A stretch of 64,000 nt of DNA from positions 1-64,000 of the forward strand of contig NZ_NEGZ01000010.1 in the NCBI RefSeq assembly GCF_002127585.1, in the 5' to 3' direction. Positions 1 through 64,000 of this stretch are shown in pieces. Every line of letters begins with the position of its first letter. Within the stretch, counting starts at the first letter, position 1. The notes under the pieces are model-generated. The model did no database searches. It saw only the letters and a program-made list of their open reading frames with translations, and was not told the DNA's origin. Source of the stretch: Janthinobacterium sp. GW458P (GTDB lineage: Bacteria > Pseudomonadota > Gammaproteobacteria > Burkholderiales > Burkholderiaceae_D). The position numbers and the translations under genes were made by a program.

Positions 1-2148
1 CCCCTGGCCGCACCGGTGGCGGCCACGCCGACGCCGGCCCTGGCCAGCGCCCCTGCCGCCGCGCCGCCAGCCACGGCCGCCGCCGTCAACCTGGGCGCAC
101 AGCAGTTCAAGGATGCCTCGCCATCCAATGTGGAAGACGCGTATAACGCGCTGAAGACCTACCTGATGCTGAGCGACAAGTCGCGCGCCGAAGCGAGCCA
201 CCTGAATGACCAGCTGACCCGTTTCTGGCGTGTCTGGCTCGACAGCAACCGCGGCAGCATGCCGCGCGAGCAGATGATACGCAGCGCTGAACGCATGATT
301 TCGTTTTATCTGACGCAGATCAACGACCCGTCCTGGCCGAGGATCGACAGCAAGCTGGCGCTGGTCGACCAATCGCGCGACAGCCTGCGCCGCGTGGTGC
401 GGGGCATGCCGGCGCGCGAGCGCGTGTACGCCGACGTCAAGGCGCGCGCGGCCACGCGCTTCGCCTCGATGACGGTGGCGCGCATCGTCGGCGAGCAGGA
501 CAAGGAACTGGTGCTGGGCAGCTACGCCATCCCCGGCACCTTCACGCGCGACGCCTGGGAACAATTCATCCAGCAAGCCTTCCAGGAAGCGGCCAACCGC
601 GAACTGCAAAGCGCCGACTGGGTGCTGAAAACGGCCTCGAATGACGACCTGACCCTCGAAGGCAGCCCCGAGCAGATTCAGAAAGCGCTGGTCGAACTGT
701 ATAAAACGGACTACGCCAGGGAATGGCAGAAATTCATCCAGGGCGTCAGCATCCGCGAGTTGAACGGCTTCGACAATGCGGCGGCGGCCATGAACCGGCT
801 CGGCGACCCGCAAACCTCGCCGATCAACAAACTGATCGAAACGGTGTACAAGGAAACCTCGTGGGACAACCCGTCGCTGCTGGGCCAGGGCTTGCAGCGC
901 GCCCAGCGCGGCATGATGGGCTGGTTCAAGGAAACCATCCTGCGCCAGAAACCCTCCGGCATCAACGTCAACGTCGGCACGGGCGCGCCCGCCGCCGGCG
1001 CCTTGCCGATGGGACCGGTGGGCCGCGAGTTTTCCGGCGTCGCCCGCCTGGTGGTGACCAAGGACAAGGACGCTTCGCTGATGCGCGGCTACATGGAAGC
1101 GCTATCGAAGCTGCGCGCCCGCTTCAACCAGATCAAGAACCAGGGCGATACGGGCCCCGGCGCCAAGCAGTTCATGCAGCAAACGCTCGACGGTACCGGC
1201 TCGGAACTGGCCGATGCGCTCAAGTACGTGGATGAACAGATGCTGACCGGCATGACCGACGCGCAAAAACAGGCGATCCGGCCGCTGCTGGTACGCCCGC
1301 TGATGCAAACCTTCGCCGTCATCATCAAACCGACCGAGACGGAAATCAACAAGGTCTGGCTGGCGCAGGTGCTCGAACCATTCCAGAAGACCCTGGCGCC
1401 CAAGTATCCGTTCTCGCCCGGCTCCGGTAGCGAGGCCAGCAATGCAGACATCGGCCTCGTATTCGGACCGGAAGGCAGCATCGCCAAGTTCTTCAATACC
1501 ACCATCGGCCCGCTGGTAGTGCGCCGTGGCGACGCGCTCAGCGCCAAGACCTGGGCCAACATGGGCATCGGCCTGGCGCCGTCCGTGGTGGCCAGCTTCC
1601 CCGGCTGGATCGCGCCGCTCAGCGCCAACGGCGTGGCCACGGCAGCCGGCGCCGGCGAGGCGCAAACGCGTTTCGACCTGCAGGCGCAGGCCGCCAACGG
1701 CGCCACCGAGTACACGATCGAGATCGATGGCCAGGCGCTGCGCTGGCGCGGCCAGCCACAGCCCTGGGTCCATATGGTCTGGCCGAATCCGCAAGGCGCG
1801 CCCGGCGCGCGCATCAGCGCCATCATGCCGGAAGGCCGCACGATCGTGTTGCTCAACGAACCTGGGCATTTCGGTCTGAAGAAAATGATCGATTCGGCCA
1901 AGCGCAAGCGCAAGGATGGCGGCGTGTTTGAACTAAGCTGGGAAAACAGCGGCGTGACCGTGGCGGCCAACCTGAAGATCGTCGCCACGCCGGCGCCGGC
2001 CGCCGCGCCGAGCACCGCGTCGGGCGCTGCCGGCTTCCGCGGCCTGAAACTGCCGGAAAGCGTGGCCCAGAGTGTGCCTGCCGTCAACTCTCCCGTGCCG
2101 GCAGCCCCTGCCGGCGCCATCGCGGCCAATGCCGCCGTCACGCCATGA
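1..2148 (+). CDS. tssM: T6SS membrane-complex protein TssM (IcmF), 3' part
   Basis: The reading frame is open from base 1, so the 5' part lies outside the window; about 715 C-terminal residues are present against 1100-1300 for the family. TssM is the inner-membrane protein that, with TssL and TssJ, forms the trans-envelope channel of the T6SS. The segment seen corresponds to the periplasmic IcmF-related part; no transmembrane helix is visible in it. The C-terminus is rich in Ala and Pro. The stop overlaps the tagF start (ATGA), so the genes are probably translationally coupled. Identification rests on overall resemblance and on the tagF-ompA-tssA neighbours. Confidence 0.88.
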   Translation, partial: PLAAPVAATPTPALASAPAAAPPATAAAVNLGAQQFKDASPSNVEDAYNALKTYLMLSDKSRAEASHLNDQLTRFWRVWLDSNRGSMPREQMIRSAERMISFYLTQINDPSWPRIDSKLALVDQSRDSLRRVVRGMPARERVYADVKARAATRFASMTVARIVGEQDKELVLGSYAIPGTFTRDAWEQFIQQAFQEAANRELQSADWVLKTASNDDLTLEGSPEQIQKALVELYKTDYAREWQKFIQGVSIRELNGFDNAAAAMNRLGDPQTSPINKLIETVYKETSWDNPSLLGQGLQRAQRGMMGWFKETILRQKPSGINVNVGTGAPAAGALPMGPVGREFSGVARLVVTKDKDASLMRGYMEALSKLRARFNQIKNQGDTGPGAKQFMQQTLDGTGSELADALKYVDEQMLTGMTDAQKQAIRPLLVRPLMQTFAVIIKPTETEINKVWLAQVLEPFQKTLAPKYPFSPGSGSEASNADIGLVFGPEGSIAKFFNTTIGPLVVRRGDALSAKTWANMGIGLAPSVVASFPGWIAPLSANGVATAAGAGEAQTRFDLQAQAANGATEYTIEIDGQALRWRGQPQPWVHMVWPNPQGAPGARISAIMPEGRTIVLLNEPGHFGLKKMIDSAKRKRKDGGVFELSWENSGVTVAANLKIVATPAPAAAPSTASGAAGFRGLKLPESVAQSVPAVNSPVPAAPAGAIAANAAVTP

Positions 2149-3125
2149 ACCGCACCACTGCCACCCCCATCGGCTATTTCGGCAAGCTGCCCAGCCGCGG
2201 CGACTTCGTCAAGGCCAGCGACAACCCGGCCCTGCTGAAGATCCTCGACGACTGGCTGGCGCAGGCGATGGACCTGTTCAGCGCCGACGCGCGCTGGAAG
2301 CTGACCTACGATGCGCTGCCGCCCATGCATTTCGCCTTTATCGGCCCGCGCCGGGGGCGCGCCATCGCCGGCCATATCGCCGCCAGCAGCGATGCCTCGT
2401 CGCGCCGCTTCCCGTTCCTGATGATGAGCACCATGGAAGTGGACCAGCCGGCCGCGTTTGTCGCCAACTGTCCGCTGGTGCTGTCGCGCCTGTGGAACCG
2501 TTGCGAGGCGCTCAGCAAGGACATGCGCGGTCCCGATGCGGGCAGCGCGCTGCAGGCGGCCACGCATGCCAGCATCGACGTCGACCTGCGCGCCGCCGCC
2601 TATGAAGCCGCCTTCAACGATTTTCTCGACATGCAGACCGTGGGCGAACTCGACGCGCTGTTGGCGCCGACCGGCTTCACGGGCACGGTGCGGCAAGTGC
2701 TGCTGGCGCTGGGCCTGCTGCTGCAGCCGGTAATGGCCAGCAGTTCCAGCCGGCTGGAAAAAAGCCTGGAATTGCCGCTGCCGGCCGATCCGCTGTACCG
2801 CAACATGGTGGCGGCGTTCTGGATGCACCTGATCACGCCGTTCCTGGCGCGCGCCGATTTCGAGCTGGCGCTGTTCATCACCCGGCTGCGCGGCCGCCAG
2901 ACGCTGGTGCTGGGCTTTTCCGGCGCCTCGGCGCAGACCCTGCATGTGCTGATGAACCCGCAAGCGGCGCTCGACCACCATATCGCGTTCGATGACCTGG
3001 ACTGGGTCGAGGAACAGGTCGGCAGCGACTATGCGATCAAGAAAGTATCGACCTATCTGGCGCAAGCCAACCTCTCGCTCAAATCGGCGCGCGATTCCCT
3101 GCGCGCCGCCTTTATCGGAACCTGA
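2145..3125 (+). CDS. tagF: T6SS-associated protein TagF
   Basis: 326 residues beginning with the family's typical IGYFGKLPSRGDF block (about residues 9-21). TagF/ImpM proteins are cytoplasmic; in studied systems they act as post-translational repressors of T6SS firing, often in the threonine-phosphorylation pathway. The PpkA and PppA partners of that pathway are not in this window. The start codon overlaps the tssM stop by 4 bases and the stop is 2 bases before the next gene, so this is one operon with tssM, the OmpA-domain gene and tssA. Confidence 0.85.
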   Translation: MNRTTATPIGYFGKLPSRGDFVKASDNPALLKILDDWLAQAMDLFSADARWKLTYDALPPMHFAFIGPRRGRAIAGHIAASSDASSRRFPFLMMSTMEVDQPAAFVANCPLVLSRLWNRCEALSKDMRGPDAGSALQAATHASIDVDLRAAAYEAAFNDFLDMQTVGELDALLAPTGFTGTVRQVLLALGLLLQPVMASSSSRLEKSLELPLPADPLYRNMVAAFWMHLITPFLARADFELALFITRLRGRQTLVLGFSGASAQTLHVLMNPQAALDHHIAFDDLDWVEEQVGSDYAIKKVSTYLAQANLSLKSARDSLRAAFIGT

Positions 3126-3127
3126 CC

Positions 3128-3946
3128 ATGCGCGTATCCCGGATTGTTCTCCTCCTCGGCGTGGCGCTGAGCGCCATACCCGCTTCAGCGCAAGTGCCGG
3201 CGCCTGTACCCGCGCCAGCCTCCATCTCGATACCCATGGCCGCCACGCCGCAGCCAGGCCAAGTGCTGGCCAGCGGCACCGTGCCCGACGAAGCAAGCAA
3301 GGCCGCCGTGCTGGCGCGCCTGCGCGACCTGTATGGCGCCGACAAGGTGGTCGACCAGATCGCGGTGGGCCAGGTGGTGCTGCCCGCCAATTGGAACGCC
3401 TATGTGCAAAAGCTGCTGTCGCCCAACCTCAAGCAGATCAGCCGCGGCCAGCTGAAGATCGACGGCAGCGTCGTCAGCGTGCGCGGCGAAGTGGCCAACG
3501 AGGCGCAGCGGCAAAAGATCGCCAGCGATATCGCCACCAGCCTCAATCCCACATACACCGTCAACAACGGTTTGCGGGTGTCAGCCAGCGAGCAAGGCGT
3601 GCTCGACACCACCCTGGCCAACCGCACCATCGAATTTGAAAGCGGCAAGACCATGCTGACGCCATCGGGGCGCGCCATCCTCGATGAAATGGCGGCAGCC
3701 ATGCAAAAGCTGGCCGGACGTAAAGTGGAAATCATCGGCCATACCGACAACCAGGGCTTGCGCGCCAGTAACCAAAGCCTGAGCCAGGCTCGGGCCGAGG
3801 CCGTCAAATTCTACCTGGCATCAAAGGGCATCCACGGCGAACTGCTGACGGCCTCGGGCCAGGGCCCCGACCGGCCGATCGCCAGCAATGACACGGTGGA
3901 CGGGCGCGCCCGCAACCGGCGCATTGAATTTCGCATGGCGCAATAA
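3128..3946 (+). CDS. exported OmpA-domain protein linked to the T6SS
   Basis: 272 residues. An N-terminal Sec signal peptide (about residues 1-22, ending SAQ) is followed by a Pro-rich stretch, a BON-like segment (about 85-150) and a C-terminal OmpA/MotB peptidoglycan-binding domain (about 160-272) with the conserved IGHTDNQG and RARNRRIEF motifs. Because TssL here has no peptidoglycan-binding extension, this protein probably anchors the secretion machine to the cell wall, a role known for TagL-like proteins. It starts 2 bases after tagF and lies in the same operon. The signal peptide rather than a membrane anchor makes a soluble periplasmic or outer-membrane-associated location likely. Confidence 0.8.
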   Translation: MRVSRIVLLLGVALSAIPASAQVPAPVPAPASISIPMAATPQPGQVLASGTVPDEASKAAVLARLRDLYGADKVVDQIAVGQVVLPANWNAYVQKLLSPNLKQISRGQLKIDGSVVSVRGEVANEAQRQKIASDIATSLNPTYTVNNGLRVSASEQGVLDTTLANRTIEFESGKTMLTPSGRAILDEMAAAMQKLAGRKVEIIGHTDNQGLRASNQSLSQARAEAVKFYLASKGIHGELLTASGQGPDRPIASNDTVDGRARNRRIEFRMAQ

Positions 3947-3965
3947 CCATCTATCAGAGGAACAC

Positions 3966-5006
3966 ATGTTTTCAGCCGAACAGTTATTACTTCCGATCAG
4001 CAATGAACAACCGGCAGGCATGGACCTGGCGTTTTCGCCCGAACTCGACGCCATCACGTTGGCGCGCAAGTTCGACGACCCCTCGCTCGACCAGGGCGAA
4101 TGGGTCGCCGACCTCAAGGAAGCCGACTGGGACTTCGTCGTGCGCAGCTGCGCCGGCCTGCTTGCCGGCAGCAGCAAGGACCTGCGCCTGGCCGTCTGGC
4201 TGACCGAAGCAGGCGCCAAGCGCCACCACCTGCGCGGCATGGCCGAAGGCTTGCTGGTGCTGGCGGGGCTGTGCGAAAAATACTGGGACCGGGGCCTGTT
4301 CCCGGAAGCGGAAGACGGCGACCAGGAGCAGCGCATCGGCAACCTGAGCTGGATACTCTCGCGCATCCCGGCGCTGCTGCGCGAGGTGCCCGTCACGGGC
4401 GGCCCGGGCGGCGCCTTTTCCGCCATCGATTTCGAGACGGCGCGGCGCCAGGCCGGCATGGGCGATTCCACCAGGCAGCATGAGGGCGTCAAGTTGTCCG
4501 ACATGGAAGCGGCGCGGCGCAACAACTCGGCCGCTTTCTGCGCCAGCTTCGCCGTCGACGCGCAAGATTGCCTGGAAGCGCTGCGCAAGCTCGAAAGAGT
4601 CGTCGACGCCCGGCTGGGCAACGACAGCCCGGCCTTCTCCACCGCGCGCGAAGCCGTCGAAGCGATGCTGCGCGTGATGCCCGCCAATGTGGCGCCGGCC
4701 GCCGTCCCCGTCGCGGCGAGCGGCGCAACCGCTGCCGCAAGCGCGATGGCGCCGGCCATGCCGGCGATCCCGTCCGGCCCGCCCGGCGCCGTCACCACGC
4801 GCGCCCAGGCGATCGAGCAATTGCGCGCCGTGGCGCAGTTCTTCCGCCGCACCGAGCCGCACAGCCCCGTCTCGTATTTTGCCGACAAGGCCGCCAATGC
4901 CGCCGACCAGGACTTGCACAGCTGGCTGCGCTCGGTGGTCAAGGACGCCAGTTCGCTGGCGCATATCGAAGAGTTGCTGGGCGTTCAGCCGCCCGAGAAT
5001 GGCTGA
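3966..5006 (+). CDS. tssA: T6SS baseplate/cap protein TssA
   Basis: 346 residues with an ImpA-type N-terminal domain (about residues 8-130, containing DLEADWDF-like and LAVWLTEA blocks), an Ala-rich linker (about 240-275) and a short C-terminal helical domain. TssA helps assemble baseplate and tail sheath in the cytoplasm. The start chosen is the ATG at 3966 with AGAGGA just upstream; an in-frame ATG at 3888 lies inside the preceding gene and would give an unrelated N-terminus. It is the last gene of the tssM-tagF-ompA-tssA operon and is followed at once by a strong hairpin terminator. Confidence 0.85.
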   Translation: MFSAEQLLLPISNEQPAGMDLAFSPELDAITLARKFDDPSLDQGEWVADLKEADWDFVVRSCAGLLAGSSKDLRLAVWLTEAGAKRHHLRGMAEGLLVLAGLCEKYWDRGLFPEAEDGDQEQRIGNLSWILSRIPALLREVPVTGGPGGAFSAIDFETARRQAGMGDSTRQHEGVKLSDMEAARRNNSAAFCASFAVDAQDCLEALRKLERVVDARLGNDSPAFSTAREAVEAMLRVMPANVAPAAVPVAASGATAAASAMAPAMPAIPSGPPGAVTTRAQAIEQLRAVAQFFRRTEPHSPVSYFADKAANAADQDLHSWLRSVVKDASSLAHIEELLGVQPPENG

Positions 5007-5017
5007 AACCGCTGCTC

Positions 5018-5062
5018 ACACCCTGGCGGCGCGCCTGCTGCCGCCAGGGTGTTCGGGTTTTT
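5018..5062 (+). terminator. rho-independent terminator after tssA
   Basis: A 13-bp perfect stem (5018-5030 with 5040-5052, loop 5031-5039) is followed by TCGGG and a T run. It begins 12 bases after the tssA stop and closes the rightward T6SS operon. Confidence 0.85.
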
Positions 5063-5273
5063 GCCTGGCGCAGTCTTATTTCACATTTTCCCGGTCTTCC
5101 TCGCACCAGTGCTTTAACAGCCGCGCCTTCCACTCGGCCTCTGCATAGGCATATTTCAAATTGACTTTTTTGCAAAAAATAATCTATTGCCAGTTCTTCA
5201 AGATGCACATCCCATAGCCTGGCAACATTGCTGTGCCTGTTTTACAAAAACGCCTGAATTATTTTCACACCTT

Positions 5274-5774
5274 CTATTCCCATATTATTTCCAGTGGAAC
5301 GCCCGGCTCCAGTTCTGCCTCCTTGCCAGCAAGGGGATATTTTCGATGTCCCAGCAAATATTTTGTTACAAGTATCTTATAACTTCCATCATGAAGAAAA
5401 TGGACGACAAACCTGTCGGCATCGGAAGAATTGTAATGAGGGATAGCGACAGTCTTCTCCACCCGAACCGGCTTACCATTTTTTACAGTATGCATGACAA
5501 TCGCCGCTTTCATGCCTGGCGTCCATGTCGCTGGGATAGACAGGCAGCAGGTTTTTCCTCCACCGCCTTCACCTGGGCTCAGGTATCCAGCCTCGGCTGA
5601 AGATCCGTCTTCGAGTGTCACGATGTAGCCGCCAACCCCATGCTCGGTATGGTTATATGCAGTCATATTCACGTCAATCGTCATCGTTTCCTTGCTACAA
5701 GCCATATTTGAAAAGGCCACGAAAACACATAAAAACACATTGCGTAAATTTCTCGGAAATAGTCTTTTTGTCAT
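5274..5774 (-). CDS. DUF3304-like lipoprotein at the end of the T6SS effector operon
   Basis: 166 residues. The N-terminus is a short signal peptide ending at a Cys (FSNMACSK, Cys about residue 26), so export and lipidation are likely although the lipobox is imperfect. The mature part has the TAYNHTEHGVGGY and GGGGKTCC blocks that I associate with DUF3304 lipoproteins, which often sit beside T6SS lipase effectors. AGGAACT precedes the ATG. It lies 129 bases downstream of the ketosynthase-like gene and is the last leftward gene, convergent with tssA. An immunity or accessory role is inferred from context only. The gene is visibly more AT-rich than the T6SS core. Confidence 0.6.
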   Translation of the reverse strand: MTKRLFPRNLRNVFLCVFVAFSNMACSKETMTIDVNMTAYNHTEHGVGGYIVTLEDGSSAEAGYLSPGEGGGGKTCCLSIPATWTPGMKAAIVMHTVKNGKPVRVEKTVAIPHYNSSDADRFVVHFLHDGSYKILVTKYLLGHRKYPLAGKEAELEPGVPLEIIWE

Positions 5775-5903
5775 ATTAGTTCCTGAAATTCCCCGAGCGA
5801 ATACACCCTGAGGTTGAAATGAAAATCAAATCCGCCTTAGAAGTCAGCTGTCTATAGTGGTAGCCCCGCCTGCCAAACGGTCTGCCGTGGGCGCCCTTGC
5901 CGC

Positions 5904-7244
5904 TCAGGCTGGCATTACCACGACGCCAGCGCACTGTCCGCCCGTGGTGCCGAGCGCCAGCGCCGGCTTTTCACTGGCCAGTTCTACGGCCAGCGCAAGA
6001 TGGACCAGATCCGCTGCGATGCCGAAACTGCCTGCCGATTCCATGGGGCTCAGCCGCTGTTCCAACGGGTCGAGACCGGCCAGCACCTGCTGCATGGCGG
6101 CCACCACCGCCATGCTTGCGTGGGGCCGATGATCGGCGTCGCTGACGACATGCGCGATATCGGCGGCGTCCATGCCCGACGCCGTGATTGCAGCGGACAT
6201 CACGCTACGCACGGCGGCATGCGTCGCGGCGCCCTGCATGATGCTGACCGGTCCCAGTATTGCGGCATTTGCCCACACCTGCTCCGGGGCCCTGTCCGGG
6301 TTCCACAGCACGATGCCGCCCGCGCCTTCGGCAGGAATGTAGCCCTGCGGCGCGCTGTTGGAAAACACCTGCCCCAGCGCCAGCGCAGGCGCGAGTTCTT
6401 CGGGATCCAGCAAGCTGTCGGCACCGACGATGATGGTGCAGGCAACGCCAGGCTGGCCGATGCCGCTCTGCAGGCTCGACAGCACGCTGAAAAGATGGGC
6501 CTCGCCGGCCCGCATCGCCTGCAAGACATAGGCAATGTCACGCCAGGCCGACTGCTGCCAGGCCCTTGCAAAGACGGCGCCCTGCGCCTCGTCGCCGGAT
6601 ATCGCATCGGGCGCCAGCCAGTACACGCTCACCGGGCCATCTTCGCGGCGAACCAGGCTGCCTTGCTGCGCATGCAGGTCGTCAAGAATGGCGGCGAGCA
6701 TGGCCATGACGCGCGGCGCACGCAGGCGCGTGCCGGCGGCATGTCCCGTCGCAGCAAGATCGAGCGGATCGACGATGCCCGCATGGGCCGGGTAGCCGGA
6801 CGGGTGCAGGATGGCCTTGTCGGGCTTGAAGACCTGCTTGCGCGCCTTGCTGCCTTCGGCCGTTTCGGTCACGGCGCCATGCGGCGTCAAAGCACTCCAG
6901 GCGCCGATCCGCAAGCGCACGAGGGGCACGGGAAGCGCCGGCGCGACCTCTGGCGACGGCACGGAGCCTGACATACTTGCAGGCAAGGAGGGCACGGATT
7001 TTGGCGCAGCAAGAAATTGCAGGCCTGTCCAGCCTAGAAAGGCCAGCAGAACGGGCGGCGCGCAGAGCATCAGTATCGCGCCCCCGCCTGACAGATCCAG
7101 GCGCGATGGCGCCACGCTTGCCAGCAGGACAATCCAGGCAATGCCGACAATTGCCAGCACAAGTATCCACAAAACGATCCTGAACACCAGCCGACGGCGC
7201 GGACGGTGTACCGGCGGTGCTTGTGGCAAAGAAATATCGCTCAT
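5904..7244 (-). CDS. two-helix membrane protein with ketosynthase/thiolase-like domain, T6SS effector operon
   Basis: 446 residues. Two hydrophobic helices (about residues 21-45 and 55-80) are followed by a soluble region that resembles the thiolase/beta-ketoacyl-synthase fold: IIVGADSLL, then GYIPAEGAGGIVLW, and near the C-terminus GSFGIAADL and LGTTGGQCAGVVV. I see no nucleophilic Cys at the position expected ahead of VGADS, so it may be catalytically dead. Thiolase-like proteins are known companions of PAAR and DUF2169 effector modules. It starts 7 bases after the PAAR stop in the same operon. A chaperone or adaptor role is inference. Confidence 0.6.
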   Translation of the reverse strand: MSDISLPQAPPVHRPRRRLVFRIVLWILVLAIVGIAWIVLLASVAPSRLDLSGGGAILMLCAPPVLLAFLGWTGLQFLAAPKSVPSLPASMSGSVPSPEVAPALPVPLVRLRIGAWSALTPHGAVTETAEGSKARKQVFKPDKAILHPSGYPAHAGIVDPLDLAATGHAAGTRLRAPRVMAMLAAILDDLHAQQGSLVRREDGPVSVYWLAPDAISGDEAQGAVFARAWQQSAWRDIAYVLQAMRAGEAHLFSVLSSLQSGIGQPGVACTIIVGADSLLDPEELAPALALGQVFSNSAPQGYIPAEGAGGIVLWNPDRAPEQVWANAAILGPVSIMQGAATHAAVRSVMSAAITASGMDAADIAHVVSDADHRPHASMAVVAAMQQVLAGLDPLEQRLSPMESAGSFGIAADLVHLALAVELASEKPALALGTTGGQCAGVVVMPA

Positions 7245-7251
7245 GATGCGC

Positions 7252-7518
7252 CTACCCTATCGTGGCCACGGGCAGGCTGGCGATCAGCGCGCAGCCGCAA
7301 GCGCTTTTATGCCCATGCAGCGCCACCTTGCGCCCGCCGATACTGAGGACGGCGCTGCCTTCGATGATGGGATTGCTGCCATGGCCCGGCAGCGGGCACG
7401 CGACCATGTCGCCCACCCTGGCGATGCCGATGCCGCGGATCGTGTGCACGGGAGAGGCGCTTGCCACGACGCCACCGTGGGTCGTTTTGTCGCCGAGCCG
7501 GATGATTGCGAGCGCCAT
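7252..7518 (-). CDS. PAAR-domain spike tip protein
   Basis: 88 residues, essentially one PAAR domain: GDKTTHGG at residues 9-16, GDMVACPLPGHG at 36-47 and VALHGHKSACGC at 66-77. PAAR proteins cap the VgrG needle and bind a metal through His and Cys residues such as those seen here. The start is the ATG at 7518, one base after the stop of the Tle1 gene, so the effector and tip gene are almost certainly co-translated. This points to delivery of the lipase through this tip. Confidence 0.85.
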   Translation of the reverse strand: MALAIIRLGDKTTHGGVVASASPVHTIRGIGIARVGDMVACPLPGHGSNPIIEGSAVLSIGGRKVALHGHKSACGCALIASLPVATIG

Positions 7519-7519
7519 G

Positions 7520-9622
7520 TCAGAATCCCAGCTGATTGCGCCGGAAGGCACTCCAGCCATCTTCGATCGCTTTGGCCTGCGCATCGATGCTGTCGCCAAC
7601 CGCCTTGGCCGCCTTGCTGGCGCCACTCTGTACACTGCGTGCGGCCTCCGTGGCCATCTCCTGGGCCTGGCTGGCGCCACGCTGCACCTTGCCTGCGGCT
7701 TCGGTGGCCATGTCCTTGGCCTGCTTGACGCCGCTTTGCACCTTGCGTCCGGCCTCGGCCGCCAGCTCCTGTGTCGCGTCCACCACCTCGCCGGCCTTTT
7801 TCTGCACGGCCGTGGCGGCATCGCTGACCTCTTTCTTGACGACATTAATCGACGTGATGACCATCTGCTGGCCGCGCTTTGCGGCGGCGATGACGACCTG
7901 CTTGCCGCTCTGATACACCTCCACCGTATAGGTGACGCCCGCCTTCACGGTCTCGACGACAAATTTTTCACCCACCTTGTACGTATGCGTGGCCACCCGC
8001 TTGCCGCCTTCCCAGGTTTCCATCACCACGCCCTCGGCCCGGTGGTACACCTTGATCACGCCCTTCTTGATGGCAGTGACGGTATCGTCCAGCCAGTCCA
8101 AGCCTTGCGCCAGCACATTGCGCGACGACTCGGCCATGCCGCGCGGACGGAAATAGCTGAATGGTTCGATGCCACCCATGAAGCCGGCCTTGGAATCATG
8201 CACCGCGGATTTGATGAAATTGAGTACGGGATCGGATGCCGTCGCTTGCCAGGCATCGAGCCGCCACTTTTCCGGGCGTATGACCATGCTGTACTTCATG
8301 CCGATGACCTGCAGCGTTGCTGCCGATACCGTGGGCAGAATATGCGACTCGACAAAATCTTTTGCTTTGGCGTAATCCAGTAACAATTCAGCTTCACGCG
8401 CAATGCCGGGATGACCTTTTTTGCTGCCAGCGGCGCTCTCGGCTTCAATCAGGTCCGGCGTCTTGATTTTTCGCTTGGTCATGGTGCCCCACGTGGAATA
8501 CAGGGCTTTCATATGAGCCGTAACAGCTTGCTCGACGGTGGCGGGAACACCAATTGCTGCCATGTATTGCTTGTAAGAAGCTTCAACCTCCGGTTTGATC
8601 TTAAAACGCGTTTCGAAGATATCTTCGTCATACTTGGAGACATCTTCGTAGGCGACCAGCCTTACGCCATTTTTAATGGCCTCGCTCATCATGTCGCGCA
8701 TTGGAATACGCGCATAGTTATTAAAAATTTTCTGGTTTTCTGGCTCGTATCCACCTCCCACGTCGGAGTGCGCGCCCGGGTAGATTGTTTCAGTCCAACC
8801 AGGCTTGAGCATGCCATTCTTCCTGATCAGATCGACGGGAAATGAAAAGCGTAGCTCATGGGCTGCCACGTAGTGTACGCAACGCTCAACAGCATGCGAT
8901 ACCACGAGATTCTTTTCGTTAAATGGCGTATCAATGGTGAGCGACGGTAAGCCAAATGAGGCGACCGTATCGAATAACCCCATGAAGTTCATGCGTATGG
9001 GCACGCCGTTGTAACGCAGCACATCATCTGTTCCGGTAATACATTTTTTAAGCATATCGTTGCTGAATGCCCGAGCGAGCGCCGCGCCGCGTGAAAAACC
9101 AAAGATAGAGATATTAATTATGTTAATCAAACCATGAGCAGCGATCGCAGCACTGAGGCCACTGATATTTTCCGGCTTTCCTTCTTGAAGATAGACCGTC
9201 AAAGGTACTTTGAGTTTAGCCGCCTCTTTCAGAAGTGCAGCCCGCAAATGCACATCGACTTGACTTTTCCCAAACTCTGTACGACGTGTTCCACCGGAAC
9301 CCAATCCACCTCCCGCGAAACTGGAATCCTGCAATTTATCCATCCAGTCTGTGGCCGTAGCATTGAACTGGGTACCAACGCCCGGGACATAAATAGCGTA
9401 GTTTGGCTTCTCACCATCTACAAGAAACTGTGCAGACCGCCATATCCGCGCCGGATTTGCCCATTTCCGAAGTCGTTTATCCGCATCCCTATTATTACCG
9501 GTCCCATCAAAAAATATACTGATGTTCACAACATCAGAACAACTCTGTGCAGCGCCAGGATTCGCAGTAGTAACGTCCCGATTACAAGCACGGGCACCAC
9601 CTATTTTATCAAATTCATCCAT
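7520..9622 (-). CDS. Tle1-family (DUF2235) T6SS phospholipase effector
   Basis: 700 residues. The N-terminal half is a DUF2235 alpha/beta-hydrolase: FDGTGNN at residues 38-44, the nucleophile elbow GFSRG at 175-179 (Ser177), the acid in FDTVASFG (Asp218) and the His in YPGAHSDVGGGY. Tle1 enzymes cleave membrane phospholipids in the periplasm of target cells. The last 150 residues are a charged amphipathic region ending in 18-residue repeats (KVQSG/KVQRG units). The ATG at 9622 is preceded by AGGAAG lying inside the end of the upstream lipoprotein gene; an upstream GTG frame is ignored. The 5' half is noticeably more AT-rich than the 3' half, suggesting a mosaic origin. Confidence 0.85.
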   Translation of the reverse strand: MDEFDKIGGARACNRDVTTANPGAAQSCSDVVNISIFFDGTGNNRDADKRLRKWANPARIWRSAQFLVDGEKPNYAIYVPGVGTQFNATATDWMDKLQDSSFAGGGLGSGGTRRTEFGKSQVDVHLRAALLKEAAKLKVPLTVYLQEGKPENISGLSAAIAAHGLINIINISIFGFSRGAALARAFSNDMLKKCITGTDDVLRYNGVPIRMNFMGLFDTVASFGLPSLTIDTPFNEKNLVVSHAVERCVHYVAAHELRFSFPVDLIRKNGMLKPGWTETIYPGAHSDVGGGYEPENQKIFNNYARIPMRDMMSEAIKNGVRLVAYEDVSKYDEDIFETRFKIKPEVEASYKQYMAAIGVPATVEQAVTAHMKALYSTWGTMTKRKIKTPDLIEAESAAGSKKGHPGIAREAELLLDYAKAKDFVESHILPTVSAATLQVIGMKYSMVIRPEKWRLDAWQATASDPVLNFIKSAVHDSKAGFMGGIEPFSYFRPRGMAESSRNVLAQGLDWLDDTVTAIKKGVIKVYHRAEGVVMETWEGGKRVATHTYKVGEKFVVETVKAGVTYTVEVYQSGKQVVIAAAKRGQQMVITSINVVKKEVSDAATAVQKKAGEVVDATQELAAEAGRKVQSGVKQAKDMATEAAGKVQRGASQAQEMATEAARSVQSGASKAAKAVGDSIDAQAKAIEDGWSAFRRNQLGF

Positions 9623-9623
9623 A

Positions 9624-10127
9624 TCACTTCCTGTTCGAACGAATATTTTTACCACGTTCTGTAATCTCAGGGAGATATTCATGAAATGTAATCTCAGCAG
9701 TATCGTCTGGATAAAGATGTAGGCCAAGATAACGGGTTCTGGGTGGAATTTTCTCTTGGAAAATCACCAATTCATTCTTAACTTTCATAAGTTCTCCATT
9801 TCGCGGCGTCCCCTTTGGTCCACCCAGAGTCCACTCCAACTTTTGAACGCCGAATGGAATGACAACTCCAGCAACGGTTCCGGTACTACCGTATTTATTC
9901 ATCACACCTAAGTCTGTATCATTAAAAATAATGTTAGTAATTACCCTATCCACGTTGGAATACATAACTACATCTAATATTATTTCTTTTTTCATTTTTC
10001 CTCCTCCTTGACCACACGCCGAGAGCGGGATTAATAGAAGCAATCCCAAAAAACCAAGCATGCTTCGACGGCATATAATTGATTGAATTTTTTTATTTTT
10101 AAAAATACGATTTCTATCATACTCCAT
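9624..10127 (-). CDS. lipoprotein, probable Tle1 immunity protein (paralogue A)
   Basis: 167 residues with a signal peptide and lipobox (LLIPLSAC, Cys about residue 38). The mature domain shares blocks with two neighbouring paralogues: YSNVDRVITNI, LGVMNKYG, GPKGTPRNGE, IPPRTRYLGLHLYPDDT. Its TGA is one base before the Tle1 start, the closest possible placing for an effector-immunity pair. Tle effectors act in the periplasm and their immunity proteins are often lipoproteins, so the role follows from family knowledge plus position. I chose the ATG at 10127, which has GGGGAAA upstream, over a GTG at 10154. AT-rich compared with the T6SS core. Confidence 0.7.
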   Translation of the reverse strand: MEYDRNRIFKNKKIQSIICRRSMLGFLGLLLLIPLSACGQGGGKMKKEIILDVVMYSNVDRVITNIIFNDTDLGVMNKYGSTGTVAGVVIPFGVQKLEWTLGGPKGTPRNGELMKVKNELVIFQEKIPPRTRYLGLHLYPDDTAEITFHEYLPEITERGKNIRSNRK

Positions 10128-10210
10128 GAAATTTCCCCATTTTATGTCTATCACTGAGTTACGCGGCTCCCTTTATTTCAGCGTCAGCTATAGTGGTTTT
10201 ATCACGAATA

Positions 10211-10717
10211 CTATTTCTTCTTAGCCGCAAAAATTTTTTTGCCTCTGGCGGTTCGCTCTGGTATGCCTTCCGCAAAGGTGAACTCAACCGTATCATCGGG
10301 ATAAACATGTATGCCGAGATAACGCGTTCCCGGCGGTATCTGCTCCGGTGAAATGACAAGTTGATTCTTTGGGGTCATACGCTCGCCATTGCGCGGTGTT
10401 CCCTCCGGCCCGTCCAATGTCCATTTCAATATCTGATTCCCGAACGGAATGTAAACGTCAGTAATCGTTCCCGTGCCACCATACCTATTCATCACACCCA
10501 AGCCTGTTCCATTAAAAGAAATGTCGGTAATGACCTGATCAACGTAGGAGAACACTTCTACATGGAGTGTTGTTTCTTTTTGCATTGTTTTCTTTCCTTG
10601 CCCACAAGCCGCAAGCGGCATCATCAAACCCAAACCTATCAAGCCGATGGCACTCCGCCGACTTGATAGCAATAGTTGTGACCTATGAATAACCAAATCT
10701 CGTTCGCCGCCTCTCAT
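10211..10717 (-). CDS. lipoprotein, probable immunity paralogue B
   Basis: 168 residues, paralogue of the genes at 9624 and 11035. The lipobox is LMMPLAAC (Cys about residue 38). It is preceded by AAGGAG and an ATG at 10717. The mature domain carries the same blocks (VFSYVDQVITDI, LGVMNRYG, IPPGTRYLGIHVYPDDTVEF) and ends in a Lys-rich tail. Multiple related immunity genes next to one effector fit protection against several effector variants, but that is inference. The 5' leader and first codons are also found at the chimeric gene at 12419-12667, showing that this copy or its ancestor was duplicated. Confidence 0.65.
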   Translation of the reverse strand: MRGGERDLVIHRSQLLLSSRRSAIGLIGLGLMMPLAACGQGKKTMQKETTLHVEVFSYVDQVITDISFNGTGLGVMNRYGGTGTITDVYIPFGNQILKWTLDGPEGTPRNGERMTPKNQLVISPEQIPPGTRYLGIHVYPDDTVEFTFAEGIPERTARGKKIFAAKKK

Positions 10718-10829
10718 GATGTTTCTCCTTTATTCTGTGTGTGTGACCAAGTGTGCTGCTAGCTATCATTTCAACGCGGTCTCGCGCCGTTTTTCACCGC
10801 TGCGATATCACAGCTGGAGGCGTGGATAC

Positions 10830-10970
10830 CTACCGCCCTGTTTCATGTATCAGCTTGCCTAGGTAAGAAAACATCTCCACGTCAGCCAATTTCTTTCCGC
10901 AAGACATTACCGCAGTCCACCAGCGAGATTGCCAGCCCAGTGCAATCACCCTGGTGGCGTGACGCCTGCT
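10830..10970 (-). pseudogene. remnant of a further immunity-lipoprotein copy
   Basis: The translated strand reads SRRHATRVIALGW, then SCGKKLADVEMFSYLGKLI before a stop. This aligns with the signal-peptide and start of the mature domain of the three intact paralogues (SRR, LG, ACGQGKK, VEVFSYVDQVI), but the lipobox region is degraded and the rest of the gene is missing. The 10718-11034 gap between two intact copies therefore probably holds a dead copy. The similarity is short and was judged by eye. Confidence 0.42.
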
Positions 10971-11010
10971 TCGCGGCGAAGGTGCCAATTTTTGAGTTGC
11001 CGCGTTCCTG

Positions 11011-11032
11011 CACCCTTGCACCCTTGCACCCA
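11011..11032. repeat. short octamer tandem repeat
   Basis: CACCCTTG occurs twice, followed by CACCCA, just downstream of the third lipoprotein gene on the minus strand and at the edge of the remnant copy. It may mark an old recombination or slippage point. Confidence 0.6.
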
Positions 11033-11034
11033 TA

Positions 11035-11511
11035 CTATTTCTTTCTGTCAGCAAGAATTTTTTGGCCTCTGGCTGTTAGTTCTGGTATGCCTTCAGCAAA
11101 GGTGAACTCGACCGTATCGTCGGGGTAAAGATGTATGCCAAGATAGCGCGTTCCTGGTGGTATCTGTTCCGGAGAAATCACCAGCGGCCCCTTAGCGGTC
11201 ACCACCTCGCCAATGCGCGGAGTACCCCTTGGCCCATCCAACTCCCAATGCAATGCCTGAACGCCGAACGGGATCTGGACACCAGCAATAGTTCCCGTAG
11301 CACCATACCGATTCATCACACCCAGGGGCGTACCGTTAAAAGAAATGTTGGTAATGACATGATCAATATAAGAGATAACCTCCACATTCAGCCATATCTC
11401 TTTCCTTACCGCTTGCCCGCACGCCGCCAGCGGCAGTATCAAACCGCACGCGATCAATCCGAGCGCCAGCCGACGGCCTGGCGTCCTTGCTTCTTGTTTC
11501 CAGATACTCAT
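11035..11511 (-). CDS. lipoprotein, probable immunity paralogue C
   Basis: 158 residues with lipobox LILPLAAC (Cys about residue 31) and the same mature domain as its two paralogues: VISYIDHVITNI, LGVMNRYG, GPRGTPRIGE, IPPGTRYLGIHLYPDDTVEF. The ATG overlaps the stop of the DUF4123 adaptor gene (ATGA), so it is coupled to it. Of the three copies this is the first in the operon and the most GC-rich, the closest in composition to the T6SS core. Function as immunity to the Tle1 effector is inferred from location and export. Confidence 0.65.
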   Translation of the reverse strand: MSIWKQEARTPGRRLALGLIACGLILPLAACGQAVRKEIWLNVEVISYIDHVITNISFNGTPLGVMNRYGATGTIAGVQIPFGVQALHWELDGPRGTPRIGEVVTAKGPLVISPEQIPPGTRYLGIHLYPDDTVEFTFAEGIPELTARGQKILADRKK

Positions 11512-12422
11512 GGAAACTGGTCCATGGCGGCTTCAAAGCTGATGTCGCCAGCCTTGACCTGCGCCAGCAGTGACGCAATGGCCGGGTTGGTCTGGAGCTT
11601 GTCGCCGTAGATCAAGGCGGCGCAGATGTAGTTCAGAATGTCGCGCATGCCGGACAGCTTCAGTTTGCGGGCGGCCAACAGGTGTTTTTGCACGAGACGG
11701 TAGTGCTGCGCGCGTGGAATATCCATCAGCAGCTGCGGCTGGTTCTCCTGCAGCATCGACAAAAGCTGGTCCGGCATGCCCGCTTCGACCAGCATGTCGA
11801 CCTGCACCTGGGCCAGCTTGAGCGGCAAGGTCACCTGATGGGGCGGCAGACCGTTGTCGTTTTCGCCTGGCAGTATCTGCTGCGGATGGCCTTCGCGGTC
11901 CCAGTACCACCATGCCTGTATGCCCTGCAGCAGGCGCTCGCGCTGGGAAACGGTCAGCGCCGGCACGCCTACGTGCAAAGTCAGGTCGCTTTTCTGTCCC
12001 ATCAGGGTGCCCAGGATGGCCGGGTCCCAGAAGGCAAAAATCATGTCGGTGCCGTCCGGCAGCAGTATCTCGGTAAACGCCGCCAGGCTTTCCCACAGCG
12101 TGTCGAAATCATCAGTACTTGCCAGCAGCGTAAGGCTGGCGGGATGGCTGGCGGCGCCTTGCGCGATTTCCGGCCACGTTTCGATATCGGCGGCCAGTGG
12201 CGACAACGCCACCAGATGGGGCGCGTACGCTTCCGTGTCGGATCCGAGCGCCGCTGGCAGCAGGCACTTGCTGCGCATGCTGATCTGCTCTTTTTCAAAG
12301 CGCGCCAGCAGCGTGCCGTCCTGCGCCTGGTCGACAATGGCATAACAGCTCAGTTCACGATTGTCGAGCGCACTTGCCAGGTTTGCTTCAAACGAAGCCT
12401 GATCCAGAGGTAAAAATTTCAT
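11508..12422 (-). CDS. DUF4123 effector-loading chaperone (Tap-1/TEC type)
   Basis: 304 residues. The N-terminal two-thirds match the DUF4123 pattern (CYAIVDQAQDG, LVALSPLA, TEILLPDG, MIFAFWDPAIL). DUF4123 proteins bind a specific effector in the cytoplasm and hand it to its VgrG; here the gene sits between vgrG and the Tle1 module, so Tle1 is the likely client. The ATG at 12422 has AAGGA upstream and overlaps the stop of the chimeric small gene (ATGA); its own stop overlaps the next lipoprotein start. An in-frame upstream extension lies inside the chimeric gene and is not used. Confidence 0.75.
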   Translation of the reverse strand: MKFLPLDQASFEANLASALDNRELSCYAIVDQAQDGTLLARFEKEQISMRSKCLLPAALGSDTEAYAPHLVALSPLAADIETWPEIAQGAASHPASLTLLASTDDFDTLWESLAAFTEILLPDGTDMIFAFWDPAILGTLMGQKSDLTLHVGVPALTVSQRERLLQGIQAWWYWDREGHPQQILPGENDNGLPPHQVTLPLKLAQVQVDMLVEAGMPDQLLSMLQENQPQLLMDIPRAQHYRLVQKHLLAARKLKLSGMRDILNYICAALIYGDKLQTNPAIASLLAQVKAGDISFEAAMDQFP

Positions 12423-12667
12423 CGTTGAGGTCCTTTGTTGACGAAGGCGGAGCGCTGTTTTGCGCGCTTTTGCAGGCATTCCTTGCAGACTCCCTGCGAC
12501 CGTACCGCGCCACGCGCCGCGGCCGCCTTTTTCGTGGTTTTATTTTTTTGTCCGAAAGCCGCAAGCGGCATCATCACACCCAGTCCTATCAAGCCCAGCA
12601 CACTGCGCCGGCCTGACAGCAGTGGCTGCAATGACTTGCCGGACATATCTCGTTTGTCGTGCCTCAT
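12419..12667 (-). CDS. chimeric small gene: lipoprotein start fused to a copy of the VgrG tail
   Basis: 82 residues. Residues 1-45 resemble the start of immunity paralogue B (SGRRSVLGLIGLGVMMPLA) but the lipobox Cys is replaced (AAFGQ). The last 26 residues resemble the VgrG C-terminus at 12705 (CKECLQKRAKQRSAFVNKG against CMECLKKRAKQRTAFVNKG). The ribosome-binding leader also matches paralogue B. It looks like a product of a recombination that inserted an immunity-gene start and duplicated the vgrG end. It may still be translated, but probably has no function of its own; a pseudogene call would be equally fair. Confidence 0.6.
   Translation of the reverse strand: MRHDKRDMSGKSLQPLLSGRRSVLGLIGLGVMMPLAAFGQKNKTTKKAAAARGAVRSQGVCKECLQKRAKQRSAFVNKGPQR
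12421..12490. repeat. direct repeat, copy 1 (vgrG 3' end duplication)
   Basis: Seventy bases that match 12707-12776 at about 63 positions. On the minus strand they encode the C-terminal Cys/Lys-rich tail of VgrG and the junction into the next gene. Confidence 0.85.
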
Positions 12668-12704
12668 GATGTTCTATCCTTTATGTATTCCAGCGATGAA
12701 AATG

Positions 12705-15242
12705 TCATCGTTGCGATCCTTTGTTGACGAAGGCCGTACGCTGTTTTGCGCGCTTTTTCAGGCATTCCATGCAGACTTCCATGGGCAGCACCGGCAGCGC
12801 ATACGGCATGGTCTTCGGGCCGGGCATCGAGAAGTCGGCGTTATGGCTGATGCGCTGGCCGCTCGTCATGTCGGTGATGCCCGCGCCGTTGATCCTGATG
12901 GCCGAGCCATCGGCGCCGAGAATGATCTCCTTCTTGGCGAAAATTTCGATGCGGTCGGTGGCTGACAGCAGGCGCAATACTTTTTGGGCGATGATGTCGA
13001 TGTCGCCGCCGTGGGCCTGGATCTCGACCTTTCCTTTTGCGGCGAACAGCTTGATGCCCGCGTTGTAGGCAAACAGGCTGATTTTCTCCTTGACGCTGGC
13101 GATCAGGCTCTTGCCGACAGCCAAATTGATATCCTCGCCCGACGACATGGTGACCTGCTCGCCGCTGTGCAGATGCGTGCTCTTCGGCGTGGCGAGGCCG
13201 ATGCCGGCCGGCGACGCCGCCAGCAGCACCGGTTCGGCGAAGCGGTTGGCGCCCTGCTGGCCGGCGCCGTCGTATTGCGCCTGGGTCGCGTCGATGAATT
13301 GCTGGAACGCCTGCTGCCCCGGCAGTGCCTCGGCACTGGACTTTTCCGCCACGTCCGACAGATTTTGCGCCAGCTCGTGCGCCTGCGTCAGCTGATCGTA
13401 TGCCTCGCGCACGTCGAGCTGGGAGCCGCGCCCGCCGGGCCGGCCATAGGTGCTGATGTACAGTCCCTTTTGCGTGGTGATGGCGCCATACGCATCCGAA
13501 TTGAGGGCGAAGCCGGAACCGAAAAAGCCGTCGCGCTGATTGCCCTGCTGCCCTACCAGATAGCCCAGGTTCAGCTGCGCATGGGTATTGCTGCTGTACA
13601 GCTGCACCCGGTTCTGCTCGGTGTTGTCGTCCATCACCAGCTGGTTGAAGCCGGCGCCCTTGTATTCCTTCGATTTGTAGCCCGACATGCGTCCATCGGT
13701 ATGCCATTGCGGCGCTTGTTCGCCGTTGTAGATGCGGCCCGTGATGATGGGCCGGTCCACGTCGCCGTCCAGGAAGGTGATGATCACTTCCTGGCCGACG
13801 CGCGGCACATGCACGGCACCATATCCCTCGCCGGCATTCGGATAGCTGACGCGCACCCAGCACGAGGCCTTTTCGTCGCCGGGATTGAGGCGATCCCAGT
13901 GGAAGCGCACCTTCACGCGGTTCAGCGCATCGGTATGGATTTCCTCGCCGGCCGGACCGACCACGGTGGCCGTCTGCGGATGCATGGCCGGCTTGGCGTG
14001 CACGCAGGCGCTGCGGTATTCCACGCTGCGGCGCTGCACTTCGAAGCGGTTGAAGCAGTGGCCGGTGCGCTCATCGCCGGCGCCGGGCTGGGCCAGGCCG
14101 GCGCACTTCAGGCCCGCCTCTTCCTTGAACTGCAGCAGACGGCCTTGCAGGCTGCCCGAAAAATCCTGTTGCATGCCTGACAGCGGCAGGTTGTTTTCGA
14201 TCGCCCATTCCACGTCCAGCACGACGAACTGGCGCTCCTCGGCCGCCTCCTCGGCGTGGGCCGGATGGTCGAGCAAGGTAAACCAGCAGCCTACCGGCAG
14301 CCGGCGCACGCCCGAGGTGCCAAAAAACCGCTTGATGCGCGATTCCCACTCCTGCACCCGGATGCGCGATTGTTCCGCGCCGTGCTCGGTGTCGGCGCTG
14401 CTGTAGGCGCCCGTATATTCATAGACCTCGAGCTGCGACGGAATACTGCCGTGCCCTGGCAAGATCTGCACGGCATTCTGCTGACCGCTGCGAGGCGCCT
14501 TGTAGTCGTAGGTGCGGGTCGCCAGCTGACTGTTCGACAGCGTGCGGGCGCCGCCCCACTGGACGATCTTGTCCAGTTCCTCGGTGGCATCGGCACGGTG
14601 AAAGGCGATCTGCCCGGGCTGCAGCGGCTTGAGCGATTGCACCGAATCGGTGATGATCCACTGATGGCCGCTGCCATCGGCCGCCTGTTCGACATAGCCG
14701 TACCAGCCTTCGCTTTCCAGCATGCGCATGACAAATTGCCAGTCCGTCTCGTACTGCGTGCAATACGAGCGCTGGCGCACCGCCTGGTTCAGGTCGAACC
14801 TGAACTTGCCCTGGCATTGCGGATGGCCGCCCAGCACGTCGGCGATGATGTCGTCGGCGCCCTTGTTCTGCCAGATGCGCGCGTCCTTGCGGAACTTTAG
14901 GAAATGCAGGCAGCTGGCAAAAGCAATCTGGTAGACCGACAGCTGCCCGTCGCTGCCCAGCTTCCTGGCCGTGTGTACGTAACCGTGGACGGGCTGGTAG
15001 CTGGCGTCCGGCTGCAGTACCCACAAGGTCACTTCCTGGGCGATCAGCTGCTTGAGTTCCAGCGCCTCGTCGAGCGACAGCAGATCGACGATATAGTCGT
15101 ATCCCTGGCTCACGCGGTCCACCGCATGGACGCGCTGCGCCAGCAGGACGTCGGCTCCCAGCGGCGTGTCCAGCTTGAGCAGCCTGGCGTGCTGGCCCAT
15201 TCCCGCGAACATGTTTTCCAGTTCCTGTTGCAACTCAGCCAT
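12705..15242 (-). CDS. vgrG: VgrG spike protein with DUF2345 domain
   Basis: 845 residues: a gp27-like region (about 1-380), a gp5-like OB/beta-helix region containing VRVSYPNAGEGYG and VGQEVIITFLDGDVDRP (about 450-520), and a DUF2345 extension (about 640-790) with repeated short beta strands. VgrG trimers form the puncturing tip and carry effectors. The tail ends in a Cys-x2-Cys, Lys/Arg-rich peptide that is duplicated in the next gene. AAGGAG precedes the ATG. It follows clpV by 15 bases and heads the Tle1 effector module, so it is the likely carrier for that lipase. No catalytic extension is seen. Confidence 0.88.
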   Translation of the reverse strand: MAELQQELENMFAGMGQHARLLKLDTPLGADVLLAQRVHAVDRVSQGYDYIVDLLSLDEALELKQLIAQEVTLWVLQPDASYQPVHGYVHTARKLGSDGQLSVYQIAFASCLHFLKFRKDARIWQNKGADDIIADVLGGHPQCQGKFRFDLNQAVRQRSYCTQYETDWQFVMRMLESEGWYGYVEQAADGSGHQWIITDSVQSLKPLQPGQIAFHRADATEELDKIVQWGGARTLSNSQLATRTYDYKAPRSGQQNAVQILPGHGSIPSQLEVYEYTGAYSSADTEHGAEQSRIRVQEWESRIKRFFGTSGVRRLPVGCWFTLLDHPAHAEEAAEERQFVVLDVEWAIENNLPLSGMQQDFSGSLQGRLLQFKEEAGLKCAGLAQPGAGDERTGHCFNRFEVQRRSVEYRSACVHAKPAMHPQTATVVGPAGEEIHTDALNRVKVRFHWDRLNPGDEKASCWVRVSYPNAGEGYGAVHVPRVGQEVIITFLDGDVDRPIITGRIYNGEQAPQWHTDGRMSGYKSKEYKGAGFNQLVMDDNTEQNRVQLYSSNTHAQLNLGYLVGQQGNQRDGFFGSGFALNSDAYGAITTQKGLYISTYGRPGGRGSQLDVREAYDQLTQAHELAQNLSDVAEKSSAEALPGQQAFQQFIDATQAQYDGAGQQGANRFAEPVLLAASPAGIGLATPKSTHLHSGEQVTMSSGEDINLAVGKSLIASVKEKISLFAYNAGIKLFAAKGKVEIQAHGGDIDIIAQKVLRLLSATDRIEIFAKKEIILGADGSAIRINGAGITDMTSGQRISHNADFSMPGPKTMPYALPVLPMEVCMECLKKRAKQRTAFVNKGSQR
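12707..12776. repeat. direct repeat, copy 2 (original vgrG 3' end)
   Basis: Counterpart of 12421-12490, about 90 percent identical. This copy lies in the intact vgrG gene and is presumably the parent. Confidence 0.85.
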
Positions 15243-15257
15243 GAAATACGGCTCCTT

Positions 15258-17945
15258 CTACTTGATGGTGTACTTGAACTGCCCCTGCTTGCTGGCGCTG
15301 ACCTTGATTTTCGTGATCGCGGCGCCTTCGGCCATTTTGGCCAGCACCGACTCGGCGATCTCGGGCAGCACGGTGCCGTTGAGGATATTGTCGACATTGC
15401 GCGCGCCCGAATCGACTTCGGTGCAGCGCGCCAGCACGGCCTCGACCAGCGCTTCGTCGTGGCTGAATTCGGCCTTGTGATTGGCCGCGATGCGCCGGGC
15501 GATCTTGCCCAGTTTCAGGCCGATGATATTGACCAGCACATCGTCCGAGATCGGATAGAACGGGATCACTTTCAAGCGCCCAAGGAAGGCCGGTTTGAAG
15601 GTCTTGACCAGTTGCGGGCGGAGCTTTTCCTCCAGCTGTTCCGGCGTCGGCAGGTCTGGCGCCGCCACGTTCAGGCAGGCCTGCATCAGGATGCTCGAAC
15701 CGACGTTCGAGGTCAGGATGATGATGGTATTTTTAAAGTCGATCTCGCGCCCTTCGGCATCCTCCATCACGCCCTTGTCGAAGACCTGGAAGAACAGTTC
15801 GAGCACGTCCGGGTGGGCTTTTTCCACTTCGTCGAGCAGCACCACGCTGTACGGGTTGCGCCGCACGGCCTCGGTCAGCACGCCGCCTTCGCCATAGCCG
15901 ACATAGCCGGGCGGCGAGCCTTTCAGGCCCGACACGCTGTGCGCTTCCTGGTATTCGCTCATGTTGATGGTGATCAGCTTGCGCTCGCCGCCATACAGCA
16001 CGTCGGCCAGCGCCAGCGCCGTTTCCGTCTTGCCCACGCCGGACGGGCCGACGAACAGGAACACGCCCTTCGGCTTGTTCGGGTCATCGAGGTTGGCGCG
16101 CGAGGTGCGCACGCGCTGCGCCACCGCCTCGATCGCATGCGACTGGCCCAGCACGCGCTCTTCCAGCATGTCCTTCAGTTTCAATACCGTGCGGATTTCA
16201 TCCTTGACCATCTTGCCGAGCGGGATGCCGGTCCAGCCGGCGACGATTTCCGCCACCACGTGGCCGTCGACCTGCACCGGCACCATCGGCGTTTCGCCCT
16301 GTAAGGCGCGCAAGTCCTTGAGCAAGGCCTGCAGGTCGCCCGCCTGGCTTGCATCCGGTTTCGTGCCTGCCTGGCCGGCGCCGGCGCTTTCCAGCTCCTG
16401 GCGCGCCGCCTTGATTTTCTCCGTCAGCGCCTTTTCGCTTTCCCAGCGCGCGGCCAGCGCCGCATGCTCGCCGGCGGCGCCGCTGCGCTGTGCGCGCAAG
16501 TCTGTCAGGCGCGCCGGGTGGTTCCCGCCGCCCCTTTCCTCGCGCTCGAGCGTCGCGACTTCGGCGTCGATGCGGTCAAGCTCTTTGACCAGGTTTTCCA
16601 GCAGGGCCGGCGTGGCGTTCTGGCCCAGCGCCACCTTGGCGCAGGCGGTATCGAGCACGCTGATGGCTTTGTCGGGCAGCTGGCGGCCCGAGATGTACCT
16701 GTGCGACAGGCGTACCGCTTCGGTGATGGCTTCGTCGTAGACACGCACATTGAAATGCTTTTCCATCAGCGGCGCCATGCCGCGCAACATGGCGCAGGCC
16801 AGTTCTTCGCTCGGTTCTTCGATCTTGACGACCTGAAAGCGGCGCGCCAGCGCGGCGTCCTTTTCAAAATACTTCTTGTATTCGCCCCAGGTGGTGGCGG
16901 CAATCGTGCGCAGCTCGCCGCGCGCCAAGGCCGGCTTGAGCAGGTTGGCCGCGTCGTTCTGGCCGGCCGTGCCGCCGGCGCCGATCATGGTGTGCGCTTC
17001 GTCGATGAACAGGATGATGGCGTGCGGGCTTTTCTTGACTTCGTCGATGACGTTTTTCAGACGGTTCTCGAACTCGCCCTTGACGCTGGCGCCGGCCTGC
17101 AGCAGGCCCATGTCCAGCGTATGAATCTCGACGCCCTTCAGCACGTCGGGCACGTCGTCTTGCGCGATGCGCAGTGCCAGACCTTCGACCACGGCCGTCT
17201 TGCCGACGCCCGCCTCGCCCGTCAGGATGGGGTTGTTCTGGCGGCGGCGCATGAGGATATCGATCGTCTGGCGGATCTCGGCATCGCGCCCGATCACCGG
17301 GTCGACCTTGCCGTCGCGCGCGCGCGCCGTCAGCTTGGTGGTGAACTGGTCCAGCGCCGGGGTTTTCGATGCGGCCGCGCGCCCTTCGAGTTCGCCGACG
17401 GGGTCTCCTCCTCCCTCGCCGCCCTCCCCCGCCTCGCCATCGGCAGCCGGGGCGCCGGCCGCCTCCTGCGAGCCTTGCGTGATTTTGTCGAGATTATGTT
17501 TCAAGTCGTCGAGCTTGAATTTGTTGAACAGTTTCGAGCCGCGGTACGCCAGCTGCGCCAGTTCCGGATCGGTCAGCAGCGCCTGCAGCAGATGGGCGCT
17601 GCGGATGCTGGCCAGGCGGCCGGCCTGCACGTCGAGCGAGGCGATCAGCCAGGCGTGCTCAAACAGCTTCGGCAGCCTGGACGAAAACACGGGGGTGCGC
17701 GCATTGCCGGTCTGCAGGCGCGCTACTTCGGCCTGCAGGTCCGCTTCGAGCATGTTGACGCTGATGCCGCTGTGGCGGGCGATCAGCGCGAAGTCGCTGG
17801 CCGGCTGCTCCAGCAGGGCCAGGAACAGATGTTCCAGGTCGACCTCGTATTGCCCGAGGCCGACGCAGATGCCGGCGGCGCGGGTGGCGGCGGTGCGGCT
17901 GGTGTCATTGAGCTTGCTGATCAGCGTCTTGAGGTTGATGCTCAT
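15258..17945 (-). CDS. tssH: T6SS sheath-recycling AAA+ ATPase TssH (ClpV)
   Basis: 895 residues: Clp N-domain (about 1-160), Gly/Glu-rich linker (160-190), first AAA+ domain with GEAGVGKT at 243-250, a middle coiled-coil domain, and a second AAA+ domain with GPSGVGKTE. ClpV disassembles contracted TssB/TssC sheath using ATP. The ATG at 17945 has AAGGA upstream and gives the usual MSINLKTLI start; an in-frame ATG 60 bases earlier is rejected. It lies between tssG and vgrG on the same strand. The linker between N-domain and D1 is low-complexity and may differ among strains. Confidence 0.93.
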
Positions 17946-17991
17946 GGGGCGAAGGTCCTTGTTTGGAAGCGGATAAAAAAAAGAAGATGGT

Positions 17992-19086
17992 TCATGCCAG
18001 CGCATGGAGTTCGTAGCGCACGTCGCCGCGGTCCTGCGCGGCGCCGGCGGTGATCAGGAAACTGTCCCAGCCGAGCCGCCCGCCGCTGCGCGGCTGCTCC
18101 AGCGTGACGCCATGCACGTCGTCGGCGCGCAGTACCAGCTGCACTTCGTATTCGAGGCACAGGCCGGTAAACATGGTGAGCATTTTTTCCAGCGCGCGCG
18201 CCGCCGGCCCGCCCGGCAGGAAGGCGTCGAAATGGACGCGCGCCAGCGGGCCGACCACCAGCCGCATGCGCAGATCGCGCTGCCAGACGCGAGCGCCGAC
18301 CAGCGCGGTCGAACCGAGCATGGCGTTCATGCCGCCCAGGCTGCTTTGCTGGTCGCGCGGCACGTCGTACCAGCAGCCGACGAACTGGATCACCTTGATC
18401 GGCTGGCCGAAATACGCGGACAATACCTGGCCCATCGCCACCGCCGATGGCGGCCGGTGCCGCATGGCGGCGACAAAAAATCCCACCGACTCGTCGAGCA
18501 CGCCATCGCCATCGTCGTACAGGCGCCGGCGCAGCGACTCATGGCCCAGGCCCGCCAGCGACAGCAGCAGCGGCAGGAACTTGTCCTTGCCATCGAGCTG
18601 GTACTTGAGCTCCAGGCGGTACTTGCGCCACGCTTCGTAGAACAGCGCCAGCGCGCGGTTGGAAAACGTGTCGAGAAAGGCGCGCGGCCCCTCGTCTTTT
18701 TCGTACAGCTGGTGCGCGGCGATGCGTTCCGTGTAATGGGCCGGCAGCGCGCCGGACACGCCGAGAAAACCCATGAAGGCCGGCGTGATGCGGACGTATT
18801 TCAGCTCGGCGCGCCGTACGGCCTCGCCCAGCGCGCGCATGTCGGTTGCCAAGGCGCCCAGCTCGCGCGGTTCGGTCTGCACGGCTTCGAGCTGGCTGGG
18901 CGCGAAATTGAGCGACACCGAATTTTGAAAGCGCAGGAAATTGGCCACCGCGCCTTCGCGCGCCATGCCGTTGCGGGCCAGCCAGAGCTCGAGCATGCGC
19001 ACGGCCTGGAAGTACTGGAAGCGGTAAGGCTCGGCGAACAGGCGCTCGATTACACTAGGCTCAAATCGCCGCTGCGTGGTTTGCAT
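17992..19086 (-). CDS. tssG: T6SS baseplate protein TssG
   Basis: 364 residues with the family's early FQYFQAVRMLE block and LALFYEAWRKYR in the middle. TssG joins TssF, TssE and TssK in the baseplate wedge. The start at 19086 overlaps the end of tssF by 37 bases and has GAGGAG upstream; this agrees with the usual TssG N-terminus and with tight coupling to tssF. An in-frame upstream ATG lies inside tssF and adds a foreign N-terminus. Confidence 0.88.
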   Translation of the reverse strand: MQTTQRRFEPSVIERLFAEPYRFQYFQAVRMLELWLARNGMAREGAVANFLRFQNSVSLNFAPSQLEAVQTEPRELGALATDMRALGEAVRRAELKYVRITPAFMGFLGVSGALPAHYTERIAAHQLYEKDEGPRAFLDTFSNRALALFYEAWRKYRLELKYQLDGKDKFLPLLLSLAGLGHESLRRRLYDDGDGVLDESVGFFVAAMRHRPPSAVAMGQVLSAYFGQPIKVIQFVGCWYDVPRDQQSSLGGMNAMLGSTALVGARVWQRDLRMRLVVGPLARVHFDAFLPGGPAARALEKMLTMFTGLCLEYEVQLVLRADDVHGVTLEQPRSGGRLGWDSFLITAGAAQDRGDVRYELHALA

Positions 19087-20894
19087 CGCAATAGCTCCTC
19101 TCCCGATTTTTTCGACAGCACCACCAGTTGCGTGAAACTGTTGGCATGCACGTACAGGCCGAGAAAACACTCGACGATATGGGCAAACGCATGGATACCG
19201 CTACCGACAAAAGCTTCTTCGTCCAGCGTCAGCCGCACTTCGATGCCACGCACCAGGCAGGCGAAGGGATTGCCGGGCAGCCAGGCATTGGCCGCCTTGT
19301 GGTCGATCGCCGCAATGCCGCTGATCTGCCGTTGCGAGGTCGCCGAACGGGGCAAGTCATACAGGGTCAGCATTTCCTGGAACGCTTCCAGGCCGCTGCC
19401 CGACAGCGACAGATGGTTCAGCGACAGGTGCGAGATCAGGCGCCAGTGTGCACCGCGGCCCCGCTCAAAGCGGTGCGACTCGGTCGGCTTGCGCAGGAAG
19501 CTGATGCTGCGCACGCTCGATCCGCCTTCCAGGAACAGGTCGCCGCCGCGCAGGCCATAGGTGAGTTGCGCCGGCAGGTCGCGGTTGGTACAGCTCAGCT
19601 CCAGGCTCAGGGTGTCGGTTTCGATGGCGGCCGGGTCGAAGTCGATATCGACGATGGAAATCTCGGTCTCGTAGCCGGGGCTTTTTTCGCTGATGGCGTC
19701 ATCGCGCCGCATCACCCAGTAATGGCCGTCCCTGGCCGGTGTCTGGCCATGGCGCAGCGAATAGAAGGGGCGAAATTCGGTGACCGACTCCCCTTGCGGC
19801 GTCTGGCGCACCAGCTTCACCGATTCGATTGCGTGCACCTCGAAGGCGTAGGCGCGGCGTGCATCGGCCAGCACAGGATAGCTGGCGGCCGTGTGCGTCA
19901 GCCGGATCGGCTCGCCGCGCTGGCGGAACAGGTTAACCACCGGCGTGCAGCCCAGCAGCAGGTTATTCGTCGACATGGTGCCCAGCATGCGCGCCGTATT
20001 CGAATCGGTGCGCAGGCCTGCCAGAGCCAGGTGCAGCGTGATGCGCCGGCAGCCGGACGGCAGCGGCGCGCACAGCGCGGCCAGGTCGATATCGAAAAAG
20101 TTGAATTTTTCGGGAAAGCAGAAGTATTCGGTCAGCAGCCGGTAGGCCGGATGGGAGCGGGCCGAAAACGGGATCAGCGCGTCATCTTCGGCATAACCGG
20201 CGGTGCTGACAGGGATCTGTTGCAGCGCGCTCCAGCGGCCGTTGTTGTCGGCTTCCACGTAGGCCTTGACCGTGCGCATGAACAGCGCGTCGCGCAGCGC
20301 CGCGCAAAACGAGGGTTCGCCGTCGATGAACACGCGCAGCTTCGCCACGCCCAGTTGCGCCAGACTGATCTGTTCGGCGGTCGCTTCGATGACGATGCTA
20401 ATGCTGGAGGTGGCAGCGGGCGGCAGTTGTACCTGCTCGGGCGCGTCGATGATGGCGGCAAACGCCGCCTGCGTCAGCGCCAGCGGCGCCACGGTGACGG
20501 GATAAGCGGTGCGGAAAGTGCACGCGACGCCCTTGACGGGGCGCGTCGCCAGTTCGGTGCCGCGCGCAATCTCGGTGGCGGCCGTCAGCTGCGCCGCCGC
20601 GCCGCTGTAGTCGAGGCGCGCAATCGAGCACGAAGGGAAAGGCCGCAGGTAATGCGGATACAGCACCTCGAACAGCGCCTCGGTGAATTCCGGGTAATCG
20701 TCATCGAGGCGTTTCGAGATGCGCGAGTTGAGCAATGCGAAGGACTGGATCATGCGCTCGATATGCGGGTCTTCACAGACTTCGCCGCCGATCAGCAGGC
20801 GGCCAGCGATCTTCGGGTAGCGCTCGGAAAACTCGCGCGAATAGCGGCGCAGGAAACCCAGCTCGCGTTCGTAATACGGTAACAAATCTTCCAA
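19050..20894 (-). CDS. tssF: T6SS baseplate protein TssF
   Basis: 614 residues beginning with the characteristic LPYYERELGFLRRYSREF block. TssF is the large baseplate wedge subunit that binds TssG. The start codon is TTG at 20894, not ATG, with GGAGCC upstream and only 2 bases between it and the tssE stop; the conserved N-terminus starts exactly there, which supports the unusual codon. The 3' end overlaps tssG. Length is normal for the family. Confidence 0.9.
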   Translation of the reverse strand: MEDLLPYYERELGFLRRYSREFSERYPKIAGRLLIGGEVCEDPHIERMIQSFALLNSRISKRLDDDYPEFTEALFEVLYPHYLRPFPSCSIARLDYSGAAAQLTAATEIARGTELATRPVKGVACTFRTAYPVTVAPLALTQAAFAAIIDAPEQVQLPPAATSSISIVIEATAEQISLAQLGVAKLRVFIDGEPSFCAALRDALFMRTVKAYVEADNNGRWSALQQIPVSTAGYAEDDALIPFSARSHPAYRLLTEYFCFPEKFNFFDIDLAALCAPLPSGCRRITLHLALAGLRTDSNTARMLGTMSTNNLLLGCTPVVNLFRQRGEPIRLTHTAASYPVLADARRAYAFEVHAIESVKLVRQTPQGESVTEFRPFYSLRHGQTPARDGHYWVMRRDDAISEKSPGYETEISIVDIDFDPAAIETDTLSLELSCTNRDLPAQLTYGLRGGDLFLEGGSSVRSISFLRKPTESHRFERGRGAHWRLISHLSLNHLSLSGSGLEAFQEMLTLYDLPRSATSQRQISGIAAIDHKAANAWLPGNPFACLVRGIEVRLTLDEEAFVGSGIHAFAHIVECFLGLYVHANSFTQLVVLSKKSGEELLRCKPRSGDLSLV

Positions 20895-20896
20895 GT

Positions 20897-21385
20897 TCAG
20901 GCTCCTTGCGCCGCACGGCGCGCCTTGCTGATCGTGTAATGCAGGCTTGACGGCTGCAGGATGGCGTCGAAGTTGACGGGTTCCTGCGCCGAGTGCACCA
21001 CCAACAGCGCGGTGATGGCAAAATTGAGGCGGTTGATCGAGCCTTCCTGGATTTCCAGCGATGCGCGCACACTGCGCAGGCGCGGCTCATGGCGCGCAAT
21101 GGCTTTTTCCAGGCACTGGCAGATATATGCGCGGTCGTCGGAACTCGACAAGCTCAGGCCGGCGAAATCATTGAGGCCGTAAGTGACGATCGAGCGGCCG
21201 CATTCGGGAAATTTTTTCAGCAGCGCTTCCGGTATCACGGTGCGCGTGTTGAGCAGCGCCTCCAGGTCGCGCGCCACGGTGTCTTTCAAATCTTCCAGCG
21301 ACAGGCGTGAGACGGTGCTGCTGGAAGCGCCCTGGACAGGCATGTCCATCAGGCGGTCGAACAATCCCGGCGTAAAACCCTTCAT
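20897..21385 (-). CDS. tssE: T6SS baseplate protein TssE (gp25-like)
   Basis: 162 residues with a gp25/lysozyme-like fold signature: LFDRLMD near the start, SIVTYGLNDFAGL and RLNFAITALLVV in the body. TssE connects the baseplate to the sheath. I used the ATG at 21385 (AGGATA upstream) rather than an ATG 33 bases earlier. It is separated from hcp by 146 bases that hold a leftward hairpin terminator, so it is probably expressed at a lower level than hcp. Confidence 0.87.
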   Translation of the reverse strand: MKGFTPGLFDRLMDMPVQGASSSTVSRLSLEDLKDTVARDLEALLNTRTVIPEALLKKFPECGRSIVTYGLNDFAGLSLSSSDDRAYICQCLEKAIARHEPRLRSVRASLEIQEGSINRLNFAITALLVVHSAQEPVNFDAILQPSSLHYTISKARRAAQGA

Positions 21386-21413
21386 CGGTATCCTGTGGTT
21401 GGCAATAGGAAGG

Positions 21414-21442
21414 AACAAAAGGGCGGCCCGCGGCGGCCCTTT
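21414..21442 (-). terminator. possible attenuator between hcp and tssE
   Basis: On the minus strand AAAGGGC at 21442-21436 pairs with GCCCTTT at 21424-21418 and is followed by TTGTTCC. A partial terminator here would allow high Hcp and lower downstream expression, a common T6SS arrangement. Confidence 0.5.
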
Positions 21443-21531
21443 GATTCGGGAGAATCAGTCACACAGGCACAGGCCGGAGCCACCAGCGGCGGCTGGCCGA
21501 AACGGCCTCATCCGGCAAGGGCCGTTGTCGA

Positions 21532-22023
21532 TCAAATCGTCTTGTTAGCCGACAAGTCCCAACCGCCGGAGGTATTGCCGCCGGAGCCACCACCGACTTT
21601 TTGCTGCGTGTATTTCCACTTGACCTTGGAATACTTGATCGACAGGTGTTCGCCGAGGATGTCGCCAGGTGCGACGGATGGTGCCACGCTGCTGATCAAC
21701 ACGTTTTCCAGCTCGATCTCGAAATACTTGATGCGCTCGCCCTGGCCGTCAGCGCGCAGGAATTCGAACTTGGCTTTCGGAATCGTCTTGCCAGATGAGC
21801 AATTTTGCAGCAGCAGCGGCGTGGCGAGGTCGGCCAATTTGGCCACCACGATATCCTTGTGCTCGGTACGTTCGGCGGTATGGCCGCCGCCCGTCGAGGC
21901 GGTGGCGGACTTCGGCTGCAGCACTTCCCATTGAACCGACTTGCATTCGATCCAATCTTTATGGGAGGTGTCGGTGGATTCGCCTTTGATACCATCAATT
22001 TGCAAGTAAACGTCGATTGCCAT
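21532..22023 (-). CDS. hcp: T6SS inner-tube protein Hcp (TssD)
   Basis: 163 residues of the Hcp family: starts MAIDVYLQIDGIKGES, has HKDIVVAKLADLATPLLLQNC and the KYSKVKWKYTQQ strand near the end. Hcp hexamers stack into the expelled tube. No C-terminal toxin extension is present; the tail is a Gly/Ser-rich stretch ending in DLSANKTI. It lies 29 bases downstream of tssC. The hairpin after it suggests a separately terminated abundant transcript. Confidence 0.93.
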   Translation of the reverse strand: MAIDVYLQIDGIKGESTDTSHKDWIECKSVQWEVLQPKSATASTGGGHTAERTEHKDIVVAKLADLATPLLLQNCSSGKTIPKAKFEFLRADGQGERIKYFEIELENVLISSVAPSVAPGDILGEHLSIKYSKVKWKYTQQKVGGGSGGNTSGGWDLSANKTI

Positions 22024-22052
22024 GTCATTCCTTTCGGTTATTAATGAAAAAA

Positions 22053-23537
22053 TCAGGATTTGGTCGATTGCGGCAGCTCCGCGACCAAACGGAGTGAAAC
22101 GGACAGCTCATCGAGCTGGAAATGGGGACGCAAGAAGGAAACGGCGCGGTAGACGCCCGGACGCCCCGGCACTTCCGATACCTGCACCGATGCTTCGCGC
22201 AGGGGGAACTGGGCCTTCTGCTCCTGGCTGGCGTTATCGTCGAGCAGCACGTACTGCATCAGCCAGCGGTTGAGGAACTCTTCGACATTGGACGCGGCGG
22301 CAAAGCTGCCGATCTTGTCGCGCATCATCGCCTTCATGTAGTGGGCGATGCGCGAGACGGCAAAGATGTATTGCAGCTGCGACGAGAGCACCGCATTGGC
22401 ATTGGCCGAATCGGTGTTGTATTTCTTGGCCTTCTGCGCCGATTGGGCGCCGAAGAACGCCGCGTAATCGGTGTTCTTGCAATGCACCAGGGAAATAAAA
22501 CCCAGGTCGCTCAGTTCCTTTTCGCGCCGGTCGGTAATGGCGATCTCGGTCGGGCATTTCAGCGCCACCTCGCCTTCGTCCGTCTTGAAGGTATGGGTCG
22601 GCAAGTCTTCGACCAGGCCGCCGCCTTCCACGCCGCGGATCGCCGCGCACCAGCCGTAGTCGTCGAAGGCCGCCGTCAGCTTCGTGCCAAAGGCATAGGC
22701 GGCATTGCACCACAGGTATTTCTGGTGGTCGGTGCCGTCGACATCCTCGACGAAATTGAAACCGTCGACGGTGGCGCCATCGGCCGGATTGAACGGCAGG
22801 CGCCCCAGGAAGCGCGGCAGCGTGAGGCCGACGTAGCGCGCATCTTCCGATTCGCGGAACGACTTCCACTTCGCGTATTCGACCGTGTCGAACACCTTGG
22901 CCAGGTCGCGTGGCTTGCCAAGGTCGGCATAGCTTTCGAGACCGAACAGCTCGGGCGATGCGGCCGAAATGAAAGGCGCGTGGGCGGCGGCGGCCACATG
23001 CGACATCTGTTCGAGGAAATACATGTCTTCGGGCTGGCGCGTGAATTCGAAATCGCCCAGCAGCGCGCCGAATGGCGCGCCGCCGAAAGTGCCGAATTCC
23101 TCTTCATACACTTTCTTGAACATGGTCGACTGATCGAATTCCAGCGCGCTCTGGAAATCGCGCACCAGCTCGCGCTTGGTGGCGTTGAGCATCTTGATCT
23201 TCAGGTTGGTGCCGGTGGGCGTGTTATCCACCAAGTGATGCAAGCCGGTCCAGCTGCTTTCCAGCTTCTGGAATTCGGGCGCATGCATGATGGCGCTGAG
23301 CTGCCGCGAAATGAGCCTGTCCAGTTCAGCAACGCGTGCATCGATGGTGGCCGCCAGGTTATCCGACACCACGACGGTGCCTTCCATCACCTGGCTGACC
23401 AGTTCTGAAATCAGATCCTTGGCGCGAGCATGCTCGACGCTGGATTTGGCAACCTTGCTTTGTTCGACGATCTGGTCGAGCAAGCCGATATCGGTGGTCG
23501 CGGCGGCACCGGAGGTGGGGGTCAGTTGAGCGGACAT
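22053..23537 (-). CDS. tssC: T6SS sheath protein TssC
   Basis: 494 residues. The start is the ATG at 23537, 4 bases after the tssB stop; longer in-frame readings run antisense-like through tssB and are rejected. Recognisable blocks are ELDRLISRQLSAIMHAPEFQ, LESSWTGLHHLV, the LLGDFEF region and the C-terminal RPHFQLDELSVSLRLVA. TssC is the larger sheath subunit, binds TssB and contracts to fire the tube. Length matches the family. Confidence 0.93.
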   Translation of the reverse strand: MSAQLTPTSGAAATTDIGLLDQIVEQSKVAKSSVEHARAKDLISELVSQVMEGTVVVSDNLAATIDARVAELDRLISRQLSAIMHAPEFQKLESSWTGLHHLVDNTPTGTNLKIKMLNATKRELVRDFQSALEFDQSTMFKKVYEEEFGTFGGAPFGALLGDFEFTRQPEDMYFLEQMSHVAAAAHAPFISAASPELFGLESYADLGKPRDLAKVFDTVEYAKWKSFRESEDARYVGLTLPRFLGRLPFNPADGATVDGFNFVEDVDGTDHQKYLWCNAAYAFGTKLTAAFDDYGWCAAIRGVEGGGLVEDLPTHTFKTDEGEVALKCPTEIAITDRREKELSDLGFISLVHCKNTDYAAFFGAQSAQKAKKYNTDSANANAVLSSQLQYIFAVSRIAHYMKAMMRDKIGSFAAASNVEEFLNRWLMQYVLLDDNASQEQKAQFPLREASVQVSEVPGRPGVYRAVSFLRPHFQLDELSVSLRLVAELPQSTKS

Positions 23538-23541
23538 GGGA

Positions 23542-24051
23542 TCAGTCTTTCTTGGCGGTGGATTGCTGTTCCAGCTGGGCCAGCTTTTCGGTGCTGTTGA
23601 GCACGTCGTTGAGGATATCTTCCAGTTTGTCGTTGCCGGCCAGCTTGTTGCGCAAGTCGGCCAGCTTGGTGCGCGCTTCGAGCAGCCGTCGCAGCGGCGC
23701 CACCTGCTCCACCACCGCCTCGGGACGGAAGTCGTTGAGCGACTTGAAGCGCAGGTCCACCCGCAGCAGGCCGCCTTCATCGCTGAGCTCGTTGGACACG
23801 CCAAACGCGGCGCGCGGCTCAACCCCCTTGAGCACCTCGTCGAAATTGTCGCGGTCGATGCCGATGAACTTGCGGTCCTTCAGGCGTTTTTGCTCGACTT
23901 CGGAATTGCCGCCGAAGTCGCCCACGACGCCCATCACAAAGGGCAGTTCCTTGTTTTCAATCGCATCGCCGATTTCCACGTCATACGTCATCTGCACGCG
24001 TGGCGGCCGGACCTTTTGCAGGCGTTTTTGAACACTTTCTTTTTTTGACAT
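23542..24051 (-). CDS. tssB: T6SS sheath protein TssB
   Basis: 169 residues starting MSKKESVQKRLQKVRPPRVQ, with VMGVVGDFGG and DRDNFDEVL blocks and a Leu-rich C-terminal helix. TssB forms the contractile sheath with TssC, the next gene, after a 4-base gap. It begins the conserved leftward T6SS run; a TPR lipoprotein gene lies 68 bases upstream on the same strand. Confidence 0.93.
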   Translation of the reverse strand: MSKKESVQKRLQKVRPPRVQMTYDVEIGDAIENKELPFVMGVVGDFGGNSEVEQKRLKDRKFIGIDRDNFDEVLKGVEPRAAFGVSNELSDEGGLLRVDLRFKSLNDFRPEAVVEQVAPLRRLLEARTKLADLRNKLAGNDKLEDILNDVLNSTEKLAQLEQQSTAKKD

Positions 24052-24119
24052 GACATCATTCCTTTACGAATAATCGACGGCATCGGCGATGCCCTGGTAA
24101 CTGCTTTGCTGCCCCGGTT

Positions 24120-24698
24120 TTACTTCAATCCATCGAAGGGATTGGCACTGCTTTCGGCAGCCTTGGCCGCCCCTCTGCGCGGCGGACGCGGTGGTTTGTC
24201 GCGCGCCTGCGCCGCGGCCGGCGCCGGTACCAGCACGGTTTCGCCCAGGCTTTCGCGCAGCAGCTTGGCCAGATCCTGCGACTCGGTGCGCAGCGGGCCG
24301 GACAGATTGTTCTGGCGGCTCAAGTCAGCCAATGCACGCGTCGACAGGCGCAGCCCGCTGATCGCAATGACGCTGTTGGCCAGCTTGTCGGCAGGGTCGC
24401 GCACCAGCACCTCCTGGGCATTGATGATGGCGTCGCCGTACTGGCCCGCCTCATAGCGGGTTTGTGCCATGCGGGCCCATGGATTTTTGTCGGCTGGGAA
24501 TGCGTCAGCGGCTTGTTTCCACAAACCCAGGGCCGCTTCGTTGTTGCCCGAACCGGCAGCCTGGGTCGCCTTTGCCATCAGTTCGTCGAGCGAGGGCGGC
24601 GGCGGCGCCGTCTTGACGGCAGGGGTGGTGCTGCAGGCACTGAGCGTCAATGCGCAGGCAACCGCAGCAAGAAAATGGCATGTGAATGGGCGAGACAT
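24120..24698 (-). CDS. TPR lipoprotein leading the tssB operon
   Basis: 192 residues. A signal peptide with lipobox LTLSACS (Cys about residue 22) is followed by two or three tetratricopeptide-like helices (about 40-115: NNEAALGLWKQAADAFPADKNPW and later RYEAGQYGDAI). The C-terminus is Ala/Arg-rich. I used the ATG at 24698 (GAGGGAAA upstream). It is first in the leftward T6SS transcript. It is not TssJ by sequence (no transthyretin-like pattern), but as the only lipoprotein among the core genes it might fill an outer-membrane role; that is inference. Confidence 0.7.
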   Translation of the reverse strand: MSRPFTCHFLAAVACALTLSACSTTPAVKTAPPPPSLDELMAKATQAAGSGNNEAALGLWKQAADAFPADKNPWARMAQTRYEAGQYGDAIINAQEVLVRDPADKLANSVIAISGLRLSTRALADLSRQNNLSGPLRTESQDLAKLLRESLGETVLVPAPAAAQARDKPPRPPRRGAAKAAESSANPFDGLK

Positions 24699-25056
24699 GA
24701 TCTGGTTTCCCTCAAAAAAAGATGACGCGGTCATTAGAAAAAAAGTTGCAATTTATAGTTGCTAAATTCTTATTTTTGCGAGACTAACACGGATTTAATA
24801 TTGACTCCGTTCAATAGAAAATACGCGAAATCTCACATTCCGATCGGCCGCAAAGGCCGGCGCCATGCGGAAAACGTACCGTACGCACCTTTCTTCCAGA
24901 TAATGTTAATGTTGTTGCAGTTGTGAAAAAAGCACATAGTTTCTTGTTGCAAATATTGAATGATCGACCGTGCCGGCAAGCCGGCGATCGCGCGTCAGGA
25001 GAGCCCGGAGCGGCAGCGTTCTCCGCGCTTTTATTCCTCAGGCAAAAGGGCAATCG
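24699..25056. promoter_or_regulatory. divergent promoter region between the tssB and tssK operons
   Basis: 358 bases between two divergent T6SS operons, with an AT-rich core (24720-24830) that contrasts with the GC-rich genes either side. Both transcripts must start here or upstream of it. I could not pick out a convincing sigma-54 or activator site. A GCCGGC-AA-GCCGGC hairpin lies at about 24971-24984 in the tssK leader. Confidence 0.6.
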
Positions 25057-26403
25057 ATGAGCATTACAAGCAAATTGTTATGGGGTGAAGGCCTGTTTCT
25101 GCGCCCCCAGCACTTCCAGCAGCAAGACCAGTACCATGAGCATCGCCTGCACGAAAGTATCAAGGCGCTGCATCCCTACGCCTGGGGTGTCAACCACATG
25201 CAGATCGACCGCGATGCGCTGAGCAATCACACCCTGCGGCTGCTGGAACTGTCGCTGGTATTCCAGGACGGCGAAATCTACAACGCGCCGGGCGCCGATG
25301 AATTGCCCGAAGCCCTGGACTTGAGCGCGCTGCAGCAATCTCAGCAAGCAGTCACGTTTTATGCCGCCCTGCCCGCCTTCAAGCATTTCGGCGGCAACTT
25401 TGCCGCGCTTGGCCAGCCCAACAGCGCGGCGCGCTACGGCCAGGCCAACCTGGAAACGCCCGACCTGTACACCCATGCAGCGCAGGCCGAACTGGCCTAC
25501 CTGCAAAAATCACTGCGCCTGGTGGCCGAATCGGAACCGCGCGATTCGTATGTCAGCTTCCCCCTGCTGCGCCTGCGGCGCCTGTCGACCGGCGGCTTCG
25601 AGCCCGACCCGTCGTTCGTGCCGCCGAGCCTGTCGATCCGCAGCGCGCCGCTGCTGTTCCTGCAACTGCGCCGCCTGATCGATGCGCTGCAGGCAAAGGT
25701 GAACGCCCTGTACGGCCACCACCGCGAACCGAGCAAGAATGTGATCGAATTTCGTTCCGGCGACATGTCCTCGTTCTGGCTGCTGCACACGGCCAGTTCC
25801 GCGTTCGCCTCGCTCAGCCATTATTTCCATCATCCGGCGCTGCATCCGGAGCGTTTGTACGAAGCGCTGCTGGCGCTGGCCGGCGCGCTGATGACGTTCT
25901 CGAAAACCCATGCGCTGGCCGACCTGCCGGCCTACCAGCACGCCGATCCCGGGCCGTCATTCGCGCGCCTGCACGCGATCATCCGCGAACTGCTCGATAC
26001 GGTGATCTCGTCAAAATATTTCGCCATTGCGTTGACCGAAGTCAAGCCGTCTTACCATCACGGCAAGCTCGACTCGGGCAAGATCGACGACAAGACCGCG
26101 TTTTACCTGGGCGTCTCGGCCGACATGCCGGGCGTGGAACTGGTGGACGTGGTGCCGCTGCGCTTCAAGATCGGCGCGCCGGACGACGTGGAAAAATTCG
26201 TGCTGTCGGCCCTGCCCGGCGTGCGCCTGCAGCACACGCCGCAGGTGCCGGCCGCCGTGCCGGTGCGGCCCGATACGTATTACTTCACCATCGAGGCGAA
26301 GGGCCAGATGTACGAGCGCATGCTGCAGGCCCAGTCGATCTCGGTCTACGTTCCGTCCGGCATGCGGGACCTGAAACTTGAACTTGTCGCCATCACTTCC
26401 TGA
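25057..26403 (+). CDS. tssK: T6SS baseplate-membrane connector TssK
   Basis: 448 residues beginning MSITSKLLWGEGLFLRPQHF, the typical TssK start; FIALTEVKPSYHHGKLDSG-type and YYFTIEAKG blocks follow. TssK links the baseplate to TssL and TssM in the membrane. The ATG at 25057 has AAAGGG upstream; a longer in-frame reading begins in the divergent promoter region and is rejected. tssL follows after 9 bases. Confidence 0.9.
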   Translation: MSITSKLLWGEGLFLRPQHFQQQDQYHEHRLHESIKALHPYAWGVNHMQIDRDALSNHTLRLLELSLVFQDGEIYNAPGADELPEALDLSALQQSQQAVTFYAALPAFKHFGGNFAALGQPNSAARYGQANLETPDLYTHAAQAELAYLQKSLRLVAESEPRDSYVSFPLLRLRRLSTGGFEPDPSFVPPSLSIRSAPLLFLQLRRLIDALQAKVNALYGHHREPSKNVIEFRSGDMSSFWLLHTASSAFASLSHYFHHPALHPERLYEALLALAGALMTFSKTHALADLPAYQHADPGPSFARLHAIIRELLDTVISSKYFAIALTEVKPSYHHGKLDSGKIDDKTAFYLGVSADMPGVELVDVVPLRFKIGAPDDVEKFVLSALPGVRLQHTPQVPAAVPVRPDTYYFTIEAKGQMYERMLQAQSISVYVPSGMRDLKLELVAITS

Positions 26404-26412
26404 AGATAAACG

Positions 26413-27192
26413 ATGAATGCAAACGCCCCCTCCCTGATGTCCGGCGGCTCCGCCGCGTATGCATCGAGCGTACCGGCCGGCCCAGGCACTGAACATGCGC
26501 TGAGCGATCTGATGTACGACGGTTTCTATGCCCTGTTCATGCTGAAAAACGGCAGCGGCCCGCAAGATAATGCTGACTTCATCAGAAAAATGACGCAGTT
26601 TCTCGACGAGTTCGGCCACGCGGCGAAAAAGCATGGCGCCTCGGCCGATGATATCGATGCCGCCAAATACGCATTCTGCGCGGCTGTCGACGAAATCATC
26701 CTGCGCTCGCCGTATGCCATCCGCGACGACTGGGCGCGCCGGCCGCTGCAACTGGTGCTGTTCGGCGACCAGCTGGCCGGCGAGAACTTCTTCATCCGCC
26801 TTGAAGCACTGCGTGCGCGCGGCAGCGCCCACCTGCAGGCGCTGGAAGTGTTCCACATGTGCCTGCTGCTCGGTTTCCAGGGCCGCTATATCCTGGAAGG
26901 CTCTGAAAAACTGGCCTACCTGACGGCCCGCCTGGGCGACGAGATCGCCCAGATGAAGGGCAAGAAAGCCGGCTTTGCACCACATGCGGAGCGCCCCGAC
27001 CAGATCGCGCACAAGTTGCGTAACGACGTGCCGCTATGGGTGCTGTGCTCGGTGTTCGCGCTGATCAGCGCACTGGGCTACCTGGGCCTGCGCACCATGC
27101 TGGCCAAAAACACGGAGCGCCAGATGAACGCCTACAGCGATATCGTCAAGCTGGCGCCACGCACGGCCAACCTGACCATCACGTTGCCGTAA
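26413..27192 (+). CDS. tssL: T6SS membrane protein TssL (short form)
   Basis: 259 residues: cytoplasmic DotU-like domain (about 25-200) and one C-terminal membrane helix (about 207-231: LWVLCSVFALISALGYLGL). There is no peptidoglycan-binding OmpA domain after the helix, only about 28 residues. This fits with a separate OmpA-domain protein at 3128. The TAA stop shares a base with the ATG of the following vgrG (TAATG), so TssL and that VgrG are coupled. Confidence 0.88.
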   Translation: MNANAPSLMSGGSAAYASSVPAGPGTEHALSDLMYDGFYALFMLKNGSGPQDNADFIRKMTQFLDEFGHAAKKHGASADDIDAAKYAFCAAVDEIILRSPYAIRDDWARRPLQLVLFGDQLAGENFFIRLEALRARGSAHLQALEVFHMCLLLGFQGRYILEGSEKLAYLTARLGDEIAQMKGKKAGFAPHAERPDQIAHKLRNDVPLWVLCSVFALISALGYLGLRTMLAKNTERQMNAYSDIVKLAPRTANLTITLP

Positions 27193-30100
27193 TGAGCGGC
27201 CTGGCAACGACAGACACTGCCCTGGACGTGTTCGGCACCGGCCTGTCCCAGCATGCGCGGCTGATCACGCTGAGCACGGCGCAGGAATCGAACCTGCCCG
27301 AATCGCTGATGGCCGAACGGCTGACGGGCCGCGAGGCGGTCAATGAACTGTTCCGCTTCGAGCTCGATGCCCTGAGCACGGCGGCAAGCCTGGACCTGGC
27401 CAGCTTTCTCGGCGAAGAAATCACGGTCAAGCTGCTGCAGCCCGACGGCAGCTGGCGCGCCTGGCACGGACTGTGCACCGATTGCGCCTTTGCCGGCGCC
27501 GACGGCGGCGTGGCGCGCTACCGGCTGCGCCTCGAACCCGCCCTGGCCTTGCTGGCCTTGCGCCGCGACAGCTATATCTTCCAGGACAAGAACGCGCGCG
27601 ACCTCATCACGGAACTGCTTGGCGACTATCCGCAGGTCCGCTTCGAATTCGATGTCAGCCAGGAACTGGCACCGCGCCCGGTCTGGACGCAATACCGCGA
27701 GAGCGACCTGGCCTTCCTGACCCGCGTGCTTGCTTTCGAAGGCCTGAGCTGGCGCTTCGAGCACGAGCAGGATGGCGCGGCACAAGAAGGCACGCAACAG
27801 AACGAACGACAGGCAAAGCACAAGCTGGTCATTTTCGACAGCAAGGCCGTCGCGCCAGCGACGCCGGGCGTTGCCGGCCTGCGCTTTCACGGCGTGCGCG
27901 CCAGCGATACCGATGACGCCATCAACAGCTTCGGCGCGCGGCGCCAGGTGCGGCCCAATGCGGTCGGCATCAGCAGCTGGGACCCGCAGCAGCTGGCGGC
28001 GCCGGCCGCCGAACACAGCTCCAGCCTGGCGGCCGGCGAATTGCCGCCCCTGCCGCTGTACGACGGCGCCGGCGAACGGCGCCATGCCGACAGCACGGCG
28101 GCCGGTCCGCGCGGCCTGCGCATGCTGCAGGCGCTGGAGCTGGAGAACAAGCAATTCACGGGCGGTGGCGCGGTGCGGCGCATGGCTGCCGGCTACGCCT
28201 TCGACCTGCTGCAGCACGAGCATTATCCCGATGGCGCCAACCAGTTCACCGTGCTGTGGGTCGAGCACCAGGCACGCAACAATCTGGGGCCGGCCGGCGG
28301 CGCGCTGACGACGGTGCTGTCGAAACTGTCGAAAATAGCCAGTCTGGGCGACGTCGCCAGCCTGCTCGATGGCCAGCTTGAGGCCGGCACCTACCGCAAC
28401 ACCTTCGGCTGCGTGCGCACCAGCGTGGCCATCGTGCCGCGCGCCACCGCTGCGTGCCAGGCCAGCAGCGCGCTGGGGCCGCAAACGGCACTGGTGGTCG
28501 GACTGCCCGACAGCGTGGCCACCACCGGACGCGACCATCAGGTACGCATCCAGTTCGCCTGGCAACGCGGCAGCGCCGCCAATCCGGGCGGCATGACGCA
28601 CAACACGGATCAACAGGGCAACGCTCCCGGCAACGAAGCGTCAGGCGCCTGGGTACGCGTGGCCGAAGCGCTGGCCGGTCCGAACTGGGGTTCGCAATTT
28701 ACGCCGCGCATCGGCACCGAAGTGCTGGTCGATTTCATCGAAGGCGACATGGACCGCCCGCTGGTGGTGGCCCAGCTCTATACGGGCAACGACGCGCCGC
28801 CCTATGCGGCCGGCGTCGATTCGGACGTCAACCACGCCGGCGTCATTTCCGGCATCCACAGCCATAATTTCGATGGCGGCGGCTATAACCAGTGGGTAAT
28901 CGACGACACGCCGGGCCAGTTGCGCACCCGCCTGGCGACGAGCAGCGCGGCCACGCAGCTGAACCTCGGCTACCTGGTACAGCAAGGCGTGGGCACGGCC
29001 CAGCGCGGCAGTTACCGCGGCAGCGGCTTCGAACTGCGCACCGACGCCTGGACCGTGCTGCGCGGCGGCGAAGGCGTACTCATCTCTACCAGCGCCCGCG
29101 CACGGACGGGCGCGGGCGTGACCTCTACCCAGCTCGACACTGCGGAAGCGCTGGGCCAGCTGAAAGGCGCGGCCGAACTGAACAAGTCGTTGGCCGAGGC
29201 CGCGCAACAACAAACCGCCCTGTTCAGCCAGGAAGCGAAACAGGCCCAGCTGGACCTGATCAAACAGATCGACCCGCAGCAGGACGGCAAATACCAGGCC
29301 AGCCTGGGCGGGCAGGAAGCGCTGAAGACCAGCGCAGGCGAGCGCAAACTAGCCACCGACCAGCCGGTGGAAAAATTCGGCCAGCCGCTGGTACTGATGG
29401 AGGCACCCGCCAGCATCAACTGGGCCACCCCCGGCTCGACCGTCATGTTTGCGGCCCAGCAGCTGCAATGGACCACGCAATCGGACCTGCACATGACGGC
29501 TGGCCACACTTATTCGTGCGTGTCGGCCAGTGCGCATGGGTTGTTTGCCCACACCGGCGGCATCCAGGCGATCGCCGCCAACGGCCCGGTATCGCTGCAG
29601 GCACATACGGGGCAACTGGAGATTCTGGCCGACAAGGCCATTACCGTGATCTCGGTCAACGACAGCATCGACATCAAGGCCAACCAGAAGATCACCCTGC
29701 AGGCCGGGCAGTCGTCGATCACCTTAGAGGGCGGCAATATCACGTTCACCTGCCCCGGCAACTTCACCGTCAAGGGTGGCCAGCACCTATTTAACGGCGG
29801 CGCCAGCGCGGCCGGCATGCTGCCGGCGCTGCCCGATACGCGCATCAAGCTGTTCGATGAAGGCTTCGTGCTGCGCGACCGCGACACGGGTGAACCGATG
29901 CCGCGCCAGCCCTACCGCATCAAGCGCGAAGATGGCAGCTATGAGAGCGGCATGACGGACGAAAAGGGCTTGACGCATGTGATTGCAGCAGCCGCCGCCG
30001 AGGCGCTGGTGATCGAGCTGCTGAAAACCGTGGGCGGCCAGGGTGCGGCCCCGGCACCCGCCCCCTCTTCAACTCCGGCGCCGGTCCCAGGTTCACCAGG

Positions 30101-30995
30101 GCAGCCGGCAGCCAGAGCCAGGACCGACACCCCGCCGGAACCGAAATACAAGCCGGCAGGCGACTCCAGCACCACGCCGGTGGATAACAAGCGCCGCAAG
30201 GAAGTGCTGGTCAAGCTGCCGGCCTGCTGGATCGAGGACTACGAAAAGGAAATCGCCGGTCCCTCTTATGGCCGCTATGCGCAGCCGTTCCAGCACGACG
30301 GCACGCCGCACAAATACAAGGACAAGATCTGGTTCAAGCTGTACGTGCCGGCAAAAACGGACCGTCCCGTGGTGGTGGAAGTACGTTTCAAGGCCATCAC
30401 GGTACTGGACGCGGCAGGACAGGCGCTGGAAGAGAGCGACAAGGGCACGGAATCGGCGGCGCTGCGCGTCAAGCAACGCGCCAACGTGGTGGCGCTGGCG
30501 CAGAAAAACGCGACGGCCGGCATCGAGGGCAACTGGAACAACAAGTTCCGGCTTGAAATCAATGATCCGCAATGCGGACAAAAAGTGTTGCCCGTGGTTT
30601 TCCGCGTCCTCTGGGTCGATGATCAGCAGCACTACACGCTGCAGATCCACAAGCGCTATGACCGCGAAAACGTGACCGGCGACGTCATGAACGTGTCGCT
30701 GGCAACGGCACTGACCACGTATGCGCATGAATTCGGGCATTGCGTCGGCATGCCCGACGAATACTCGTACACGGAGTTCGAAGAAACTGTACGCTATTTC
30801 AAACCGGACGGCACGCTCGACGAGCCCATCGTTTGCCACGTCAACGGCACCTCGCCGGAAGACCTGACGCAATCGATCATGTCGTATGCGGAAGGCGCGC
30901 GGATATTGAAACGCCACGGCTGGAATATCGCGATTGAAGCACAGGAATTACTGAGCAAAAAAATCGGCAGGAAAATACGATGCGATATTGTCTGA
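27192..30995 (+). CDS. vgrG: specialised VgrG with C-terminal metzincin-type protease domain
   Basis: 1267 residues. VgrG body about 1-650 (FELDALSTA early; VRVAEALAG and TPRIGTEVLVDFIEGDMDRP in the gp5-like part), DUF2345 about 690-870, then a transthyretin-like segment (about 885-940), a Pro-rich linker (about 950-985) and a C-terminal domain. That domain has HEFGHCVGMPDEY at 1179-1191, i.e. HExxHxxGxxD with ligands His1179, His1183 and possibly Asp1189, and SIMSY around Met1230, the metzincin Met-turn. A bactericidal VgrG protease (VgrG2b of Pseudomonas) is known; this one is likely an effector acting in the target periplasm. The ATG at 27192 overlaps the tssL stop. Confidence 0.87.
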   Translation: MSGLATTDTALDVFGTGLSQHARLITLSTAQESNLPESLMAERLTGREAVNELFRFELDALSTAASLDLASFLGEEITVKLLQPDGSWRAWHGLCTDCAFAGADGGVARYRLRLEPALALLALRRDSYIFQDKNARDLITELLGDYPQVRFEFDVSQELAPRPVWTQYRESDLAFLTRVLAFEGLSWRFEHEQDGAAQEGTQQNERQAKHKLVIFDSKAVAPATPGVAGLRFHGVRASDTDDAINSFGARRQVRPNAVGISSWDPQQLAAPAAEHSSSLAAGELPPLPLYDGAGERRHADSTAAGPRGLRMLQALELENKQFTGGGAVRRMAAGYAFDLLQHEHYPDGANQFTVLWVEHQARNNLGPAGGALTTVLSKLSKIASLGDVASLLDGQLEAGTYRNTFGCVRTSVAIVPRATAACQASSALGPQTALVVGLPDSVATTGRDHQVRIQFAWQRGSAANPGGMTHNTDQQGNAPGNEASGAWVRVAEALAGPNWGSQFTPRIGTEVLVDFIEGDMDRPLVVAQLYTGNDAPPYAAGVDSDVNHAGVISGIHSHNFDGGGYNQWVIDDTPGQLRTRLATSSAATQLNLGYLVQQGVGTAQRGSYRGSGFELRTDAWTVLRGGEGVLISTSARARTGAGVTSTQLDTAEALGQLKGAAELNKSLAEAAQQQTALFSQEAKQAQLDLIKQIDPQQDGKYQASLGGQEALKTSAGERKLATDQPVEKFGQPLVLMEAPASINWATPGSTVMFAAQQLQWTTQSDLHMTAGHTYSCVSASAHGLFAHTGGIQAIAANGPVSLQAHTGQLEILADKAITVISVNDSIDIKANQKITLQAGQSSITLEGGNITFTCPGNFTVKGGQHLFNGGASAAGMLPALPDTRIKLFDEGFVLRDRDTGEPMPRQPYRIKREDGSYESGMTDEKGLTHVIAAAAAEALVIELLKTVGGQGAAPAPAPSSTPAPVPGSPGQPAARARTDTPPEPKYKPAGDSSTTPVDNKRRKEVLVKLPACWIEDYEKEIAGPSYGRYAQPFQHDGTPHKYKDKIWFKLYVPAKTDRPVVVEVRFKAITVLDAAGQALEESDKGTESAALRVKQRANVVALAQKNATAGIEGNWNNKFRLEINDPQCGQKVLPVVFRVLWVDDQQHYTLQIHKRYDRENVTGDVMNVSLATALTTYAHEFGHCVGMPDEYSYTEFEETVRYFKPDGTLDEPIVCHVNGTSPEDLTQSIMSYAEGARILKRHGWNIAIEAQELLSKKIGRKIRCDIV

Positions 30996-31483
30996 CACTG
31001 CTTACCTATGCCATGCTGATGGCACTACCATCGAAAGCCAATAACATGACGAGCACTCACGCTCCCCTCTCCATTTCCCTGCAATGCCTGGGCAACGCTG
31101 GCTGCGTCTATCAGCGCAAGCCGATCGACATGCTGGTCACCATCCGCAACGATGGCAGCCGCGATATCGGTTTTCCGCTCGACTACCTGCGCAAGTCGGG
31201 CCCGATCGTCAAATTCATCGATACCGATACGGGCGCCGTCACCTACGCCCGCCGTGGCCTGGCCAATCCGGCGCTGAAAACGCAATTCACCACAATTGCG
31301 CCAGGCGCCTCGGTTTCCATGGAAATCGATGTGCATCCCACCGACATTGAAACGTTTCGCATCGACAAAGTCGATATCAGCGTGGAAGTGATATTGAAGG
31401 GCAACATACGCATCGATGGCGAAGCAGAGCTGCAGGACTACCAGGGCGGCGCAAAGATCCGCGTCTTTGAAAAAGAGGAATAA
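30980..31483 (+). CDS. exported protein, likely immunity to the VgrG protease
   Basis: 167 residues with a Sec signal peptide (about 1-21, ending PSKA). The mature part is a beta-rich single domain with no family I recognise; Cys36 and Cys41 might form a disulfide. The ATG lies 16 bases inside the end of the specialised vgrG, an overlap typical of effector-immunity pairs. Export to the periplasm matches where the protease domain would act. Role inferred from position and export. It could alternatively be an accessory protein. Confidence 0.65.
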   Translation: MRYCLTLLTYAMLMALPSKANNMTSTHAPLSISLQCLGNAGCVYQRKPIDMLVTIRNDGSRDIGFPLDYLRKSGPIVKFIDTDTGAVTYARRGLANPALKTQFTTIAPGASVSMEIDVHPTDIETFRIDKVDISVEVILKGNIRIDGEAELQDYQGGAKIRVFEKEE

Positions 31484-31487
31484 GAAT

Positions 31488-31577
31488 ATGCTGGCGCGGA
31501 TGATGCTGTACAGCCTTGGCGTCTACCAGCAGGTGCCGTCGCCACTGAAAGGATATCGCTGTCCGGCCACGTGCTGA
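31488..31577 (+). pseudogene. truncated YidD-like reading frame
   Basis: A 29-codon frame begins 4 bases after the immunity gene. It has VYQQVPSPLKGYRC, resembling the start of YidD membrane-insertion factors (YQR-x-ISPLLG-x-x-C), then stops before the rest of that short family. The match is brief, so this may be chance. Confidence 0.33.
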
Positions 31578-32192
31578 CAGGCCACGACAATCGTCCGGCC
31601 CCGCATGTCAGAATTGGCTTTCTCTCGGCTCACTCATGGGGCGTACAGAAATGTCTCATGTGAGCAACTACGCCAAGAATAGAAAAGAGCGAAATTGGGG
31701 AGATCCCCACTGTCGACCTCACAAAAAATCCAGCTGCAAAATCGGACGCCATCAGGTCGCAGGCGTTCTCGACCACCTTCCTTCGCGCGTTGAGATGAGC
31801 AAATCTGGCGCAGCGCATGCGCCAACCGCATGGCATTTCTGGGCGCTGAAGCCTTCGTATCGGCACATCAGCAAGGACAGCGATCCCAGGGATGATCCAA
31901 GAGCTTCAAAGATATGCCCAGGCCGCAACGCAGAGCCAGGACACCGTCATCTGCGCAAGACCAGGCCGCGACATCGCTTGGCAACGACCTTTGATCCAGA
32001 TTAACCGGAAGAAATGCGAAACAAGGCGTGCCGTGATGTGGCGCACAGACGGTAAAATCCATGCTGGTGGCCAGGTGATCGATGACAAAGCCCTGCCGTA
32101 GCTTTTCATCATTACGGCGGCGGGCGCGCGACAGCCGGTCATTCACGAACGCTGTATATTGAAAGTAAAAGTGAAAGTGAAAGGCAAAATAT
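31578..32192. other. gap with no recognisable gene
   Basis: About 615 bases. Several frames stay open for 70-120 codons on both strands but none looks like a known protein, has a convincing start signal or shows coding-like composition. Probably eroded sequence at the right border of the T6SS region. Confidence 0.5.
32161..32184. repeat. hexamer repeat overlapping the Xre-gene ribosome-binding site
   Basis: Four tandem units of RAAAGT/G (GAAAGT AAAAGT GAAAGT GAAAGG). The last unit is the probable ribosome-binding site, 8 bases before the ATG at 32193; TATATT just upstream (32155-32160) could be a -10 box. Confidence 0.65.
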
Positions 32193-32630
32193 ATGTCTGG
32201 CGATACCCAAGTCACAGAGCGGATCAAAAGCTGCCGCGAAAATCTGCGTATCTCACAAGTGCTGCTTGCCGATCTGGCAGGCATCAATCCCACGCAACTG
32301 TATCGCTACGAAGCAGGAAAAGCGAAACTGCGTATGGAAGCGGCAGAGAAAATTGCCGCGGCCCTTGGCGTCAGCACCGCCTGGCTTGTGCACGGGACGT
32401 TGCCCATCGCCAGAGGGACGCAAATCGACCCTCCAGTACCTGCCGGAGGGGGGCTGATCCTGAAATTCCTGGAACTTCCCCCTGCGCTTGCCGTGGTGGT
32501 AAAGCGCTTGGCCATGCAAAATGGCAGCACCGTAGAAATGGAAGTGCTGGACCTTGTGCATCAGGGCCTCGAAGCGATGCACAAAAAAGCACGGGATTGC
32601 GCCAGGTCTGCAGGCAAGAGCGAAAAATAA
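32193..32630 (+). CDS. Xre-family transcriptional regulator
   Basis: 145 residues. A Cro/CI helix-turn-helix occupies about residues 8-65 (LRISQVLLADLAGINPTQLYRYEAGKAKL split around the turn, then AAALGVSTAWLVHG). The C-terminal half (about 85-145) is Leu-rich and has no family I recognise. Such regulators are common in mobile or phage-derived DNA. GAAAGG upstream serves as ribosome-binding site and belongs to a short tandem repeat, so expression might vary with repeat number. No obvious target neighbour is present. Confidence 0.75.
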   Translation: MSGDTQVTERIKSCRENLRISQVLLADLAGINPTQLYRYEAGKAKLRMEAAEKIAAALGVSTAWLVHGTLPIARGTQIDPPVPAGGGLILKFLELPPALAVVVKRLAMQNGSTVEMEVLDLVHQGLEAMHKKARDCARSAGKSEK

Positions 32631-33359
32631 CCAGCTCCCTTCCTTGGTGGAAAGACTTTCGTGATAGGTGGGTTGCTACAGTTCGCGGGAAAAAATACCC
32701 GCAGCGCGATCAATGCGCTGGCCCGTGTAGTCAAAAAAACGACCTGATGGCGGCCCGGAACCATTGACCTGAAATCGCGGTGGAGCGTCGATGCTGGCAC
32801 TCCTTAACCGGGATCCACGAACCCACATCAAAAAAGTGGCCGTTGCTCTTTCTTGAACCATCAATATCCATATACTTATCTTTTTAAAATCAATGAGTTA
32901 AATCCACCGCACCACTCCTATCCGATGCGCAATGAGGAAGCCAAGCCTCTGATTTTTCAGTATTTACAAAGTAATTCAATTGCGCATACCCTCAAAAATA
33001 CCTTCCCCAGAAAAATCCGTTATTGCCGGTTTGTCGCAGCCGGGATAGGAGACACCAGTCCGCTTGCTCGCACTTGTTATCCGATTCTTCTGGGCGACAA
33101 CGCATTCATTTCAGCACAGCAGCAATCGAAGTGTTCCGACGAATTTAAGAATACGCCAATTCTCAGTGCCACGCTGTCACCCTGTAAATAACGCAATATC
33201 AGGCCCGCTATAGCGACACAGACGATGGAACGCTCCTATCTCTCAACCGTTTTCACCATAGCCCATATCGGCGCCGCTTTTCAAGTCTCAAGCAGGGCAG
33301 TCAATCGGACCGTATTGGCATTTGATAAAGCGCAACTGACTGCAGATCGACACGACTAA
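32631..33359. other. gap with no supported gene
   Basis: About 730 bases between the Xre gene and the pyridoxamine-oxidase-like remnant. A 112-codon frame at 32853-33191 has no resemblance to known proteins and an AT-rich start. A 44-codon frame from 33225 runs into the remnant at 33357 and could be its degraded 5' end. Confidence 0.45.
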
Positions 33360-33739
33360 GGCTACCCGCAAGCGACAGTCATTAAGTATGTGTGCATGAC
33401 GATCTGATCCTGTATTCATGTATTGGTCTGGGCAGTCAAAAGGCGCACAGTATCCGCCAGCATGACAAGGTCTCTCTGGCCATTCCCCCCTATCAGGACT
33501 GGGAACATATACGGGGGCTGTCAATGGCAGGCAATGCCGCCCTTGTCCATGATGCCGACAAGACGGAACATGTAGCCGACCTGTTGCTGTTTCATTTCCC
33601 ACAACTGCGACAGCTCATCAATGCAAATACTGCGCCGCCGTGGCCCGGCTTGGTATTTGCGCGCATCACTCCCAGCGTGATCTCCATACTGAACTATGAA
33701 CTGGGTTTCGGTCACACCGATTTGTTTGAAGTCACTTGA
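33360..33739 (+). pseudogene. pyridoxamine 5'-phosphate oxidase-like gene, broken
   Basis: One frame encodes GYPQATVIKYV (from 33360) and another continues with HDDLILYSCIGLG, QHDKVSLAI, HIRGLSMAGNAALV and ISILNYELGFGHTD to a stop at 33739. Together these follow the pattern of flavin-binding pyridoxamine-oxidase-like split-barrel proteins. The two parts are joined across TATGTGTGCATG at about 33387-33398, where an extra TG would explain the shift, and TAA at 33357-33359 lies in the upstream frame. The N-terminal 20-40 residues are missing or unrecognisable. A sequencing error could explain the shift but not the stop. Confidence 0.55.
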
Positions 33740-33769
33740 CCCACAATACCAACCATTATGAGGAACTAC

Positions 33770-33783
33770 ATGATGTAAATCAT
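33770..33783. promoter_or_regulatory. FNR-like box before the first universal stress gene
   Basis: ATGATGTAAATCAT matches TTGAT-N4-ATCAA at 8 of 10 positions. Its centre lies about 41 bases before a start predicted from a TAGGCT -10 at 33806-33811, the class II spacing of FNR/Anr-activated promoters. Confidence 0.6.
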
Positions 33784-33839
33784 AAATTTTTCTCGCGGGA
33801 TTTGTTAGGCTGCCATCATTCATCCAACAGGTGCCCGTC

Positions 33840-34628
33840 ATGAACTATAAAACGATCGTTGTCCATGTTGATGCAACGCCTCAGGCTCACGAACGTGTCG
33901 TATTGGCAGGAATAATTGCTCGTAGTCAGCAGGCCCACCTGATCGGTACTGCGACGGCACCACTATCGAACCTGTATGAGGCCAGGCGCAGCATCGTGGA
34001 TGCTCTCGGGCGCTTTGACACCCAGTCCCGCTCTATCGATGTATCCTGCGAGCGTCGCTTGAGCGACCATGATCCCCAAACGAACCTGATACTGCAGGCA
34101 CGCCAGGCCGACTTGCTCGTGCTGAGCCAAAGCATCCCACATGGCGACGACGGTGGCCAGCCCCGGCATCTGCCCGAATATGTGGCACTTCATGCAGGCC
34201 GACCGATCCTGGTCGTGCCACATACGGGCACCTACCAGCATCTGGATCAGCACGCGCTGATCGCCTGGGACGGCAGCCAGGCAGCCACCCGCGCCGTCAC
34301 CGACGCGCTGCCGCTGCTGCGCCACAGTCTGCGCATTACTCTCGTCATGTTCCCTCCAACTCCGCAATCCAGCATTCATGCGGGAAAACCTGGTGCCGAC
34401 ATCGCCATGTTCCTTGCGCGCCATGGCGTTCAGGTCCAAGTCATGGAACACACGGTCATGCTCGGTATGTCAGTGGGTGAATCCCTGCTGTCACTGGCGG
34501 AAGAACTGAATGCCGACCTCCTGGTGATGGGCGCTTATGGCCATCCTCGTTGGAATGAAATAGTGCTGGGCGGAGCCACGCGCACACTGCTACGCTCAAT
34601 GACGCTGCCAGTGCTGATGTCTCACTAG
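33840..34628 (+). CDS. tandem-domain universal stress protein 1
   Basis: 262 residues with two UspA domains (about 1-135 and 140-262). The second domain has the nucleotide-binding loop GAYGHPRWNEIVLGGATR (G-x2-G-x9-G). Tandem Usp proteins are typically induced on oxygen limitation, in several betaproteobacteria and pseudomonads under Anr control, which fits the FNR-like box 57 bases upstream. The ATG at 33840 was chosen over a GTG at 33831. Related to the second Usp gene at 35863. Confidence 0.85.
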   Translation: MNYKTIVVHVDATPQAHERVVLAGIIARSQQAHLIGTATAPLSNLYEARRSIVDALGRFDTQSRSIDVSCERRLSDHDPQTNLILQARQADLLVLSQSIPHGDDGGQPRHLPEYVALHAGRPILVVPHTGTYQHLDQHALIAWDGSQAATRAVTDALPLLRHSLRITLVMFPPTPQSSIHAGKPGADIAMFLARHGVQVQVMEHTVMLGMSVGESLLSLAEELNADLLVMGAYGHPRWNEIVLGGATRTLLRSMTLPVLMSH

Positions 34629-34708
34629 GGTTGCTGGTAATGGACACGGATCGCGTTATCCAGCAATGCAACATGAGCGGACACCCTCAATAGAAATTAC
34701 CCAGCCGG

Positions 34709-34722
34709 TTGATGAATGTCAA
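34709..34722. promoter_or_regulatory. FNR-like box before the 123-residue protein gene
   Basis: TTGATGAATGTCAA matches the FNR consensus at 9 of 10 positions, 105 bases before the ATG at 34828. A TAGACT -10 candidate lies at 34754-34759. Confidence 0.5.
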
Positions 34723-34827
34723 TTGCGCTTTCTCTGTTTTGAACTTAAACCGCTAGACTGAATTAGTTGCCACCTCACTACTTTGAAGCCATTTTTCATG
34801 TCACGATAGACCAATCTGGAGAAAACT

Positions 34828-35199
34828 ATGCCTGATGCAAATGCCAATACGCCCGAACAGCTCCATCTGAACGGGAAGCTTTCCCTGATCAATCGCTATA
34901 ACGCAATAGCGCAGCACACACTCGACTGCAGTTCCGAGATATCCCGCCTGAATATACGCTACGCTCGGGAATTGTCGGAAGCCAACATAGATACCCTACT
35001 GCTGTGCATGCAGAACTGCAGCCTGGCTCGCCGTTACGAACTGGGATTTGCTTACCTGAAACCACAGGTTTCGGCCAACAATGTTTACCGGTCAAACTTG
35101 TTCAAGATCATGCTTGACATGCAAAACTCCATATTGGAAGGTGCCAATGCAACGGTATCCGACTACGCTATAGAATTACGAAAATTTGCCGTATCCTAG
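34828..35199 (+). CDS. small helical protein, possibly phasin-like
   Basis: 123 residues, predicted all-helical, without signal peptide or membrane segment. The run of LSLINRYNAIAQHTLDCSS and MLDMQNSILEGANATV resembles phasin-family polyhydroxyalkanoate granule proteins only loosely. GGAG precedes the ATG. It stands alone between the two Usp genes and has an FNR-like box upstream, so it may belong to the same low-oxygen set. I do not recognise a precise family. Confidence 0.5.
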   Translation: MPDANANTPEQLHLNGKLSLINRYNAIAQHTLDCSSEISRLNIRYARELSEANIDTLLLCMQNCSLARRYELGFAYLKPQVSANNVYRSNLFKIMLDMQNSILEGANATVSDYAIELRKFAVS

Positions 35200-35271
35200 C
35201 CATGCAGCGAGTCCAACACGCATGATCATCAGGCTCCTCCAGCAGCGAGGCTCCCGGCGGTTATCGACAAT

Positions 35272-35619
35272 ATGAAAGCCTGCTCGCACTTGCCCCCCGA
35301 TACCGTCCGTCGCGTCGAAACTGGACAGCGCGCACACGGCCGAGTTTCCCATTGCGCCCACGCGGAGTACACGGACGTGACAGTAAATGAAGCGCTACGG
35401 CATACTCTGATCTGCGAAGAATTGCTGGAGCGTGAACCGATCGAAACGGTATGGGCATACTGTATGGCTCAGCACATAGTGCCTCCATGTAGTGCGAAAG
35501 GAAACCTCACCAGGTCCAAGCAATACAGAGGGGAAATCGCCGAAAAACTGTGCGACTACGGTTGGTGGATAAAACGCCTGAAACTTCGCAACGCGAGGAT
35601 GGCGCTACCGCGGCGCTAA
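35272..35619 (+). pseudogene. reading frame resembling part of a phage replication endonuclease
   Basis: A 115-codon frame. Its C-terminal part (IAEKLCDYGWWIKRLKLRNAR) has the look of the conserved C-D-x-x-WW-x-R-x-L-R-x-x-x-AR region of bacteriophage A-type replication proteins, after which the frame ends. There is no good ribosome-binding site and the flanks are not coding. The match is by eye and short. The rest of the 35200-35862 gap shows no gene. Confidence 0.28.
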
Positions 35620-35811
35620 CTGCCTGCGCCACAGCGCGCGCGGCCCATCCGAGACGCATCACTGACCTTGAGCGCGCTTGGCGCGGCACTCCAATGGCCT
35701 ACCCACGCACACAATTTGTGCACAACGACGGACGCGACTATTCTGCCAGAAAGCATTAAATATCTATATCGCATGACGAGGATCAATTGATGTCCTGACA
35801 ACGCAACGCGA

Positions 35812-35826
35812 ATCAAGTAACTTGAT
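35812..35826. promoter_or_regulatory. inverted repeat upstream of the second Usp gene
   Basis: ATCAAG-TAA-CTTGAT, a perfect 6-bp inverted repeat 36 bases before the ATG at 35863; ATCAATTGAT at 35782-35791 is a second palindrome built from the same half-sites. These have FNR-type half-sites in inverted order, so the binding protein is unclear. Confidence 0.45.
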
Positions 35827-35862
35827 CCTAGCGTTAGAGTGCAATCTGCCCAGGAGCCGACC

Positions 35863-36699
35863 ATGTACAAAACCATCCTCATGTATGCCGACCAGTTTTC
35901 CGGCTTTGGACGACGCCTGGAAGTTGCGGCCGCATTGGCGCAGAAGTACGGGGCCCACCTGATCGGTACGACAGCAAGCGGGGGCGAACAACTCGACTAT
36001 ATTGTCTTTGGCGTGGCGGCGCTCACTCCCCTGTTGCAATTCGACTATGAACCAATGCGTGAAGCGGCCCTGGAACAACTTCAACAATTCGATAGTCATT
36101 GCCGCCGCCTGGGTGTGGCCTCGTACGAAACGCGTTTTCAAGACAGCCACGCTGCCGATGCATTGATACTGCAGTCGCTCTACTGCGACCTGATCATCAC
36201 CGGCCAAAGCGACCTGAGCGACCCTGGCCTCATCTGGTCCACACGATTGCCCGGGTATCTCGCAATGCACAGCCCCCGGCCCCTGCTGGTTATCCCGGAT
36301 GGCGTCGGGCCGGTAGCAGTACCAGGGCGATCCATCGTTATTGGCTGGAACGCAAGTCCCGAAGCAAGCCGCGCTGTGGCTGGGGCCATGCCGCTGTTAC
36401 TGCGCGCTCAACGGGTGCAGATTATGGTACTCAATCCACATGTGGGGAAGCAGCACGGCGACGAGCCTGGAGCGGACCTGGCGCGCTATCTGGTACGCCA
36501 CGGGATCCCGGTTGAAGTGAACTGCCACGACAACGTCACTGAGTCTGCCACCACTCTGTGCAGTCGCGCGCAGAACAGTGGGGCCGACCTGATTGTCGCG
36601 GGTGCCTATGGCCGTAGCCGCTTCCATGAATGGATACTGGGTGGCACTACGCACAGCCTGCTAAGCCAGAGCAGAGTACCGCTGCTGTTGTCACACTAA
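35863..36699 (+). CDS. tandem-domain universal stress protein 2
   Basis: 278 residues with two UspA domains, the second carrying GAYGRSRFHEWILGGTTH, the ATP-binding loop form. AGGAG lies 6 bases before the ATG. It is a paralogue of the gene at 33840, with the same domain layout and the same C-terminal LLSH-like ending. The intervening 1.2 kb contains the small helical gene. Likely part of the low-oxygen stress group. Confidence 0.83.
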   Translation: MYKTILMYADQFSGFGRRLEVAAALAQKYGAHLIGTTASGGEQLDYIVFGVAALTPLLQFDYEPMREAALEQLQQFDSHCRRLGVASYETRFQDSHAADALILQSLYCDLIITGQSDLSDPGLIWSTRLPGYLAMHSPRPLLVIPDGVGPVAVPGRSIVIGWNASPEASRAVAGAMPLLLRAQRVQIMVLNPHVGKQHGDEPGADLARYLVRHGIPVEVNCHDNVTESATTLCSRAQNSGADLIVAGAYGRSRFHEWILGGTTHSLLSQSRVPLLLSH

Positions 36700-37401
36700 G
36701 CACTTACTCGGGAACTGCGTGCATCCTTGCATTTTCTCACAGAGAGAGAGACAGGCGGCGACAGCGCCTGCGAAACCAGAGGATAGCCAACAGATTGCGC
36801 CAGCATCACATGCTGTCCCGCCGTCAATGCCATGGCCTCAGCAAGCTCCTCTTGATCAAACCATCCACGCGCAACGGCAGCCAATCGTTCTGCGGCGCAA
36901 AAACAGGTAAACATTCTGGCTGATTTGGCCGACATCAAGTGCGGCAACGCGCAACTGCTTGGCCTGCTCCTCGGTGGGCATGCGCGACAAATTGGCGACA
37001 TAAAGCAGATTGAGCGGAGCCCTGGCCACGAAATCCTGCTTGCCGGTCAACGGCCGCATGTCGACGGAACTTTGCTGCATCAGTGCCGGCGCCTGCGCCT
37101 GCGCATCATAGCGGTATAGACCACTTGCCATCGCAATATAAATATCAATTTCCTGCGCATTTCAGACAGAAGGTGCAGTTCTATGGCCTGAAGTCTCACG
37201 ATTGCGGCCATTTGCGGGCCACAGCAAACGCGAGAGCCTGTACCACGAGAGCTCACGTTCGCTAAATTCGCGCTGCGCACCGCGCAGCTTCAGTATTTCA
37301 ATCAGCGCCATGCCCGATACATTGATGTCGGCATCGAGTTCAAACGAGGCCGGCCCCATCAATGGCAAAAGCTCACTCTCCTGCACAGTTCTACTCACCA
37401 C
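36696..37401 (-). pseudogene. nitroreductase (SagB-like) gene, broken twice
   Basis: Minus-strand pieces line up with a nitroreductase-family protein: GAQREFSERELSWYRLSRLLWPANG, then YRYDAQAQAPALM, LTGKQDFVARAPLNLLYVANLSRM and finally FCAAERLAAVARGWFDQEE, LTAGQHVMLAQSVGYP. An in-frame TGA at 37164-37162 interrupts the first part and a run of five T (36903-36899, minus strand) shifts frame near the end. Both lesions would have to be errors for the gene to work, so it is probably dead. The 5' end may also be incomplete. It ends opposite the stop of the second Usp gene. Confidence 0.65.
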
Positions 37402-37498
37402 GCCTCCATTTCACGCTACTCGGCCGTCCCGCCGATTGCCGCAGACGCCAGGGCAGCCAGGGCGCGATGGTGTGTCAAACATGGTGGTGATTATCCGC

Positions 37499-38548
37499 TC
37501 AACATACATGATTGGCCGCAATAATGACTTTCAATACCCGTGCGCTAATTGCATCAGCAAACAATGCATAGGCTTCGACGATGTCCTTCAGCATAAAGCG
37601 GTGTGTAATCAGACCAGATACATCGAGTCGTCCGGACTGCACCGCCTTCAGCAACTGTGGGATGGTGGTGGTGTCCACCAGACGAGTAGTGATCGTGATA
37701 TTTTTCGACCAAAGCTGTTCCAGATGCAAATCTGCCGGACGATAATGCACCCCCACATTGGCGACCGTACCGCCAGGCGCAACGATATATGTACACAATT
37801 CGAACGTGGCGGGAGTCCCGACCGCCTCTATCGCCGTGTCAACGCCGCGTCCACCTGTCAGCCCCAATACTGCAATGGCGGCTGCGCGCTCAACTGCCCG
37901 CACCGTGTGACTTGCAGCAAACCGGCGACTCACTTCGAGACGATGTGGATCAACATCGACCATGATAATGCTGGATGGAGCGAAAAACTGGGCGGTCATC
38001 AATGCGGCCAGGCCGACAGGGCCGGCCCCCACGATCGCAACGCTGCTGCCAGGCTGGATTTTGCCATTGAGCACACCACATTCAAAACCTGTTGGCAAAA
38101 TTTCGCTAAGCATGACCAACGAATCTTCATCGACATCGGGTGGAATCCTGTACAGACTCGTGTCCGCAAAAGGAATCCGCACATACTCGGCCTGAGTGCC
38201 ATCAATTTTATGCCCCAGTATCCAGCCCCCATCGACACAGTGCGAACTCATGCCACGCTGACAGTACTCGCAACGGCCACAGGAACTGATACAGGAAATC
38301 AGCACGCCATCACCGGGGTGAAAACCCGTGACAGCACTGCCCACCGAATCAATCACGCCTATGCCCTCATGGCCCAAGGTTGTGCCCGGAAGGCAAGTGG
38401 GCACTTTCCCTTTCAGGATATCCAAATCAGTTCCGCAGATCGTGGTCTTGCTTATCCGGACGATAGCATCAGTCGGAAACAGTATCACTGGAACTGGCTT
38501 GTTCCACAGTACCGGATTGCCTGGAACTTCATACACCAGCGCGCGCAT
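37499..38548 (-). CDS. zinc-dependent alcohol dehydrogenase (MDR family)
   Basis: 349 residues. Catalytic zinc ligands: Cys38 (CGTDLDIL), His60-Glu61 (GHEGIG). Structural zinc ligands: Cys90, Cys93, Cys96 and Cys104. The nucleotide-binding loop is VAIVGAGPVGLAA (about residues 171-183). Reduces or oxidises alcohols with NAD(H), as in fermentative metabolism; the substrate cannot be read from sequence. It appears intact among broken neighbours. Such genes accompany Usp and hsp20 genes in Anr-dependent low-oxygen sets. Confidence 0.85.
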   Translation of the reverse strand: MRALVYEVPGNPVLWNKPVPVILFPTDAIVRISKTTICGTDLDILKGKVPTCLPGTTLGHEGIGVIDSVGSAVTGFHPGDGVLISCISSCGRCEYCQRGMSSHCVDGGWILGHKIDGTQAEYVRIPFADTSLYRIPPDVDEDSLVMLSEILPTGFECGVLNGKIQPGSSVAIVGAGPVGLAALMTAQFFAPSSIIMVDVDPHRLEVSRRFAASHTVRAVERAAAIAVLGLTGGRGVDTAIEAVGTPATFELCTYIVAPGGTVANVGVHYRPADLHLEQLWSKNITITTRLVDTTTIPQLLKAVQSGRLDVSGLITHRFMLKDIVEAYALFADAISARVLKVIIAANHVC

Positions 38549-38635
38549 ACCTTACTCCCCATTTTGCACTGCAGACAATAGTCCATCAAGGCTAGTGCAC
38601 ATGCATAACTGCGCGCATGACTGCTACATTTCTCA

Positions 38636-39088
38636 TCAAGAAGCAATGATCAAGTTCTTCGCCGCACTACTTTTTCGTTTCGGCAGTGTCAACTCAAGCA
38701 CACCGTCACGGTACTTGGCAACTGATTTGGCGTCATCGATATCCTGTCCCGGCGAAAAACTGCGCAAATATTGCCAGATGTAACGTTCACGACGGAGCAT
38801 CGTCTCGCCCTTCGTCTCCGAGCGCTCCTACTTCGTCTCAACAGCGATCGAAACGCGATTTCCATCGATATCCACGGATATTTCTTCCAGCTTAAAACCT
38901 GGCAGTTCGGCCTTGACGCAATACGCTTGATCACTTTCAGTAACGTCGAGCCGAATCTGGGATGGCCGCACAAAATCCTTGAGAGCATGTTTGAAACCCA
39001 TGTCCCGGAAGAAGTCATCTATGTTGCGCAGAGAATCGATGCTGGCCAGGTCGCAGAACGGATCGAAAAGGGTCAGATGGTTTGCCAT
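38636..39088 (-). pseudogene. Hsp20 small heat-shock protein gene with an amber codon
   Basis: One continuous frame of about 150 codons is interrupted only by TAG at 38830-38828. Before it: LTLFDPFCDLASID, SQIRLDVTESDQAYCVKAELPGF and KLEEISVDIDGNRVSIAVE. After it: ERSETKGETMLRRERYIWQ, SFSPGQDIDDAKSVAKY and DGVLELTLPKR. This is a full alpha-crystallin-domain protein. Where the stop lies, homologues have charged linker residues, so a single base change from AAG, CAG or GAG explains it. The upstream region holds FNR-like sites. Confidence 0.8.
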
Positions 39089-39412
39089 GGTTCCTTCTTT
39101 TTAGTCAGGCCATTGACTGCCCATCAACGCGAACGCGACATTCTCGTCCTTCATGTTTCAATATAAATCGCCAGTTACTGTTTGTCTGTTTGATAAATGA
39201 TCTTCGTCAAAAATGTCAGCAATCGATCGCAGAGAAACGATTTAGTCTTGCAACATGCACAGAATACCCATCCAAATTCCTTGGACAATCACGGGCATTG
39301 CTTTACCTAAGCAAGCATATTCCCCTGGTACCTTGATGTAAATCATGGCAAGCGACCTGTGCCCGGCTGTAGTGTGCAAGGAAGTTATCTACGCGTGCGC
39401 AGGAGAACGGCC
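39089..39412. promoter_or_regulatory. intergenic region with two FNR-like sites between hsp20 and the SYLF gene
   Basis: A weak site, ATGATCTTCGTCAA at 39197-39210 (8 of 10), lies 109 bases upstream of hsp20. A strong site at 39333-39346 faces the SYLF gene. No gene is present in the 324 bases. Confidence 0.55.
39333..39346. promoter_or_regulatory. FNR-like box before the SYLF-domain gene
   Basis: TTGATGTAAATCAT, 9 of 10 matches. A -10 candidate TGTAGT lies at 39368-39373, putting the box centre near -41, the class II activator position. The ATG follows at 39413. Confidence 0.68.
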
Positions 39413-39956
39413 ATGATTAGCAACATTAAACCTGTCGGGATACTACTTTGCGGCGCCTTGCTCGCCAGTTCGCCAGTTCGCCGGCATCGTTCAATCCCAG
39501 CAGGTGGATACCGGTGTCCTGTTGCGCAAACGCGATAACGGAAAATGGAGCTCCCCCGCATTTTTTACTCTGGGAGAGCTCAGTGTCGGACTGCAAGTAG
39601 GTACAGTAGTGGGACCATTCGCTTTCGTCCTGCTCAATGACAAGGCCATTCAGCGGTTCACGCAGCGAATTAATTTCTCCGTGGGTGCCGATCCGGGACT
39701 AGCTGTCGCCAATTGGACAAGGGTTGCCCGCGGGTCAATTGGCAATGGAAACGTGATTGCCTGGTCAAGCGCAAGAGCGATCTTTACCGATGTGGCAGCC
39801 GTGAGCGTGGATGATATCCGCTACGATGAAAAAATGACTGATGCTGACTATCACAGGAAGTTGTCGGCCAACGACGTGCTCAGCGACCATGTGAGCGACA
39901 ATCAGGTGCAAGGTCTGCAACAGGCGCTTGGCCCAGTCAGTGCGCCGAACAAGTAG
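39413..39956 (+). pseudogene. SYLF-domain lipid-binding protein gene, frameshifted and internally deleted
   Basis: The ATG at 39413 (AGGAGA upstream) opens a signal peptide, MISNIKPVGILLCGALLASS, that leaves frame in a tandem octamer (CGCCAGTT twice, 39463-39478). The next frame continues GIVQSQQVDTGVLLRKRDN, SPAFFTLGELSVGLQVG and INFSVGADPGLAVA, the core of a SYLF/Ysc84 domain. About 80-100 residues normally present before that core are absent. One more octamer unit would restore the frame. A GTG at 39504 could start a cytoplasmic fragment of 150 residues, but that is unlikely to be functional. Confidence 0.6.
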
Positions 39957-40060
39957 GGCAACAATAGCCGCCTGCCCGCCGCCGCGGATGCACGAGCTGT
40001 TTCCGCCAAGCGCCACATTAACACGGGGTCAGTATAGTTGACTCGCCTGCCCAGGAGAAT

Positions 40061-40774
40061 ATGATGCACAACGACATAGCCCCCGCCGTCCATTCGGCTC
40101 GCGCCTTCGGCGTGCGCCAGTTTGACAGCGGGCGAATCGACGGTCGCTGCAGCCGGGTACGACGCAAGGCGTTCCTGTATCGCGCTGGCGATCCCGTTGC
40201 TGAATGCGTATTTGCCATACGCTACGGAAGTTTCAAGCACTACCGCGCTGATGGAACTGGCGCACAAAAAATCACCTGCTTTCCTGTATGCGGCGACTTC
40301 CTGGCACTCGATAGTATTGGGCAGACAAAACATCTTGGTACGGCCGTCGCGATGGAGGACAGTGAAGTGTGCGAGATTGGCTACGCCACCTTGCGCCAGC
40401 AGCCGCTCTTGTTCCATAGTCTCATCCGTCAAAATATTCTGGATATCCGCAATACCTCTCTACAACTATATCGCAGTCCTGCGGAACAGCGCCTCGCCAC
40501 CTTCTTGCTCCGTCTTTCCCGGCAGTATGGTCAACAGGGCGACGCGCCGACACGCTATCGCTTGCCGATGTCACGCCCCGACATCGCCAACTATCTGCAC
40601 CTTGCCCCGGAAAGTGTCAGCAGACTACTGCACCATTTCAAACTGGCCGGCCTCATTTTGCTTGAAAACCGAGACATCGTTATCACGGATCTGTCAGCAC
40701 TTGAACAGATGGCGCTTGCGAATGGCAACCGCGCCACCTTCAGTACGGAGCTTAGCCACGCTATGGGGAGTTGA
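40061..40774 (+). CDS. Crp/Fnr-family regulator 1 (no iron-sulfur cysteines)
   Basis: 237 residues: cyclic-nucleotide-type sensor barrel (about 30-150), dimer helix and winged helix-turn-helix (about 165-225). The recognition helix reads PESVSRLLHHF, keeping the E-x-x-SR of FNR, so it should read TTGAT-type half-sites. The N-terminal Cys triplet of FNR is absent, although the later Cys in DSEVCEIGY remains, so an oxygen-labile cluster is unlikely. AGGAG precedes the ATG. The second regulator starts 3 bases after its stop, so they form an operon. Confidence 0.82.
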   Translation: MMHNDIAPAVHSARAFGVRQFDSGRIDGRCSRVRRKAFLYRAGDPVAECVFAIRYGSFKHYRADGTGAQKITCFPVCGDFLALDSIGQTKHLGTAVAMEDSEVCEIGYATLRQQPLLFHSLIRQNILDIRNTSLQLYRSPAEQRLATFLLRLSRQYGQQGDAPTRYRLPMSRPDIANYLHLAPESVSRLLHHFKLAGLILLENRDIVITDLSALEQMALANGNRATFSTELSHAMGS

Positions 40775-40777
40775 CTC

Positions 40778-41563
40778 ATGTCCACGGCAGCCAATCTCAC
40801 TGATCACGGGACGAAGTCCTTCTCATGCCGCGATTGCCACGCCCGCGAACGATGTTTGCCTGCAGGCATGAACGATACGGACTGCGCCAAGGTCGAAGGA
40901 TTCATACTGCGGCAGCATCACCTACGACGAGGGGCAACCCTGCAAAGCATACATGAACCGGCACTGGGGCGCCTGTATGCCATTCGCCATGGCCAGTTTA
41001 AATCCTATCAATTCGACCATCGAGGAGAGCAGTGCATTACCAGACTGTCAGGTAAGGGAGACTTGTTGGGACTCGACAGCATTAGCCTTACGCACTATAC
41101 GGATACCACGACAGCTGTCTGCGACAGCATAGTATGCGAGTTTTCTTATGTACAGCTGGTAGAAACGGGCCAGCACTTTCCTGGACTCTTCTTGCGCCTG
41201 GAACAGATGCTGAGCAAGGAACTGGCTCGACTGTATGACCTTACTCTCCTGCTCAGATATCACCATGCAGAACAAAAGTTCGCTCAGTTCCTGTTGCAGC
41301 TGGTTTGGAAAGAGACACAACAAAATGGCAAGGGGCCATACCTGGACCTTGTGTTATCGCGTAAAGAAGTTGCAGACTATCTAAGTGTGACCCATGCAAC
41401 CATCGCCAGACTGCTGAGCCGCCTGCAGCGGCTTGGCATCCTGTCAGTGAGACATCGTCATCTCCAGTTGCTCGACAGGCCAGCCTTGCAGCAGATCGCT
41501 ACGGGGCAATATGCCCCATCTCCGGCGACGCATGAAAGCACACTGGAACATGCAACACTCTGA
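40778..41563 (+). CDS. Crp/Fnr-family regulator 2 (Fnr-type cysteines, altered recognition helix)
   Basis: 261 residues. Cys17-x2-Cys20-x5-Cys26 (CRDCHARERC) plus the Cys in CDSIVCEFSY match the four ligands of the FNR [4Fe-4S] cluster, so oxygen sensing is likely. The recognition helix reads HATIARLLSRL and lacks the Glu and Ser that contact TTGAT in FNR, so its DNA target should differ from that of regulators 1 and 3. Three bases separate it from regulator 1. Confidence 0.83.
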   Translation: MSTAANLTDHGTKSFSCRDCHARERCLPAGMNDTDCAKVEGFILRQHHLRRGATLQSIHEPALGRLYAIRHGQFKSYQFDHRGEQCITRLSGKGDLLGLDSISLTHYTDTTTAVCDSIVCEFSYVQLVETGQHFPGLFLRLEQMLSKELARLYDLTLLLRYHHAEQKFAQFLLQLVWKETQQNGKGPYLDLVLSRKEVADYLSVTHATIARLLSRLQRLGILSVRHRHLQLLDRPALQQIATGQYAPSPATHESTLEHATL

Positions 41564-41927
41564 GTGCCAGAAAAATAACGATGGCACTATGGATGAGCGT
41601 TGACAGTGTGATGGAGAAATATTGCGGTTGTTAACGTACGTTGGATTGATCCAGATCATGGTTACTTCGGTGCCGGACCTGGTTTTCCGCGCTGCGTATT
41701 CAAACCAGGTCCGGGGCTACGGAGCGACGCTCCCATCAAGAGTGTCTTCCGCAGTGACTCACAGCCACGCCCAAGGAGACGTTACCTCTTCAGCTCGCCA
41801 TGAGTGCTGGCGAGAAAGTAATACGCCACACGTCGGCTGGCGATCATTGAGCAGGCAATGAGCGCCGGCATTTCCATCGAAAAAATGGTAGCCTGATATC
41901 ACGGCACTCCTTCGACACCATTCCCGC
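41564..41927. other. gap with an orphan FNR-like box
   Basis: 364 bases. TTGATCCAGATCAT at 41646-41659 is the only recognisable element; the nearby open frames do not resemble proteins. A gene formerly driven from here may have been lost. Confidence 0.45.
41646..41659. promoter_or_regulatory. orphan FNR-like box
   Basis: TTGATCCAGATCAT, 9 of 10 matches, with no plausible gene start within 250 bases in either direction. Confidence 0.5.
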
Positions 41928-42578
41928 TTACAGCATGCCATGCTCCAGCGCATAGCGCGTCAATTCAGCGTTGCAAGACAACTCCATCTTGATCAGAATG
42001 CGCGCGCGGTAACTCGTCACAGTATTGGGGCTCAGCTGCAGCATTGCCCCGATGCGTATCAGCGATTCGCCTGCGGCAATCAGCAGGAAGACCTCCATTT
42101 CACGCTCCGATAACACCTCATGCGCCCCGCTCGCTCCCTTCTTGCTGATCAGCGTGGTCAACCGCTCCGTCAACGCTGCGCTGATATACCGGCCACCGGA
42201 TGCCGCCTTGCGCACTGCCTCGATCAAGATGCTCGTTGACACATCCTTGGTCAGGTAACCTGCCGCTCCCAGGCGCAGTGCACGCAAGGCGTAGACCTCC
42301 TCTGAATATGTGCTCAGCATCAGTACGGCCATACCGGGCTTCATGACACGTAACGATTTCAAGAGCTCCAGACCGTTCTTGCCAGGCATGACGATATCCA
42401 CCAGGGCAACGTCAAATTCCTCGCTGGCGACACGCTCGACCGCTTCCTGAAAATTCCTTGCCTCGCCGCCGATGCGGATGTCTGCTGCCATACTCAGCAT
42501 TAAGCCGACGCCATTGCGCACTACGGCCTGATCGTCAACCAACAGCACACGAATGCCTTCCGCTTCCATAGCTCGCAT
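41928..42578 (-). CDS. NarL/LuxR-type response regulator 1 (orphan)
   Basis: 216 residues from the ATG at 42578, which has AGGGA upstream; in-frame ATGs further upstream would add 10-30 unconserved residues. Receiver domain with VDD at 14-16, phosphoacceptor Asp61 (VALVDIVMPG) and YLTKD; LuxR helix-turn-helix near the C-terminus (LSPNTVTSYRARIL). No kinase gene is adjacent; its closest relative here is the regulator at 43964, which has one, so they may share it. Confidence 0.8.
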   Translation of the reverse strand: MRAMEAEGIRVLLVDDQAVVRNGVGLMLSMAADIRIGGEARNFQEAVERVASEEFDVALVDIVMPGKNGLELLKSLRVMKPGMAVLMLSTYSEEVYALRALRLGAAGYLTKDVSTSILIEAVRKAASGGRYISAALTERLTTLISKKGASGAHEVLSEREMEVFLLIAAGESLIRIGAMLQLSPNTVTSYRARILIKMELSCNAELTRYALEHGML

Positions 42579-42901
42579 CCATTCCCTGAAAAACAGCATT
42601 TTATTTTCCGCTGAACTGGCAACCACGTCAACGGATGCTTCCATGCCATCGGAAGGCCATGCATGCAAGGATAATCAAGTTAATCCAGCACAACATCGGA
42701 GCGATGAACAATCATGAAATCTGGTGCCCCCCTGTTTGCGGTCCGTAGGTGATCCCCCACATCAACGCACCAGATAAATCACTACGCAAAGCTAGGTCTT
42801 TATCTTATATCGGGCGAACCCATCCGCGCACATACTATGTCAAGAGGGAATCAGAAGAAAAATCAACTCCTTGACACCACTTACCAGGACTGGGGAAGTA
42901 A
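42579..42901. other. divergent gap between response regulator 1 and Fnr-type regulator 3
   Basis: 323 bases. Both flanking genes read outward, so their promoters should be here. I see no FNR-type palindrome with correct spacing. Confidence 0.4.
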
Positions 42902-43729
42902 ATGAACGCATGCCATACTTTGCTCTCGTTACGAGCAACCACCCATTCTCCAGCCAGTACGTGCGCTAAATGCAGCTCCCGGATTCGCTGTCTACCGTCC
43001 GGCTTGGATGAGCGCGCTATAACGCAACTCGACAAGATCATCGGCAAACGTCGCTGGATCGAACGGAACCATCTGCTCTTCCGTGTCGGCGAAACATTTC
43101 AAAACTTGTATATTATTCATTGTGGCCAGTTCAAGACATTTCAGGATAATATGCGTGGAAAACAGTATGTCACCGGCTTCCATATGGCTGGTGAGTTACT
43201 TGGGATGAGCGCGATCAGCAGCGGTTTCCAGGATAACAATGCCATGGCGCTTGAAGACAGCGAAGTATGTGAAGTTCCTTTCCTGCACCTGCAAGAACTA
43301 TGTGCTGAGGTCCCGATATTGCAGCAGCACTTCCACAGGATGCTGAGCGACGAAATTAATCGCGAGCAACGCATTATGCGCTTCCTGGGTAGCAGGGCCG
43401 AACAGCGTTTCGCCATTTTCCTGCTTGACCTGTCAGCGCGCTATGCCGCGAGAGGATACTCAAGTAGCCACTTTCAAGTACTCATGTCACGCGAAGACAT
43501 AGGCAACCATATGGGGCTGACCATGGAAAGCATCAGCCGCCTGATGTCGAAGTTCAGGAAAAATGGCTGGATTGACACAGATGGCAAGAATCTGCGTATA
43601 TGCGATTACGGCGCCATCGAAACCATCGCCAACGACGACGACATCGAAGCGCAAGATATCGCCACAACATTGTCGCGCAAAGCCAAGGCAAGACAGCCCC
43701 TCAGCTCAAAAGCAACCGCCAATCATTGA
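42902..43729 (+). CDS. Crp/Fnr-family regulator 3 (FNR/Anr-like)
   Basis: 275 residues. Cys21-x2-Cys24-x5-Cys30 (CAKCSSRIRC) and the later Cys in DSEVCEVPF provide the four ligands for an FNR [4Fe-4S] cluster. The recognition helix MESISRLMSKF keeps E-x-x-SR. Of the three paralogues it is the only one with both the oxygen-sensing cysteines and the FNR DNA-contact residues, so it is the best candidate for the regulator of the TTGAT-N4-ATCAA sites nearby. It carries an unconserved C-terminal tail of about 25 residues. Confidence 0.85.
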   Translation: MNACHTLLSLRATTHSPASTCAKCSSRIRCLPSGLDERAITQLDKIIGKRRWIERNHLLFRVGETFQNLYIIHCGQFKTFQDNMRGKQYVTGFHMAGELLGMSAISSGFQDNNAMALEDSEVCEVPFLHLQELCAEVPILQQHFHRMLSDEINREQRIMRFLGSRAEQRFAIFLLDLSARYAARGYSSSHFQVLMSREDIGNHMGLTMESISRLMSKFRKNGWIDTDGKNLRICDYGAIETIANDDDIEAQDIATTLSRKAKARQPLSSKATANH

Positions 43730-43963
43730 ACCCGCATACCGTCCTGCCTTCAAGCGCGGTGCGCCGATACGCATACCGCCAACAGCTTGCATTTCAAGTC
43801 ACTGTATCGCCTTCGCGCTGGCCTAACATCTGAATCTGCCCCAGGATGAGCATGCAAATGACGCATTGCCAAGCGCTTCATACAGTTATGCTCAACCGTA
43901 GTCGCATTTGGGCGGCATGACAGATGGCGCCATTCCAGGTGAAGGATGGCATCCATTACCCAT

Positions 43964-44623
43964 CTAGCTATCGCCGAGAATTGACGGGCCTATGCCATTT
44001 TCTATGGCAAAGCGGGTAAGTTGCACATTATTCTTGGCACCGGTTTTTTCCAGCAAGCGGGTTCGATAGGTAGCAATAGTATTGGGACTCAAATGCAACA
44101 TCTGCGCGATGCTGCCGAGATCTTCACCTGCGGCCAGCAAACGCAATACCTCCAGCTCCCGGTCCGACAACTTCTCATAGCAGCTCAGCGCGCTGCCGCT
44201 AATTATATTTGCAATCTTCTCCGTCACAGCCGGGGTAATGTATTTCCCCCCGGCCGCGGCCTTGTATACTGCCCCGACCAGGACTGCGGCACTGCTGTTC
44301 TTGGTCAAGTAACCGGCTGCACCATACTGCAATGCCCGCACTGCATACACTGTCTCGGCATACATGGACAACATCAGCACAGCAAGACGTGGCCACTCGC
44401 GCCGCAGGCGTTTGAGCAACTGCAAACCATTTTGATCCGACAAGCCGATATCGATGATCGCGACGTCGAACGGTTGCGACTGCAGCAAATCGAGCGCAGC
44501 ATGCGCAGTCTCGGCCTCCCCCGCGACATCTATACCGTCATCCATGCCAAGCATCAAACGAATGCCTTTACGAGCGACAATATGGTCATCCACAAGCAAG
44601 ACGCGAATTTTCTGGGATGTCAT
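43964..44623 (-). CDS. NarL/LuxR-type response regulator 2
   Basis: 219 residues: receiver domain with VDDH at 11-14, phosphoacceptor Asp58 (AIIDIGLSD) and YLTKN, then a LuxR helix-turn-helix (LSPNTIATYRTRLL). The ATG overlaps the stop of the histidine kinase gene by 4 bases, so it is the direct partner of that kinase. Paralogue of the regulator at 41928. Its targets cannot be read from sequence. Confidence 0.86.
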   Translation of the reverse strand: MTSQKIRVLLVDDHIVARKGIRLMLGMDDGIDVAGEAETAHAALDLLQSQPFDVAIIDIGLSDQNGLQLLKRLRREWPRLAVLMLSMYAETVYAVRALQYGAAGYLTKNSSAAVLVGAVYKAAAGGKYITPAVTEKIANIISGSALSCYEKLSDRELEVLRLLAAGEDLGSIAQMLHLSPNTIATYRTRLLEKTGAKNNVQLTRFAIENGIGPSILGDS

Positions 44624-46281
44624 ATGCCCACCTGCAATGGCAAGCGCAACCTAACGAGTGTTCCATGTTCGAGAGGAATGAAACGGATATCGCCGCCAAA
44701 ATAGCGTGCTCGTTCGGCCATGCCTGTTAGCCCCCATGAGCTGGATGTTGATAGGATATCCATGTCAATCCCCTTGCCATCATCCTCTACTTCCAGAGTG
44801 ATCGATCCCTGTTCATGGTGGATACGAATATTGACCTGCGTCGCGTTTGCGTGACGTAAGACGTTGGTCAACGCCTCCTGCAAGATACGAAACAATGCCG
44901 TGCTGCGCTCAGGATCGATGTCCTCCAACAAAGCCGTTTCCGCATCAATACAAACCTGGCATACCAGCCCTGCTCTCGAGGCTACCTCTGCCGCATGCCA
45001 CTCGAGTGCTGCCCATATACCGAGTTGATCAAGAACACTGGGCCGTAATTCGGTGATCACCTTGCGCACGGTGTCGGCTGCGGTATCGAGCAAGGTACAG
45101 GCATCCGTCAGCCTGGACTGCAGTGCCGCCCCATTCTGTTGATCCTGAAAAAGGGCAACCGATATCTGCGCCTTGACACCGCTCAAGACACTGCCTAATT
45201 CATCATGCATTTCCCGCGCGATTCGAATCCGCTCTTGCTCCTTGGTATGTTCTTGATGCGCAACGAGCTTGCGCAGTTTCTCATGCGATAGTTCCAGCGC
45301 ACGCAATGCCAGCTTGCGGCTGCTGATATCCTCCACCATACCGACATACTGCTGGGCACGTCCAGATGCGTCACGCAGCAGAGTAGCGCTCAGTACAGTC
45401 CACACTGCATGGCCATCCCTGTGCAAGTAACGTTTCTCGATACGATAATGAGACAACTCACCGCGGTACAGGCTTTGCGCATGCTCTATGCTGGCAGTCA
45501 GATCGTCAGGATGCGTCAGACCAACGTATCCCATTGTTAAAAGCTGCGGCTCGGTGTAGCCCAGCATCTCGCACAGCGCCTGGTTAACCTTGATCCAGGT
45601 GCCATGCATATCTGCCATAATCATGCCGACAGAAGAGTTTTCAAACGCCCCGCGAAAACGTTCCTCGCTGGTGCGCAACTTCGTGGCAGCCACGGTACGT
45701 TCATTGATATCGTTCAAAACCAACAAGACGACGCCGGGCGCAAAGTGCTTTTGCGTAACCTTGGCCTCCAGCATTGCCCAGAACGGGTCCGCGCCTTCCC
45801 TTCTCATTCGTAGCACAGAGGAAAAGGACGTATCACCGTCGAACAGGCGCCGCCGCAAGAAATAAAAGATATCCTGGTCATCCTCGAGGATGAACCGCGT
45901 GAACGGCTGCCCCAGCAGTGTCTGCGGAGAGACCGCTAACAAACTTGAGGCTGTCAGGTTCGAATGGATGATCACACCAGTGGCATCCATACTGATGTAA
46001 CCAACCGGAGCCTGCTCATACAAATGGCAATACAGCTCGCTGGTACTCCTCAGCTTTTCCTGGGTGCGGCATAGATCTTCGTTCTGCATTTCCAGTTCGA
46101 TCTTTTGCACGCTCAACTCATGATGCACTTTTTGCAACTTCGTGGATAGCAACGCCTGATCCGCCGAACCAAGTGCTCCCTGCCTCTGTTTAAGTTGCCG
46201 CTCAGCCTGTTGACGTAGTATTTTCCAATACTGGTCTATCTGAAAGGGTGTCGCCAAGTATCTATTTCGCCATTTATTCAT
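44620..46281 (-). CDS. PAS-domain sensor histidine kinase (HisKA_3 type)
   Basis: 553 residues, no membrane helix, hence cytoplasmic. A helical N-terminus (about 15-85) is followed by two PAS domains (about 86-200 and 205-325), a HisKA_3 dimerisation domain with His359 (AREMHDELGSVLSG) and an HATPase domain (LRILQEALTNVLRHA; EVEDDGKGID; GLTGMAERA). Transfers phosphate to the overlapping response regulator. The signal is unknown; cytoplasmic PAS kinases of this layout in Fnr neighbourhoods often respond to redox or oxygen, which is only suggestive here. Confidence 0.87.
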   Translation of the reverse strand: MNKWRNRYLATPFQIDQYWKILRQQAERQLKQRQGALGSADQALLSTKLQKVHHELSVQKIELEMQNEDLCRTQEKLRSTSELYCHLYEQAPVGYISMDATGVIIHSNLTASSLLAVSPQTLLGQPFTRFILEDDQDIFYFLRRRLFDGDTSFSSVLRMRREGADPFWAMLEAKVTQKHFAPGVVLLVLNDINERTVAATKLRTSEERFRGAFENSSVGMIMADMHGTWIKVNQALCEMLGYTEPQLLTMGYVGLTHPDDLTASIEHAQSLYRGELSHYRIEKRYLHRDGHAVWTVLSATLLRDASGRAQQYVGMVEDISSRKLALRALELSHEKLRKLVAHQEHTKEQERIRIAREMHDELGSVLSGVKAQISVALFQDQQNGAALQSRLTDACTLLDTAADTVRKVITELRPSVLDQLGIWAALEWHAAEVASRAGLVCQVCIDAETALLEDIDPERSTALFRILQEALTNVLRHANATQVNIRIHHEQGSITLEVEDDGKGIDMDILSTSSSWGLTGMAERARYFGGDIRFIPLEHGTLVRLRLPLQVGI

Positions 46282-47380
46282 ATATTTGACAAGTCTCCCC
46301 TATGATGTTTCGCTACATGCCGGTGCCATCTTGGATGACCGGCAATCAGGACGCGAAGTTGAGGATTATCAAATTTTAATTAACCAAACAATAACATGAA
46401 GATAGATCAGGTGATATATTTTAGACTGAAAAAAAATACAACAGTTAAGCGATCATATTCCCATCTGCCTTAAATTTTTCCCTTGGCTAACAAATATTTA
46501 CCCCCTTCAATACTTTCCAAATTCCCACATAAAAGTGACGACACACAATAATTGATGCTTTAATCAGATTAACCTATACTTAAAATATCACAATAAATTT
46601 CCATCGGGAACAAAATTATTTAACAATTGATAAAATTAACATAAAAATAATTTCCAAGAGAATGAAATCTATTTCAAAATATTTCACAATTACTTTTACA
46701 GATCAGATTGAAGTTCTGCGATAGCGCTGATATCCATATGTCAAATGCAGCATATCTGTCTTGATATGGATCAAGTCAACCTCATTAGATACTTGCAAAA
46801 AAATACATGTATTGATCTATCGCAAATCGTCTTGTAATTTTCACTGAAAATATTTTTTAAAATAATTTCCACAACAACAAAATTACCAAAAAGACACCAA
46901 GTCACTAACCGGACATTGCATGCATAAATGCATCAACAACGTCCTTCCGTGCTGGTAGATTGCCTCGCCTGAGACTGAACTGTATCTGAATCGCAAACGC
47001 ATCAGATCCCGGTATACGGACTGTCGCCGTGCCGTTCTACGCACGAGTTTTGGGTGATGGACCAGCGCACGTAGACATCAGAGCAGCCGAGGCAGCACCT
47101 CTCAGCGCTGACAAGCTGTCTCTTCTGTAGGGGCGGCCAGGTACCAGATACAACAAAAGGCCGCTACAGGGGAGCCACTGACTGAGGCGTGCTTCCTATC
47201 AAAAGGAACGTAAAACGATAGCAACACCGAGTACCCGATGCTCAAGTGACATCGATAGGCAAAAACAAGTCAGACCTGCCCGTGGATGCGCCGGTCTCGT
47301 TCAAGTCACTCATCCACGGCTGCAGGCGGAGAAACTATCTTTCGTTTGCTGCATCTTAATAGCACAGTCATGCGCGGGAT
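46282..47380. other. 1.1-kb AT-rich non-coding stretch
   Basis: The longest gene-free interval in the window. 46360-46900 is strikingly AT-rich, with many A and T runs, then composition returns to normal. It contains a perfect FNR palindrome at 46761-46774. No protein-like frame, tRNA or clear hairpin terminator was found. It might hold a long leader for the histidine kinase, a small RNA, an H-NS-bound region or lost genes. Confidence 0.5.
46761..46774. promoter_or_regulatory. perfect FNR palindrome
   Basis: TTGATATGGATCAA matches TTGAT-N4-ATCAA at all 10 positions. The nearest start is the histidine kinase at 46281 on the minus strand, 480 bases away; no gene follows on the plus strand. Confidence 0.7.
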
Positions 47381-47605
47381 CTATCTGCAGCCATGAGTAT
47401 CGGCCAATGTGACACTGAGCGGTAGCAATCCATGGCAGGAATCGACCTGGAAGCACCCCGGTCCGCGTGTGATTTTGACGAGTCCCTCATGCTTGACCTC
47501 GACATAGGCGGCGCCCTCCCCCACCAAGGTGGTAGCCAATCGCAAATGGCCGTGCAACAAAAGATAATCACTGCCGTTCCGAACTACCCAGATATCCGTA
47601 AGCAT
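47381..47605 (-). CDS. small unknown protein with upstream FNR-like box
   Basis: 74 residues from the ATG at 47605 (AAGGA upstream; ATGs 9 and 18 bases earlier are possible). The sequence is beta-rich, with YLLLHGHLRLATTLVGEG and AYVEVKHEGLVKI, and has no signal peptide. I do not recognise the family. It stands alone; the FNR-like box at 47735-47748 is 130 bases upstream. Real coding is supported by the start signal and composition only. Confidence 0.5.
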   Translation of the reverse strand: MLTDIWVVRNGSDYLLLHGHLRLATTLVGEGAAYVEVKHEGLVKITRGPGCFQVDSCHGLLPLSVTLADTHGCR

Positions 47606-48176
47606 GGAGAACATTCCTTTCATGACATAGCGTTATCACCAGCGCGATGCAATACATTGGATCAGCGCATGCCGTCCGTATTGCAGGTGAATGAATACTG
47701 TATCGCTGGGTGTACGCAACGTCACTGCAAACGTATGATCTACATCAATGATTCATGCAGGAAAGCCATTTTTGCAACAACCATGCAATTTCCGTATAAC
47801 CAGTGCAATGAGAAAAATAACTTTTCTCCCGCCACACCATTTCCATACTAGCCAAATATTTCCTATTGAAAATCGTCCTGATGACAGATACTTGGTGGGG
47901 ATATGGAAATTTCGAATTAAAAGAAATCAGAAAGTGGTGTTTCCGACTCGGTCGAAACCGCCTTGAAACGGTTCCGGCACGCAATCATGTCCCTTCATTA
48001 CCTCTTGACCGGCATGAGGAATAGCAAGCGATCAGTAAACAACTCAACTTCCTCGATGGCTAACTTCAGGCCGTAAAGACAGTGGCCCTGATTCTTGGGG
48101 AAGAAGGTATTCCAGGGCCAGCGAATGCCTCCAAATGACGCAGAGTAGCGAAGCGGGTACGCGAACCCAGCAAGCA
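47606..48176. other. gap containing one FNR-like box and a possible gene fragment
   Basis: About 570 bases. On the minus strand at 48182-47998 a frame without a start reads FGGIRWPWNTFFPKNQGHC and ends LLFLMPVKR; it could be the 3' end of a lost gene. Nothing else was recognised apart from the FNR-like site. Confidence 0.35.
47735..47748. promoter_or_regulatory. FNR-like box before the small unknown gene
   Basis: ATGATCTACATCAA, 9 of 10 matches, located upstream of the minus-strand gene at 47605. A weak -10 (TACACC) sits about 21 bases downstream on that strand. Confidence 0.58.
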
Positions 48177-48545
48177 CTACTGTGGTTTGGCGTACTTTGC
48201 GACGCCTGTTACATCAAACAATACGCAACGCTGACTGCCAACTACCCAGGCATCGTGCCCTGGTGGCATATAAAAAACATCACCAGGCCCATACTCCATT
48301 TCAGACCCATCGTTCATTTTAACGATCATTCGTCCTTCGAGTACCATGCCGGTATGAGTTGCTTGGCAGGAATCAGTACCTGCTATCGGTTTTACGTGCA
48401 GACTCCAGCGCCAGCCGGGTTCAAATTCGCCGCGCCCCATTGTCTGGTTGCCAAGCGTGAAGACAGCCATCTGACCTGCTCCATCTTTGAATGGGCGGAC
48501 TTCGTCCGGTTTGTCCCAAGATTTCTTTTCCAACATTGCACTCAT
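48177..48545 (-). CDS. cupin-domain protein
   Basis: 122 residues with a single cupin barrel: the first motif region GWRWSLHVKPIAGTDSCQATH and G-x-V-x-EG (MVLEGRM), the second motif YGPGDVFYMPPGHDAW. The metal-binding His/Glu set appears incomplete, as in small cupins of unknown substrate. AGGAGGG lies upstream of the ATG. Isolated gene between gaps. The function is not known. Confidence 0.78.
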   Translation of the reverse strand: MSAMLEKKSWDKPDEVRPFKDGAGQMAVFTLGNQTMGRGEFEPGWRWSLHVKPIAGTDSCQATHTGMVLEGRMIVKMNDGSEMEYGPGDVFYMPPGHDAWVVGSQRCVLFDVTGVAKYAKPQ

Positions 48546-48934
48546 AGCTTGACCCTCCTTTTAATTACTGGGAAGAATGACATTGCCAAATAAAAATGAT
48601 TCGCCGAGAAACAGTACTCCCTGCAGCCGAACACATCACGATCAACTTCCACACCAAAATGTCATGTTGGCAGTTTCAATATAACTCAACAATAAAAATT
48701 TGCAACTATGCTATTTCTTTGCATTTACTTAAAACAACCAAAAATATCGACATCAATTCATCAATACATCAATACATCAACACATCAACACATCAACACA
48801 TCAATATTAATCCAATAAATATCTTCTTCAAATTCATATACCCCATCTACTTCGTGGAATCAAGAAATTAAATACAATTATTGAAAGTGGCAAGCCATAA
48901 AATATCGCCCTTCCCCACCCGGCTCAAGAAATAT
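48546..48934. other. gap with an octamer repeat array
   Basis: 389 AT-rich bases between the diguanylate cyclase stop and the cupin start, both on the minus strand. The only structure is the tandem repeat at 48752-48807. Confidence 0.5.
48752..48807. repeat. octamer tandem repeat, seven units
   Basis: Seven consecutive units of ATCAAYAY: ATCAATTC, ATCAATAC twice, ATCAACAC three times, ATCAATAT. It lies about 210 bases upstream of the cupin start. Octamer arrays of this kind change length by slippage. Confidence 0.85.
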
Positions 48935-50521
48935 TCAATTCACCAAAATAAACACCGTCTCCGACTGCTCAAGATGGCATACTTTATTACGCCCCGACTC
49001 CTTGGCCTTGTACAGTGCCTTATCGGCGGACTCGACCAACTCAACTGCCTCATTCTGCAGGTGAATTGGTGAAAATGCTTCCACACCGATACTTACTGTT
49101 ACAACATCAAGTGGGTTACCGCTATGCGGGATGCCTAAAGCTTCGACAGCAAGCCGAATACTTTCAGCAACAGCGATTACGCCAGCAAGATCCGTTCCTG
49201 GTAGTAAGACCACAAATTCTTCGCCGCCATAACGTGCAGCAACATCGCCTGCTCGGCGCATGGCCATGGTAAGCGTATGGGCAATTTTCTTCAGGCACTC
49301 GTCGCCAGCGACATGACCGTAGATATCATTGTATTGTTTAAAAAAATCAACATCGATCATCAGCAATCCAAGAGTACTTTCCCCGCGCTGTGCACGATTA
49401 AATTCCTCTATCAATGCTTCGTCAAAATACCGTCGATTCGCCAATCCCGTCAGTCCATCTTGCATGACAAGATGTGCCAGAATATCATGTGATATTTCCA
49501 GCTCGTTGCTTTTCTCCTCGAGTTTTCCCGCAATTTTTGATCGCAAGTCAATTTGCATGACCATCCGATACCCAAGAAATCCGATGAGCAAGACCAATAC
49601 ACCTCCTGCAGAAACTTGAATGCATGCATCGGTGAACCAATTTTCCAGTATCTCATCCTGCGACAGGGCGGCAGAGACAACTAATGGGTACTCCTCTATT
49701 CTTCGATAGCTATTTATCCGAACAACGCCATCTTGCCCGGATTTTATAACTGCTGTTCCGCTGTCTGATTTCGGCAAATAGTCATGGAATAATGGCAACT
49801 TTGAGATATCTCGCCCCAACTTACTGGCATCGAAAGGCCTTCTTAATAGCAATATTCCTCTTTCATTGGCGATAAAAATTGCACCTCTATCGCCTATAGA
49901 AAATAGATCATAAAATGACCTGAAGTATCTCATATTAATGGTGGCAAGTGCCACGCCACCAAAATTTCCATCTGGAAGGTTAATTCTGCGAGATACCGTG
50001 ATAATCCACTCACCCGTCGATTTGCTGCGCACAGGAGGACCAATATATGGACCGCGATCACTGTGCGTTCGATGATGCTCAAAATATTCACGATCAGAAT
50101 TATTTAAATTTTTAAGCAACACTTTCTGGGAGTTCACCAACCAATTGCCATTCTTATCATAAACAAATATTCCATGCAGTTGGGGTAACTCAGTTACTCG
50201 CGTGACCAGAAGAGTGTGAATGCGATTCAACTCGATCTCAGATACGCCATCTATTTCAATTCGCTCCACCAAGCCAACCAATAGTGTATCGGCTTCTTTG
50301 ATCGTGTCATATGCATGCTGTGCAACTGCATGTGCCAGGTTTGAGCTGGCTTGACCTGCCTGGTCCAGTTCGACGTTCCTTGCCCGCCAAATCATTCCTA
50401 GCTGAACCACAAGAATGGAAAGGCAAACCAAAACAACGAATACAATCGCCATGGGCACTAGTGAAAATCTCCGCAGGCTAAAACTACTTGAATCTTGTGC
50501 CAAACCATCGATAGCAGACAT
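48935..50521 (-). CDS. membrane diguanylate cyclase with Cache-type sensor
   Basis: 528 residues. Membrane helix near the N-terminus (about 20-45), a periplasmic double-Cache-like sensor (about 60-290), a second helix (about 305-328) and a GGDEF domain with RYGGEEFVVLLPG. An inhibitory RxxD site (RAGD) lies five residues before GGEEF, so product feedback is expected. It makes cyclic di-GMP, which controls motility and biofilm formation. The ATG at 50521 has GGAGGGG directly upstream; one 12 bases earlier is less likely. It stands alone. Confidence 0.87.
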   Translation of the reverse strand: MSAIDGLAQDSSSFSLRRFSLVPMAIVFVVLVCLSILVVQLGMIWRARNVELDQAGQASSNLAHAVAQHAYDTIKEADTLLVGLVERIEIDGVSEIELNRIHTLLVTRVTELPQLHGIFVYDKNGNWLVNSQKVLLKNLNNSDREYFEHHRTHSDRGPYIGPPVRSKSTGEWIITVSRRINLPDGNFGGVALATINMRYFRSFYDLFSIGDRGAIFIANERGILLLRRPFDASKLGRDISKLPLFHDYLPKSDSGTAVIKSGQDGVVRINSYRRIEEYPLVVSAALSQDEILENWFTDACIQVSAGGVLVLLIGFLGYRMVMQIDLRSKIAGKLEEKSNELEISHDILAHLVMQDGLTGLANRRYFDEALIEEFNRAQRGESTLGLLMIDVDFFKQYNDIYGHVAGDECLKKIAHTLTMAMRRAGDVAARYGGEEFVVLLPGTDLAGVIAVAESIRLAVEALGIPHSGNPLDVVTVSIGVEAFSPIHLQNEAVELVESADKALYKAKESGRNKVCHLEQSETVFILVN

Positions 50522-50836
50522 AGCCCCCTCCATTTTTTTGCCGATGTTTTCAGTGTTAAATACCGTACTCCTTATTGTGAATAATCACGAAAAGTAACCA
50601 CTAAAAATGAAAACATAGTGTGCATCGACTCTGCTTTCTACCTGAGTTTGAGTTGTCATTCCTCTGGTGCGCCATGTTAAATATCAAAGACAGCGCAGAT
50701 TTATTTTTTTTGTTGCGCATTTGTTGAAAGTGATTATGTGAGACTTTCCGCCCCTCTCCAACCAATATGATCGACTTGTACCTGCTGATAAATCCGCATC
50801 AATCAGGGGAAGGAATCAAGGAATTTAGGAGAAATT
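50522..50836. promoter_or_regulatory. divergent promoter region between the cyclase and the chemoreceptor fragment
   Basis: 315 bases. It should hold promoters for the diguanylate cyclase (leftward) and the former chemoreceptor gene (rightward). No specific element was identified. Confidence 0.4.
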
Positions 50837-50958
50837 ATGTCATCTAGACATCTCAAAATAACAACTTGCCTTGGCCTCGGTTTCGGTTTGATAGCCTTAT
50901 TGCCCATCCTGGTGATTGCACTCCGGCTGAACGGTATGCAACAGATACAGAACCGGAT
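50837..50958 (+). pseudogene. 5' fragment of a methyl-accepting chemotaxis receptor gene
   Basis: The ATG at 50837 (TAGGAG upstream) begins a typical receptor start: MSSRHLKITTCLGLGFGLIA and a long membrane helix, then LNGMQQIQNRM. After about 41 codons the sequence switches to IS3-like DNA. The remainder of the receptor is not found in the window, so insertion plus deletion removed it. Confidence 0.55.
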
Positions 50959-51181
50959 GTGGCGTGATGCCCTGCCGCTCCAACTGAAGCTGCTGCACCC
51001 AGCGGCGCAGCACTGATTCGCCGATGCCCACCGGACGGCTTGCCTCCGTATGGCTGTATCCTTGATCCAGTACCAGGCATGCCGCCCGCTGTTTGAACTC
51101 AGGGGAAAACGTACGTCTTTGCTTGCTCATCAAACACCTCTCCATGGCGAGCATTCTCGCCTAAATCAGTGTCCGGGTACA
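50958..51181 (-). mobile_element. IS3-family remnant (orfA part)
   Basis: From the ATG at 51130, MSKQRRTFSPEFKQRAACLV and SVLRRWVQQLQLERQGITP match the start of IS3-type OrfA transposition proteins. After ITP the frame runs into the chemoreceptor fragment, so orfB and the left end are gone. The right end appears to be the TGTACCCGGACAC inverted-repeat-like sequence beginning at 51181 on the minus strand. It abuts and truncates the integrase gene. Confidence 0.68.
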
Positions 51182-52205
51182 TTAAACCACTGCATGCGGC
51201 GAAAAGTCGGCCAGCTGCTTCCCGCAGTCTCGCGCCATGGCGCATACAGACACCAGAATACGATTGAGCGAAGCGCCATTCATCGGCACATCAGGGTCAT
51301 ATCGCGATGGCAAAATATAAGGCGACGTACCAGCACAGGTGCGTAGCGCGACAAACATATCGAGCGCCTGGCGTGACAAATAAACGTTGTGGGGGTTGCG
51401 GCGCTTCATCCGCCTGGCCGGAATGGTCCATAGAGCATCGGTAAAATTGACCTCGGTCCATGTTGCATCCGTCAGTTCGGACTTACGCACCATGGTGAGT
51501 AATAGTAATTTGCAAGCCAGGCGCAAGGTCGGCGCGCACTGCACGTATTCGATATGTTCGTAGAACAGCGCGATCTCTTCGGCACCCAACGCGCGGTCGC
51601 GCGGCTCAAATACGGCAATGGATGAAGGAGCGACCAGATCCGCAGGGTTTTCAACCTTCTGTCCTCTTTGTTCTGCGTACTTAAAGACCGGTTTCACGAT
51701 ATCGCGCGCATGCACGGCCGTCGCAGGAGCGCCACGTGCGAGGATGGCGTCGCATACGGAACGCAACTCGTTGTGCGTAATCTCATGCAGCAGGAGACTG
51801 CCAAATGGGCGTTTCAGATCGCGTTCATACACCGCGCGCCGCATATCCCGCGTCGACTCCGCCATTTTGTACTTTAATAGCCAACGGTTCGGCCCAAACA
51901 CTGAATGGTTCTCCCGCTGCCAGTTGGGTACGCGATTTGGCTTTGAGGCGCGACGGGGACTTGCCTTCCGATTGCGCTTTCTTGGCTTGCTCCAGGCGCG
52001 CCCTTGCCTCCTGCAAGCTCAAGCCACCAGCACCGTACCGTCCGAGCACCAAGGTTTCACTGCGGCCATTGACGCGGTAGTTATAGCGAAACGAGATGGT
52101 GCCAGTGGGCAGGACCGTCGCATACAGACCGTCACGATCCGGCACCTTATAGGCTTTCGTAGCAGGTTTCAGGTTTTTCAGTTTCGCATCGGTCAACATG
52201 GTCAC
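51182..52205 (-). pseudogene. P4-type tyrosine integrase, frameshifted and truncated
   Basis: From the ATG at 52205: a DUF4102 N-terminal domain (MLTDAKLKNLKPATKAYKV; GYGAGGLSLQEARARLEQA-like block), then a frame change at about 51885 where an extra C in GAACCGTTGG separates FSVWAE from RWLLKYKMAE. The second part (LPFGSL, VFKYAEQRGQ, TMVRKSELTDATW with the first catalytic Arg) ends at FSPH, just where the H-x-x-R box should begin, at the IS3 border. The last catalytic His, Arg and Tyr are missing, so the enzyme is dead. It reads away from guaA. Confidence 0.8.
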
Positions 52206-52523
52206 CTCCCACTCCTACACAAGTCTGTACTGGCGGCCGATTCATTTCAAACAATCAGTCACTTAGTGCGAAAAAAGTGAAATCGTTATCCCCTCTCGGG
52301 CTGCTGACACCTTCACGATGAAGAGCGTAAAAAAATACGCTAAAACTCCTTTAAAATCAAACACTTAAAACGAAAAATACCCGCAAAAATACCCACAAAA
52401 AAACGTGCTTGGCTCTGTCGACGGTTGCTTGCGTTTGCCAGACAAAATAAAAAAAGCCCCTGAAAAATCAGGGGCTTAACTGTTGCATTGACCCGGCATT
52501 ACCTTACGGTGCCGGACGGGAGA
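52206..52523. other. integrase upstream region next to the guaA 3' end
   Basis: 318 bases between the integrase start and the guaA stop. It is AT-rich and contains two direct AAAAATACCC repeats (about 52374-52400) that could be integrase arm sites, and the guaA terminator. The position fits an attachment region, but no second copy of the guaA end was found in the window. Confidence 0.45.
52450..52477 (-). terminator. rho-independent terminator after guaA
   Basis: A 10-bp stem (AAGCCCCTGA with TCAGGGGCTT, 4-base loop) followed on the minus strand by a run of T. It lies 46 bases after the guaA stop. Confidence 0.88.
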
Positions 52524-54134
52524 TTATTCCCACTCGATGGTCGCCGGCGGCTTGCCCGAGATATCGTATACGACGCGGTTGATGCCGCGCACTTCATTGA
52601 TGATGCGGTTAGAAACCTTGCCCAGCAAGCTGTGCGGCAGGTGCGCCCAGTGGGCCGTCATGAAGTCTTGTGTCTGCACGGCGCGCAGGGCCACCACGTA
52701 TTCATAGGTGCGGCCGTCGCCCATCACGCCTACCGATTTAACCGGCAGGAACACGGCGAATGCCTGGCTCGTCGCCTCGTACCAGTTTGCCGGCAACGCA
52801 TCCGGATCGACGGCCTGGCCGGCGACGAATTCGTAGGGCGTATTGCGCAGCTCTTCGATGAAGATGGCGTCGGCGCGACGCAGCAGGTCGGCGAACTCTT
52901 TCTTGACTTCACCGAGGATGCGCACGCCCAGGCCCGGACCCGGGAATGGGTGGCGGTAGACCATGTCATGCGGCAAGCCCAGGGCCACGCCGAGTTTGCG
53001 CACTTCGTCCTTGAACAATTCGCGCAGCGGCTCCAGCAGTTTGAGCTTCATGGTGTCGGGCAAGCCGCCCACGTTGTGATGGCTCTTGATGGTCTGGCCT
53101 TTCTTGCCTTTGCCCGCCGATTCGATGACATCGGGGTAAATCGTACCCTGCGCCAGCCATTTGGCGTTCACCAGCTTGCCAGATTCCACCTGGAAGACTT
53201 CGACGAATTCGCGGCCGATGATCTTGCGCTTTTGTTCCGGATCAGCAACGCCGGCCAGGTGGCCCATGAACTGGTCTTCCGCGTCGATGCGGATAACCTT
53301 GACACCCAGGTTCTTGGCGAACATGTCCATGACCATCTTGCCCTCGTCCAGGCGCAGCAGGCCGTGGTCGACGAAGACGCAGGTCAGTTGGTCGCCGATG
53401 GCGCGATGGATCAGCGCTGCCGCGACGGACGAATCGACGCCGCCGGACAAGCCCAGAATGACTTCATCCGTACCCACTTGCGCGCGGATCTTTTCCACCG
53501 CTTCGCTGATGTAGTCAGGCATGTTCCAGTCCGACTTGCAACCGCAGATTTCATGCACGAAACGGCCGATGATGGCCTTGCCCTGCACCGTGTGTGTCAC
53601 TTCCGGGTGGAATTGCACGCCATAGAACTGGCGCTCTTCGTCCGCCATGGCGGCGATCGGGCAGCTGGGCGTGTTGCCCATCAACTTGAAGCCCGGAGGC
53701 ATGTCCAGTACCTTGTCGCCGTGGCTCATCCACACTTTCAACATGCCGTGGCCTTCATCCGTGACGAAGTCGGCAATACCGTTGAGCAACTTGGTGTGGC
53801 TACGGGCGCGCACTTCGGCGTAGCCGAATTCGCGTACCAGGCCGTTTTCCACCTTGCCGCCCAGCTGGGCAGCCATGGTTTGCATGCCATAGCAGATGCC
53901 CAGCACGGGTACGCCCAACTCGAACACGGCTTGCGGCGCGCGCGGCGAATCGCCTTCCAGCGTTGAGTTGTGGCTGCCCGACAGGATCACGCCGGCAGCG
54001 CCATAGTTGCGCACGAATTCGTCGCTGACGTCATACGGGAAGACTTCGGAAAACACGCCGGAATCGCGCACGCGGCGCGCGATCAGCTGGGTGACTTGGG
54101 AGCCGAAATCGAGAATGAGGATTTTAGAATGCAT
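52524..54134 (-). CDS. guaA: GMP synthase (glutamine-hydrolysing)
   Basis: 536 residues. Class I glutamine amidotransferase domain with the nucleophile in [10 protein letters not shown] and the His-Glu pair in QFHPEV, ATP-pyrophosphatase domain with the P-loop [15 protein letters not shown], and the C-terminal dimerisation domain ending [10 protein letters not shown]. Converts XMP to GMP. The ATG at 54134 gives the normal start [13 protein letters not shown]; longer in-frame readings run into the intergenic palindrome. Forms the guanine pathway pair with guaB upstream. Its 3' end is a known island insertion site. Confidence 0.97.
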
Positions 54135-54208
54135 GATGGAGACTTTATCTGAGGTCATTACAAAACCGGCGCACTGGGCGCCGGTCTGGTCTGTCGCTAT
54201 AGCGCAGC

Positions 54209-54296
54209 GGAAAAATTGTTCAGGGCAAGGCGCAGTGCCGAAGACAGTACAAATAGTACGGCGAGGCACTGTAACGCAGCCATGGGCAATTTTTCC
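54209..54296. repeat. complex palindromic element between guaB and guaA
   Basis: A nested imperfect hairpin about 88 bases long: outer arms GGAAAAATTG and CAATTTTTCC, middle arms CAGTGCC and GGCACTG, inner arms GTAC and GTAC. It lies between the two genes and may act as terminator, attenuator or mobile REP-like element. Confidence 0.7.
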
Positions 54297-54304
54297 TGTT
54301 GCGC

Positions 54305-55792
<1,488 letters not shown>

Positions 55793-55852
55793 TTATACAG
55801 AAAAAAGCGCCCTCCGTCCTTGCAGCATAGAAAAGATATTTGAAAATAACAA

Positions 55853-55893
55853 AAAAATGTCGTGCCCGGCACGGCTGGCAGGCGCTGCCAGCC
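55853..55893 (-). terminator. terminator after rnfH
   Basis: On the minus strand an 8-bp stem (GGCTGGCA with TGCCAGCC) and a following GTGCC-GG-GCAC hairpin lead straight into GACATTTTTTTG, 20-60 bases past the rnfH stop. Confidence 0.7.
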
Positions 55894-55910
55894 CCCTGCC
55901 CCGCACATGT

Positions 55911-56201
55911 TCAGGCGGGCTTGTTGCCTGCGCGGCGCCGGCGCGCTTCTTTCGGATCCGCCTGCAAGGGACGGTACACTTCCACGCGGTCATGCTCGCG
56001 CAAAACGGTATCGAGCGGCTTTCTCTTGCCGTAGATGCCGACCACATTGGCAGCCAGGTCAATCCCGGGCATCTCCTGCAGCAAACCGCTGCGCTCCACA
56101 GCCTGCCCAATGGTCGTACCGGCAGGCACCGTCAAGCTGCGCAAGAAGCTGCTGTCGGGCAAGGCATGACATACCTGCACCTGGATGTCTGCCTCAGCCA
56201 T
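55911..56201 (-). CDS. rnfH: RnfH-family ubiquitin-like protein
   Basis: 96 residues, beta-grasp fold: IQVQVCHALPDSSFLRSLTVP, GTTIGQAVERSGLL and the conserved IYGKRKPLDTVLREHDRVEVYRPL split by strand turns, then a basic tail. The molecular role is unknown; the family is linked to the toxin-antitoxin-like RatA and to electron-transport genes in name only. It overlaps the ratA stop by 8 bases, an arrangement conserved in beta- and gammaproteobacteria. Confidence 0.88.
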   Translation of the reverse strand: MAEADIQVQVCHALPDSSFLRSLTVPAGTTIGQAVERSGLLQEMPGIDLAANVVGIYGKRKPLDTVLREHDRVEVYRPLQADPKEARRRRAGNKPA

Positions 56202-56625
56202 ACACCGTCTCCGCGCGTTTGCAGAAGGAATCGACCATGCTGTTGGCGATCATGCCGAACACGGGGCCGATGATCTGCTCGAGCACGCGGCTGGAAAACT
56301 CGTAATGCAGGTCCAGTTCGATCTTGCAGGCGTCCTCGCGCAGGGCTTTGAAGGTCCACACGCCGTCGAGGGTCTTGAAAGGACCATCCACCAGCTTCAT
56401 CTTGATGGAGCTGAAAGGCACGTTCTCATTGGACGTGGTGAAGCTTTGGCGCACGCCGTGGTAATGTATGCCCACGCTGGCGACGATCGTGTTCTCGCCC
56501 CGCTCGCGTATTTCGACCGCACCGCACCAGGGCAGGAATTTGGGATAATCCTCCACCGCCGCCACCAGCGCGAACATTTGTTCGGCGCTGTAGCCAAGAA
56601 AAACTGATTTATGTACTACTGCCAT
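56194..56625 (-). CDS. ratA: RatA/coenzyme Q-binding START-domain protein
   Basis: 143 residues of the polyketide-cyclase/START family: VVHKSVFLGYSAEQMFALVAA, the PKFLPWCGAVEI strand and GPVFGMIANSMVDSFCKRA at the C-terminus. Members are related to Coq10 (quinone binding); RatA itself was proposed to block 70S ribosome association. The ATG at 56625 gives the normal start. Pairs with rnfH downstream and is divergent from smpB, the usual gene order. Confidence 0.87.
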   Translation of the reverse strand: MAVVHKSVFLGYSAEQMFALVAAVEDYPKFLPWCGAVEIRERGENTIVASVGIHYHGVRQSFTTSNENVPFSSIKMKLVDGPFKTLDGVWTFKALREDACKIELDLHYEFSSRVLEQIIGPVFGMIANSMVDSFCKRAETVYG

Positions 56626-56718
56626 TGAAGAACCATTTGCTATGATGTTGGATACATTTGATTTTATCGCGCTTGCGCGAGACAGTAGTTTAACCGACCC
56701 GCGCACATTTACCATCTC

Positions 56719-57168
56719 ATGACCATAGCAGACAACAGAAAAGCCTTCCACGACTACTTCATCGAGGATCGCTACGAAGCGGGCATCGTGCTGGAAGGCT
56801 GGGAAGTCAAAGCCATCCGCGACGCCCGCGTGCAAATCAAGGAAGCCTACGTTGTCGTCCGCGGCGACGAGCTGTTCCTGTTCGGCGCGCACATCAGCGC
56901 CCTGCCAACCGCCTCCACCCACATCCACCCGGAAGCCGTGCGCACGCGCAAGCTGCTGCTGCACCGTGCGGAAATGGATAAACTCATCGGCAAGGTGGAG
57001 CGCTCCGGCTACACGCTGGTGCCGCTCAACCTGCACTACAAGGGCGGCCGCGTGAAGTGCGAAATCGGCCTGGCCAAGGGCAAGAAACAGCACGACAAAC
57101 GGGCTGCCGAGCGCGATCGCGATGGCGCACGCGAAGTCCAGGCGGCGATGAAGGTGCATCGCCGCTAA
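56719..57168 (+). CDS. smpB: SsrA-binding protein SmpB
   Basis: 149 residues: starts [21 protein letters not shown], has the [10 protein letters not shown] strand and ends in the basic [14 protein letters not shown] tail used in trans-translation. Binds tmRNA and brings it to stalled ribosomes. No strong ribosome-binding site precedes the ATG. No tmRNA gene is visible in the window. Divergent from ratA. Confidence 0.95.
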
Positions 57169-57210
57169 AGGCAGCACCACGCACGCGGCGTGCAAGGCAA
57201 CACCAACCGG

Positions 57211-57236
57211 CCCGGCTATATGCCGGGTTTTATTTT
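57211..57236 (+). terminator. terminator after smpB
   Basis: Stem CCCGGC (57211-57216) with GCCGGG (57222-57227), then TTTTATTTTA. The IS1595-family element begins immediately after, at 57238. Confidence 0.8.
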
Positions 57237-57237
57237 A

Positions 57238-58297
57238 GGCTATGTCACCGTCAGGTGTGGGAACGCTCCCAGCGTTGCCTTCAGCAATGCTTCTGCAGAG
57301 CGGATGCGTCCCGCGTCGAGTATCCAGCGCCACCCCAGGTAATTCGGCAGGTAGCGCGTGGCCACGCCGTGAAAGACGACCAGCCATTCCCGCAAACGGC
57401 GGTGATAGGCGTTGACGTTCTGCACATGGACGGCGCCCCGCACGCGTATGCCGGCGCGCAAGTTGACGGCCCGGTGGCTGATCCCCGCCTCCCCGGAAAA
57501 AGCCCGGTAGGCGACATGGCCGTCGGTCACCAGCAGGACGTCCTGGTCGATAACGGGCGGCAAACAGCCATGCAGCTGCGCCCCCGTCAGCACGCCTTTT
57601 CCCGCGACGAAAGCCAGGGTTTGTCCCGTGCGGTCGCGCGCCACAACGATGCACACTGGCGCACTGAAAATACCACGCTGGCGGGCACGGCCGCCACGGC
57701 GACGGGCCGGACGTGCCAGATACCGCGCGCCCTTTTCCGATTCCAGCACGTACAGCTCATCGGCCTCGACGATGCCGTGCAGACGATGCGGCCGGTCCGT
57801 TTTTGCCAACGATAAAAACCGGTGGTGCCAGCGGAAGGCGGTATTGCGGTGCACACCCAGTTGGCTGGCTGCCCGGCGCACGGAATCGGATGCAAGCAGG
57901 CAATCGGCGTAATCGAGCCACCGCGATTTATGGCGCAGGCGGGCCAGCGGCGTGCCGGTTAGCGCATTGAATGTGCGCCCGCACGGCACGCAGCGGTAGC
58001 GCTGCAATCCGTGTGCGTGGCCATGGCGGTGAGCATGGCAGCTGTTGCAATCCGGACAGTGCAGACGCTGCCGGGCCACGCTTTCGACCAGTGCCACGGC
58101 GGCGTCCTGCCGGGCGGCCCCGCGCAGCAGGACGATGCCCTCCAGGCGCTGGCGACGGTTCAGTGCGGCGAACTGGGCGATGAAGATTTTCCACTGGGCT
58201 GGCTGCATGGAAGGCTCCCGTTTGGCTGAGATAGACAGTCAGACAACCGGGCCAGAGAAAAAATCCGGGACTTCCCATACTTAATGGGGACAGAGCC
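57238..58297. mobile_element. IS1595-family insertion sequence
   Basis: About 1060 bases. Left end GGCTATGTCACCGTCA (57238) and right end, read inward, GGCTCTGTCCCCATTA (58297-58282) match at 12 of 16 positions, as terminal inverted repeats should. One transposase gene fills the element. I found no clear target-site duplication, so the copy may be old. Confidence 0.7.
57240..58208 (-). CDS. IS1595-family transposase
   Basis: 322 residues. N-terminal zinc ribbon (CPDCNSCHAHRHG and CVPCGRTF, about 51-82), helix-turn-helix (about 95-130) and a DDE-type catalytic domain: EADELYVLE, LLVTDGHVAYRAF and VNAYHRRLREWL with the final PNYLGWRW. It appears complete. The stop falls inside the left inverted repeat, as in related elements. 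Catalyses movement of the insertion sequence. Confidence 0.87.
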   Translation of the reverse strand: MQPAQWKIFIAQFAALNRRQRLEGIVLLRGAARQDAAVALVESVARQRLHCPDCNSCHAHRHGHAHGLQRYRCVPCGRTFNALTGTPLARLRHKSRWLDYADCLLASDSVRRAASQLGVHRNTAFRWHHRFLSLAKTDRPHRLHGIVEADELYVLESEKGARYLARPARRRGGRARQRGIFSAPVCIVVARDRTGQTLAFVAGKGVLTGAQLHGCLPPVIDQDVLLVTDGHVAYRAFSGEAGISHRAVNLRAGIRVRGAVHVQNVNAYHRRLREWLVVFHGVATRYLPNYLGWRWILDAGRIRSAEALLKATLGAFPHLTVT

Positions 58298-58548
58298 CCA
58301 CTATTTTGCCGATTGCAGACAGCAAGCGGAAAATCCACAAACAGTGCGATGAAAACGAAACAGAGAAGGGAAAAGAAAAAACAGGAGAAAGGCTGGTATT
58401 GTTGAAAATACCACAAAATAAACAGCAGATGAATCAGGCTGACCGCAAGGGCAAAGAGCCATAAACCAAGAAAGTTCCGGATGCTTGCATGCTGCCTTGT
58501 ACTACACCTGTACTACCACACAGGACAAGCATCCGAATGAACGGTGAA
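58298..58548. other. gap between the IS element and the H-NS gene
   Basis: About 250 bases with no gene. It contains a large perfect inverted repeat (58478-58535). Stretches of A-rich sequence at 58335-58395 suggest non-coding DNA. Confidence 0.5.
58478..58535. repeat. inverted repeat downstream of the H-NS gene
   Basis: CGGATGCTTG (58478-58487) and CAAGCATCCG (58526-58535), perfect over 10 bp, enclosing two TGTACTA-type direct copies. It could form a long hairpin at the end of the H-NS transcript. Confidence 0.6.
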
Positions 58549-58857
58549 TTACACCTTCAGCAGATCACGCGACTTGCCCGAATCGGTCCACTCTTTGACC
58601 CATTTCGGCTGACGGCCACGGCCAGTCCATTGCTGTGTCGGATCATCGGGATTGCGATAGCGCACAGCGACGGTACCGGTTTTAGCGCGTATGCCTGTAC
58701 CAACCAGATCTTTTACGGAAACACCGACGCTCTGAGCGATTGCGAGGATTTGTTCACGGGCTTTGGACAGGTCATCTTGCTCGCGCTTTTTCATTTGCTT
58801 CTTGATGTCGTCCTGCAGCGTACGCAGTTCGGACAGGGATAAGCTGGACAGATCCAT
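58549..58857 (-). CDS. H-NS-family nucleoid protein
   Basis: 102 residues: N-terminal oligomerisation helices (MDLSSLSLSELRTLQDDIKKQ region, about 1-45) and a C-terminal DNA-binding domain with YRNPDDPTQQWTGRGRQP, the AT-hook-like GRGRQP loop. Binds AT-rich, often acquired DNA and silences it. The ATG at 58857 has AAAGGAAA upstream. The AT-rich effector and regulator regions of this window are the type of DNA such proteins target. Confidence 0.9.
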   Translation of the reverse strand: MDLSSLSLSELRTLQDDIKKQMKKREQDDLSKAREQILAIAQSVGVSVKDLVGTGIRAKTGTVAVRYRNPDDPTQQWTGRGRQPKWVKEWTDSGKSRDLLKV

Positions 58858-59484
58858 GATATTTCCTTTGTGTGAGTTGAAAAATATAACTGAACAGTTA
58901 AATTCTATCCAATTGTAACGCGGCTGAGGCAATTTTTCTTGAGATTTGAATGTTTTTTTGCACTTCTTTTATCAAAAAACCCAGTTTCACATGGCCATGG
59001 GCCGGTACAGTCCCCAAAAAACGCTGCAACTGCCGCGACGGCAAGCCCGCCAGCAGGGACCAGGAGAAGATTCAATTTGGCGCCCTGTGTCATTTATTTT
59101 GCAGCACTTTTTGTTTCATTGCAATTTATTGCCATAATAATGGCAATTCACGAAAAGCATGGGAGCAATACCATCCTTCCCTTTTCTCGGTAATTCATTG
59201 AAATCGAATGTCTATCAGCACACATTCAGCTCATCACATGCCGCCGCATGTACATCGGCGCCTACTATAATCGAAAACATAAACCAGTGCTGCACGCCAG
59301 GCATAATATGCAAACATGCGGAGCATACCACGGCATAAAATAACGAAACCTGTATATGTCAAATGAGCCGCATTTTCCGACACGCTCCGCTGCCTATCGC
59401 ACCATACAAATGCAAACCGCCCGCTATCGGGCGGGCGGCACTTGCTGCGTCACTTACTACTGAATAACTAGTCAGGTCTGGCCC
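58858..59484. other. gap with no gene
   Basis: 627 bases between the H-NS and stomatin-like genes, both on the minus strand. Short AT-rich frames show no family resemblance. It probably contains the H-NS promoter. A hairpin near 59417-59438 belongs to the upstream operon. Confidence 0.5.
59411..59438 (-). terminator. likely terminator after the stomatin-like gene
   Basis: On the minus strand CCGCCCG and CGGGCGG form a stem with a short loop, followed by GGTTTGCATTTG. The T run is weak, so efficiency is uncertain. Confidence 0.5.
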
Positions 59485-60429
59485 TCAGGGAATGGCCACC
59501 CCGCTTTTCGGCTTCTGGCTTTTCACCACCTGCATCGCCGTCGCAATCAAGCCGCTCATATCGCCCAGATTGGCCGGCACGATAATCGAATTATTCGTTT
59601 TAGCCAATTGTGCAAATGCACCAACATACTGCTCGGCAACCTTCAGATTAACGGCATCTTCACCGCCCGGCTCGCGAATCGCCGCCCCTACCTGGCGCAA
59701 CGCTTCGGCACTGGCCTGCGCCAGGGCCACGATGGCGGTGGCCTGCCCCTCGGCGCGATTGATGGACGCCTGCTTCTCGCCCTCCGAACGGGCGATGTTC
59801 GCTTCACGTTCGCCGCTGGCAATATTGATCTGCTCCTGCTTGCGTCCTTCCGACGCGGCGATCAGCGCGCGCTTTTCCCGTTCGGCAGTGATTTGCGCCT
59901 GCATCGCATGCAGGATTTCCTTTGGCGGCGTCAAATCCTTGATTTCATAGCGCAATACCTTGACGCCCCAATTGGCGGCAGACTCATCAATGGCATTCAC
60001 GATGGCGGTATTGATATGGTCGCGCTCTTCAAATGTCTTGTCGAGCTCCATTTTACCGATAACGGAACGCAAGGTAGTTTGCGCCAGCTGCGTAATGGCG
60101 GCGATATAATTCGACGAGCCATACGAGGCGCGCATGGCGTCGGTAATCTGGAAATACAGAATCCCGTCGACCTGCAATTGCGTATTGTCGCGCGTAATGC
60201 ACACCTGTGGCGGCACATCAAGCGGGATTTCCTTCAGCACATGCTTGTAAGCAATACGGTCGACGAATGGCACGACGATATTCAGGCCGGGGCCCAATAC
60301 GGCGTGGAATTTTCCCAGGCGCTCGACTACCCAGGCATGCTGCTGCGGCACCACATTGACCGTCTTGAAGACAAATACCAATGCCAGCAATAACAAGATC
60401 AGCGACACGCTTCCGATGTTTACTTCCAT
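59485..60429 (-). CDS. SPFH/stomatin-like membrane protein (QmcA type)
   Basis: 314 residues: one N-terminal membrane helix (about 5-24), an SPFH/band-7 domain (about 25-185: VERLGKFHAVLGPGLN, ITRDNTQLQVDGI) and a coiled-coil region rich in Glu, Ala and Arg (about 185-255). Such proteins form large ring assemblies in the membrane and regulate proteases such as FtsH. It follows nfeD by 15 bases, the usual partner. The ATG has GGAGAG upstream. Confidence 0.88.
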   Translation of the reverse strand: MEVNIGSVSLILLLLALVFVFKTVNVVPQQHAWVVERLGKFHAVLGPGLNIVVPFVDRIAYKHVLKEIPLDVPPQVCITRDNTQLQVDGILYFQITDAMRASYGSSNYIAAITQLAQTTLRSVIGKMELDKTFEERDHINTAIVNAIDESAANWGVKVLRYEIKDLTPPKEILHAMQAQITAEREKRALIAASEGRKQEQINIASGEREANIARSEGEKQASINRAEGQATAIVALAQASAEALRQVGAAIREPGGEDAVNLKVAEQYVGAFAQLAKTNNSIIVPANLGDMSGLIATAMQVVKSQKPKSGVAIP

Positions 60430-60444
60430 AATCTACTCTCCAGG

Positions 60445-60861
60445 TTATCCAACAATCAAACGGCTGCCGCGCACGGCACGTATGGTGTAATGACCGGCCT
60501 GCGTATCACTGCCGGGTATCAATTCCACATCCCACAAGGCACCGCGATACGTGACACGCGCCACGCCATCGACCCAATGCGCCACGGCCACGCGTTGCCC
60601 GATATCGAGATTCACATTCGGATCCTGGGCCGCATCGCGCCGCGCCGCCTTGCCGAAACGGCTGCGCCGCAATAACAGGGTCGCAGCCACGCCGACAATG
60701 GCCGCCGTCATGGCCTGCCAACTGCCATTACCGCCCGCCAGCGCCACCAATCCGCCCGCGCCGACACCGATGGCGATCATCAGCAGATAAAACGTGCCCG
60801 TGAACAATTCCAGGATCAGTACCACGCCTGCCGCCACAAACCAGCCCACCCATTCAGCCAT
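60445..60861 (-). CDS. NfeD-family membrane protein
   Basis: 138 residues: two or three membrane helices (about 3-22, 24-46, 50-66) and a C-terminal OB-fold (about 75-138) with ARVTYRGALWDVEL. NfeD proteins work with SPFH/stomatin proteins, here the next gene. The ATG at 60861 has GGAGG six bases upstream; an in-frame extension upstream has no such signal. The pair forms an operon. Confidence 0.87.
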   Translation of the reverse strand: MAEWVGWFVAAGVVLILELFTGTFYLLMIAIGVGAGGLVALAGGNGSWQAMTAAIVGVAATLLLRRSRFGKAARRDAAQDPNVNLDIGQRVAVAHWVDGVARVTYRGALWDVELIPGSDTQAGHYTIRAVRGSRLIVG

Positions 60862-60890
60862 GATGCCTCCGTCCATTTGAATCCGAAAAT

Positions 60891-60925
60891 AAAAAACCCC
60901 GCAGCCTATATAAGCGACGGGGTTT
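60891..60925 (-). terminator. terminator upstream of nfeD
   Basis: On the minus strand AAACCCCG pairs with CGGGGTTT across a 16-base loop and is followed by TTTTTT. It probably ends the dps transcript, 250 bases after the dps stop. Confidence 0.6.
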
Positions 60926-61175
60926 AATGCGAAATACCAGCTGATATTATTCTTGCCAGACACCTATATACAAGCAGTCTAACGCAATTCCGGATGACGT
61001 CAATAGCCGGGGGCGAATTAGCCCGCTGGCCCGGCACGTTTCACACCTGACAAAACCGTAGCGAGCGGATGTGATTTGTGGCTGAGAAGCGGAACTGTGC
61101 GAAGTACGGGGCCGCCGAGGCAGTGAGCATCGGCGGCGGCAAATCGCGACGCGCAGTAGGTACTGGCAGGTGCTC

Positions 61176-61673
61176 TTACTCTTCCAGCAGGCTGCGCAAC
61201 ATCCACGCTGTCTTTTCATGCAAATCCAGGCGCTGCGTGATCAGGTCGGCCGTTGGCTGGTCGTTGGCCTTTTCCAGCAGCGGGAACAAACGGCGCGCCG
61301 TGCGTGCAGTTGCCTCTTGCGCCGACACCAGATGGCTGACCATTTCCAGGGCTGGCGGCACGCCGTCGATTTCCTTGATCGAGGCCAGCTTGACGAATTC
61401 CTTGTACGTGCCCGGTGCCGGATAGCCAAGGGCGCGGATGCGCTCGGCGATCAGATCCAGCGCGCCCCATTGCTCCGTGTACTGCGTCATGAACATCAGG
61501 TGCAGGGTGTTGAACATCGGCCCCTTCACGTTCCAGTGGAAATTGTGGGTCATCAGGTACAAGGTGTAGCTGTCAGCCAGCAGGCCGGACAGGCCTTCCG
61601 CGATCTTCGCACGGTCCGCTTCGGAAATGCCGATGTCGATCTTTGCAGCTTTGGTCGGTTTCTTGCTTGCCAT
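61176..61673 (-). CDS. dps: Dps-family ferritin-like DNA-protecting protein
   Basis: 165 residues forming a four-helix bundle. Ferroxidase ligands are in THNFHWNVKGPMF (His43, His46) and in LDLIAERIRALG. Dps stores iron, protects DNA against peroxide and condenses the nucleoid in stationary phase. The ATG at 61673 has GGGAG upstream; a GTG or ATG 15 bases earlier is less likely. It stands alone between terminators. Confidence 0.92.
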   Translation of the reverse strand: MASKKPTKAAKIDIGISEADRAKIAEGLSGLLADSYTLYLMTHNFHWNVKGPMFNTLHLMFMTQYTEQWGALDLIAERIRALGYPAPGTYKEFVKLASIKEIDGVPPALEMVSHLVSAQEATARTARRLFPLLEKANDQPTADLITQRLDLHEKTAWMLRSLLEE

Positions 61674-61787
61674 ATGAACTCCCGTCAATGTGTTGGTGGA
61701 ATCATTTTAGCTGATCTTGCGCTATCTCATCATTCAGCCGCGTGCGCCGCCCGCCAGGGACTTGACACCGAGGATGGCACATAAAAA

Positions 61788-61817
61788 AACCCGCTGCCAG
61801 GTGAGTGGCAGCGGGTT
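61788..61817 (-). terminator. rho-independent terminator after ppsA
   Basis: A 12-bp perfect stem (61788-61799 with 61806-61817, 6-base loop) and, on the minus strand, a run of seven T. It starts 26 bases past the ppsA stop. Confidence 0.88.
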
Positions 61818-61842
61818 TTCAGAGGGCAATAATGATAGATGC

Positions 61843-64000
<2,158 letters not shown>

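Follow-up and report, generated by a model that had tools for sequence, protein, structure and literature searches.

Among the described systems closest to the locus analysed here is the VgrG2b-PA0261 pair of P. aeruginosa, together with Tpe1-Tpi1 of A. baylyi (PMC6899460). They share with our locus an evolved VgrG whose DUF2345 is followed by a linker and, at the C-terminus, by a zinc peptidase domain. In that paper VgrG2b is a gluzincin with Glu983 as the third ligand, its relatives are often annotated as DUF4157 and its linker is described as TTR-like. The Tpe/Tpi family shows further likenesses, namely a small envelope-targeted protein encoded next to the peptidase, the location of the domain on a VgrG, a PAAR protein or a cargo, and cysteines in the partner. 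A second case is VgrG2 of Enterobacter bugandensis E104107, likewise an evolved VgrG, which ends in a HEXXH metallopeptidase reported to be distinct from VgrG2b (PMC10763514). The E. wuhouensis fusion described below (L038) resembles it in being a VgrG that ends in the domain core, whereas the published protein is called a gluzincin, with the domain at 689-757; by these descriptions the two may or may not be of one family. HExxH peptidases have also been predicted among polymorphic or T6SS toxins, namely Tox-MPTase1-5 (PMC3482391) and Tpe2/M91 (PMC9846239), and a T6SS effector candidate of Salmonella SPI-6 has been named "Peptidase M64" after that family (PMC11669294).

We have analysed a stretch of 64,000 nucleotides of Janthinobacterium (from here on, the window), in which all features given with coordinates below lie on the forward strand. 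We are fairly confident that it encodes a metzincin-type protease effector of the T6SS, built into a VgrG, and its cognate immunity protein. The best reading of the pair is that it works like VgrG2b-PA0261 with a protease that belongs, by the tests run, to another family.

An evolved VgrG within a T6SS cluster

The window encodes tssC, tssG, tssF, a gp25-type tssE, hcp, tssB, a ClpV-type ATPase and icmF- and tagF-type genes. The baseplate gene tssK (24970-26403; PF05936, E = 1.4e-141) is found upstream of tssL (26413-27192; PF09850 DotU, E = 6.7e-57) and in the same direction. The DotU gene ends at 27192, a base of the vgrG ATG, so that the tssL stop codon and the vgrG start share one nucleotide, as the preliminary description had noticed. 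Translation of the vgrG reading frame (27192-30995) gives 1267 aa. This start is likely, not proven, because there is an in-frame ATG upstream at 27036; the product at locus L020 has the same start position as the window VgrG.

The protein has the gp27-like hub (Phage_GPD, residues 47-364, 27330-28283), the gp5-like OB domain (Phage_base_V, residues 482-530, 28635-28781) and the T6SS_Vgr domain (residues 559-671, 28866-29204) in the order that defines VgrG/TssI, and it scores 285 bits against TIGR03361 of NCBIfam (cut-off 186, E = 9.7e-85). These Pfam domains are followed by a DUF2345 spike extension (residues 723-871, 29358-29804, E = 1.3e-49) and by a linker (residues 891-976, 29862-30119) that weakly matches residues 11-100 of PDB 6h56 (phmmer, E = 0.13) and runs into a Pro-rich stretch, placed by eye at residues ~951-985 (~30042-30146). 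This agrees with the 1267-residue VgrG with DUF2345 and a Pro-rich linker described before. The last 283 aa (30144-30992) form the metzincin-like domain.

Motif and family affinity of the C-terminal domain

The candidate zinc-binding and catalytic motif HEFGHCVGMPD occupies residues 1179-1189 (30726-30758) and corresponds to the HExxHxxGxx[HD] pattern of the metzincins (MA(M)). It is followed by SIMSY at residues 1228-1232 (30873-30887), a candidate Met-turn recognised by position and invariance alone. Both elements had been reported in the preliminary description; the first starts at residue 1179, as stated there, and SIMSY at 1228. Alignment A2 (14 rows) shows no variation at the motif His, Glu, His, Gly and Asp or at the Ile-Met further on, and neither does A6 (eight rows, G1170 and E. 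coli among them); the position of Asp1189, invariant across A2, would fit a third zinc ligand. When the 283-aa tail was shuffled 200000 times the HExxHxxGxx[HD] pattern arose 12 times, and never together with a following S-x-M-S.

Judged by the motif and by sub-threshold profiles, the domain is probably metzincin-type. It leans toward the M6, M12, M7 and M64 peptidases, staying under the curated cut-offs of all metzincin profiles for which scores are shown. Peptidase_M6 and Reprolysin_5 were each matched by 14/14 members (best E 4.9e-5 and 1.2e-4, respectively), below the cut-off where scores are shown; for Peptidase_M6 (PF05547, gathering cut-off 22 bits) these were 21.1, 18.6 and 20.7 bits. 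The TIGR03296 M6 domain gave E = 1.3e-6, also under its cut-off. The closest motif region is that of M6 (immune inhibitor A) and snapalysin M7, around HEFGHxxGLPDEY, through matches that are weak and below the curated cut-offs shown. M6 and M7 peptidases are secreted and are not known to be spike-borne. The alignments to PDB chains and to the M6 profile span little beyond the motif. Of the 11 PDB matches of the domain, five (E 0.28-0.82) were zinc proteases aligned over the motif only and six (E 0.87-1.0) were PP2A subunits; since the latter score nearly the same E, the PDB matches alone prove nothing. Among these weak matches were immune inhibitor A and chains named IgA protease, which we take to be M64, the family after which the Salmonella candidate is named; however, only one of the 14 members touches Pfam M64 (E = 0.062). 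At E <= 1 the 14 members match 11 listed Pfam families; none of these is of the Tox-MPTase or Tpe2/M91 type, which sets the domain apart from those toxins.

The preliminary description had compared the protein with VgrG2b, and the common layout (VgrG, DUF2345, linker, HExxH domain and then a small exported protein) stands. The same layout, with the weak 6h56 match in the linker region, could indicate a diverged VgrG2b/Tpe1 member of the DUF4157 type, with a relative of PA0261 as partner. We consider this highly improbable. The similarity to 6h56 is found in the linker only, and a search with the A2 profile of the domain did not bring up 6h56 (E <= 10). Profile comparison with PF13699 (eCIS_core, presumably the former DUF4157) reached 39.7% over 16 columns, against 93.3% over 29 columns for M6. 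On these profile tests membership of the VgrG2b family was rejected. The window domain has HExxHxxGxxD and a later invariant Met, whereas the third ligand of VgrG2b, a gluzincin, is Glu983 (PMC6899460); by the tests run the two are not relatives.

The overlapping partner protein

The gene that follows (30980-31483) overlaps vgrG, as had been pointed out before, and does so by 16 nt (30980-30995). It encodes a protein of 167 aa with a signal-peptide-like start; this is the precursor, and not the mature protein for which the 167 residues had been taken. The 16-nt overlap is also found in L032, L033, L037, L038 and G1170, and one of 28 nt in L034, L035, L036 and L039. Cys36 and Cys42 are invariant in the family. 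The partner had no match in PDB or NCBIfam and none over the cut-off in Pfam. A simple hydropathy window detects a hydrophobic start in 17 of the 18 partners examined, in line with the export proposed in the preliminary description. The exception is the E. coli form (149 aa), which has no export-like start and is preceded by an in-frame stop four codons upstream. Export of the partner is thus not universal, which speaks against one periplasmic model for all versions; the E. coli version of the pair may be neutralised in the cytoplasm.

The partner could also be a chaperone, co-effector or inhibitor required for making or loading the protease, and not for immunity. In every instance of the full domain it overlaps the effector gene or comes shortly after it, and the E. 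coli form is what would be expected of a cytoplasmic chaperone. On the other hand, nearly all partners have the hydrophobic start, the stand-alone form of the protease in G1170 already has a DUF4123 adaptor and an intact orphan partner occurs in a genome in which no effector was found (see below). We therefore regard such a role as unlikely and favour a probable immunity protein.

Distribution of the pair

The domain is present in 13 of 40 Janthinobacterium genomes, and in 13/13 of these the partner adjoins and overlaps the domain gene; it is also present in the four lineages (4/4) with the domain outside the genus. A small gene always beside the effector is what is expected of T6SS immunity. 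The preliminary description, which interpreted the two genes as effector and immunity protein, had held that homologous VgrGs lacking the neighbour would speak against it; the co-occurrence in the 13 genomes and four outside lineages supports its interpretation. No homologue of the partner was found beside six weaker, more distant relatives of the domain, two of which (L069 and L071) were seen with 1.5-kb flanks only. Another of them, L074, sits in a T6SS operon. A lipoprotein-like gene after the L074 homologue was considered as a distant partner and is unsupported (0.7% in profile comparison). For L072, as for L069 and L071, the flanks covered did not exceed 1.5 kb, and G1272 also appears as L075.

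The first search for relatives matched 11 of 61 genomes, all Janthinobacterium and including the own genome. Besides the latter, 399 genomes of the order gave one weak match (G079), and 398 of the phylum the same single one. The family of E. wuhouensis had two matching genomes in 392 (E. wuhouensis included), and the phylum of a metagenome-assembled genome (MAG) five in 297, the MAG included and the other four weak. The pair as such was found in this MAG, named Acidobacteriota, in two enterobacterial genomes that belong to the same family, and in 6/5426 E. coli genomes. The Acidobacteriota case is one 4.3-kb MAG contig and may be misbinned. Direct blastn of the window domain against E. coli found nothing; the E. 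coli copies were retrieved with the E. wuhouensis copy as query. Viral contigs had no relatives of domain or partner, and plasmids had one weak match (Paraburkholderia sp. 22B1P) and none for the E. wuhouensis form.

Three scaffolds carry the pair. The domain is fused to VgrG in the window and in L038, an E. wuhouensis fusion that starts inside VgrG at a contig end and has the domain core at the VgrG end. It is also found on a Tox-PAAR-like protein, and as a stand-alone form that adjoins VgrG and DUF4123, the adaptor mentioned above for G1170. At L024 (G016) an X/N run falls in the spike, whose identity is partial.

Orphan partner genes occur in two genus genomes without the domain, intact in G013 and interrupted by an internal stop in G009. 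Together with the retention of the partner, these copies point to protection from attack by other bacteria. They bear on a further reading, in which eukaryotes (fungi, amoebae or animal cells) are the main target of the protease and the partner only stops self-damage by leakage into the periplasm. The weak matches to immune inhibitor A and IgA protease would fit such a target, and so would VgrG2b, of the same layout, for which a trans-kingdom role is proposed in PMC6899460. Yet the partner has been kept wherever the full domain was found, inside and outside the genus, and its orphan copies are in genomes devoid of the protease, which makes a mainly eukaryotic target rather unlikely and leaves an antibacterial effector with its immunity protein as our preferred interpretation.

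Domain and partner are both under purifying selection, with dN/dS values of 0.11 and 0.20 in clade 1 and of 0.20 and 0.27 in clade 2, respectively (13 genus loci only). Across these loci the distances of the domain track those of the partner with a correlation of 0.987 (78 non-independent pairs), which largely reflects shared ancestry. The 5 kb after the partner in the window had DNA-level matches in 2 of 16 loci, as short pieces.

Proposed mode of action and significance

We propose that three copies of the VgrG make up the spike of the T6SS whose genes lie in this cluster, each chain carrying a protease domain beyond DUF2345 and the flexible linker. Firing would deliver the domain into the envelope of a bacterium nearby, where a zinc ion, presumably held by His1179, His1183 and Asp1189, would allow the cleavage of a substrate with Glu1180 as the general base. 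The overlapping gene would supply an exported protein, probably with one disulphide (Cys36-Cys42), that may bind the domain in the periplasm and so protect the producer and its kin.

More tentatively, and with somewhat more doubt than belief, the pairs may represent a mobile T6SS toxin-immunity family, in which a metzincin-type protease is coupled with an inhibitor that matches no recognised family. The pair would have moved among Betaproteobacteria, Enterobacteriaceae and the Acidobacteriota-named lineage, switching scaffold between VgrG, PAAR-like protein and stand-alone cargo. The E. coli inhibitor would have lost its export signal, and the site of action of the pair may thus be periplasmic in certain hosts and cytoplasmic in another.

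According to PMC6899460, the authors of the VgrG2b study could not identify substrate cleavage. A second family of zinc-protease T6SS effectors, unrelated to VgrG2b by the tests run and with its own probable inhibitor, would open a new route to finding which proteins such weapons cut, and since the E. coli inhibitor lacks an export-like start, the question of the compartment in which the toxin acts can be put to a direct test.

Gene layout of the T6SS cluster

The first half of the window, which belongs to a genome of 6.28 Mb, is largely occupied by a T6SS cluster. Its tssK and tssL genes are read from the plus strand and those for a ClpV-type ATPase, tssG, tssF, gp25-type tssE, hcp, tssC and tssB from the minus strand, while genes of icmF, tagF, OmpA and impA type lie at its left end. 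The evolved VgrG (27192-30995, plus strand) is found directly 3' of tssL, with one base common to both genes, and its 1267 residues run from the VgrG core through DUF2345, a linker (weakly matching 6h56, the PDB entry of the VgrG2b comparison, E=0.13) and a proline-rich stretch to a C-terminal domain of 283 residues. Its 3' end overlaps by 16 nt the gene of the partner, a probable immunity protein (30980-31483, plus strand; 167 residues) with a hydrophobic start. The genome has nine VgrG-hub matches, and a single copy of the C-terminal domain was found.

What looks like a further effector module of the same cluster lies on the minus strand, with a Tle1-like phospholipase effector at 7520-9727, a PAAR gene at 7252-7845, a DUF4123 adaptor at 11508-12479 and another VgrG at 12705-15242. 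Within the PAAR gene there is a match to the Pseudomonas sRNA P10 (Rfam, 40.9 bits, cut-off 37; 7349-7417, minus strand), possibly a chance or coding match. In the same genome, four matches to eCIS_core (PF13699, formerly DUF4157), C72, C143, C73 and C103, are perhaps candidates for a VgrG2b-like type of peptidase.

The C-terminal domain of the effector

The domain carries HEFGHCVGMPD from VgrG residue 1179 and SIMSY from residue 1228. When the tail was shuffled 200000 times, a zinc motif (with His or Asp as its last residue) arose in 12 cases, and the motif plus a downstream S-x-M-S in none. All 14 rows of the alignment keep the His, Glu, His, Gly and Asp of the motif and the candidate Met-turn's Ile-Met without change, as do the eight rows of a set adding E. 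coli and G1170, a second genome of the Enterobacter wuhouensis family.

The Pfam leanings were towards Peptidase_M6 and Reprolysin_5 in 14 of 14 members, Reprolysin_4 in six, M66 and M7 in two each, and M64 and M60 in one each, while four non-peptidase families appeared with one member each. We take M6, M7, M12, M64 and M66 to be metzincins or near them. The NCBIfam match, to the M6 domain TIGR03296, was under its cut-off, and no peptidase match with scores shown passed the curated cut-offs. A search of the PDB with the domain profile (E up to 10) is weak evidence, because its 11 matches comprised six PP2A subunits (E 0.87-1.0) beside five zinc proteases (immune inhibitor A, IgA protease and snapalysin-type; E 0.28-0.82) that aligned over the motif only. 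In profile comparisons, four distant relatives, themselves retrieved by searches begun with the domain, gave 99.5% (154 columns); the corresponding values were 93.3% (29 columns) for seven M6 proteins and 39.7% (16 columns) for eight eCIS_core proteins. Motif and profile results taken together lead us to class the domain as probably metzincin-like.

The partner and its distribution in Janthinobacterium

Among 40 genomes of the genus, the domain occurs in 13 and the partner in 15; all 13 with the domain have the partner next to it, its start lying within the last part of the effector gene. Identity between the two clades of the genus is 32-37% for the partner versus 53-56% for the domain. Despite this lower conservation the partner is under purifying selection, with dN/dS of 0.20 and 0.27 within the respective clades (0.11 and 0.20 for the domain). 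Two invariant cysteines mark the family, along with conserved N, P, G-P, L, I, G and F positions. Orphan partner genes were found in two genomes without the domain, intact in one (G013, locus L061, 6740-7291) and interrupted by a stop in the other (G009, locus L062, 5962-6564), and inspection by eye of the surrounding 12.5 and 13 kb revealed no T6SS genes. Orphan immunity genes have been described as protecting against T6SS attack.

In 15 genomes, namely the 13 with the domain plus G028 and G001, there is a tssL sharing at least 78% identity with that of the window; in the assembly of one of these, G800, it appears split into two overlapping pieces in different frames (locus L063, about 1639-2402). 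At the same place G028 (locus L059, 4207-14996) has a pair of tssL genes, one with a full vgrG frame behind it and the other with a partial one, and the genes that come next include a LysM-M23 protein whose Tse3-like match is weak. In G001 the frame adjoining tssL, on the side examined, is that of a GGDEF-EAL protein on the opposite strand and not a vgrG. The spike position 3' of tssL therefore seems to be a place where toxins are exchanged.

Occurrence outside the genus

The pair recurs with a 16-nt overlap in three other settings: fused to VgrG in Enterobacter wuhouensis (locus L038), as a stand-alone effector beside VgrG and a DUF4123 adaptor in G1170, and as a stand-alone effector on a single 4.3-kb contig of a MAG named Candidatus Sulfopaludibacter, phylum Acidobacteriota (locus L037); no vgrG was seen among the frames of that contig. 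In E. coli both genes are present in the same six of 5426 genomes, where a Tox-PAAR-like part is joined to the domain and the partner follows 60 nt downstream; blastn found neither in the rest of that collection. No partner homologue was found for six more remote relatives, which come from G079, from a Paraburkholderia plasmid and from four genomes of the MAG's phylum; one of the last four is an M6-like protein.

One distant relative without a partner homologue (locus L074) lies behind VgrG and DUF4123, and its operon has a companion gene in common with the neighbourhoods of the MAG and G1170 effectors, which links the MAG pair to T6SS operons. Copies are located at L037 419-1192, L073 6088-6819 (minus strand; 26% identity to the L037 copy) and L074 4952-5734 (40%), the latter two without a Pfam match. 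A shorter relative was seen by eye at L038 1453-2067.

Mode of action and known systems

Domain architecture, gene linkage, selection and orphan partners are what we observed directly. In the proposed mode of action the domain would bind zinc and act as a protease, the effector would be delivered to the compartment where it acts, and the partner would neutralise it. A hydrophobic N-terminal segment is present in 17 of 18 partners (best 11-residue hydropathy 1.52-3.01); the E. coli partner has none (0.83), and a longer start is excluded because there is an in-frame stop four codons upstream. The lack of an export-like start in this partner is the chief finding that speaks against a model placing all versions of the pair in the periplasm.

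Judging from passages of PMC6899460, the nearest system in design is VgrG2b-PA0261 of P. aeruginosa, whose peptidase is described there as a gluzincin. The tests run on the two protease domains revealed no relationship between them. Passages of PMC10763514 present an Enterobacter bugandensis VgrG metallopeptidase unlike VgrG2b that may belong to the same family as our domain, and those of PMC11669294 a Salmonella T6SS effector named 'Peptidase M64'; the literature comparison also covered PMC9846239, PMC3482391, PMC11148199 and PMC13129497. Within the open-licence literature, no paper was found with both VgrG and metzincin and none was recognised as describing the effector-partner pair. The pair is well supported as a new putative effector-immunity family, of a general kind that is already known.
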